This document shows positions 1 to 34,619 of a stretch of 34,619 nucleotides of DNA, one piece after another. Under the pieces are notes generated by a model. The model was not told the DNA's origin. It saw only the letters and a list, made by a program, of their open reading frames with translations, and did no database searches. Both the position numbers and the translations under genes were made by a program. The stretch is from Nocardia ninae NBRC 108245 (GTDB taxonomy: Bacteria > Actinomycetota > Actinomycetes > Mycobacteriales > Mycobacteriaceae), in contig NZ_BJXA01000087.1 in the NCBI RefSeq assembly GCF_007990755.1, positions 1 to 34,619 on the forward strand, read 5' to 3'. How positions within the stretch are numbered: position 1 is the stretch's first letter; each line of letters starts with the position of its first letter.

Positions 1-6
1 GCAGTC

Positions 7-891
7 ATGACCGCCGCGATCCGCACCGAGGGATTGACCAAGCACTACGGCAAACACGTTGCCATCACCGGCCTCGACCTGGCCGTGCAGCCGGGCGAGG
101 TGTTCGGCTTCCTCGGCCCCAACGGCGCGGGCAAGTCCACCACCATCCGCATCCTGCTCGACCTGATCCGGCCGACCGCGGGTCGCGTCGAGGTGCTCGG
201 CATCGATCCCAGGGCAGGCGGCGCGGAGCTGCGCAGGCGAATCGGTTATCTGCCGGGCGAGTTAGCGATCGAGGGCCGCAATACCGCGCGTGAGCTGCTC
301 GGTTTCCTCGCCGATCAGCACGGCACCGTGCCGGCGCGCCGGATCATCGAGCTCGCCGACCTGCTCGACCTCGACCTGTCCAGGAAGGTCGGCGCCATGT
401 CCAAGGGCAACAAGCAGAAGGTCGGCCTCGTCGCCGCCTTCATGCACCGGCCCGATCTGCTGATCCTGGACGAGCCCACCTCGGGCCTGGATCCGCTACT
501 GCAACAACGGTTTCTGGATCTGGTATCCGAGGCCAAGGCCAACGGGCAGACCGTGTTCATGTCCTCGCACGTCCTCAGCGAGGTGCAGCAGACCGCCGAT
601 CGGGCCGTCATCATGCGCGCCGGACAGCTGCTCGGCACCGAGAACGTGGACGAACTGCGCAGGCGCGCAACGCGTTCGGTCGAGCTGGTGTTCGGCGCGG
701 AGGTGTTCGCCGACGACTTCGCCCGGTTGCCCGGGGTGCGCGAGCTGAGCGTCGAGGGAAAGACGTTGCGCTGCACCACCGAAGGCGAGGTGGACGAGCT
801 GTTCAAGACCGCGGCCAAGTACCGGCTGGTGAGCGTGCTGTCCACCGAGCCGGACCTCGAGCAGATCTTCTTCAGCCTGTACGGGCGCTGA
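7..891 (+). CDS. ABC transporter ATP-binding protein
   Basis: 294-residue ATPase subunit of an ABC-2 type exporter, which powers export through the permease encoded 28 bp downstream. Walker A GPNGAGKST lies at residues 37-45, the signature region MSKGNKQK at about 131-138 (a diverged LSGGQ, common in DrrA/CcmA-like exporters), Walker B with the catalytic Glu in LLILDEPTSGLDP at 151-163, and the H-loop His in SSH at about 188. The C-terminal tail of about 80 residues is the usual accessory domain of this class. ATG at 7 begins directly with the conserved strand, and its ribosome-binding site lies at the window edge. With the permease and the GbsR/MarR gene it forms a three-gene unit resembling drug or lipid exporters. 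The substrate cannot be read from sequence. Confidence 0.93.
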   Translation: MTAAIRTEGLTKHYGKHVAITGLDLAVQPGEVFGFLGPNGAGKSTTIRILLDLIRPTAGRVEVLGIDPRAGGAELRRRIGYLPGELAIEGRNTARELLGFLADQHGTVPARRIIELADLLDLDLSRKVGAMSKGNKQKVGLVAAFMHRPDLLILDEPTSGLDPLLQQRFLDLVSEAKANGQTVFMSSHVLSEVQQTADRAVIMRAGQLLGTENVDELRRRATRSVELVFGAEVFADDFARLPGVRELSVEGKTLRCTTEGEVDELFKTAAKYRLVSVLSTEPDLEQIFFSLYGR

Positions 892-919
892 ACCTACCTA
901 TCGCACAGGAGAACTCGAC

Positions 920-1699
920 ATGACTCGCTCGGCCTTCACCCAGACACTGAAGGAACAGCGCCGCGGACTCGTCGGCTGGTCGATCGGCATGGCCGTCGTC
1001 CCGCTGCTGTATCTGCCGTCCTACCAGTCCTTGAAGGAGCAGGGCTCCCTCGATATCAAGCAGAACCGGATGTATGAAGCCATGGGCCTGAGCGACTTCG
1101 CCAGTGCCACCGGATATCTCAATGCGACGGTCTTCTCGCTGATGGGCTTGCTGTTGTTGCTCATCTTCGCGGTCACCTTCGCGAGCAGGTCGGTGACCCA
1201 GGAGGAGAACGGGATGCTGGACCTGCTGCTGGCCCAGCCCATCGGCCGAACAAACCTGCTCGCGCAACGATGTGCCGCACTGGCGGTGCAGACCACGGTG
1301 GTCACCGCCGTGCTCACGCTGAGCGTTCTTGCCGGGGCGACCGCGGGCACGTTGAACATTCCCGCCGGACACGTACTGGCTGCGAGCGCTGGGGTGGGAC
1401 TGCTGGCTTTCGCAATCGGCACGATCACACTGTTGATCGGCGCGGTCACCGGAAAGCGTTCGTTGACACTGGGACTCGCATCGCTGGTCGCGGTGGCGGG
1501 CTACCTCGCCAATAACCTCGGCGGCATGTTCGACGGCACCGAATGGCTGCGCAAGATGTCGCCCTTCTACTACGCGAACGGCGGTTCGCCACTGGTAAAC
1601 GGGTGGAACGGCGCCCATCTGACAGTCCTGATCGCGCTCGCCGCCGTAGCCCTCGGGCTCGCGCTGCGCGCCTTCGAACGCCGCGATCTCGCGGTCTGA
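920..1699 (+). CDS. ABC-2 type transporter permease
   Basis: 259-residue membrane subunit paired with the upstream ATPase. About six hydrophobic segments are visible (roughly residues 17-34, 69-88, 117-140, 150-176, 181-200 and 232-250). The cytoplasmic motif EENGMLDLLLAQPIGR (about 95-110) is typical of ABC-2 permeases and is thought to contact the ATPase. A good ribosome-binding site (AGGAGA) lies 8-9 nt before ATG 920. The length fits one half-transporter, so the working pump is probably a dimer of this subunit with two ATPases. The exported molecule is unknown; antibiotic or lipid export is a family-level guess. Confidence 0.88.
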   Translation: MTRSAFTQTLKEQRRGLVGWSIGMAVVPLLYLPSYQSLKEQGSLDIKQNRMYEAMGLSDFASATGYLNATVFSLMGLLLLLIFAVTFASRSVTQEENGMLDLLLAQPIGRTNLLAQRCAALAVQTTVVTAVLTLSVLAGATAGTLNIPAGHVLAASAGVGLLAFAIGTITLLIGAVTGKRSLTLGLASLVAVAGYLANNLGGMFDGTEWLRKMSPFYYANGGSPLVNGWNGAHLTVLIALAAVALGLALRAFERRDLAV

Positions 1700-1773
1700 C
1701 CGCACCGGACGGGGCGAGCCGACACGGCCGCCCCGTTTACCCCTATCCACACTATCGAAGGGATACTCGACCG

Positions 1774-2247
1774 ATGAGCGAGGACAACCCCACCCCGGAA
1801 CAGCTGGCCTTCGTGGAGGATTTCGCTCTCGTCCTGGAGCGCATGGGTCTGGTCCGGATGGTTGGCCGAGCAGCCGGTTGGCTCCTGATCGCCGATCCGC
1901 CGGAGCAGACGTTCGGCCAGATCGCCGACGCACTGCAAGCCTCCAAAGGCTCCATCTCCAGCGCGCTCAAGACCCTCGTCACGATGCGCTGGGTCGACAA
2001 GATGTCCAAGCCGGGCGACCGCAAGGACTACTACGCCATCCGCCCCGGCATCCTGCCCGAACTGACCCGCCAGCAGAGCGGCATGTACAGCGACCTCACC
2101 ACCATGACCTCCCGCGGCCTCGCCCTGTTCGACGACCCCGATGGCGACAAGGCCGCCCGCGTCCGCGACATGCACGAATTCTTCGTCTGGATGGGCAAGG
2201 AACTCCCCGCCCTGATCGACCGCTGGTACGCCGAGCACCGCTCCTGA
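1774..2247 (+). CDS. GbsR/MarR-family transcriptional regulator
   Basis: 157-residue winged-helix protein. The HTH is recognisable at about residues 45-80 (FGQIADALQASKGSISSALK, then a wing with DRKDYYAI), and the helical C-terminus suits dimerisation. This matches the GbsR/MarR-type regulators usually found beside DrrA/DrrB-like ABC exporters, so local control of the ABC pair is inferred. ATG 1774 is chosen because AAGGGA lies about 9 nt upstream and the sequence before it reads as shadow coding in another frame. The stop is 1 bp from the stop of the convergent phosphatase gene. Confidence 0.85.
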   Translation: MSEDNPTPEQLAFVEDFALVLERMGLVRMVGRAAGWLLIADPPEQTFGQIADALQASKGSISSALKTLVTMRWVDKMSKPGDRKDYYAIRPGILPELTRQQSGMYSDLTTMTSRGLALFDDPDGDKAARVRDMHEFFVWMGKELPALIDRWYAEHRS

Positions 2248-2248
2248 A

Positions 2249-3037
2249 TCAGGCGAGCAGCTTGGTTTTCAGTGCGGCGAGGTCGGTGTCGGTGAGCTGC
2301 AAGCCGGTGCGCAGGTAGTTGTCGAAGCTGCCGTAGGTCTGGTTCACCTGGTCGAAAGCGGCGTCGAGCCAAGGCTGTTGGACACCGTTGATCGGGTCGG
2401 CGGGGGTGGCGTTGCGGTACTGGTTGGACAGCAGGTAGTCCTGGTTGACGGTGTCGCGGTCGACGCCGAGGAGGGTGAGCAGGACAGCGGCGGTCCAGCC
2501 GGTACGGTCCTTGCCCGCAGTGCAGTGGAACAGCACCGCGCCGTCGGTGGCGATGATGTCGTGCAGCACCGCGGCGAAGGCCTGGTTGGCGCCGGGGGCG
2601 GTGATGAACGCGCGGTAGAGGCTGTCGCCGCCGGTCAGCGTGCTGACCAGCACCTCGGGCGGGGCCTGGCCGATGACGTCGTCCCAGTTGGCGCTCGCGC
2701 CGGCGGGCACCTTGTCCGGTCCGATCGCGCGCTCGTAGACGGTGCGCAGATCGTCCACGACGCGGACCTGACGGCCGGACAGCTCGGCGAGGTCGGCCGG
2801 GGTCGCGTTGTTCAGCTGACCGGTGCGGTAGACCAGGCCGGTGCGGACCGTCTGGCCGGTGCCGGTCCGATATCCGCCGAGGTCGCGGGCATTCTGCACA
2901 CCCTGCAAGTTCAGCGACCGGTCGAACGCGACCGCCGACGCGGCGGGCGGTTCGGCGAGCGCGGCGCCGGTCACCGGGCCGAAGGCGACGGCGAGTCCGG
3001 CGGCCAGCGCGATCGGGGTACGAAGCGAGCGGGTCAT
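2249..3037 (-). CDS. Secreted PtpB-like tyrosine phosphatase
   Basis: 262-residue protein-tyrosine/phosphoinositide phosphatase of the Y_phosphatase3 family (M. tuberculosis PtpB type). The P-loop HCTAGKDRTG is at about residues 171-180 with nucleophile Cys172 and Arg178; the family motif NARDLGGY is near 49-56. Residues 1-28 form a clean signal peptide ending ALA before EPP, so export to the envelope or medium is expected. ATG 3037 is preferred over the upstream ATG 3055 because AGGAG sits 8 nt before it and the signal peptide then has the usual length. In pathogens related enzymes act on host signalling; whether that applies here is not known. Confidence 0.9.
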   Translation of the reverse strand: MTRSLRTPIALAAGLAVAFGPVTGAALAEPPAASAVAFDRSLNLQGVQNARDLGGYRTGTGQTVRTGLVYRTGQLNNATPADLAELSGRQVRVVDDLRTVYERAIGPDKVPAGASANWDDVIGQAPPEVLVSTLTGGDSLYRAFITAPGANQAFAAVLHDIIATDGAVLFHCTAGKDRTGWTAAVLLTLLGVDRDTVNQDYLLSNQYRNATPADPINGVQQPWLDAAFDQVNQTYGSFDNYLRTGLQLTDTDLAALKTKLLA

Positions 3038-3079
3038 GCGAGTGCTCCTAATCATCGGTTCCCCCGATGCGCCAGCAAA

Positions 3080-3099
3080 CCAACTGAAACATCAGTTGG
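3080..3099. promoter_or_regulatory. Perfect inverted repeat between zapE and the phosphatase gene
   Basis: CCAACTGA and TCAGTTGG, 8-bp arms with a 4-nt loop, lie 14 nt past the zapE stop and 43 nt before the phosphatase start, both genes being on the minus strand. It could be a hairpin terminator for zapE (followed by GGTTTG, no long T-run) or a dimeric operator such as a TetR-type site. The sequence does not decide between them. Confidence 0.6.
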
Positions 3100-3113
3100 T
3101 CAAACGGTGCGAT

Positions 3114-4130
3114 TTACGCCGCGACCTCGAACCGCGACAGCGCGAGCAGCCGCGAAATGGCCCGCAGATACTTCTTGCGGTAACCCCCGTCGAGCATCTC
3201 CTGCGAGAAGATCTGGTCGAGCTTGGCTCCGGAAACGGTCACCGGAATGCTCGCGTCGTAGAGCCGGTCGGCCAGCACCACCACACGCAACGCCACGGCC
3301 TGATCGGCGACGGGATGCACGTTCGCGATGAACACCGACGAAACCCCGGAGATCAGCGCGCCGAACTTCGACGGATGCAGCGTGCTCAGATGCTTCAGTA
3401 GCGCGTCGAAGTCGTCGAGCGTGGAACCCGGTGTGGCAGCGGCCCGTTCGGTCAGCACCGCCGACGACGTCGGCTCCGGCGCGGGCGGCAGATCGCGGTG
3501 CCGGTAGTCCGGTCCGTCGACGCGCACCGGTTCGAAGATCGAGCCGAGCTTCTTGATCTCACGCAGGAAGTCCTGTGCGGCGAAACGACCTTCGCCGAGC
3601 TGACCCGGCAGCGTGTTCGAGGTCGCCGCGATCGAGACGCCCTTCGCGGACAGCTCGGTCAGTAGCCGCGAGACCAGCATGGTGTCGCCGGGATCGTCGA
3701 GCTCGAATTCGTCAATGCACAGCACGCTGTTCGCCGACAAGCGCTCCACCGCATTGCTGAAGCCAAGGGCGCCAACGAGATTGGTCACCTCACCGAAGGT
3801 GCCGAACGACTTCGGCGCAGGCGCGCTGTGGAAGATCGAGGCGAGCAGGTGGGTCTTGCCGACACCGAACCCGCCGTCGAGGTACAGCCCCGCGCCGGAC
3901 ACCTGCTTCTTCTTGCCGAACAGGCTCTTCTTGTTCGCAGCCTTGTGGATCTTGGCGACCTCGCCGGCGAACTCCTCGGCCTTGCGCACCGCCGCCGCCT
4001 GGCTCGGCTCCTTGGGGTCGGGAATGTAGGACCCGAAGCTGACCTCGTCGAACATCGGCGGGGGCACCATCTGGGCGACGAGCTGGTCGGCCGGAACCTC
4101 AGGGTGGCGGTCGACGAGGCGTTCTTGCAT
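3114..4130 (-). CDS. zapE: Cell division protein ZapE (AFG1-like ATPase)
   Basis: 338-residue P-loop ATPase of the AFG1/ZapE family, which in E. coli associates with the FtsZ ring and in mitochondria assists protein turnover. Walker A GGFGVGKTH lies at about residues 86-94, and Walker B with the family-specific acidic stretch (LCIDEFELDDPGD) at about 137-149. Length matches actinobacterial members. A -10-like TAGGCT lies exactly 6 nt before the ATG, so translation is probably leaderless. It diverges from the RibD-like gene with at most 29 bp between start codons, an arrangement I recall in mycobacteria (Rv2670c/Rv2671). Confidence 0.92.
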   Translation of the reverse strand: MQERLVDRHPEVPADQLVAQMVPPPMFDEVSFGSYIPDPKEPSQAAAVRKAEEFAGEVAKIHKAANKKSLFGKKKQVSGAGLYLDGGFGVGKTHLLASIFHSAPAPKSFGTFGEVTNLVGALGFSNAVERLSANSVLCIDEFELDDPGDTMLVSRLLTELSAKGVSIAATSNTLPGQLGEGRFAAQDFLREIKKLGSIFEPVRVDGPDYRHRDLPPAPEPTSSAVLTERAAATPGSTLDDFDALLKHLSTLHPSKFGALISGVSSVFIANVHPVADQAVALRVVVLADRLYDASIPVTVSGAKLDQIFSQEMLDGGYRKKYLRAISRLLALSRFEVAA

Positions 4131-4136
4131 GTGCGA

Positions 4137-4142
4137 AGCCTA
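4137..4142 (-). promoter_or_regulatory. -10 hexamer for leaderless zapE
   Basis: TAGGCT on the minus strand, followed by 6 nt (TCGCAC) and then the zapE ATG at 4130. It fits TANNNT, with the transcription start expected at or next to the A of ATG. Confidence 0.6.
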
Positions 4143-4159
4143 ATGACGTGGTGAGATCT

Positions 4160-4927
4160 ATGTTCATGCAGCGTAGCCACAATGCGATCCAGCTCACAGA
4201 CCTGACACCGGACGACCTAGCCCAGCTGTACGCGTACCCGGCCGAGCTTCGCGAGCCCCATGTCCGCGCGAACTTCGTGTCCAGCATCGACGGCGCCGCG
4301 ACCAGCGATGGACAGTCCGCGGGCCTGGGCACACCGGCCGACAAAACCGTGTTCCTGATGCTTCGCGAACTCGCCGACGTGGTCCTGGTTGGCGCGGGCA
4401 CGGTCCGCGCCGAGAACTACGGTGGGGCCAGGACCGATCCGCAGCGCAGGCGGGCGCTGCACGAGCGCGGCATCGGTGGTCATCCGGACGGTACGGCGCC
4501 GCCGATCGCGGTGGTCACCGCGAGCGCGGCGATCGATGTGGGCGCCCGACTGCTCACCGATACGACGGTCCCGCCGTTGATCATCACCACGACCACCGCC
4601 CCGGCGGACCGCAAACAGCAACTGGCCGACGCGGGCGCGGATGTGGTCGAGGCGGGCGATCTCGCGGTGACCCCCAAGGCCTTGCTGCGAGTGCTCGCCG
4701 AGCGCGGGTTACATCGCGTGCTGTGTGAGGGCGGCCCGCATTTGTTCGGCGAGCTGCTGGCCGCCGACGCCGTCGACGAGCTGTGCCTGACTACCGCACC
4801 TCTGCTGGTCGGTGGCACCGCGCGGCGAATTTCGCTGTCCGCGCACGAGTTCGACCGACCCATGTCCCGCGCGCACATCCTGCTCGACGACGACGGCACG
4901 ATGCTGACCCGATGGGCCCGTGCATGA
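4160..4927 (+). CDS. RibD C-terminal (DHFR-like) pyrimidine reductase family protein
   Basis: Single-domain reductase of 255 residues with the dihydrofolate-reductase fold of the RibD C-terminus (NADPH-dependent reduction of a ribosylamino-pyrimidine in riboflavin synthesis). Recognisable blocks are VRANFVSSIDGAATSDG near the N-terminus, the strand ADVVLVGAGTVRAE, and EGGPHLFGELL near residue 190. No deaminase domain is present, as in M. tuberculosis Rv2671, which it resembles in sequence and position. That protein has been discussed as a secondary dihydrofolate reductase, so the in vivo substrate is uncertain. Start codons are crowded (GTG 4148, GTG 4151, ATG 4160, ATG 4166); ATG 4160 has GGTGAG just upstream. 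Confidence 0.85.
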   Translation: MFMQRSHNAIQLTDLTPDDLAQLYAYPAELREPHVRANFVSSIDGAATSDGQSAGLGTPADKTVFLMLRELADVVLVGAGTVRAENYGGARTDPQRRRALHERGIGGHPDGTAPPIAVVTASAAIDVGARLLTDTTVPPLIITTTTAPADRKQQLADAGADVVEAGDLAVTPKALLRVLAERGLHRVLCEGGPHLFGELLAADAVDELCLTTAPLLVGGTARRISLSAHEFDRPMSRAHILLDDDGTMLTRWARA

Positions 4928-4959
4928 AACAACCGCCCGAACCTGGCAGGCTGTAGCGC

Positions 4960-6516
4960 ATGCGCTGGACTCGGGCCGTCGTGCTGGCCGCGACACTCTC
5001 GATCATGATCGCCGGATGCGGGGCGGGACCCTCCGACCGTCCCGGTGTCGCCGTCGAGCGCGATCGGGTCGGCGGCACTGCCACCACCTCGGCCGCCCCG
5101 GCCCCGCCGCCGAGCGCCGACGTGCCCAAGACCGACCTGCCGTGGAAGGACTGCACCACGCCGACGCTGGACCTGCTCGGCCTCGGCCCCGCTCCGGCGG
5201 GCCTGGTGCTGGACTGCGCGGAGTACACCACCCCGATCGACGCGGGCGGCAGCGTGCTCGGCAACTTCCGCGCCGCCGCGATGCGCGCCCGGCTGCCGCA
5301 GACGCCCGCGGACGCCGCCCCGCTGGTCCTCACCTCCGGCGCGGACCGCTCCTCCACGGCCACCCTCGCCGGACTCGCCGTCGGCCCCGCGAGCGCCGTG
5401 CTGGCCGCACGCCCGATCGTCGCGGTAGACCGGCGCGGCATCGGCAGCTCGCAGCCGCTGGACTGCCTGTCCGCCGAAGTGCGCAAAGGACTGGCCGACA
5501 ACGCCCAATTCGGGCCGGGCGCAAACGATCCCGTCGACGCGATGGTCTCGCTGAGCCAGGACGGCACCATCGCCTGCCGCGACTTCCTGCAGCCCTACGA
5601 GGGCACCTTCGACGCACCGCACGCCGCCGACGACCTCGAACAGCTGCGCAGGCAATGGCAGGTCGAGCGCATCGCGCTGCTCGGCACCGGCAACGGCGCG
5701 AAGGTCGCGCTCAGCTACGCCCGCAAGTACGGCGATCACCTGGCCCGGCTCGTCCTCGACTCCCCCGAGGCCGTCGGCGCGGACGCCGTCACCAGGGCCG
5801 AACAGCAGCTCGAAGGCGCGGAGGCCGCGTTGACCGCCTTCGCGCAGCGCTGCACCGGGGTCAGCTGTTCGCTCGGCCCGGATCCGCGCGCCGCGATCAC
5901 CGATCTGGTCAACCGGGCCGGTTCCGGTGGGCTGGGCGACATCTCGGTCAACGCGCTGCTCACCGCGGTCTCCGGCTTCCTCGGCAGCCCGCGTGCCGAC
6001 CAGTCCAACCGGGTTCGCGAACTCGCCGACGCGCTGTCCGCGGCCGGGCGCGGCGACCGCGCTGCGCTCGGCACCTTGATCCAGCGCGAATCGGCGGCCA
6101 TCGGCGGTGACGGTCAATTCGTCAACCGCTGCACCGACACTCAGCAACCGCCGACGCCGACCAAGGCCAAGGAACTGATGGGCACCTGGGATGCGAAGTA
6201 CCCGGTGTTCGGTAAGAACATGGCGGTCGGGCTGATGGAGTGCGCGGCCTGGCCGGTGTCGACCGCGCCTGGAATGCCGGAGAAACTCAGCATTCCGGTG
6301 CTAGTGCTCGGCGGAATCGCCGACCCGGTGGTCGGCAATGCCGGGCAGGCGTCGGTCGCCGGAGCGCTCGGCGCGGCGGGGGCGCGGCACGCGGGCGTCA
6401 CCTGGCAGGGCTGGGGCCACCCGGTGTCCAACCACTCGAGTTGTGCGCAGCGCACCATGGTCGAGTATCTGAAGGACGCGAAGCTGCCCGCCGACGGCAC
6501 CGCCTGCCCCGCCTGA
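4960..6516 (+). CDS. Exported alpha/beta-hydrolase lipoprotein (TAP/CaeA-like), catalytic Ser absent
   Basis: 518-residue exported protein of the tripeptidyl-aminopeptidase-like alpha/beta-hydrolase group. The N-terminus is a lipoprotein signal with lipobox IAGC (Cys20), followed by a Pro/Ala-rich linker and several cysteine pairs suited to an extracytoplasmic location. The strand VAVDRRGIGSS (about 154-164) and the C-terminal VLVLGGIADPVV (Asp455) and GWGHP (His487) match the family. The nucleophile elbow reads GTGNG at residues 242-246, where relatives such as CaeA/Hip1 have GVSYG, so the nucleophile position is Gly244. Asp and His of the triad remain. It sits where M. tuberculosis has Rv2672, just before aftC. 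Protease activity should not be assumed. Confidence 0.85.
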   Translation: MRWTRAVVLAATLSIMIAGCGAGPSDRPGVAVERDRVGGTATTSAAPAPPPSADVPKTDLPWKDCTTPTLDLLGLGPAPAGLVLDCAEYTTPIDAGGSVLGNFRAAAMRARLPQTPADAAPLVLTSGADRSSTATLAGLAVGPASAVLAARPIVAVDRRGIGSSQPLDCLSAEVRKGLADNAQFGPGANDPVDAMVSLSQDGTIACRDFLQPYEGTFDAPHAADDLEQLRRQWQVERIALLGTGNGAKVALSYARKYGDHLARLVLDSPEAVGADAVTRAEQQLEGAEAALTAFAQRCTGVSCSLGPDPRAAITDLVNRAGSGGLGDISVNALLTAVSGFLGSPRADQSNRVRELADALSAAGRGDRAALGTLIQRESAAIGGDGQFVNRCTDTQQPPTPTKAKELMGTWDAKYPVFGKNMAVGLMECAAWPVSTAPGMPEKLSIPVLVLGGIADPVVGNAGQASVAGALGAAGARHAGVTWQGWGHPVSNHSSCAQRTMVEYLKDAKLPADGTACPA

Positions 6517-6588
6517 TCCGCCGCCGCGAACAGCCCTTCTAGCGGCGCGTCGCACAGGTCCGGACAACCGTCGCAACCTGATCCGGTG

Positions 6589-6594
6589 TACCGT
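6589..6594 (+). promoter_or_regulatory. -10 hexamer for leaderless aftC
   Basis: TACCGT followed by 6 nt (GCCCCA) and the GTG at 6601. This spacing supports GTG 6601 as the aftC start rather than the in-frame codon at 6586. Confidence 0.6.
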
Positions 6595-6600
6595 GCCCCA

Positions 6601-7914
6601 GTGTTACTTCGACAGCTCGAGCCCCGCACTGCTCGCACCACCGCCGAGGTGATCAAGTTCGCACTCTGGCCCATCGCGGTCATGACCGTGCTGAACCGGG
6701 TTTTCATCAAGGCTGTCAATGGTTTCATCACCGACGACTTCCGGCCGGTCTACCAGGCCTCGCTCGACTTTCTCAACGGGCGGCCGGTGTACACGGCGAA
6801 CTTCGATTCGGTCGATCCGCACTACCTCTACTACCCGAGCGGCACACTGCTCATCGCGCCGGTGGCGTGGGTGCACGACTACGAGAAGGCCCGCTGGCTG
6901 TTCATCCTCCTGAACGCCGCCGCGATCATCCTCGCCTGGTATCTGCTGCTGCGGCTGTTCCGGTTCACCGTGAATTCCGTTGTCGCGCCGGTGTTGCTGC
7001 TGGCGATGTTCATGTCGGAGACAGTGACCAACACGCTGGTGTTCACGAACGTCAACGGGTGCATCCTGCTGGCCGAGCTGCTGTTCCTGCATCTGCTGCT
7101 CAAACGGCGAGACCTGTGGGCAGGTCTCGCACTCGGATTGAGTCTCGCGGTGAAACCGACGCTGGCACCGCTGCTATTGATCGCACTGGTTCGCGGGCAG
7201 TGGAAGGTGTTCATCACCGCGCTGGGTGTGCCGATCGTGCTGACCGCGATCGCCTGGCCGATGTCGAAGGACCCGGAGAAGTTCCTCAGCCACACCGCGC
7301 CGTACCTGTTCGAGACCCGCGACTACTTCAACAGTTCCATCCCCGGCAACGGCGAGTACTACGGGCTGCCGCCGTGGCTGGTCTGGGGCATCCGGGTCGG
7401 CATGGGCATCCTGGTCGCCATCTCGCTGTGGCTGCTGTACCGCTACTACCGCGACGACGAGCTGTTCTTCGTGTGCACCGCGTCCGGTGTGCTGCTCGCC
7501 GGGTCGTTCCTGCTGCTGTCGCTGGGGCAGATGTACTACTCGATGATGCTGTTCCCGTTCCTGATGACGGTGGTGCTGCGCAATTCGGTAATGCGCAACT
7601 GGCCGGCATGGTTGGCGGTATTCGGGTTCATGAGTTACGACAAGTGGCTGTCCGAGCGACCCGGCTGGCAGCACTGGGGTCGCGACCTCGAGTATCTGCG
7701 CATCACCTTCGGGTGGGGTTTGCTGGTGATCGTGATCTTCTGCGTGCTCGGTGAGCGGTATCTGGCCGCGAAGCGGGAAGGGCGTCTGGCGTTCGGCATC
7801 GACCCCACCTGGTTCAAGCCTGTGCCGAGCGGTGCGCACGCCACCACGACTGATTCGCCCAGCTCAGCCAATGGCTCCGCGACGACGGTGGCGAAACCTA
7901 TTAGCGTGGAGTGA
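6601..7914 (+). CDS. aftC: Arabinofuranosyltransferase AftC (GT87 family)
   Basis: Polytopic membrane glycosyltransferase of 437 residues, family GT87/DUF2029. AftC adds alpha-1,3-arabinofuranosyl branches from decaprenyl-phosphoryl-arabinose to arabinogalactan and lipoarabinomannan at the outer face of the membrane. Ten or more hydrophobic helices are visible. Blocks such as NGFITDDFRPVYQ, VDPHYLYYPSGTLL, TNTLVFTNVNGCILL and RDYFNSSIPGNGEYYGLP closely match the M. tuberculosis AftC sequence as I remember it, and its neighbours match too. The Asp pair in ITDDF is the probable catalytic site by GT-C family logic. The stop codon overlaps the msrB start by one base. The gene is strong evidence for an arabinogalactan-containing cell wall. 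Confidence 0.9.
   Translation: MLLRQLEPRTARTTAEVIKFALWPIAVMTVLNRVFIKAVNGFITDDFRPVYQASLDFLNGRPVYTANFDSVDPHYLYYPSGTLLIAPVAWVHDYEKARWLFILLNAAAIILAWYLLLRLFRFTVNSVVAPVLLLAMFMSETVTNTLVFTNVNGCILLAELLFLHLLLKRRDLWAGLALGLSLAVKPTLAPLLLIALVRGQWKVFITALGVPIVLTAIAWPMSKDPEKFLSHTAPYLFETRDYFNSSIPGNGEYYGLPPWLVWGIRVGMGILVAISLWLLYRYYRDDELFFVCTASGVLLAGSFLLLSLGQMYYSMMLFPFLMTVVLRNSVMRNWPAWLAVFGFMSYDKWLSERPGWQHWGRDLEYLRITFGWGLLVIVIFCVLGERYLAAKREGRLAFGIDPTWFKPVPSGAHATTTDSPSSANGSATTVAKPISVE
7902..7907 (+). promoter_or_regulatory. -10 hexamer for leaderless msrB, inside the aftC tail
   Basis: TAGCGT followed by 6 nt and ATG 7914. It lies within the last codons of aftC, so msrB may have its own promoter besides read-through from aftC. 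Confidence 0.5.
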
Positions 7915-8357
7915 TGAGTTCCGAAGCCGATACGTCCCTGCCCGCGCCGCGGATCCAGCTGACGCCGCAGGAATGGCGCGCCAAGCTGAACCCCGAGGAA
8001 TACGCGGTGCTGCGCGAGGCCGCCACCGAACGACCCTTCGTCGGTGAATACACCGACACCAAGACCGATGGCGTCTACGAATGCCGCGCCTGCGGTGCCG
8101 AATTGTTCCGCAGCACAGAGAAATTCGACTCACATTGCGGGTGGCCGTCGTTCTTCGATCCGGCGAAGTCCGAAGCGGTGATCCTGAAATCGGACGACAC
8201 CCTCGGCATGCACCGGGTCGAAGTGCTGTGCGCGAATTGCCACAGCCACCTCGGCCACGTGTTCGAGGGCGAGGGGTACAACACGCCCACCGACAAGCGC
8301 TACTGCATCAACTCCATCTCGCTGCGACTGCACCCCTCGGACAGCGCAGCGGAGTAA
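7914..8357 (+). CDS. msrB: Peptide-methionine (R)-S-oxide reductase MsrB
   Basis: 147-residue cytosolic repair enzyme that reduces methionine-R-sulfoxide in proteins, recycled by thioredoxin. Two CxxC pairs that bind structural zinc are present (Cys57/60 in ECRAC and Cys106/109 in CANCH). The HCGWPSF block (about 74-80) and catalytic Cys131 in RYCINSISL are intact, and Cys75 of HCGWP is the likely resolving residue. ATG 7914 overlaps the aftC stop by one base. GTG 7911 is in frame but adds only one residue. Position after aftC matches Rv2673-Rv2674. Confidence 0.96.
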   Translation: MSSEADTSLPAPRIQLTPQEWRAKLNPEEYAVLREAATERPFVGEYTDTKTDGVYECRACGAELFRSTEKFDSHCGWPSFFDPAKSEAVILKSDDTLGMHRVEVLCANCHSHLGHVFEGEGYNTPTDKRYCINSISLRLHPSDSAAE

Positions 8358-8409
8358 TCCGCAACCAAGCACTGGACCGAAGAGTACGTTTCCCCGCCCC
8401 GACCCGCAC

Positions 8410-8427
8410 GCCCCGAAAACCCGGGGC
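8410..8427. terminator. Bidirectional hairpin between convergent msrB and hemQ
   Basis: GCCCCG and CGGGGC form a perfect 6-bp stem around a 6-nt loop (AAAACC), 53 nt past the msrB stop and 16 nt past the hemQ stop. There is no long T-run, as is usual for high-GC actinobacteria. Its place between convergent genes supports a terminator. Confidence 0.6.
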
Positions 8428-8442
8428 TTGCCGGTCATTAGC

Positions 8443-9138
8443 TCAGGGCAGGGCGTTGATGAGTTTGTCGATCTCTACGCGGGGGCCGGTGAAGAAGGGG
8501 ACTTCTTCGCGGACGTGCAGGCGGGCCTCGGTGGCGCGCAGGTCGCGCATCAGGTCGACGATGCGGTGCAGTTCGGGGGCCTCGAAGGCGAGGATCCATT
8601 CGTAGTCGCCGAGGGCGAACGAGCTGACCGTGTTGGCGCGCACGTCGGGGTAGCCGCGGGCGGCCTTGCCGTGGTCGGCGAGCATCTTGCGCCGCTCGTC
8701 GTCGGGCAGCAGATACCACTCGTAGGAGCGGACGAACGGGTAGACGCAGATGTAGTTGCCCGGGTCCTCGCCGGCCAGGAACGCGGGCACGTGACTCTTG
8801 TTGAACTCCGCGGGACGGTGCAGCGCCACATTGCTCCACACCGGGGCGCTGGCCCGGCCCAGCTCGGTCGTGCGCCGGAAGTCGGCGTAGGCAGCCTGCA
8901 GATCCTCGACGCGCTCGGCGTGCGTCCAGATCATGAAGTCGGCGTCGGCGCGCATCCCCGCCACGTCATAGACGCCGCGCACCACCACGTCACGATCGGC
9001 AAGACCCTCGAAGAACGCCCGCGCCTCCTTGATCGCGGCAGCCCGGTCGTCGCCGAGCACACCCGGCTGCACCTGGAACACCGAGAACATCAGGTAGCGA
9101 ATGGTCGAGTTGAGTTCCTGATAATCGAGTCGCGCCAT
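8443..9138 (-). CDS. hemQ: Coproheme decarboxylase HemQ (ChdC)
   Basis: 231-residue member of the chlorite-dismutase-like superfamily. HemQ converts iron-coproporphyrin III to heme b by two hydrogen-peroxide-dependent decarboxylations, the last step of the coproporphyrin-dependent route. The catalytic Tyr is probably Tyr133 in [11 protein letters not shown], and the proximal heme ligand is probably His156 in [10 protein letters not shown]; both motifs are typical. ATG 9138 is preferred because the family begins MARLDYxELN; the same frame stays open far upstream only through lack of stops in GC-rich DNA. The gene is 3'-most in the minus-strand heme cluster, 827 bp from hemY across a repeat-filled gap. 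Confidence 0.94.
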
Positions 9139-9965
9139 GCCCCCATCGTGCCACCCGCAAGATTGACTCTGCCCTGCGGTCCTGGTCACGTTCCGCCGCT
9201 GGGTGCAGGCGAGCCAACGCCTGCTGGTAGCCCGGCATCCGCTGCTGAAATGGCTACAGCGCAGCCAGCCCGCAGCTATCGCCGGTGGTGGGCTCACGTC
9301 GAATCGCCGGTCGCGCTTCGTCGCTCGCGGCAGCGATGCCGCAACGCTCGAGGTGAAGCTAGCAAGCTGCCGATGCAGTGCGCTGGACAGGCTCGGGGAC
9401 GAGATAACTTGCGGGCGTACAGATGCGATGCGCGGCGGCATGGCCTGACCGACGCAAGCAGGGCTATTGCCTGACACGACGCGGACAGTGATGCGGGCGG
9501 CGCCGGTGATGCAGGCGGCGCCGGTGATGCCGGCGAGGATACCCGTCCCCTGCGCGAGACAGCCGCGAGTACGAATCAGCCTGCGGCAGTCCGACAGCGG
9601 CGTTGCGGGAGGCGGTCCCGGCAGCGACGCCGACCCCGTTACGATGGCGACATAGGCGGGGACGCCTGTCCGTGCGGGCGACAGCCGCGAGTACGAGTCA
9701 GGTTGCGGCAGCAGCGATGCGGCGCGTGCAGCATTGCCTGCGGCGGCGCAGACAGCGTAGGCGCTGCCAGCGGAGACACCCGCGCTCTGCGGGAGACAGC
9801 GTCGAGCACGAGTCGGCTTGCCGCAGTGGCGATACGGCGGGGCAGCGGCATCGCCCGACGCGATGCAGGCGGCGTGGGCGATGCAGGTGGGGACGCCGAT
9901 GCCGTGCCGATGGCGACACAGGCGGGGACGCCCCGCGCCGTGCGGAAGCCAGCCGCGAGTACGAG
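9139..9965. repeat. Long hemQ-hemY gap with a decayed tandem array related to the hemY 3' end
   Basis: 827 bp without a convincing gene. From about 9467 to 9965 it consists of degenerate units with a shared core, GCGAGTACGAGTCAGG or a variant, then TTGCGGCAG. Cores begin at 9561, 9681, 9796 and 9949, spacings 120, 115 and 153 bp. Between cores recur GGCGACACAGGCGGGGACGC-like blocks. The last unit runs into the hemY coding end, where the same block encodes (minus strand) [12 protein letters not shown]. The minus-strand reading of the gap keeps echoes of that tail ([22 protein letters not shown]). The simplest reading is repeated duplication of the hemY 3' end followed by decay. From 9139 to about 9460 I see nothing recognisable. 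Confidence 0.7.
9490..9535. repeat. Short 18-bp tandem repeat in the hemQ-hemY gap
   Basis: Two full copies of an 18-bp unit, GATGCGGGCGGCGCCGGT then GATGCAGGCGGCGCCGGT, followed by a partial third copy. It sits at the hemQ-side end of the larger degenerate array and may be one of its local expansions. Confidence 0.7.
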
Positions 9966-11312
9966 TCAGGTTGCGGCAGTGGCGATGCGGCAGGCGGCGG
10001 CGTTGCCCGACGCGACGCAGGCGGGGACGCCGACTCCGTGTAGGTAGGCGCCGGCGATGGCGAGACCGTCGAGGGTGGCGACGGACTGTTCGATGGCGGC
10101 GATGCGATCGATGTGTCCTGGGGCGTATTGGGCCAGTCCGACGCGCCAGCGTTGAACTACCGCGGACAGTGGGTTGATGGGGACGCCGGTGACGGTGGCC
10201 AGATCTTCGGCGGCGGCGGTGATCAGGTCGGCGTCGGACCAGGACAGGGTCGAGTCGTCGCCGAATTTGGCGAATGAGGCGCGGACCAAGGCTGTTTCGC
10301 GTTGGGCGAGGTGGGTCCACTTGCGGCTGGACAGCGTGAACGCTTTGGCGCGCAATGGTTCTCCGGTGGCGATCAGGATGCCCGAGTTCTGCGGGAGGGC
10401 GGTGTCGCGCGGGAGGGCAAGTGCGACAACGACCGACGAGGACAGTTCGATGCCCGCGAGCGCGGCGGCGGCGTCCGGTGCGACGGTGCCGAGCAGTCGG
10501 GCGGTGATCGGCGCGGGGGTGGCGAGCACGACGCCGTCGACCGCGCCGATCGGGTCGACCACCCAGCCGCGCAACCCGCGGGCGAGCCGAGTGGCCGGTG
10601 TCGCGGTGACGAATTTCGCACCGGATCGCGCGGCCAGCGCCTCCAGCAGCACTTGGTAACCGTCGCGGAGCCCACCGAATACCGGGGCGTCCGACGGCGG
10701 CGGCAGCGCGACGGACACCGCGTGGGTGAGGCTCGGCGCACCGTCGTCCAGCGCGGCGGCCAAGGTCGGCAGGGCGGCGCGCACACCGATCGAACGGGAA
10801 CTCCCCGCGTACACGCCGCCGAGCAGCGGATCCACACTGCGCTCCACGACCTGGGCACCGAATCGGTCGGCGATCAGGCGGTACACGTCGACGTCCGCGC
10901 CGGGCTCCCAGGCCAGCGGCCGCTGCGGTTCCCCGGCGATCTGCTCGATCGTCGCCGCGTCGACCAGCCCCCGCATCGATTCGGCCGACGCCGGTATCCC
11001 CATCAACGTCCGCTCGGGCAACGCATGCGTCACCCCGCCCGACCACACCAGGGGCCGCAATCCCGCGGGCGTCACCAGCTGCGTCTCCAGCCCGACCTCG
11101 CGCAGCAACTCCGGCACCTCGGGCCGTCGCCCGACGAACGCCTCCGCCCCGAGATCCAAAGGCCCCCTGGCTAGTTCACCGGTATAGAGAATCCCGCCCA
11201 CCCGCTCGGCCCGATCCAGCACCAGGATGTCCGCCGCAGGCCCGAGCAGCATCCGCAAACGATATGCAGCGGACAGCCCGCTGATCCCACCGCCGACCAC
11301 AGCGATCCTCAT
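9966..11312 (-). CDS. hemY: Coproporphyrinogen/protoporphyrinogen III oxidase HemY (CgoX)
   Basis: 448-residue FAD-dependent oxidase. In actinobacteria with HemQ this enzyme oxidises coproporphyrinogen III to coproporphyrin III; older annotation calls it protoporphyrinogen oxidase. The dinucleotide-binding motif VVGGGISGL is at residues 5-13, and the conserved C-terminal FAD-contact segment ([17 protein letters not shown]) is intact, followed by about 15 extra residues before the stop at 9966-9968. ATG 11312 is the natural start because TACCGT lies 6 nt upstream and the FAD motif begins at once. Its last codons lie in the unit that seems to have seeded the downstream tandem repeats. Confidence 0.93.
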
Positions 11313-11318
11313 AACCTG

Positions 11319-11324
11319 ACGGTA
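11319..11324 (-). promoter_or_regulatory. -10 hexamer for leaderless hemY
   Basis: TACCGT on the minus strand, then 6 nt (CAGGTT), then ATG 11312. It suggests that hemY has its own promoter rather than relying only on transcription from hemE. Confidence 0.6.
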
Positions 11325-11610
11325 TCCCTCCCCCGCCCATAGCCCGCGACCGGTCCGCCCTCGCAGCGACGACCGCCACACCCGACTTCGCCCACTCTCG
11401 GGGCGCTCTAGTGGGCACCGGCCGGCCGCGCACAGCAGCCGCATCGGCTTGCGCTGCCCGCACCACGGCGCGGGCCCGGTGTCGGGCAAACGGCCGGACC
11501 TATGCGCCCGTCCAGCGCACGCAGAGCATCAGCCGCACCGATTCTCGGGCTCCGCACTGACTTCAGGGCCGTAGAGCGAGTGCAAATCCCGAGAGTAGGT
11601 GCGTCTTCTC

Positions 11611-11627
11611 CCGATCAGTGAGATCGG
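11611..11627 (-). terminator. Candidate hairpin terminator after the kinase-like gene
   Basis: CCGATC and GATCGG form a perfect 6-bp stem with a 5-nt loop, 27 nt past the stop of the kinase-like gene. No T-run follows, so this is tentative. It would separate hemE-kinase transcription from hemY. Confidence 0.4.
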
Positions 11628-11653
11628 CAACACCAGCGGAGCGCGGGGGTGGG

Positions 11654-12169
11654 TTACGTGCCGCTCACGATGATGTCCGCGTGGGCGCGGGAGTTGTCGG
11701 TGGCGAAGTGGTTGTCTTCGTCGGCCATCCACTGTTCCCACAGCGGGAGCGCGGCAGACCCGTCGCGTTCGAGACCGCGCGCCAAGCGCAGAGCCGGTGG
11801 GGTGTCGACCCAGATGGCCAGCGACAGCCGCGCACGAACGGCGGCGCGGGCGGCGGACACTCCCTCCAGTACCACCACACCGCCCGGTGCGACCTCATGC
11901 CATTCGGCCAACGCGCGTTGTTCCCAGTCGTACCGCTGGTAGCGACCCGGCTCGTCACGGCCGAGCGGTTCGAGCACCTGGCTCTCCAACCGCGGCCACC
12001 AGTCCAGTGCGTTGTCCCACGACGCGAAGCTGTCGGTCGGCACGACGGTGGCGTCACATGCGCGCGCGAGTTGAGCAGCCAGCGTTGACTTTCCAGCTCC
12101 ACCCGGCCCGTCGATCGCGACCAACCTGGTGGAACCGAGGCGCGGCTCGCTCGCCTGCACCCGCGCCAT
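11654..12169 (-). CDS. Uridine-kinase-like P-loop protein
   Basis: 171-residue small P-loop NTPase of the uridine kinase/(d)NMP kinase fold. Walker A GPGGAGKST lies at residues 21-29 after the strand TRLVAID, followed by VVPTDSFASWDNALDWW (substrate-side Asp, as in uridine kinases) and VVVLEGVSAARAAVR, where the Glu-Gly pair is typical. The substrate is not settled by sequence. It follows hemE by 14 bp; alternatively GTG 12184 overlaps the hemE TAG by one base and would add five residues. Tight coupling suggests co-transcription with hemE. I do not recall this gene between hemE and hemY in mycobacteria, so it looks like a lineage-specific insertion. Confidence 0.82.
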   Translation of the reverse strand: MARVQASEPRLGSTRLVAIDGPGGAGKSTLAAQLARACDATVVPTDSFASWDNALDWWPRLESQVLEPLGRDEPGRYQRYDWEQRALAEWHEVAPGGVVVLEGVSAARAAVRARLSLAIWVDTPPALRLARGLERDGSAALPLWEQWMADEDNHFATDNSRAHADIIVSGT

Positions 12170-12183
12170 GATCTGCGCGAGCA

Positions 12184-13239
12184 CTACAGTTCGTGCACCA
12201 AATCGACGAGTGCCGTCAGCACACCGGGATCGGTATCGGGCAGCACGCCGTGGCCAAGGTTGAAGATGTGTCCCGTGGCGCCCAACGTGATCGCCTCGTC
12301 GGCTTCGGCGGTGATGCGTCGCGCCTCGGTCTCCACCGCGGCCGAACCGGCGAAGAGCACGGCGGGGTCGAGGTTGCCCTGCAACGCTTTTCCGGGTCCG
12401 ACCCGGCGCACCGCGTCGGTGAGCGGCACCCGCCAGTCGACGCCGACCACGTCGGCCCCCGCCTCGCCCATCGCGCCGAGCAGTTCGCCGGTGCCGACAC
12501 CGAAGTGGATGCGCGGCACCCCCGCGTCGGCGATCTCGGCGAAGACGCGTTCGGAGTGCGGCAGCACGAACCGCCGGTAGTCGGCGAGCGAGAGCGCGCC
12601 GGCCCAGGAGTCGAACAGCTGCACGGCGTCGACACCGGCCGCCAACTGGGCCTGCAGGAAGGCGATGGTGATGTCGGTGAGCGCACCGAGCAGCGCATGC
12701 CAGGTCTGCGGGTCGGCGTACATCATCGACTTGGTGCGTTCGTGGTTCTTGCTCGGCCCGCCCTCGACCAGGTACGACGCCAGCGTGAACGGCGCTCCCG
12801 CGAACCCGATCAACGGCGTCGCACCGAGCGCGTCGACCAGCAGTCGCACCCCGTCGGTGACCGCGCCGACCTCTTCCGGCCGCAACCGCGGCAGCGCACG
12901 CACATCGTCGGCGGTGCGCACCGGCGACGCGATGACCGGCCCGACGCCGGGCACGATATCGAGGTCGATCCCCGCGGCCTTCAGCGGAACAACGATGTCG
13001 GAGAACAGAATCGCCGCGTCCACGCCGTGCCTGCGGATCGGCTGCATCGTGATCTCGCACACCAGCTCCGGATCGAAGCACGACTCGAGCATGCCGACGC
13101 CCTTGCGCAGCTCGCGATACTCGGGCAACGACCGGCCTGCTTGCCGCATGAACCACACCGGACGCCGGCTCGGCGTCGCCCCGGTAGCGGCGGCCAGGAA
13201 CGGAGCATCGGTCAGGCGGCGGCGGGTATGAGTACTCAT
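12184..13239 (-). CDS. hemE: Uroporphyrinogen decarboxylase HemE
   Basis: 351-residue cytosolic enzyme that decarboxylates the four acetate side chains of uroporphyrinogen III to give coproporphyrinogen III. The signature [16 protein letters not shown] is near residues 27-42, with Ser where many bacteria have Tyr, as I recall for actinobacteria. The substrate-binding Asp is in [11 protein letters not shown], and the late block [10 protein letters not shown] is present. Length is normal. ATG 13239 has TACGAT 8 nt upstream and no ribosome-binding site, so it is probably leaderless. First gene of the minus-strand heme cluster. Confidence 0.95.
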
Positions 13240-13247
13240 CGTTGCCC

Positions 13248-13253
13248 ATCGTA
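13248..13253 (-). promoter_or_regulatory. -10 hexamer for leaderless hemE
   Basis: TACGAT on the minus strand, 8 nt before the hemE ATG at 13239. It fits a leaderless or near-leaderless start. Confidence 0.55.
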
Positions 13254-13584
13254 AAGGGCCGCCATCCTGCCCCCGCCTGCCCCGCCGCAGGGGTGCGTTG
13301 GCCGATCCCGACCAGGCGCATACCGACCCCGGCCGCACCTGCTCCTGCTCGCTCGCGAGGCTCGAACAGGACCACACCGAGCCGGATCGCGAACCGATGA
13401 TTTCAGCGGCGGTGATGTTGACCGCGGCCCGCCGCTCGACGGCGCACAGACCGTGTCCGCACCCCTCACACCACCCCAATCAGTGCGACACGCCGACGAT
13501 CGCGGCGCGCGGAACCACGAAATGGCCCACGGACGCGGCACCAATACAGCGGCGCGCCTCCGACTGTGCCGGGTGCACTAGGTC

Positions 13585-13590
13585 TACCGT
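13585..13590 (+). promoter_or_regulatory. -10 hexamer for the leaderless DUF3000 gene
   Basis: TACCGT followed by 7 nt and GTG 13598. This decides the start of the DUF3000 gene, whose frame remains open for 300 bp upstream. Confidence 0.6.
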
Positions 13591-13597
13591 CCCCTTC

Positions 13598-14236
13598 GTG
13601 ACACCGCTCGACTTCCGCGACGGCGCCGCAGCGACCGAGGGACCACATGGCGAGCCAGCTCAATTTCGCGCAGCGGTCGAGGCGATGGGCACCGCAACCG
13701 TGCATCCCCGGATCGAGCTGGCGCCGATCCGCCCGCCGCAACGTCTGGCGCCCTATTCGTACGCACTCGGTGCCGAGGTAAAACATCCGGAATCCACTGT
13801 GGTGCCGGTCGATTCGGAAGGCGACGCGTTCGGCAGGTTGATCCTGCTGCACGATCCGGACGGTGACGACGCCTGGCACGGCACCCTGCGGCTGGTCGCC
13901 TACATCCAGGCCGACATCGACGCCGCGCTGGCCACCGACCCGCTGCTGCCGGAGGTGGCGTGGAGCTGGCTGGTGGACGCGCTGGAGTCGCGATCGGAAC
14001 CGTTCACCGCGCTGGGCGGCACCGTGACCTCGACGAGTTCGGTGCGCTACGGCGATATCGCGGGCCCGCCGCGGGCCCATCAGCTGGAGCTGCGAGCCTC
14101 CTGGACCGCGATCACCGACGACATGCGCCCGCATGTAGAAGGTTTCTGCGAAGTACTCGCCTACGCGGCCGGGCTCCCCCCGGCCGGCATCACCGAGTTG
14201 CAGATGCGTTCGGACCTCTCGAAGGACCAGCGGTAG
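13598..14236 (+). CDS. DUF3000 family protein
   Basis: 212-residue protein of an actinobacteria-specific family without a known function. Recognisable blocks include FRAAVEAMGTATVHPRIELA, RLAPYSYALGAEV, a DDAWHGTLRLVAYIQADID segment and VEGFCEVLAYAAGLPPAG near the C-terminus. There is no signal peptide or membrane helix. The product is acidic and probably cytosolic. GTG 13598 is chosen from the promoter spacing. It lies directly before ribonuclease D, as Rv2680-Rv2681 do in M. tuberculosis, which hints at an RNA-linked role, but only by association. Confidence 0.85.
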   Translation: MTPLDFRDGAAATEGPHGEPAQFRAAVEAMGTATVHPRIELAPIRPPQRLAPYSYALGAEVKHPESTVVPVDSEGDAFGRLILLHDPDGDDAWHGTLRLVAYIQADIDAALATDPLLPEVAWSWLVDALESRSEPFTALGGTVTSTSSVRYGDIAGPPRAHQLELRASWTAITDDMRPHVEGFCEVLAYAAGLPPAGITELQMRSDLSKDQR

Positions 14237-14361
14237 TCGACGGGGAAGACCAGCGGGCAATACGACGTTGAAATCGACGAAAGCATCCATCGATTCCGTT
14301 GTTGTTCGCCCGCCCGACACACGGAAGCCCGATAGGACGACGACCGCCGCGGCACTGCACG

Positions 14362-14367
14362 TAAAGT
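14362..14367 (+). promoter_or_regulatory. -10 hexamer for the ribonuclease D gene
   Basis: TAAAGT followed by 8 nt and ATG 14376. There is no ribosome-binding site in the 8-nt gap, consistent with leaderless translation. Confidence 0.55.
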
Positions 14368-14375
14368 TCAACAAC

Positions 14376-15668
14376 ATGTCCGTACCCGACGAATCCGAAC
14401 CCACCGGCGCGCCACCCCTGCTCGCGCCCGTGGATGGCGTGCCTCCGGTACTGGACACCGCCGCTGAAATCGCCGCGGCCGCCGCGCGTCTCGCCGCGGG
14501 CACCGGCCCGCTCGCCGTCGATGCCGAACGTGCTTCGGGTTTCCGGTATTCGGCGCGCGCCTACCTGATTCAGCTGCGCCGCGCGGGTGCGGGCACGTTC
14601 CTCATCGATCCGATTCCGGTCGCCGACTCGCTCACGCCGCTGGCCGACGCGATCAACGACCTCGAGTGGGTATTGCACTCGGCGGACCAGGATCTGCCCG
14701 GTCTGGCCGAACTCGGCCTGCGCCCGCAGCGGCTGTTCGATACCGAATTGGGCGGTCGGCTGGCCGGTTTCGAACGCGTCGGCCTGGCCGCGATGGTGGA
14801 GAACCTGCTGGGTCACGCGCTGCGCAAGGGGCACGGCGCGGCCGACTGGTCGACCAGGCCGTTGCCGGCCGAATGGCTGAACTATGCGGCACTGGATGTC
14901 GAACTGCTGCTGGAGTTGCGCGACGCGGTCGCCGCGGAGCTGGAAGCGCAAGGCAAAACCGATTGGGCAGCACAGGAATTCGAGCACGTCCGGACCACCG
15001 AACCGGCGCCGCCGAAAGCGGACCGGTGGCGTCGCACCTCGGGCATCCACAACCTGCGCCGGACCCGACAGCTCGCCGTGGTGCGCGAGCTATGGACTAC
15101 CCGGGACGCGCTAGCTCGCGGCCGCGACGTGGCGCCCGCCCGGATCCTGCCCGACGCCGCGATCATCGCGGCCGTCACCGCCGAACCGAAAACCATCGCG
15201 CAACTGCGCGCATTGCCGGTGTTCGGCGGTCCGCGCCAGCGGCGCTACTCCCGCGAGTGGCTGGCCGCCATCGACCGCGGCCGGACCATGCCCGACAGCG
15301 ACCTACCGCCGCTGACCCAGCCGTTCGACGGACCGCCCCCGGTCAACCGCTGGGAACGCCGCGACCCGGCCGCCGCCGCCCGGTTGACCCGCGCGCGCAC
15401 CGCGATGGGTGAGCTGTCCACCGAGCACGCGATCCCGGTGGAGAACCTGCTCTCCCCCGACCTCGTCCGCCGCTTGTGCTGGGACGGGCTGCCCGATTAC
15501 GACCACGTCCCGGACTCGCCCGACGACCTGGCCAGCGCCATCGACGGCTTCCTCAAGTCCGGCGGGGCCAGGCCCTGGCAGCGCGAACTGGCCGTCCCGC
15601 GCCTGACCGAGGCGCTGACGCCGGAACCCGCCGAGCAGGTCACACCGCCGCCTCCTGCGTCTGCTTGA
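14376..15668 (+). CDS. rnd: Ribonuclease D (DEDD 3'-5' exoribonuclease with HRDC domain)
   Basis: 430-residue 3'-5' exoribonuclease of the RNase D family, acting in tRNA and stable-RNA 3' processing. The metal-binding acidic residues are visible: exo I Asp49/Glu51 in LAVDAERASGF, exo II Asp106 in LHSADQDLPGL, exo III Tyr170/Asp174 in NYAALDVELLLEL. An HRDC-type helical domain follows at about residues 208-290 and a second helical region runs to the C-terminus. Its last 29 bp overlap the end of the convergent SRPBCC gene. Orthologous in place to Rv2681. Confidence 0.9.
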   Translation: MSVPDESEPTGAPPLLAPVDGVPPVLDTAAEIAAAAARLAAGTGPLAVDAERASGFRYSARAYLIQLRRAGAGTFLIDPIPVADSLTPLADAINDLEWVLHSADQDLPGLAELGLRPQRLFDTELGGRLAGFERVGLAAMVENLLGHALRKGHGAADWSTRPLPAEWLNYAALDVELLLELRDAVAAELEAQGKTDWAAQEFEHVRTTEPAPPKADRWRRTSGIHNLRRTRQLAVVRELWTTRDALARGRDVAPARILPDAAIIAAVTAEPKTIAQLRALPVFGGPRQRRYSREWLAAIDRGRTMPDSDLPPLTQPFDGPPPVNRWERRDPAAAARLTRARTAMGELSTEHAIPVENLLSPDLVRRLCWDGLPDYDHVPDSPDDLASAIDGFLKSGGARPWQRELAVPRLTEALTPEPAEQVTPPPPASA

Positions 15669-16047
15669 AGACGCGCAGACCTTCGTCCATCCCCGGGCTG
15701 AAGGCGTCCGCGAGTTCCGCGGGCAGCACGTCGTGCCGCCAGACGAACCGGGTGTGCGCGTCGCCGTGCGGGAAGACCTGCATGGACGCGTTGTTGTGCG
15801 CCGGTGTCACGCTGCCGCCGATGATCGAGTACACGAAGCGCCGTTCGTCCTCGTCGAGGGTGATGAGTCGTTCCCGCAGCGTCGACCCGTTGGCGAATTC
15901 GACCACGCGGACGTCCTGACCGTCGAGCTTGCTGTCGGTGGCGAAACCGGGTGCCATGCGGACCGGTCCGGCGACGAAATCGCGAATGATCGCCCAGATC
16001 TGCTCGGCGGGGGCCTCGATGATGAGCTCTTTCTTGACCGATGCCAT
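15640..16047 (-). CDS. SRPBCC (polyketide cyclase/dehydrase-like) family protein
   Basis: 135-residue START/Bet v1-like domain protein with a hydrophobic ligand pocket. The N-terminus MASVKKELIIEAPAEQIWAI is the standard first strand and helix (the EAPAEQIWAI signature). The middle strand FVYSIIGGSVTPAHNNASM and terminal helix complete the fold. Function within this very broad family (lipid binding, polyketide cyclisation, co-chaperone-like roles) cannot be assigned. A strong ribosome-binding site (AAGGAG) precedes ATG 16047. It diverges from the CGNR regulator across 90 bp holding operator-like palindromes, so that regulator probably controls it. The 3' end overlaps the ribonuclease D gene by 29 bp in the opposite direction. 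Confidence 0.85.
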   Translation of the reverse strand: MASVKKELIIEAPAEQIWAIIRDFVAGPVRMAPGFATDSKLDGQDVRVVEFANGSTLRERLITLDEDERRFVYSIIGGSVTPAHNNASMQVFPHGDAHTRFVWRHDVLPAELADAFSPGMDEGLRVFKQTQEAAV

Positions 16048-16069
16048 GGGGCTCCTTGTGCGTGAGGTG

Positions 16070-16126
16070 GCTAACTGGTGTGAGCTGAACGCTAGTTAGC
16101 TAACTATCTACCGTCAATAGGTAGTT
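16070..16126. promoter_or_regulatory. Operator-like palindrome and half-sites between the SRPBCC and CGNR genes
   Basis: A perfect 14-bp palindrome, TAGTTAGCTAACTA, lies at 16093-16106. Extra half-sites flank it: GCTAACT at 16070-16076 and GGTAGTTA at 16119-16126, the latter touching the CGNR-gene -10 element. This AT-rich patch stands out from its surroundings and fits autoregulation of the divergent pair by the CGNR protein (inferred). Confidence 0.65.
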
Positions 16127-16131
16127 AAGAT
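16126..16131 (+). promoter_or_regulatory. -10 hexamer for the leaderless CGNR gene
   Basis: TAAGAT followed by 6 nt (GGTGGT) and GTG 16138. Its first base overlaps the last operator half-site. Confidence 0.6.
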
Positions 16132-16137
16132 GGTGGT

Positions 16138-16722
16138 GTGCCAAGTGAAATCGAAGCCGCGGCTGGGCTCGCGCCGGTGGACCGGATCGTGGAGTTCGTC
16201 AACACCCGTCGCGCGGACGGTGACGGGCTCGGCACGCCCGAGCAGTTGACGAGCTGGTTGCACACGCACGATCTGCTTCCTCTCTCCGCGCAGGCCGCCG
16301 CCGACGCCGGCGATCGCGAGCGCGCCGTCTGGCTGCGGGAAGGTCTGCGCGCGCTACTCGCCGAGAACAACGCCGAACCCGTCACCAGCCCACGCCCCGA
16401 CGGCTTGGACCCTGCGGCGCGAACTCAACTCGCAACGCTGACCGCCGCGCTACCGCTACGCCTCGACGTGACAAGCGTGCCGCCACGTCTGGTCGCCCAA
16501 CCCCGCGAACCGGTCGACCACGCACTCGCAACCCTGCTCGCCGACGTCGCAACCGCCGTCGCCGCCGGCACGTGGCCGCGCCTCAAAGCCTGCCGAGAAC
16601 CGAGCTGCCGCTGGGCGTTCTACGACCACTCGCGCAACCACGGACGCACCTGGTGCTCGATGAACGTGTGCGGCAACCGCGTCAAAGTGCGGGCCTCGCA
16701 GCGGCGGCGCGCTGGAGGTTGA
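16138..16722 (+). CDS. CGNR zinc-finger transcriptional regulator
   Basis: 194-residue protein with an N-terminal ABATE (stress-response sensor-like) domain (about residues 10-120, including IVEFVNTRRADGDGLGTPEQLTSWL) and a C-terminal CGNR zinc finger (about 150-190). The finger shows CREPSCRWAFYDHSRN, then WCSMNVCGNRVKVRASQRR, with four cysteines in two pairs and the namesake CGNR, followed by a basic tail for DNA contact. Such proteins are stand-alone bacterial regulators; ligands are mostly unknown. GTG 16138 is supported by a -10 hexamer 6 nt upstream. Likely controls itself and the divergent SRPBCC gene. Confidence 0.88.
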   Translation: MPSEIEAAAGLAPVDRIVEFVNTRRADGDGLGTPEQLTSWLHTHDLLPLSAQAAADAGDRERAVWLREGLRALLAENNAEPVTSPRPDGLDPAARTQLATLTAALPLRLDVTSVPPRLVAQPREPVDHALATLLADVATAVAAGTWPRLKACREPSCRWAFYDHSRNHGRTWCSMNVCGNRVKVRASQRRRAGG

Positions 16723-16746
16723 GCCGAAACTCGCCTATCCGTCGGA

Positions 16747-17190
16747 CTACTGCCCGAGCAGCCGCTCGGCGACCGCCGCTCGGAAGTGCGAGCAGGTGGT
16801 GAAGTCGGGGTGGTCGCAGGCCGACGCGTGCTCGATCAAGTCGAGCGCGGCCTGTGCGGTGGCGATGCGCGCCCGCAGTTCCGTCCGCCGCCGCTCGAAG
16901 ACCGCCGAGCGGTCCGGGGTGGTGAGCATGGTGTGGATGTCCTCGAGGGTGAAGCCGGCTTCCTTGGCGCGCAGGATCACCGCCACGCGGAAGATGTCGT
17001 CCTCGTTGTAGCGGCGGCGTCCGGCGGGATCGCGGGCCGGGGTCAGCAGGCCCACCGATTCCCAATGCCGCAGGACATGGGTGGCGATGCCGAATCGGGC
17101 TGCCACAGAACCGATGCCGGTCGTCGGAGAGGTTGACTTCGCTCGGTCCGCCACGGATTCGGTGCCGGACGCCGAGGGGCTCGACTTCAT
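16747..17190 (-). CDS. MerR-family transcriptional regulator
   Basis: 147-residue regulator. The winged HTH begins at GIGSVAARFGIATHVLRHWE (about residues 25-45) and continues with GLLTPARDPAGRRRYNEDDI, the classic MerR second helix-wing. A coiled-coil dimerisation helix (about 85-120) and a short C-terminus with Cys in SACDHPDFTTC and His residues follow; it may bind a small ligand or metal, but no canonical metal site is clear. The first 25 residues are not conserved sequence, so a later GTG (for example 17154) may be the true start. It diverges from a methyltransferase gene whose promoter has the MerR layout. Confidence 0.85.
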   Translation of the reverse strand: MKSSPSASGTESVADRAKSTSPTTGIGSVAARFGIATHVLRHWESVGLLTPARDPAGRRRYNEDDIFRVAVILRAKEAGFTLEDIHTMLTTPDRSAVFERRRTELRARIATAQAALDLIEHASACDHPDFTTCSHFRAAVAERLLGQ

Positions 17191-17245
17191 TCGGCCACCA
17201 CCGACCCGGTCGGCTTCGTTGCGCCTGAGCCGGTCACCGCAGGGC

Positions 17246-17276
17246 TTGACTTCATGTCGACATTAAGTCGCACGAT
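17246..17276 (+). promoter_or_regulatory. MerR-type promoter/operator of the methyltransferase gene
   Basis: A -35 TTGACT at 17246-17251 and a weak -10 CACGAT at 17271-17276 are separated by 19 bp, the over-long spacer typical of MerR-activated promoters. Inside it lies a dyad at 17248-17269, GACTT and AAGTC arms around the perfect palindrome ATGTCGACAT; 20 of 22 positions are symmetric. The start point would fall near 17283, next to ATG 17284. It overlaps the earlier in-frame ATG at 17254, which argues against that start. Confidence 0.65.
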
Positions 17277-17283
17277 GGCCGTC

Positions 17284-18012
17284 ATGTCTACCTTGATCGA
17301 ACGTCTCGATGCCATCGATACCGCGCCGGGCGTTGCCGAACTGCGCGCCCACTCCTACGATCTGCTGCGCCTGAAAGACGGTGCCTCCGTGGTCGATGTC
17401 GGCTGCGGGTCCGGTCGCGCGGTCGCCGAATTAGCCGAGCGAGGTGCGGTGCCGATCGGTATCGATCCGAGCGAGCAGATGCTGGATATCGCGCGGACAC
17501 GGTGGCCCGCACTGGAGTTCCGTCGAGCAACCGCCGAAGCACTACCGCTACCGGATGAAGCGGTATCCGGCTACCGTGCCGACAAGGTTTTCCATGAGAT
17601 CGCGGACCCCGCGGCGGCATTGGGGGAAGCTCGCCGGGTCCTGGCTCCGGGCGGCCGCATCGTCCTGCTGGGTCAGGATTGGGACGCCATCATCATCGAC
17701 TCCGCCGATCCGGAGACCACCCGCGCCCTCGTGCACGCTCGCGCGGACACGATCACCAACCCCCGTTCCGCTCGCGCCTACCGAAATATGCTGCTGGCCA
17801 GCGGGTTCCATGACGTCACCGTGGAAGCACGCACACCGATCATCACCGACGAGCTGATGCTGCCGATGCTCACCGGTCTGGTCGCGGCCGCCGGCGACAA
17901 GCTAGACCGGGCACGGGCCGAAGCTTGGCTCGACGAGCAGACCACCCAGGCGAGAACAGGTCGCCTGATGGTGGCGATCCCACTGTTCATCGCCGCAGCC
18001 TCCCGGCCGTGA
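17284..18012 (+). CDS. Class I SAM-dependent methyltransferase
   Basis: 242-residue Rossmann-fold methyltransferase of the UbiE/Methyltransf_11 group. Motif I VVDVGCGSGRAVAEL is at about residues 36-50, acidic motif II GIDPSEQMLDIAR follows, and motif IV/post-I segments (EAVSGYRADKVFHEIADP, ARRVLAPGGRIVLLGQDWD) are in order. Such enzymes methylate small molecules; the substrate is unknown. ATG 17284 is favoured because the MerR-like operator covers the upstream in-frame ATG 17254. The gene is divergent from the MerR regulator, which probably activates it in response to a small molecule that the enzyme may modify (inferred). Confidence 0.88.
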   Translation: MSTLIERLDAIDTAPGVAELRAHSYDLLRLKDGASVVDVGCGSGRAVAELAERGAVPIGIDPSEQMLDIARTRWPALEFRRATAEALPLPDEAVSGYRADKVFHEIADPAAALGEARRVLAPGGRIVLLGQDWDAIIIDSADPETTRALVHARADTITNPRSARAYRNMLLASGFHDVTVEARTPIITDELMLPMLTGLVAAAGDKLDRARAEAWLDEQTTQARTGRLMVAIPLFIAAASRP

Positions 18013-18015
18013 CAG

Positions 18016-18062
18016 CGGGCATGAGAGCGGGCACTCTCGCACTTTCGCGCCACCATGTCCCG
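18016..18062. repeat. Solo copy of the 48-bp stem-loop repeat
   Basis: A 47-bp element beginning CGGGCATGAGAGCGGGC and ending GCGCCACCATGTCCCG, 3 bp after the methyltransferase stop and 35 bp before the PhzF-like start. It matches the units of the 25711-26359 array over its whole length, including the CACTTTCGCGCCACCA interior and CATGTCCCG terminal arm. It shows that the element is dispersed, not only tandem. Confidence 0.8.
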
Positions 18063-18097
18063 TTGATCATGAAGTGCCCTACTGGTTGGCTGAGTGT

Positions 18098-18742
18098 GTG
18101 ACTGAGTACGACGTACTGCGCGTCTTCTGTGACCCCGACGGTCGATACGGCAACGAGCTCGGCGTCGTCCGCGATGGATCCGCCGTTCCCGAAGTGGCCG
18201 AGCGCCAAGCTTTCGCCAGGAAGTTGGGTTTCAGCGAGACCGTATTCGTCGACGACCCGGTGCGTGGCGCCATCGACATCTACACGCCGACCGCACGGCT
18301 GCCCTTCGCCGGACATCCGTGCGTGGGCGTGGCCTGGCTGCTGGACGTACCCAGCTTGGTCACGACTGCCGGCGTAGTCGGCACCCGGTCCGACGGGGAG
18401 TTCATTTGGATCCAGGCGCCCGCCGAATGGGCGCCCCCGCGCACCCTTCGCCAATACGGTTCCGCGGCAGAAGTGGACGGTCTGCCGGTCCCGGAGCCGG
18501 GCGAGTGGATCTACGCGTGGGCCTGGCAGGACGAGTCCGCCGGGAAGATCAGGGCCCGCGCCTTCCCCGGCCGCGGCGACGGTATCGAGGAGGACGAGGC
18601 GACAGGCGCGGCGGCACTGCTGCTCACGTCGAGACTCGGCCGCCCCCTGCATATTTCGCAGGGACGCGGGTCGCAGATCGCGACAGCCCCGCGACCGAAC
18701 GACCTCATCGAAGTGGGTGGGCGCGTCAGAAGGGCTAGGTAG
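18098..18742 (+). CDS. PhzF family isomerase-like protein
   Basis: 214-residue PhzF-family protein (diaminopimelate-epimerase fold). Recognisable features are the N-terminal strand and GNELGVV loop, the catalytic-Glu block GFSETVFVDD, the FAGHP motif in ARLPFAGHPCVGVAWLL, and the second-lobe motif DEATGAAALLL. PhzF itself isomerises dihydro-hydroxyanthranilate in phenazine synthesis, but most relatives are stand-alone and of unknown substrate. No phenazine genes are near, so a phenazine role is not supported. It is shorter than typical PhzF (about 280), with a compact middle. GTG 18098 gives the family N-terminus; an upstream in-frame GTG at 18074 is possible. Confidence 0.8.
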   Translation: MTEYDVLRVFCDPDGRYGNELGVVRDGSAVPEVAERQAFARKLGFSETVFVDDPVRGAIDIYTPTARLPFAGHPCVGVAWLLDVPSLVTTAGVVGTRSDGEFIWIQAPAEWAPPRTLRQYGSAAEVDGLPVPEPGEWIYAWAWQDESAGKIRARAFPGRGDGIEEDEATGAAALLLTSRLGRPLHISQGRGSQIATAPRPNDLIEVGGRVRRAR

Positions 18743-18787
18743 CTCCCCGCTCACCGCAGGCCGACCGGGCGTCCAGCCGATCCGCAC

Positions 18788-20716
18788 TCACCGAGCGACG
18801 AGCCACCCACCGATCCGCCGGGCGATATCGGGCGCGGTCAACCCGAGCTCCGCATGCACCTCACCCCGCGACGCGTGATCCAAGAACTGCTGCGGCACAC
18901 CGAGATCCCGGGTCGGGATGTCCAGACCGGAGTTGCGTAGGCGCGCGGAAACGGTCGAGCCGATGCCACCGTGCAGTCCGCCGTCCTCCACCGTGACCAC
19001 GAGCCGGTAGTTCTCGGCCAGCTTGACCAGCGTGTCGGAGACCGGAAGCACCCACCGCGGGTCGATCACGGTGACCGAAATCCCTTCGGCCTCCAGCAAG
19101 TCCGCGGCCTCCAGCGCCGGACCGGCGAACGAGCCGACCGCTACCAGCAGCACGTCACCGCGCACCGCCTGCACCGATCCGCCACCGTCGAGCGCGGGTT
19201 CGTCACCGCTGCGCTCCCCGGCGGCCAGCCGCAGCACATCGACACCGTCGAGCCGCTCGACCGCCGAGATATCGTCGGCGACACTGCCTTTCGGGAACCT
19301 GATCGCGGTGGGTCCGTCGTTGACAGCAAGCGCCTCGGCCAGTTCCTCGCGCAGGGTTGCCGCGTCACGCGGCGCCGCCACCCGGATCCCGGGAATGATG
19401 CCGAGCACCGACAGGTCCCACATGCCGTTGTGGCTGGCACCGTCGGGCCCGGTGATGCCCGAGCGATCCAGCACGACGGTCACCGGCTGCTTCAACAGCG
19501 CGACATCCATCAGCAACTGGTCGAAGGCACGGTTGAGAAACGTGGAGTAGATCGCGACCACGGGATGCATGCCACCGAGCGCGAGCCCGGCCGCCGACGC
19601 CATCGCGTGCTGTTCGGCGATGCCGACGTCGAACATCCGCTCGGGGAACCGTTCGCCGAACGCGGCGAGCCCGGTCGGACCAGGCATGGCCGCCGTTATC
19701 GCGACGATGTCCTCGCGCCGTTCGGCCTGGGCGACGAGTTCCTCGGAGAACACCGCGGTCCAGCCGAGCGCCTTCGGTCCGCCCACGGGGACACCGGTGA
19801 GCGGGTCGATCGGATCGCAGGCGTGCATCTGGTCGGCGATGTGGTTCTCGGCGGGCGCGTAGCCATGACCCTTCTGGGTCACCGCGTGCACCACCACCGG
19901 ACCGCCGAAGTCCTTGGCCCGGCGCAGCGCCGCCTCCAGCGCGACGATGTCGTGCCCGTCGACCGGGCCGACGTACTTCATCCCGAGGTCGCTGAACAGC
20001 TCCTGCGGGCTCACCGCGTCCTTTATCCCGGCCTTCACCGCGTGCATCATCGAGTACGCGGACTCGCCGACCCGCGGGATGCTCTTGAGGATCCGCTTCC
20101 CGGTGTCGAGCGCGTGCTCGTAGGCGGGCTGGGTGCGCAGCGCGGTCAACCGGTCGGCCAGGCCGCCGATGGTCGGCGCGTAGGAGCGGCCGTTGTCGTT
20201 GACGACGATGACGACCGGGCGGTCGGGCGCGCCCGCGATGTTGTTGAGCGCCTCCCAGCACATGCCGCCGGTGAGCGCGCCGTCGCCGACCACGGCGACC
20301 ACGTGCCGGTCCTGGCCGCTGAGCGCGAACGCCTTGGCCAGGCCGTCGGCGTAGGACAGCGACGCGGAGGCGTGTGAGGACTCCACCCAGTCGTGCGCGC
20401 TCTCGGCGCGGCTGGGGTAGCCGGACAGGCCGCCCCGCTTGCGTAGCGAGTCGAACTCGTCCTTGCGGCCGGTCAGGATCTTGTGCACGTAGGCCTGGTG
20501 GCCGGTGTCGAAGATCAACGGATCGGCAGGCGAGTCGAAGATCCGGTGCAGGGCGATGGTCAGTTCGACCACGCCGAGGTTCGGGCCGAGGTGCCCACCG
20601 GTCGCGGCAACCTTCTGCACGAGGAACTCGCGGATCTCGTCCGCCAGCTCACGCAGTTGCGGCGCGGTGAGCGGACGCAAATCTTCGGGCGTGTCGACCC
20701 GGGAAAGCACTCCCAC
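18788..20716 (-). CDS. dxs: 1-deoxy-D-xylulose-5-phosphate synthase Dxs
   Basis: 642-residue thiamine-diphosphate enzyme that condenses pyruvate with glyceraldehyde-3-phosphate, the first step of the MEP isoprenoid pathway. The N-terminal substrate block [10 protein letters not shown], the ThDP-binding motif [21 protein letters not shown] (GDG...NN), the catalytic Glu in DVGIAEQHA and the C-terminal transketolase domain are complete. Length is normal. GTG 20716 has GGAGGGAG about 12 nt upstream. Transcribed divergently from the glutaminase gene; a 13-bp palindrome lies 29-41 bp upstream. Confidence 0.97.
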
Positions 20717-20744
20717 CTGAACTCGCTCCCTCCGGATAGCGCAT

Positions 20745-20757
20745 CTGATCCGATCAG
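20745..20757. promoter_or_regulatory. Odd palindrome upstream of dxs
   Basis: CTGATC C GATCAG, perfectly symmetric around a central base, 29-41 bp before the dxs start codon. It may be an operator or part of the 5' leader; no other evidence. Confidence 0.35.
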
Positions 20758-20871
20758 TCTACGGAGCGGCGGGGAGTGCCCTCGTACGAGAACCGAACTG
20801 CCCCACCCTGCCACGACCACCACCAGCCGACATCGAACCGAAATGTGAGCCTCGGCATACGGTACTCGGCC

Positions 20872-20877
20872 TAGAGT
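20872..20877 (+). promoter_or_regulatory. -10 hexamer for the leaderless glutaminase gene
   Basis: TAGAGT followed by 6 nt (GATCGT) and GTG 20884. It matches the layout seen at several other genes in this window. Confidence 0.6.
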
Positions 20878-20883
20878 GATCGT

Positions 20884-22749
20884 GTGGCCGAGGCCGGAGA
20901 GGCGATCGAGCGGACAATCGAACCGGGCGTCGTGTCCAGGATCGTCGACGACGTCTACCAGCTGTGCCGACCCGACGATTCCGGCGCGCTGGCCGACTAC
21001 ATTCCTGAACTGGCTGCCGCGCAGCCGGATTCGTTCGCGCTGTGTCTGGCCACCGCCGACGGGCGGGTCTACGGCACCGGCGACCTGGATACCTCGTTCA
21101 CCATCCAGTCCATCTCCAAGCCGTTCACCTATGCGCTGGCCCTCGCCGATCGCGGCACCGCGTTCGTGGACGGGCGCATCGATGTGGAGCCGTCCGGCGA
21201 GCCGTTCAACGAGATCAGCTTGGATCCGGTGACCGAGCGGCCGCGCAATCCGATGATCAATGCGGGCGCGATCACCGCTGCGGCGTTGATCACCGGCGAC
21301 GACCCGGTCGAGCGTTTCGAGCGCATCCGGCGCTGTTTTTCGCGCTTCGCCGGGCGCGAACTGAGCATGAACGAGGCGGTGTACGCCTCCGAGGCACGCA
21401 CCGGCTTCCGCAACCGCGCCATCGGCTACATGCTGCGCTCGTTCGGCATCATCGACTCCGACCCGGACGAGGCGGTCGACCGCTACTTCCGGCAGTGCTC
21501 CATCGACGTGACCTGCCGCGACCTCGCGCTGATGGCGGCGACGCTGGCCAACAACGGGCGCAATCCGGTGACCGGGGAACGCGCGCTCTCGACGGCGCTG
21601 ACCGAGCGGGTGCTCAGCGTGATGACCACCTGCGGCATGTACAACGCGGCCGGCGATTGGGTGACGACAGTCGGGATGCCCGCCAAGAGCGGGGTCGGCG
21701 GCGGCATCGTCGCGGTGCTGCCCGGTCAGATCGGCATCGCCGTGTACTCGCCTCGGCTGGACGTGCACGGCAACAGCGTGCGCGGCGTCGCCGCCTGCCG
21801 GGAGCTGTCGAAGCGGCTGGAACTGCACTTCCTACGGGTCACACGGGCGGCGCGGACCGCGATCCGGGCCGCGTACTCGGTGGCCGAGGTGCCGTCGCGG
21901 CTGCGTCGGACGACCGACGAGATCGCCGTGCTGGCCGAGCACGGGCATCGGGCGCGGGTCTACGAACTGCACGGTGACCTGTTGTTCGCGGGTGCGGAGA
22001 GCGCGGTGCGGACCATCGAGGAGCAGGCCGGTGAGCTGGCGGCGCTGGTGGTGGATCTGCGCCGGGTCGGTGAGGTGAGCGCGATCGCGGTGCGGATGCT
22101 CGACAGTTTGGAAGCCGAACTCGCGGCGGTCGGTGTGCGGGTGGCGCTGGTCGATCCCGATGCCAAGCTCGGGCACCTGGTGTCGAGTCTGGATCCGGAC
22201 GATCCGCGGGGACGGGTGTTCATCGATCGCGACACCGCGACCGAATGGTGCGAGGACATCGTGCTCGAGCGGCATCGACCCGCGGACGAACCGGTGTGCA
22301 CGTCGATCACCATCGAGGACCATTCGGCGCTCGCCGCGCTCGAACCGGATGATCGGGCGCGGTTGGCCAAGGAGTTCGAGGTGCACACCTACGCGCGCGG
22401 CGAGGTGATCGCGCGGCGTGGGAGCGAGCGGTCCGGGTTGTATCTGATCCTGGAAGGGCGGGTGCGAATCACCTTCGAGGGCAGTGATGCGCGGACGCAT
22501 CGGCTGGTGAGTCTGTCGGCGGGGATGTCGTTCGGGGAGATCCCGATGCTGGTGGGGACGCCGTTCGTGAACGAGGCGCGGGCGGAGACCGGAGTACGGG
22601 TCGCCGTGCTCGGTCCCGCGCGGTTCGATCAGCTCACCTCGCAGGCGCCGCAGTTGAAGCTCGCATTGCTGGAGCGGTTGGCGGCGGGGGCGTATGCGCA
22701 GATGGATGCGGCGGTGCGGGCGATCGCGGTGCGTGGGGGTGACTATTGA
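20884..22749 (+). CDS. glsA: Glutaminase A fused to STAS and cyclic-nucleotide-binding-like domains
   Basis: 621-residue three-domain protein. Residues about 18-315 are a complete serine-dependent (beta-lactamase-like) glutaminase, which hydrolyses L-glutamine to glutamate and ammonia; catalytic Ser76 and Lys79 are in QSISKPF, with RNPMINAGAI at 121-130 and PAKSGVGGGI at 266-275. Residues about 355-465 look like a STAS domain (LAALVVDLRRVGEVSAIAVRML). Residues about 485-610 resemble a cNMP-binding domain (GLYLILEGRVRITFEG, then SFGEIPMLVGTPFVNEAR as phosphate-cassette region). Bacterial glutaminases are usually about 310 residues, so the C-terminal half is a regulatory addition. It suggests control of glutamine hydrolysis by a nucleotide or partner protein (inferred). 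Confidence 0.92.
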   Translation: MAEAGEAIERTIEPGVVSRIVDDVYQLCRPDDSGALADYIPELAAAQPDSFALCLATADGRVYGTGDLDTSFTIQSISKPFTYALALADRGTAFVDGRIDVEPSGEPFNEISLDPVTERPRNPMINAGAITAAALITGDDPVERFERIRRCFSRFAGRELSMNEAVYASEARTGFRNRAIGYMLRSFGIIDSDPDEAVDRYFRQCSIDVTCRDLALMAATLANNGRNPVTGERALSTALTERVLSVMTTCGMYNAAGDWVTTVGMPAKSGVGGGIVAVLPGQIGIAVYSPRLDVHGNSVRGVAACRELSKRLELHFLRVTRAARTAIRAAYSVAEVPSRLRRTTDEIAVLAEHGHRARVYELHGDLLFAGAESAVRTIEEQAGELAALVVDLRRVGEVSAIAVRMLDSLEAELAAVGVRVALVDPDAKLGHLVSSLDPDDPRGRVFIDRDTATEWCEDIVLERHRPADEPVCTSITIEDHSALAALEPDDRARLAKEFEVHTYARGEVIARRGSERSGLYLILEGRVRITFEGSDARTHRLVSLSAGMSFGEIPMLVGTPFVNEARAETGVRVAVLGPARFDQLTSQAPQLKLALLERLAAGAYAQMDAAVRAIAVRGGDY

Positions 22750-22753
22750 GCGG

Positions 22754-22773
22754 GTTGTCCGGGACGCGACAAC
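22754..22773 (+). terminator. Candidate hairpin after the glutaminase gene
   Basis: GTTGTC and GACAAC, 6-bp arms with an 8-nt loop, 4 nt past the stop codon. No T-run. Confidence 0.4.
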
Positions 22774-22848
22774 TATCCGTGGCGGGGACGATTGCCAGCT
22801 CTCCGCCGTTGACCAGATGAGACCGACCCGTCGACAGAGGAGCATGCC

Positions 22849-23529
22849 GTGAACACGAAGTCCGAGTCCGCCGGTCCGGGCACCGTCACGATCTTCGGGA
22901 GCGGCACGGCCCGCGCGACCCCGGATGTGATGCGGGTGACGATCTCTGTCGAGTGTCGGGCGAGCAAGGTTGCGCTCGCGTACAGCAAGGCAGGTGACCG
23001 GGTTGCCGCCGTCACCCATTCGCTGCGCTCCGACGGTGTCGAGAGCCGGGACATCGCGACCAGCGGATTGTCCGTGCACACCGAAACCGTGTGGACCGAA
23101 GGTCAGGGCAATCGGATCACCGGGTATCTCGCGAGCACGTCGCTGACCATCTCGCTGCGCAATCTCGGTGAGGACGCCGACCCCGGTCCCGCGACGATCA
23201 TCGCCAACGCCGTCGACGCGGGTGGCGACGATGTGCGTCTCGGGGGGTTGAATCTCACGTTCGCCGATCAGGAATCGCTGCTCGTCGAGGCACGGGACGC
23301 GGCGTGGGAGAACGCGGTCGCCAAGGCGGAGCAGTTCGCGCGACGAGCGGGGCGCACGCTCGGCGCGGTGCTCGAGATCACGGAGAATACTTCCGCCGCA
23401 CCGCCTTCCATTCCTCGGATCAAGGCGATGGCGGTGTCGATGGATGCCTACGGTGCCGCGCCGGTGCCGGTCGAGCTGGGTGAGAGTGAGATCTCGGCGG
23501 GGATTCGCGTTACGTGGCAGATGGATTGA
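22849..23529 (+). CDS. SIMPL domain (DUF541) protein
   Basis: 226-residue SIMPL-domain protein (family of mammalian SIMPL and Brucella BP26). The fold is recognisable from the N-terminal strand GTVTIFGSGTARATPDVMRV, the central ESRDIATSGLSVHTE and the helix DAAWENAVAKAEQFARRAGR preceding the C-terminal strand. Unlike many bacterial members it has no signal peptide, so it is probably cytosolic. The function is not established; some members are linked to oxidative-stress tolerance or form channel-like oligomers. GTG 22849 follows a good ribosome-binding site (AGAGGAG). Convergent with the DUF1330 gene, 14 bp apart. Confidence 0.88.
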   Translation: MNTKSESAGPGTVTIFGSGTARATPDVMRVTISVECRASKVALAYSKAGDRVAAVTHSLRSDGVESRDIATSGLSVHTETVWTEGQGNRITGYLASTSLTISLRNLGEDADPGPATIIANAVDAGGDDVRLGGLNLTFADQESLLVEARDAAWENAVAKAEQFARRAGRTLGAVLEITENTSAAPPSIPRIKAMAVSMDAYGAAPVPVELGESEISAGIRVTWQMD

Positions 23530-23543
23530 CCAGACGTGGTCGC

Positions 23544-23840
23544 TCAGCGGTGATCGAGCCCCTTGATCAGCATGCTCACGGTTTCGGCGCCGGCGTGCCT
23601 GTCCTTCGAAATCTCCAGATACTCCGGCGATTCCGCCCAGGCCCGGAACGCGGGCTCGTCGGGGAACGACATCAGCACCACCTTCTCCCGGTCCGTGCTG
23701 CCCTCGATGAGCTGCGGTGACTCGTCGGCGGCGAGCAGCGTGCCTGCGTAGCGGGTGAAGATGTCGAGGAAACGCGCCTGGTACCGGTCGTAGGCGTCCC
23801 GATCGGTGAACTTCAGTTGCGCGATCACATACACGGTCAT
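23544..23840 (-). CDS. DUF1330 (ferredoxin-like dimeric alpha/beta-barrel) protein
   Basis: 98-residue small protein beginning MTVYVIAQLKFTDRDAYDRY, the standard DUF1330 opening, with KVVLMSFPDEPAFRAWAESPEY matching the family's second strand and helix. These proteins form dimeric alpha/beta barrels; no reaction is established. ATG 23840 is the family start; the frame continues upstream without conserved sequence. Confidence 0.88.
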   Translation of the reverse strand: MTVYVIAQLKFTDRDAYDRYQARFLDIFTRYAGTLLAADESPQLIEGSTDREKVVLMSFPDEPAFRAWAESPEYLEISKDRHAGAETVSMLIKGLDHR

Positions 23841-23943
23841 GGCTGTGACTGTAGGGCTCGAAGAACTTTCGGCATCGATGGAACCGGGCGGGCACCTACC
23901 GCGTCCGAATAGGTAAGGCAGCACGCCGTCCTAAGGATGTCGG

Positions 23944-24828
23944 ATGATCGCTCGGCGCAACGATTTCGTTCTCTTCCTTCTCGTCGCGATCGGTGCGGCA
24001 TGGGTGCTGGCGTCCGGGCCGTGGCTCGATGGTGCGGGGCTGCGGTCCGGATTGTGGCTGCACACCGGTGCCGCGATGATGATGCTGTCCCCGGCGCTGG
24101 GTGTGCTCGCGGTGTGGTGGTATCGGCGGCTGTCCTGGTCGGCACTGGTGGCGCAGAACGGGTTACGGCTCGGTCCACGACCGCGGCGGACCGTGTGGTT
24201 GATGGTGATCGCCTGGTTCGGGACGCCGCTGGTCCTGTGGCTCGCCTTCGGGCTGAGCGCGTTGTTCGACGTGTACGTCTTCGAATTCTCGCGACCGGAG
24301 ATCATCGCCGCCGTCATCGTCGAGGCGGTCACCGTCGCCACCCTCAGCACCCTGCCGTTCGCGCTCGCCGAAGAACTCGGCTGGCGCGGCTGGCTGATGC
24401 CGCAGCTCACCGGCCGCCTCGGACTCGTCGGCGGAATCGTTGCCACCGGGATGATCTGGGCGCTGTGGCACGCACCGCTGACCCTGCTCGGCTACAACTA
24501 TCCCAACCTCGGCGCCTGGGCCGCTGTCGCGTTCATCGGATTCTGTGTGCCGTTCGGCGCCATTCTCGGGTGGCTGCGGATGCGCACCGGCAGCATCTGG
24601 CCGTGCGCCGTCGCGCATGCCGCGTTCAACGGAAGTGCCATGGTATTCGGCTTATTCGGCTCGACTACATATGCGGCGAACCCTCTGTGGGCAGGGTACG
24701 GATTCGTCGGCTGGGGTGTACTCACGGTGCTCGCCACAGTGTTGTTCACCTGCTTCCCGGTCCGTCCGGTGGTTGTCCGCCCGGGATTCTTTGCGCTACC
24801 CGCACATTCGCGACCGTCGCTCGGGTAA
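23944..24828 (+). CDS. CPBP-family intramembrane metalloprotease
   Basis: 294-residue polytopic membrane protein of the CAAX-protease/bacteriocin-processing (CPBP/ABI) family. About eight hydrophobic helices are visible. Motif 1 AEELGWRGWLMPQL (EExxxR, near residue 141) and the later LWHAPLTLLGY and HAAFNGS (HxxxN) motifs supply the expected metal ligands and are all intact. Members cleave prenylated or other membrane-associated substrates, sometimes for bacteriocin immunity. There is no partner gene here to indicate the substrate. AAGGA lies about 7 nt before ATG 23944. Confidence 0.88.
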   Translation: MIARRNDFVLFLLVAIGAAWVLASGPWLDGAGLRSGLWLHTGAAMMMLSPALGVLAVWWYRRLSWSALVAQNGLRLGPRPRRTVWLMVIAWFGTPLVLWLAFGLSALFDVYVFEFSRPEIIAAVIVEAVTVATLSTLPFALAEELGWRGWLMPQLTGRLGLVGGIVATGMIWALWHAPLTLLGYNYPNLGAWAAVAFIGFCVPFGAILGWLRMRTGSIWPCAVAHAAFNGSAMVFGLFGSTTYAANPLWAGYGFVGWGVLTVLATVLFTCFPVRPVVVRPGFFALPAHSRPSLG

Positions 24829-24844
24829 GCCATCCCGGAACCCC

Positions 24845-24850
24845 TATATT
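24845..24850 (+). promoter_or_regulatory. -10 element of the crotonase gene
   Basis: TATATT, a strong match in a GC-rich setting, with a start site expected near 24857 and a leader of about 34 nt containing TTAGGGGT as ribosome-binding site before ATG 24891. The -35 is weak. Confidence 0.5.
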
Positions 24851-24890
24851 GGGATGTCGGTGACGGTTTGGTTGCCGGTTAGGGGTTCGT

Positions 24891-25694
24891 ATGTCGTTCG
24901 TGCTCATCGACACACCGCGACCGCACGTCGCCCTGGTCACGCTCAATCGGCCGGATCGCATGAATGCCATGGCCTTCGATGTGATGATCCCGTTGCGCGA
25001 GGCATTGGAAGAGGTCAGCGCGGACAATGACATTCGGGTTGTCGTGCTCACCGGCGCGGGCGCGGGGTTCTGTTCCGGCGCCGATTTGCAGAGCGCGGGC
25101 AAGGTGCCCAACGTCGAGGGGCTCACCGTCACCAGCGTCGCGCGCCGATCGATGGACCTGCTCAACGACGTGATGATCACCCTTCGGCGAATGAACCAAC
25201 CGGTGATCGGCGCGATCAATGGCGCTGCCATCGGTGGCGGATTCTGTCTCAGCGTCGCCACCGACATCCGAATCGCGGCCGAGGAAGCCTACTTTCGCGC
25301 CGCAGGCATCAACAACGGCCTCACCTCCGCCGAACTAGGCATCAGTTACCTGCTGCCCCGCGCCATCGGCGCCTCCCGTGCCTTCGAGATCATGCTGTCC
25401 GGCCGCGACGTCGACGCCACCGAAGCCGAGCGCATCGGCCTCGTCTCGCGCACCGTTCCCGCGGCCGAACTCCTGGAAACCTGCTACGACCTGGCCGACC
25501 GCATCATCAGCTTCAGCCGCGTCGGCACCGAACTCACCAAACGCATGCTCTGGAGTGGCATGGAAGCAGGCAGCTTCGAATCCCACATGCAGCACGAGGG
25601 AATGGCCCAACTCTACGTCCGCCTCACCACCACCAACTTCGACGAAGCCATCCGCGCCCGCCGAGACCGCCGCCCCCCGATCTACGACGACTAA
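24891..25694 (+). CDS. echA12: Enoyl-CoA hydratase/isomerase family protein (EchA12-like)
   Basis: 267-residue crotonase-fold protein. Oxyanion-hole segments are CSGADLQSAG (about 61-70) and AINGAAIGGGFC (about 108-119). The whole sequence, especially RMNAMAFDVMIPL, AAGINNGLTSAELGISYLLPRAIG and LTKRMLWSGMEAGS, closely matches M. tuberculosis EchA12 as I remember it. Of the two catalytic glutamates of enoyl-CoA hydratase, the second is at Glu148 but the first is replaced by Cys119. It may therefore be an isomerase or have another crotonase activity on acyl-CoA. No other fatty-acid gene is adjacent. The downstream repeat array begins about 17 bp after the stop. Confidence 0.85.
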   Translation: MSFVLIDTPRPHVALVTLNRPDRMNAMAFDVMIPLREALEEVSADNDIRVVVLTGAGAGFCSGADLQSAGKVPNVEGLTVTSVARRSMDLLNDVMITLRRMNQPVIGAINGAAIGGGFCLSVATDIRIAAEEAYFRAAGINNGLTSAELGISYLLPRAIGASRAFEIMLSGRDVDATEAERIGLVSRTVPAAELLETCYDLADRIISFSRVGTELTKRMLWSGMEAGSFESHMQHEGMAQLYVRLTTTNFDEAIRARRDRRPPIYDD

Positions 25695-25710
25695 CCCCGC
25701 CGACCCCCCA

Positions 25711-26359
25711 ACGCTCATCCCGCCGCTATGTCCCAAGTCGGCGAACATCCCACGCCGAACGGGACATAACGACGGCCCCACTCGCACTCCCCCGCCGACA
25801 TGTCCCGAGACAACGAACATCCCACGCCGAACGGGACATGGTGGCTGAACCAATCGTCTTCTCCGCCAACATGTTCCGCAGCGTCGCCCATACCGAGCGA
25901 CAACACGCGCCAGACCCAGCGTGAGAAACCTAGTCCACCTCGCAGCGCTCAGCCACCGGCAGACCGACCCGAGCGGGACATGACAGCGGCCCCACTCGCA
26001 CTCCCCCGCCACCACGTCCCGAGGCGGCAAACATCCCGCGCCAAACGGGACATGACAGCGGCCGCACTCGCACTTCCGCGCCACCACGTCCCGAGGCAGC
26101 GAACATTCTGTGCCGAGCGGGACATGATGGCTGGACCACTCGCGTTCGCCGCCAACGCATCCCACTCGACGAGTGCAGCAGGCCCCCGGCCGATCATCGG
26201 AACGGACTCGGCGTCATCGTTGCTGGGCGGGACGTGACGGCGGGGCCACGCGCGCTTTCCCGCCACTATGCCCCGCAGAGCCGCACATTCCGGTAGCGGA
26301 CCGTGCTGGGCGGGACGTGGCGGCGGGGATACCTGCTTTCTGCCGCCGCCGTGTCCCCG
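25711..26359. repeat. Array of 48-bp stem-loop repeats with 72-bp period
   Basis: About eight units fill the space between convergent echA12 and the RNA methyltransferase gene. Each full unit is about 48 bp, with arms CGGGACATG (or CGGGACGTG) and CATGTCCCG (or CACGTCCCG) around a conserved interior (GACAGCGGCC, CACTCGCACT, CCGCCACCA). Units are joined by a 24-bp spacer like GAGGCAGCGAACATCCCGCG. Full units: 25760-25807, 25832-25878, 25974-26021, 26046-26093, 26118-26164 (degenerate right arm), 26228-26275 and 26311-26359; only a right half is seen at about 25720-25735. Three steps are exactly 72 bp (25760/25832, 25974/26046, 26046/26118); others are longer, with decayed sequence between. No gene is supportable in this 685-bp stretch. 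Confidence 0.88.
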
Positions 26360-26371
26360 GTCGACCACTGA

Positions 26372-26388
26372 CCCCAGTGTCACTGGGG
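26372..26388. promoter_or_regulatory. Perfect palindrome at the end of the RNA methyltransferase gene
   Basis: CCCCAGTG T CACTGGGG, 8-bp arms around one base, overlapping the stop codon at 26380-26382. It may act as part of a terminator or a protein site; the one-base centre makes a simple RNA hairpin open up to a smaller stem. Confidence 0.45.
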
Positions 26389-28092
26389 AGCTGGGCGCTC
26401 CAGGAGGGCGATGCATTCGACGTGGTGGGTGCCGGGGAAGGCGTCGAAGGCGCGTAGGTCGGTGAGGTGGTAGCCGGCGGCTTGGTAGAGGCCCAGGTCT
26501 CGGGCGAAAGCGGCTGGGTCGCAGCCGATGTGGACGATGCGGAGGGGGCCGGTGGTGGTGATGGCGGTGATGACGTCTTTGCCCGCGCCGGCTCGTGGGG
26601 GGTCGAGCACGATGACGTCGGGGGATGCGCCGTCGACGCGATCGGTGACCCAGCGTTCCACCCGTTGGGCGTGCAGGTCGACCCAGGGCAGGTCGCGCAG
26701 CGCGGCGGCGGCGTCGGCGACTGCGGGGCGGGATGATTCGACCGCGAGGACCGCGCCGGTCTGGCCTACCTGCTCGGCCAGCCGGGCGGCGAAAACACCG
26801 GCGCCGCTGTACAAATCCCAGGCCAAGCCGCCGGGACGCAAGCCGGACCACTCGGCAACGAGATCCGAATAGCACTGTGCCGCACCGTGATGCGCCTGCC
26901 AGAAACCCGTTGCCGAGACCTCCCACCGGCGCTCCGCCACGTACTCGACCGCCCGCCCGGTACCGGAGATCAACCACTCCTCGCGCGCCGCATGTGTGGC
27001 CGCCCGCCGAGCCGACGCACTGCGCCGCTCCCCGGCCTGCGGTGTCTCCAACCGCCCGTCCGCGTCGTACCGCTCCGCCCCACGCTCGCCAGCACCGCGC
27101 GAACCCGCGCTCCAGACGCCACCGATCTCACCTGGGCGACGACGGTGGCCGCGGCCGGTGACACCTGACACCTCGTCGCCGCGCACTTCGCTACCCGGCT
27201 TGCCGCCTGGGCGGCGACGGTTGTCCCGCTCGACTCCGCCGCGCGCATCAGCACCACGCCCGGCGTCGACTCGATCGTCGCGTCCGCCCGGGTTGTGAGA
27301 CTTCCGTCCACGCTCGTCATCCCCGCGCGAGTTACCGGGTTCGGCGCCCGGACGTCGGCGATCACCGCGCTCGGCACGATCACCTCGTTCGGCACGACCA
27401 CGACGGTCTCGACCGCGCCCACGGCGTTCCTCACCGGGCTCGACTCGCTGCCATTCACCGGAGCGCGACCGCCGCTCCCCCTCGACCGCGGGCGCCAACT
27501 CGATGATGTGCCGCACCCCGTCACCATCGACGGCGATCACCAAATCCGCACCGGGCGTCCACAATCGATCGGCCACCCCGTCGAGCGCCCCCGAAACCGG
27601 CTGCGGACAGCGCAGATCCGTGATCACCTCGGTGCTTCGGTATCGATGAACTCCGGCTCGCCCCTCGGCGTCGACGGCCAACCGAATCCGGGTACGCCAC
27701 CCACCGGTGGTGTCACCGGCGCCGGCGATCGGTTCGACAATGATCTCCCGTTCGATCCCCGCAAGCCTGCGCAGCTGTTCGGCAACCACCGAAGCCTTCA
27801 GCGCCCGTTGCGCTTTCGGCGTGGCATAGGAGAAGTCGCAGCAGCCCGCACCACCCGGCCCGGAGACGGGGCAGCTGGCGGGAACGCGGTCCGGTGACGG
27901 CTCGAGGATCTCCACCGCGTCGGCACGGCAGAACGACCCACCGCGGTCCTCGGTGACACGCACCCGCACCAGTTCACCCGGCAGCCCGTGCCGGACGAAC
28001 ACCACCCGGCCTTCGTGCCTGCCCACACAGAACCCACCGTGTCCGGGCGGTCCGAGCCGGACCTCGAAAGTCGTGTCGCGCCAATCAGTCAT
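26380..28092 (-). CDS. TrmA/RlmD-type RNA (uracil-5-) methyltransferase with large RG-rich insert
   Basis: 570-residue SAM-dependent m5U methyltransferase, against about 400 in mycobacterial homologues. An N-terminal TRAM-like domain (about 5-63) is followed by a Cys set resembling the [4Fe-4S] site (Cys74, Cys84, Cys85, Cys162). The C-terminal catalytic domain carries motif I WDLYSGAGVFA (425-435), DPPRAGAGK (497-505), the catalytic Cys524 in HIGCDPAAFARD, and HVEC with the general-base Glu559. Residues about 203-370 are a low-complexity Arg/Gly/Glu/Asp-rich insert with three RRRPG blocks (about 245, 291 and 317). ATG 28092 starts the conserved N-terminus. It follows the APC permease gene by 40 bp, as I recall for Rv2690c-Rv2689c. 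Target RNA is unknown. Confidence 0.9.
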   Translation of the reverse strand: MTDWRDTTFEVRLGPPGHGGFCVGRHEGRVVFVRHGLPGELVRVRVTEDRGGSFCRADAVEILEPSPDRVPASCPVSGPGGAGCCDFSYATPKAQRALKASVVAEQLRRLAGIEREIIVEPIAGAGDTTGGWRTRIRLAVDAEGRAGVHRYRSTEVITDLRCPQPVSGALDGVADRLWTPGADLVIAVDGDGVRHIIELAPAVEGERRSRSGEWQRVEPGEERRGRGRDRRGRAERGDRAERGDRRRPGAEPGNSRGDDERGRKSHNPGGRDDRVDAGRGADARGGVERDNRRRPGGKPGSEVRGDEVSGVTGRGHRRRPGEIGGVWSAGSRGAGERGAERYDADGRLETPQAGERRSASARRAATHAAREEWLISGTGRAVEYVAERRWEVSATGFWQAHHGAAQCYSDLVAEWSGLRPGGLAWDLYSGAGVFAARLAEQVGQTGAVLAVESSRPAVADAAAALRDLPWVDLHAQRVERWVTDRVDGASPDVIVLDPPRAGAGKDVITAITTTGPLRIVHIGCDPAAFARDLGLYQAAGYHLTDLRAFDAFPGTHHVECIALLERPAPQ

Positions 28093-28132
28093 GCCCACGC
28101 CTCGTCTGCACTCGTCTCCCGGAAGGCAACTC

Positions 28133-30121
28133 TCATGTGCGGTCGTCGTAACCGCGGCGCACCGCACCGGGCGCGTTCACCATGCCCGGCGTCTTCGCCC
28201 GCGTCGACGAGGTCAACTGCCACGGCACGCTGGTCACCATCACCCCTGGCTCGAAAAGCAAACGGCCCTTGAGTCGCAACGCACTCTGGTTGTGCAGTAT
28301 CTGTTCCCACCAGTGCCCCACCACGTATTCGGGGATGAACACGGTCACCACGTCGCGCGGCGAATCCTTGCGCACCCGCTTGACGTAGTCGAGCACGGGC
28401 TTGGTGATTTCGCGGTAGGGCGACTCGATCACCTTGAGCGGCACGGTGACGTCGCTCTTCTCCCATTCACGCACGAGCGCCCTGGTGTCGGCCTCGTCGA
28501 CGTTCACGGTGATCGCTTCCAGCGTGTCCGGCCGGGTGGCACGGGCATAGGCCAGCGCGCGCCGCGTCGGCAGATGCAGCTTGGACACCAGCACGATCGA
28601 GTGCGAGCGGCTGGGCAGCACGCCGTCCCACTCCTGCTCGTCCAGCTCGCGCGACACCGAATCGTAGTGCCTGCGAATCATTTTCATCACGATGAAGATC
28701 GCCACCATGGTGGCGATGGCGATGTAGGCGCCCGCGAAGAACTTGGTGATCAGCACGATGATCAGCACGGTGCCGGTCGCGCTGAGGCCGATCGCGTTGA
28801 TCACCCTGGACCGCTTCATCCGCGACCGTTGCGTCGGATCGGTTTCGGTGCGCAGCAGCCGGGTCCAGTGCCGCAGCATGCCGGTCTGGCTGAGCACGAA
28901 CGAGACGAACACACCGACGATGTACAGCTGGATCAGCTTGGTGACCTCGGCCCCGAACAGCACCACGAACGCGATCGCCGCACCCGAGAGGAACAGGATG
29001 CCGTTGCTGAACGCCAGCCGGTCACCGCGGGTGTGCAGCTGCCGGGGCAGGTAGCGGTCCTGCGCCAGAATCGAACCCAGCACCGGGAAGCCGTTGAAGG
29101 CGGTGTTCGCGGCGAGCACGAGGATCAGCGCGGTCACCGTCGTGATGAAGAAGAACCCGATCGGGAACCCGTGGAACACCGTCTCGGCGAGCTGCGCGAT
29201 CAAGGTCTTCTGGTGGTAGCCGGCGGGCGCGCCGATCAGATCGTCGGTGTCGTGCGCGTACACGACGCCGATCTTCTGGGCCAGGATGATGATGCCCATC
29301 AGCAACACGATCGCGAAGGTGCCGAGCATCAGCAGTGTGGTGGCGGCGTTGCGCGACTTCGGCTTACGGAACGCGGGCACACCGTTGCTGATCGCCTCGA
29401 CACCGGTCAGCGCGGCACAGCCGGAGGAGAACGAGCGGGCGATCAAAAAGGCGAAGGCGAGTCCGTAGAGATGCTCGTCCTCCGCCTTCAGCCCGAAACC
29501 GGCCGATTCGGCCTGTAGATCGTCGCCGAGGAAGAAGATGCGGAACAGTCCCCAGCCGAGCATGACGAACATGCCGACGATGAACGCGTAGGTCGGGATG
29601 GCGAACGTGGTGCCCGACTCGCGGATGCCGCGGAGGTTGATCGCGGTGAGCAAGGCGATCGCGACCACGGCGAACAGCACCTTGTGCGTGGCGACGAACG
29701 GAATCGCCGAGCCGATATTGGACGCGGCCGAAGAGATCGAGACGGCCACCGTGAGCACATAGTCGACCAGCAGCGCGCTCCCGACCGTCAGACCGGCATT
29801 GGGGCCGAGGTTCGTCGTCGCAACCTCGTAGTCACCGCCGCCGGACGGGTAGGCGTGCACGTTTTGCCGATAGCTTGCTACGACCACCGCCATGACGAAC
29901 GCGACGGCCAAACCGACCCACGGCGCGTAGACGTAGGCGGAGATACCCGCGGCGGAGAGCACGAGGAAGATTTCTTCCGGCGCGTAGGCGACCGAGGACA
30001 TGGCATCGGAGGCGAACACCGGGAGGGCGATGCGCTTCGGCAGCAGGGTATGGCCAAGCGAATCACTACGGAAAGGCCTGCCCAGCAGCATTCGTTTCGC
30101 TGCCGTCGTCAACTTGGACAC
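28133..30121 (-). CDS. APC-superfamily amino-acid permease
   Basis: 662-residue membrane transporter of the APC superfamily. Twelve or so helices occupy residues about 40-470, starting with ALPVFASDAMSSVAYAPEEIF (the conserved unwound helix 1). A cytosolic tail of about 190 residues follows, a layout typical of KUP/APC-like proteins in this family; the tail looks like a USP-like alpha/beta fold (HSIVLVSKLHLPTRRALAYA). Substrate unknown; amino acid or potassium are both possible given the adjacent Trk genes. GTG 30121 is preferred: TATGCT lies 7 nt upstream and contains the alternative ATG 30133, which would then not be transcribed. Confidence 0.88.
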   Translation of the reverse strand: MSKLTTAAKRMLLGRPFRSDSLGHTLLPKRIALPVFASDAMSSVAYAPEEIFLVLSAAGISAYVYAPWVGLAVAFVMAVVVASYRQNVHAYPSGGGDYEVATTNLGPNAGLTVGSALLVDYVLTVAVSISSAASNIGSAIPFVATHKVLFAVVAIALLTAINLRGIRESGTTFAIPTYAFIVGMFVMLGWGLFRIFFLGDDLQAESAGFGLKAEDEHLYGLAFAFLIARSFSSGCAALTGVEAISNGVPAFRKPKSRNAATTLLMLGTFAIVLLMGIIILAQKIGVVYAHDTDDLIGAPAGYHQKTLIAQLAETVFHGFPIGFFFITTVTALILVLAANTAFNGFPVLGSILAQDRYLPRQLHTRGDRLAFSNGILFLSGAAIAFVVLFGAEVTKLIQLYIVGVFVSFVLSQTGMLRHWTRLLRTETDPTQRSRMKRSRVINAIGLSATGTVLIIVLITKFFAGAYIAIATMVAIFIVMKMIRRHYDSVSRELDEQEWDGVLPSRSHSIVLVSKLHLPTRRALAYARATRPDTLEAITVNVDEADTRALVREWEKSDVTVPLKVIESPYREITKPVLDYVKRVRKDSPRDVVTVFIPEYVVGHWWEQILHNQSALRLKGRLLFEPGVMVTSVPWQLTSSTRAKTPGMVNAPGAVRRGYDDRT

Positions 30122-30128
30122 TGGAGCG

Positions 30129-30134
30129 AGCATA
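30129..30134 (-). promoter_or_regulatory. -10 hexamer for the leaderless APC permease gene
   Basis: TATGCT on the minus strand, 7 nt before GTG 30121. The apparent ATG at 30133 lies inside this hexamer. Confidence 0.55.
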
Positions 30135-30359
30135 GCGGCACGAGCGTCAGGCCCGGAGGCGGCAGCTCCGTCGTAACCACGCAGGGCCCGCGAATGCCGC
30201 AGGTCGGACAGAGCCCCCTCGATGGGTGCTCGCGCGCGTGGCTCGCAGGTTTGGGCGCGAGGCGAAGGGGGAACGTGGCCGTTGGAATGATTCGGCGGGT
30301 ACCGTTCGACCGAACAAGAAGCAGACCGAACGCTTGGTTCCAGGAACGAGGTTGCACGG

Positions 30360-31025
30360 GTGTACGTAGTGATCATGGGATGTGGGCGCGTCGGGTCGGC
30401 GCTGGCCCGCGCCCTGGTCCGGGTCGGCCATGAGGTCACCGTGATCGACCGGGACCCCGCCGCCTTCCTCCGCCTCGGCCAGGACTTCACCGGCGAGCGG
30501 GTGACCGGTGTCGGTTTCGATCGAGATGTGTTGGTGCGGGCCGGAATCGAGCGAGCCGACGCGTTCGCCGCGGTCTCCTCCGGTGACAACTCCAACATCA
30601 TCTCCGCGCGGGTGGCGCGCGAGATGTTCGGCATCGATCGGGTGGTCGCGCGGATCTACGATGCGAAGCGGGCCGCGGTCTACGAGCGGCTCGGCATCCC
30701 GACCATCGCGACGGTGCCGTGGACCACCGACCGGTTCCTGCGCACTCTCATCGGGGACAGCAGCACCACCACCTGGCGCGAACCCACCGGAACGGTAGCT
30801 GTGACGCAGCTGACGCTGCACGAGGACTGGTATGGCCGGACCGTGCGCAATCTGGAGCGTGACGTCCGAGTGCGGGTCGCGTTCATCCTGCGATTCGGCC
30901 AGGGCCTGCTGCCCGACAGCAAGACCATCGTGCAGGCCGACGACGTCGTCTATGTCGCCGCGACCTCCGGGTCCGTGGGTGAGGCCATCGCGTTGGCAGG
31001 CAAGCCCCCCGTGAGCGAGGACTGA
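30360..31025 (+). CDS. ceoB: TrkA-family potassium uptake protein, first subunit (CeoB-like)
   Basis: 221-residue RCK protein. The N-terminal NAD(H)-binding Rossmann domain starts at once with YVVIMGCGRVGSALARAL (GxGxxG at about residues 7-12), followed by HEVTVIDRDPAAF with the acidic ribose-binding Asp. A TrkA_C domain (about 135-215) closes the protein. It gates a Trk/Ktr-type potassium channel in response to nucleotide binding at the inner membrane face. No TrkH/TrkG membrane subunit is in the window. GTG 30360 follows AGGAACGAGG at about 8 nt. It precedes ceoC by 2 bp, the arrangement of M. tuberculosis ceoB-ceoC. Confidence 0.92.
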   Translation: MYVVIMGCGRVGSALARALVRVGHEVTVIDRDPAAFLRLGQDFTGERVTGVGFDRDVLVRAGIERADAFAAVSSGDNSNIISARVAREMFGIDRVVARIYDAKRAAVYERLGIPTIATVPWTTDRFLRTLIGDSSTTTWREPTGTVAVTQLTLHEDWYGRTVRNLERDVRVRVAFILRFGQGLLPDSKTIVQADDVVYVAATSGSVGEAIALAGKPPVSED

Positions 31026-31027
31026 AC

Positions 31028-31699
31028 ATGAAGGTGGCCATCGCCGGAGCGGGCGCCGTCGGCCGATCCATCGCCAGGGAACTCCTGCGCGGTGGGCACA
31101 ACGTCATGCTGCTGGAGCGCCAGCTCGACCACATCGAGCCGGAAGCGATCCCGGACGCGGTCTGGGTGCACGCCGACGCCTGCGAGCTCGCCTTGCTCGA
31201 GGACGCGGGACTGGAAACGTATGAGGTGGTCATCGCGGCCACCGGCGACGACAAAGCCAATCTGGTGCACAGCCTGCTCGCCAAGACCGAGTTCGGCGTG
31301 CGCCGGGTGGTCGCGCGGGTGAACGATCCGCGCAACGAGTGGCTCTTCGACGAGTCGTGGGGTGTCGATGTCGCGGTGTCCACACCGCGCCTGCTCGCTT
31401 CGCTCGTCGAAGAGGCGGTCACCGTCGGCGATCTGGTGCGCCTGATGACGCTGCGGCAGGGTCAGGCCAATCTGGTCGAGATCACCCTGCCCGGCGATAC
31501 CGCGCTCGCAGGCAAGCCGGTGCGCACGCTCACCCTGCCGCGCGACGCCGCCCTGGTGACGATTCTGCGCGGCGGCCGGGTGATCGTGCCGCAGCCCGAC
31601 GATCCGTTCGAGGGCGACGACGAACTGCTGTTCGTGACCTCGGTGGAGGCCGAAGAGGACCTGCGCGTCGAACTGGCCAACCACGGCATCAAGCCTTGA
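31028..31699 (+). CDS. ceoC: TrkA-family potassium uptake protein, second subunit (CeoC-like)
   Basis: 223-residue RCK protein, paralogous to its upstream neighbour. MKVAIAGAGAVGRSIARELL carries the GxGxxG motif at residues 7-12, and NVMLLERQLDHIEPE supplies the acidic nucleotide-contact region. The TrkA_C domain (about 140-220) includes LPGDTALAGKPVRTLTLP. The 2-bp gap and GAGGA before ATG 31028 suggest translational coupling; the two proteins probably form a hetero-oligomeric gating ring. The stop is 36 bp from the convergent sigma-factor stop. Confidence 0.92.
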   Translation: MKVAIAGAGAVGRSIARELLRGGHNVMLLERQLDHIEPEAIPDAVWVHADACELALLEDAGLETYEVVIAATGDDKANLVHSLLAKTEFGVRRVVARVNDPRNEWLFDESWGVDVAVSTPRLLASLVEEAVTVGDLVRLMTLRQGQANLVEITLPGDTALAGKPVRTLTLPRDAALVTILRGGRVIVPQPDDPFEGDDELLFVTSVEAEEDLRVELANHGIKP

Positions 31700-31735
31700 C
31701 TCCCCGACAGGGCTGATACACGGCCGCTTCGACGG

Positions 31736-32359
31736 TCAGGCGGCTTTCAGCTCCGCGCGCAACTTGTTCAGCGCACGGTGCTGCATCACCCGGACCACGC
31801 CGGGGCTGGTGCCGATCGCCTCCGCGGTCTGCGCCGCCGACCAGCCGAGCACGATGCGCATGACCAGCACCTCGCGGTGCGCCGGAGCCAGGATCTTCAT
31901 GAGTTCCTTGGTGGCCGCGCGCCGTTCGGACGCCAGCGCCCATTCCTCGGGCCCGGCCTCGTTCGACGGCGTGTCCGGCATCTCGGCCATCGGGTAGGTG
32001 GGGTGCTGCTGGGAGCGGCGGAACGCGTCCGCGACCTTGTTCGCGGCGATGCCGTAGACGAAGGCGAGGAAGGACTTGCCCTGATCCCGGTAGCGCGGGA
32101 TGGCGTTCACCGTAGCGATCAGGATCTCCTGCACCACATCGTCGGCGGTGACCTGCAGATGGGCCGTATTGCCAAGGCGCGCACCACAATACCGGCGCAC
32201 CAGCGGATGGACGACCCGGACGATCTCGGTGATGGCGGCGCGGTCACCGGCCGCCGCGGCGCCGATCAACGCATCCAGTTCGGCTGCCACCTTGCGGCTC
32301 TCCGACAGGGCCGGCGTGCGGTTCTTCGACAATGCTGCGGTGTTGTGCTCGGTAGCCAC
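31736..32359 (-). CDS. ECF sigma factor, SigD/ShbA-like
   Basis: 207-residue group IV (ECF) RNA polymerase sigma factor. Region 2 is clear in VTADDVVQEILIATVNAIPRYR and FLAFVYGIAANKVADAFRR (-10 recognition and melting), and region 4 in LAPAHREVLVMRIVLGWSAAQTAEAIG with GVVRVMQHRALNKLR as the -35 HTH. It resembles mycobacterial SigD and Streptomyces ShbA, the latter controlling the main sigma gene hrdB. No anti-sigma gene is adjacent. GTG 32359 has AGGAAAGGAC upstream. The frame upstream of it is not conserved. I do not recall a sigma factor in this place in mycobacteria, so it appears inserted in the conserved block. Confidence 0.87.
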   Translation of the reverse strand: MATEHNTAALSKNRTPALSESRKVAAELDALIGAAAAGDRAAITEIVRVVHPLVRRYCGARLGNTAHLQVTADDVVQEILIATVNAIPRYRDQGKSFLAFVYGIAANKVADAFRRSQQHPTYPMAEMPDTPSNEAGPEEWALASERRAATKELMKILAPAHREVLVMRIVLGWSAAQTAEAIGTSPGVVRVMQHRALNKLRAELKAA

Positions 32360-32375
32360 GTCCGAGTCCTTTCCT

Positions 32376-32410
32376 ACGATCGTGCGTTGTTTTTCGTACA
32401 CAACGATCGT
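32376..32410. promoter_or_regulatory. Paired ACGATCGT palindromes upstream of the sigma-factor gene
   Basis: Identical 8-bp palindromes ACGATCGT at 32376-32383 and 32403-32410, start-to-start 27 bp, flank an AT-rich stretch with GTTGT and ACAAC arms (32386-32404). The region lies 17-51 bp before the sigma-factor GTG, so it is a candidate autoregulatory site. Confidence 0.45.
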
Positions 32411-32441
32411 CTGATGAACTCGGACCACCAGCCAGACACCC

Positions 32442-32486
32442 CAGGGTGGGTAACCCCCCACCTCGGCGGGGATTTACCCCACCCTG
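32442..32486 (-). terminator. Large stem-loop between the DUF3159 and sigma-factor genes
   Basis: CAGGGTGGGTAA pairs with TTACCCCACCCTG (one bulge), and the loop contains a second CCCC/GGGG stem. It is 44 nt past the DUF3159 stop in the direction of transcription and 83 nt before the sigma-factor start. A strong intrinsic terminator is the simplest reading; there is no T-run, and leader regulation of the sigma gene is possible. Confidence 0.65.
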
Positions 32487-32529
32487 ATGGTTTTCGCGGG
32501 AAAGATCCGCAGGGTTAACGCTTTACGGG

Positions 32530-33234
32530 TCAGACCGCGGGCGCGGTCTTGGTGGGCAGGTGACCCGCGCGGCGCACCGCCCACACCGTGACCGCCAGCG
32601 CGACCGCGGTCAGCGGCCAGCCCATCGCGATGCGCGCGAACGCGAGCCAGCCGGTGCGGTCGGTGTCGTAGAGCTGCGACTGCACCAGGTAGCGAGCGCC
32701 GAAGACCACCATCCAGGCGGCGGTCGCGAAGTAGTAGAGGCGCTGCACGCGCTGATCGGCGCGCCAGTCGGTGCCGTGGCCGTTCAGCACGCCCCAGATC
32801 ACGCCGACCAGCGGCCAGCGCACCAGCATCGACACCAGGAACACACCCGCGTAGACCAGGCTGGTGTAGATGCCGAACAGGAAGAAGCCCTTGGCCTCAC
32901 CCATCCGGTAGGCGATGAACGCGCAGATGCCGACGCCGAGGAAGCCGGAGATGGCGGGCTGGATGGGGCTGCGCCGGAACAGGCGCCAGACCAGGATGAC
33001 CGCGGCCACCCCGAGGGCGGCCCAGATCGCCGCGGTCAGCCCGGCGAAACTGTTCACGGGGACGAACACGACAACGGGAACGGTCGAGGAGATCAGGCCG
33101 CTGAAACCGCCCAACTGCTCGAGCAACGTCTGCTCCGCGGCGACCTCGTCAGGGTCGAGAGCCGCTGTGGGCTCGATCTGTCCGGTCGTGGGGGTCGGTT
33201 CGCCCGTGGGGGCGTTGTCGTTGCTCGATGGCAT
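32530..33234 (-). CDS. DUF3159 membrane protein
   Basis: 234-residue actinobacterial membrane protein. An acidic, Pro/Thr-rich N-terminus (about 35 residues) precedes LLEQLGGFSGLISSTVPVVVF, the family hallmark. Six or so hydrophobic helices follow and the protein ends with a short tail. DUF3159 members are distantly like intracellular septation/MFS-type integral membrane proteins, but no function is established. It starts 3 bp after the OB-fold gene stop and is probably co-transcribed; the pair matches Rv2694c-Rv2693c. Confidence 0.9.
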   Translation of the reverse strand: MPSSNDNAPTGEPTPTTGQIEPTAALDPDEVAAEQTLLEQLGGFSGLISSTVPVVVFVPVNSFAGLTAAIWAALGVAAVILVWRLFRRSPIQPAISGFLGVGICAFIAYRMGEAKGFFLFGIYTSLVYAGVFLVSMLVRWPLVGVIWGVLNGHGTDWRADQRVQRLYYFATAAWMVVFGARYLVQSQLYDTDRTGWLAFARIAMGWPLTAVALAVTVWAVRRAGHLPTKTAPAV

Positions 33235-33237
33235 ACG

Positions 33238-33615
33238 TCAGCTGTTCCCGCGCAGTTCGTAGTAGGGGTTGTAGATCACCTTGCGGCCGTCTCGATCGCC
33301 GACGCGGCCGCGAACCAAGATACGCCGGCCCGGTTCGATACCGGGGATGCGCCGACGGCCGATCCACACCAGGGTGATGGCGTCGGTCCCGTCGAAGAAC
33401 TCCGCTTGCACCGCAGCGCCCGCGGACTTCGGACACGCTTCGACACTGCGCAGCCTACCGAGCATCGTGGCCTCGTCGCCGCGGCGACACTCCGATGCGC
33501 GGCACGCTCCTGAGGCTTCCGATTTCTCGGCAAGCTCCTCGGCGTCCAACTGGTCGAGATCCTCGGTCAGTCTGCGGCCCAGACGTCGAAAATACCCTGA
33601 GGCAGCGGATGACAT
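33238..33615 (-). CDS. OB-fold nucleic-acid-binding domain protein
   Basis: 125-residue protein with an OB-fold: strands in EATMLGRLRSVEACP, VQAEFFDGTDAITLVWIG, RRILVRGRVGDRDGRKVIYNPYYEL. The N-terminal 45 residues are a charged helix with Cys in GACRASECRRGDE. OB folds of this kind resemble the tRNA-anticodon/ssDNA-binding group; binding partner unknown. ATG 33615 has AGGAGAG about 9 nt upstream. First gene of a two-gene unit with DUF3159. Confidence 0.88.
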   Translation of the reverse strand: MSSAASGYFRRLGRRLTEDLDQLDAEELAEKSEASGACRASECRRGDEATMLGRLRSVEACPKSAGAAVQAEFFDGTDAITLVWIGRRRIPGIEPGRRILVRGRVGDRDGRKVIYNPYYELRGNS

Positions 33616-33730
33616 TTCGCACGCTCTCCTGCATAGAGCAGACAGTGTGGATCGCACACCATCGTGGATTCTCAGCACGACCGGCTGTGGACGTACACCC
33701 GCCACTGTAGATGCACCAGGGCACCCCCGC

Positions 33731-33736
33731 TACGCT
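33731..33736 (+). promoter_or_regulatory. -10 hexamer for the leaderless hydrolase gene
   Basis: TACGCT followed by 7 nt and GTG 33744. It supports that start over the in-frame ATG 33711. Confidence 0.55.
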
Positions 33737-33743
33737 CGGACCG

Positions 33744-34457
33744 GTGTTCGACTCCCCACACCCCGTGTCGGCCGCCCACGTCGTCGTGGCACTGCCCGGC
33801 ACCGGATCCGACGCCGATTTCGCCCGTCGTGCCTTCGAGCCCGCCTGCGAAGCGCGCCGTCTAGCCGTGGTCGCGGTGCAGCCCGATCCCATGGGTGTGG
33901 TCGCGAGTTATCGCGCGGCGCTCGAGGCGGCGGCCGCGGCAGGACCGATTGCTGTGGCGGGAATCTCGTTGGGCGCCGCGGTCGCGATCGAGTGGGCGGC
34001 CGAGCATCCGGACCTGGTCGTCGGGGTCGTCGCGGCGCTGCCCGCGTGGACCGGGCCGGACACCGCCGCCTGCCCCGCGACGTTGAGCGCGGGGGCCACC
34101 GCCGCGCAGCTGCGCGCCGACGGGTTGGACGCGGTGGTCGAGCGGATGCGGGCGAGCAGTCCGCGCTGGCTGGCCGACGCGCTGACGCAATCGTGGCGCG
34201 CGCAGTGGCCGAATCTGCCTGCGGCACTGGAGGAAGCGGCCGACTACAAGTGGCCGGGCACCGAACGGCTCGGCACCCTCGACGTGCCGGTCGCGGTGGT
34301 CACGGCGGTCGACGATCCGGTGCATCCGTTCGCGATCGCCGAGGAGTGGGCAGCGCTCATCCCGCGGTCCGCGATCCACCGGATCACGCTCGCCGACCTC
34401 GGCGCGGATCCGGCGATCCTCGGGCACACGGGATTTGCCGCGCTGGCGCGCAGTTAG
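33744..34457 (+). CDS. Alpha/beta-fold hydrolase
   Basis: 237-residue cytosolic hydrolase. The nucleophile elbow GISLG (Ser75, residues 73-77) is intact, with oxyanion segment VVVALPGTGSD near the N-terminus, a probable acid in VVTAVDDPVHP and the catalytic His in ILGHTGF near the C-terminus. Substrate cannot be predicted; esterase or thioesterase activity is plausible. GTG 33744 is supported by a -10 element; ATG 33711 would add 11 residues without conserved sequence and overlap that promoter. Placed as Rv2695 in M. tuberculosis. Confidence 0.87.
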   Translation: MFDSPHPVSAAHVVVALPGTGSDADFARRAFEPACEARRLAVVAVQPDPMGVVASYRAALEAAAAAGPIAVAGISLGAAVAIEWAAEHPDLVVGVVAALPAWTGPDTAACPATLSAGATAAQLRADGLDAVVERMRASSPRWLADALTQSWRAQWPNLPAALEEAADYKWPGTERLGTLDVPVAVVTAVDDPVHPFAIAEEWAALIPRSAIHRITLADLGADPAILGHTGFAALARS

Positions 34458-34528
34458 TTACTGCCGCGCAGCCGGCGACTCACCCGCGGCTGGGCGTGCC
34501 GCACAATCATGTCCGCCGCGCAGTCGAG

Positions 34529-34619
34529 CTAGTTCAACCCGAGCTGCTGCATGGCCGAACCGTCCGCACCGCGGCGCGGTCCCTCCGGCATGCGTGACGG
34601 CACGGCCGCCTGCGGGCCC
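34529..34619 (-). CDS. C-terminal fragment of a probable DUF3710 protein
   Basis: The last 29 codons of a minus-strand gene run into the window edge. The readable tail ends EGPRRGADGSAMQQLGLN before a TAG at 34529-34531. Assignment to the DUF3710 family is from position (Rv2696c follows Rv2695 in M. tuberculosis) and the tail's coding-like composition, not from a diagnostic domain. Confidence 0.55.
   Translation of the reverse strand, partial: GPQAAVPSRMPEGPRRGADGSAMQQLGLN

Follow-up and report, generated by a model that had tools for sequence, protein, structure and literature searches.

Repeat array between two convergent genes

The window, a stretch of 34,619 nucleotides from Nocardia ninae NBRC 108245, carries an enoyl-CoA hydratase/isomerase (ECH) family gene and a TrmA-like methyltransferase gene that face each other, and the 685 bp between their stops are occupied by an array of a 49-bp core (AnCGGGACATGacGGCG..CCCACTCGCACTTcgCCGCCaCCATGTCCC) present as seven full copies and one right half-copy (Table 1). 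The stop of the methyltransferase gene lies at 26380–26382 and its start is uncertain (28005 or 28167). Start-to-start steps of the seven full units were 72, 142, 72, 72, 110 and 83 bp, and Tandem Repeats Finder reported a period of 72 at 25969–26143 (score 239). The repeat array placed at 25711–26359 by the initial annotation is therefore real, being recovered as a tandem period, as nhmmer units and as matches to a covariance model of the family (R1, built from an alignment of 76 units taken from 26 regions). The annotation was right about the repeated unit, with its tally of about eight copies becoming seven full units plus one half; exact 72-bp steps were confirmed for three of the six steps among full units, although these three are not consecutive.

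The five best units in the window matched R1 with E-values of 1.1e-9 to 1.4e-8 (the same units being among the 76 used to build the model), and model-free BLAST produced 52 further matches in the N. ninae genome outside the window; together these results exclude a chance origin of the units. A long Arg/Gly/Glu-rich insert was observed at residues ~235–375 of the methyltransferase, with most relatives aligning around it and matches falling mostly in two pieces. An 18-bp tandem repeat at 27359–27401 falls within the same gene, and other short tandem repeats of 18 and 21 bp were seen in the window at 7386–7421, 9488–9535 and 14470–14517.

Table 1 Features of the repeat family and flanking genes in the window
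Feature	Position	Strand	Evidence
Second window copy, single; outer right arm GTTGATCATGAA, left arm cut short; core 18014–18062	18014–18074	+	R1 E 1.7e-4
Enoyl-CoA hydratase/isomerase family gene (ECH_1); convergent, to the left of the array	24891–25694	+	Pfam PF00378 E 4.9e-44
Decayed unit, right half, CCCGCCGCTATGTCCC	25719–25734	+	Sequence; GTCCC end exactly 72 bp upstream of the GTCCC end in the 25758 unit
Repeat unit 1, 49-bp core	25758–25806	+	nhmmer 38.2 bits; R1 E 1.3e-9
Repeat unit 2, 49-bp core, diverged	25830–25878	+	nhmmer 25.4 bits
Non-unit sequence, 93 bp, inside array; present in G087 array too	25879–25971		By eye
Repeat unit 3, 49-bp core	25972–26020	+	nhmmer 39.9 bits; R1 E 4.8e-9
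Repeat unit 4, 49-bp core	26044–26092	+	nhmmer 40.9 bits; R1 E 1.1e-9
Repeat unit 5, core with small deletion	26116–26162	+	nhmmer 30.0 bits; R1 E 1.4e-8
Repeat unit 6, 49-bp core	26226–26274	+	nhmmer 33.6 bits; R1 E 1.9e-9
Repeat unit 7, 49-bp core	26309–26357	+	nhmmer 19.6 bits
TrmA-like tRNA (uracil-5-)-methyltransferase family gene carrying a TRAM domain; convergent, to the right of the array	26380–28167	-	Pfam PF05958 E 1.9e-10; PF01938 E 3.8e-9

Dispersal of the family in Nocardia

N. ninae and a small number of related species carry the family in many dispersed copies, and among the genomes sampled it occurs almost exclusively in Nocardia. Counting copies by BLAST, as the initial annotation had proposed, gave 53 matches to the array region, those of the window counted, in the N. 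ninae genome (204 contigs, 9.70 Mb); 20 relatives together yielded a single weak match. With R1, whose per-genome counts are lower bounds, at least 150 copies were found at no fewer than 58 sites of the same genome; among the matches listed, 34 sites held one copy and 24 held two or more. Three other species carried at least 150 (G087), at least 112 (G119) and at least 149 copies (G129, which is Nocardia colli CICC 11023; the family pattern was also found in one contig of this strain in a pattern scan of named genomes). Across the genus, R1 matched 52 of 148 sampled genomes, own included (E ≤ 0.01), and copy-rich species were few, with six genomes reaching at least 31 matches each. Order-wide, three of 249 genomes were matched (E ≤ 0.001), two of them in Nocardia and one, weakly, outside it (5.4e-4). 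With BLAST and covariance-model copies spread across genome and genus, the proposal of a MITE- or REP-like dispersed family was borne out in kind.

Copies from different loci were at most 0.89–0.92 identical in three genomes (a between-loci value of 1.0 in G129 being the join of two contig ends), so that no recent burst is apparent among the copies examined. No copy was found in a plasmid collection with the single query used (window 25946–26170), one G119 element used as a query had no match in a phage collection, and Rfam returned 0 matches at gathering score in the window.

On contig C1 of G087, with dnaA at 0.40 Mb, the first 1.1 Mb was free of the 82 listed copies (of at least 150), and 33 of the 35 sites formed by these 82 lay within 2.2–7.4 Mb. 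Counted over the same 82 listed copies, sites tended to lie away from the beginning of the contig (24 of 35, p = 0.04); the corresponding figure in G119, 31 of 52 sites, was not significant.

The same junction in related species

Unit number at the orthologous ECH/methyltransferase junction varies between species, with seven units in N. ninae, 11 in G087 (gap 918 bp, ECH protein 98% identical) and nine in N. colli (gap ~1.48 kb). By eye, the ~210-bp gap of G084 contains two or three units in diverged form, one of which the model scores (10.8 bits), and the 28-bp gap of G119 contains a half-element-like stretch (by eye). The facing stops lie 4 bp apart, with the repeat absent, in G046, G059, G007 and G049. 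Among eight relatives with the ECH gene in the compared locus, three had a 4-bp junction and five had 64 to 450 bp of repeat-free sequence or a gene; no R1 match at E ≤ 0.01 was present in the loci of 29 relatives.

In G052, G060 and G009, a relative of the window gene at 23544–23840 (-) sits where the window has the array. These relatives were 52–80% identical to that gene (loci L127, L134 and L117), the one at L134 being in pieces. Several further arrays look common to N. ninae and G087, judged by their spacers.

Placement at gene ends

Junctions were classified with gene calls from a home-made codon-usage caller. Of 80 junctions with a copy, 43 were convergent, 33 codirectional and four divergent, compared with 32, 127 and 51, respectively, of 210 junctions without one (chi-square p = 3e-11). 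The convergent 3′ ends named as the location of the array by the initial annotation are thus a favoured site of the family, 43/80 repeat junctions being convergent against 32/210 repeat-free ones. At codirectional junctions the repeat pointed with the genes at 20 sites and against them at 14.

The simplest form of the element is a 62–70 bp palindrome at stop codons, and single copies are in the majority at the G119 loci examined. Seven of 18 convergent single copies in G119 lay within 10 bp of both stops (L062, L151, L152, L154, L156, L159 and L163); at L151, L152, L154 and L163, one gene extends 5 or 6 bp into the element end, where TGATCA offers a TGA. This TGATCA ends the single copy on both sides and so provides a TGA on each strand. 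Taken over the full 33 convergent single copies, 31 of 66 stop-to-element distances were ≤ 30 bp, with a median distance of 61 bp. U-tracts were nearly absent, TTTT occurring no more than 25 nt from the core at two of 136 single-copy ends, and for this reason a classical intrinsic terminator is unsupported despite the strong hairpin of the single copy.

The second copy in the window follows the same placement, its core beginning 1 bp beyond the gene whose end is at 18012; N. colli also has a copy at this junction (by eye). When the G087 locus L191 was set against window positions 18014–18098, its single copy looked intact on both arms and the left-hand sequence differed, marking a synteny break.

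Repeat-free gaps of ≤ 260 nt were also scanned for strong hairpins, which occurred in 39% of 28 convergent gaps, compared with 16% of 31 divergent gaps, 21% of 96 codirectional gaps and 18% of 201 coding controls. The excess at convergent junctions is weak support for a 3′-end role. At L177 in G008, orthologous to the L062 junction of G119, a different G+C-rich hairpin was found in place of the single copy (by eye), as if one putative 3′-end hairpin had replaced another.

Arm pairing and folding of single copies and array units

Two types of single copy were recognised. The first, (CA)TGATCAACGGGACATG...CATGTCCCGTTGATCA(TG), measures 62 bp and usually has CA/TG added outside; the second has CG-ended outer arms (CGAAC...GTTCG). 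The loop sequence, CACTCGCAC, is reasonably well conserved, and this counts against a bare hairpin, for which it would be unnecessary. Pairing, spacing and conservation counts were made on matches with at most three mismatches in GGGAC/GTCCC, which kept 122 of 158 rows in N. ninae (G000), 49 of 50 in G119, 111 of 136 in G087 and 100 of 113 in G129. Copies were called single when no same-strand neighbour lay within 130 bp, and some of them sit in loose arrays. The loci of G087, G119 and G129 are best model or pattern matches and not a random choice, and the structure tests used copies found by a model built from the same family.

Among 68 single copies from four genomes, seven of 28 symmetric pairs were above shuffled values (p < 0.05), mostly in the outer arms. 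Pair 0–53 was G-C in 29 copies and C-G in 27 (observed 0.82 versus expected 0.48, p = 0.001), pairs -1/54 and -2/55 behaved in the same way, and 14/39 was likewise above shuffles. A matched double change of both arms, CGGCAC/GTGCCG, in which G to C in one arm has its counterpart in the other, occurred in several copies of G119 and G087. No more than two sub-families, and hence few events, may underlie the covariation of the outer arms. In 314 array units, three of 28 symmetric pairs exceeded shuffles at p < 0.05, and weakly; RNAalifold returned three pairs on array units, and no whole-structure measure rose above shuffles in the first 76 units (pairing 72.7%, shuffled mean 73.9%).

Folding, for which at most 60 copies per genome were used, gave a similar picture. 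Single copies had mean z-scores of -5.2/-5.7 on the two strands in G119 (34 copies) and of approximately -5 on both strands in G129 (14 copies). Array units ranged overall between -1.3 and -2.7, with means of -1.3/-1.6 in a sample of 55 from the N. ninae genome; reverse-strand folds were slightly more stable in the arrays of N. ninae and G087.

Array units have lost arm complementarity that single copies keep. Since single copies covary in their outer arms and fold strongly, it is they, rather than the array, for which a 3′-end hairpin is plausible, and the RNA 3′-end structure considered in the initial annotation is accordingly retained for single copies and hardly for array units. Covariance analysis of the arms, the check proposed there, showed covariation in the outer arms of single copies, whereas the array units yielded the three pairs given above; the two observations on which the annotation had made an element identity depend, copies in relatives and covariation of the arms, were thus both obtained.

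Spacing and probable local amplification of the arrays

Within arrays, spacers averaged 0.71 identity and cores 0.78 (31 loci, p = 0.018), whereas between loci the central spacer positions were mostly at 0.25–0.36, near the 0.30–0.33 of mismatched pairs. Spacers that are alike in one array and mostly unlike between loci indicate local amplification. The conserved spacer reported for the window is therefore conserved between neighbours there and is otherwise locus-specific; the same 0.71 identity bears out the earlier rejection of a CRISPR, as the spacers of one array are not unique. Core blocks, among them GGGAC, CCGCC and GTCCC, were more conserved between loci than the rest.

Compared with the array's spacer filler, left flanks were more similar than the 95% null in 33 of 92 runs; on the right this held for 23 of 92. 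The resemblance fits local duplication and proves no target duplication. Units at array ends and in array interiors were equally paired (0.565 versus 0.565, p = 0.82), which is not what upkeep of a single hairpin in each array would predict.

Unit steps were exactly 72 bp in 119 of 197 cases, at 49 loci. Lesser modes occurred at 82–83 bp (19 steps) and 92–93 bp (5 steps), each approximately one helical turn more. Helical phasing reached p = 0.0098 against a smoothed null; with one value per locus the Rayleigh test gave p = 0.11 at 10.5 bp, the best period was 9.6 bp and several spacings fitted no turn. Reading the quantised spacing of 72, 82–83 and 92–93 bp as helical phasing is therefore suggestive only. 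The common 72-bp step reflects either descent from one tandem pair with a since-diverged spacer or something that measures the step.

Sites and boundaries of single copies

A search with the arm pattern in four genomes, allowing at most two mismatches, revealed no mobile parent. At 13 of 20 G119 sites both arms were present, 61–63 bp end to end, and at the other seven one arm was seen, its partner being decayed or beyond the mismatch tolerance (by eye). Inspection of these 20 sites by eye showed no parent insertion sequence. No clear target-site duplication emerged from 1092 combinations of boundary and length tried on 68 single copies, the best z of 4.2 at 4 bp carrying an underestimated error.

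Interpretation

That a dispersed Nocardia palindrome family exists and that the window array arose from it by local amplification is very probable. Our best reading, to which we assign a probability of roughly 0.6, is a Nocardia-specific, REP/MITE-like palindrome of gene ends, locally amplified, whose single copy would form a two-way 3′-end hairpin. The palindrome would have reached gene ends by some mobile or copying process. Acting as a hairpin, a single copy would mark where transcripts from either side end, and its TGATCA termini also give each strand a TGA. A copy that lies at a stop codon and folds on both strands has the appearance expected of such a module, and REPs show a like bias in placement (PMC3733652). 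Slippage or unequal recombination could then have expanded some copies into 72-bp arrays, which would be largely a by-product. Because U-tracts are few, the loop is conserved and array ends are kept no better than interiors, the two-way 3′-end role, a prediction from sequence, is put forward tentatively, and a tolerated selfish repeat is to be weighed seriously beside it.

The latter possibility, though somewhat doubtful, is the strongest of the rivals: the family would be MITE-like, selfish or neutral, and without function for the host; it would be found at convergent gene ends for the reason that insertion elsewhere (in genes or promoters) is harmful, and the hairpins would be a relic of the insertion mechanism. 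Purifying selection alone would produce the rarity at divergent junctions (4/80 versus 51/210), and the patchy copy number across the genus, the decay of array units and the preservation of end units no better than interior ones all agree with it. However, the double arm changes and the outer-arm covariation suggest that pairing mattered at least during spread, and no sign of a recent burst was seen, identity between loci being ≤ 0.89–0.92 in three genomes.

It is unlikely that the arrays are phased binding sites for a protein (nucleoid, gyrase-like or repressor) with a spacing set by the DNA helix. A 72-bp step kept in 119 of 197 cases although spacers differ between loci, the 82–83 and 92–93 bp modes, the smoothed-null p-value of 0.0098 and the conservation of GGGAC, CCGCC and GTCCC above the rest between loci would all be expected of such sites. 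This reading is weakened by the per-locus phasing result (p = 0.11 at 10.5 bp, best period 9.6 bp, misfit spacings) and by cores that are barely better kept than spacers within arrays (0.78 versus 0.71); moreover, the 72-bp period could be inherited from one ancestral tandem pair. A more far-reaching scheme, which we consider distinctly improbable, would join both ideas in a stop-to-stop module: the palindrome would give convergent genes their stops and a two-way hairpin, and after amplification in helical phase (62 bp plus ~10.4 bp per step, giving 72, 82–83 and 92–93 bp) it would be read by a dedicated Nocardia DNA-binding protein, turning gene-end boundaries into chromosome-organising sites.

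A structured RNA repeated within the 3′ UTR that minus-strand transcription of the methyltransferase gene would produce, as the initial annotation envisaged, and having its G-U pairs under selection, has very little to recommend it. As stated there, the mismatches of two units, A·C on the + strand, do become G-U pairs in minus-strand RNA; reverse-strand folds are slightly stabler in the N. ninae and G087 arrays, and the lack of an Rfam match does not contradict a new RNA. The argument fails on the pairing of the units, which in 76 of them equals that of independent columns (72.7% versus a shuffled mean of 73.9%), on the mixed codirectional orientation (20 with the genes, 14 against) and on N. 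ninae array units that fold little better than shuffles (-1.3/-1.6). Selection for minus-strand G-U pairs was considered separately and rejected, as transitions favour neither strand consistently.

Movement by a RAYT (Y1) transposase, as for REP/BIME elements, is less probable still. The family is palindromic and intergenic with a convergent/codirectional bias, as described for REPs in PMC3733652, but its units are longer than the 20–40 bp given there. Y1_Tnp (PF01797) was absent from the six copy-rich genomes G000, G087, G129, G119, G084 and G035; it matched one of 13 genomes searched, G003, itself without an R1 match at E ≤ 0.01, and the search control gave matches in five of 14 known genomes. 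Finally, a tandem-repeat protein with 24-codon repeats of 72 bp can be dismissed, because unit steps break the frame (10 of 87 non-72 steps are multiples of three); long open frames do cross parts of the array on both strands, but the gene caller places no gene in the array and the cores are palindromic.

Nocardia gains a distinct set of elements at gene ends that can be traced, from gain through amplification to decay, at orthologous sites between species. This traceable history makes the family a natural experiment on terminator versus tolerated parasite versus binding site, and variable arrays could serve as typing markers.

Comparison with known repeat families

In the literature searched, outside which most subscription journals lie, we found no described palindromic repeat family of this type in Nocardia and no paper on REP/RAYT systems in actinobacteria. 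In the portions of the individual sources consulted, Nocardia goes without mention in PMC3733652 and PMC2267715, no mention was counted in PMC12306157, and PMC5217627 names the genus once, for PE/PPE proteins.

According to the sections of PMC3733652 consulted, REPs are short, high-copy, intergenic palindromes of 20–40 bp that lie downstream of coding regions, mostly at convergent or codirectional junctions. The Nocardia family resembles these REP/BIME elements as an extragenic palindrome found in high copy 3′ of genes, and differs from them in its size (62–70 bp versus 20–40 bp; PMC3733652, same sections). It also differs in forming head-to-tail 72-bp arrays and in lacking a RAYT in the six copy-rich genomes, and the GTAG/CGTC tag of REPs was not recognised in the element by eye. 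In common with MITEs, the element is small and non-coding, has inverted-repeat ends and occurs in many copies; unlike them, it showed neither a parent insertion sequence (by eye, 20 G119 sites) nor a clear target duplication.

The MIRUs of Supply and colleagues are reportedly mycobacterial dispersed intergenic units that form tandem arrays of varying copy number and are tied to stop codons. By description, the Nocardia family is like these MIRU/VNTR loci in unit size, in its dispersed intergenic position near stop codons and in arrays that vary in copy number. MIRUs are not known to be palindromic, and the palindromic cores of the Nocardia element set it apart from them by description.

To our knowledge, no DNA-uptake role of such sequences is known in Nocardia. 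In Haemophilus, inverted pairs of uptake sequences at gene ends act as terminators, as reported in the part of PMC5217627 consulted, and the Nocardia family is similar to these in being a repeated inverted sequence at gene ends. It differs from the Haemophilus pairs in that its arms are joined in one element, with hardly any U-tract and with a loop that is itself conserved.
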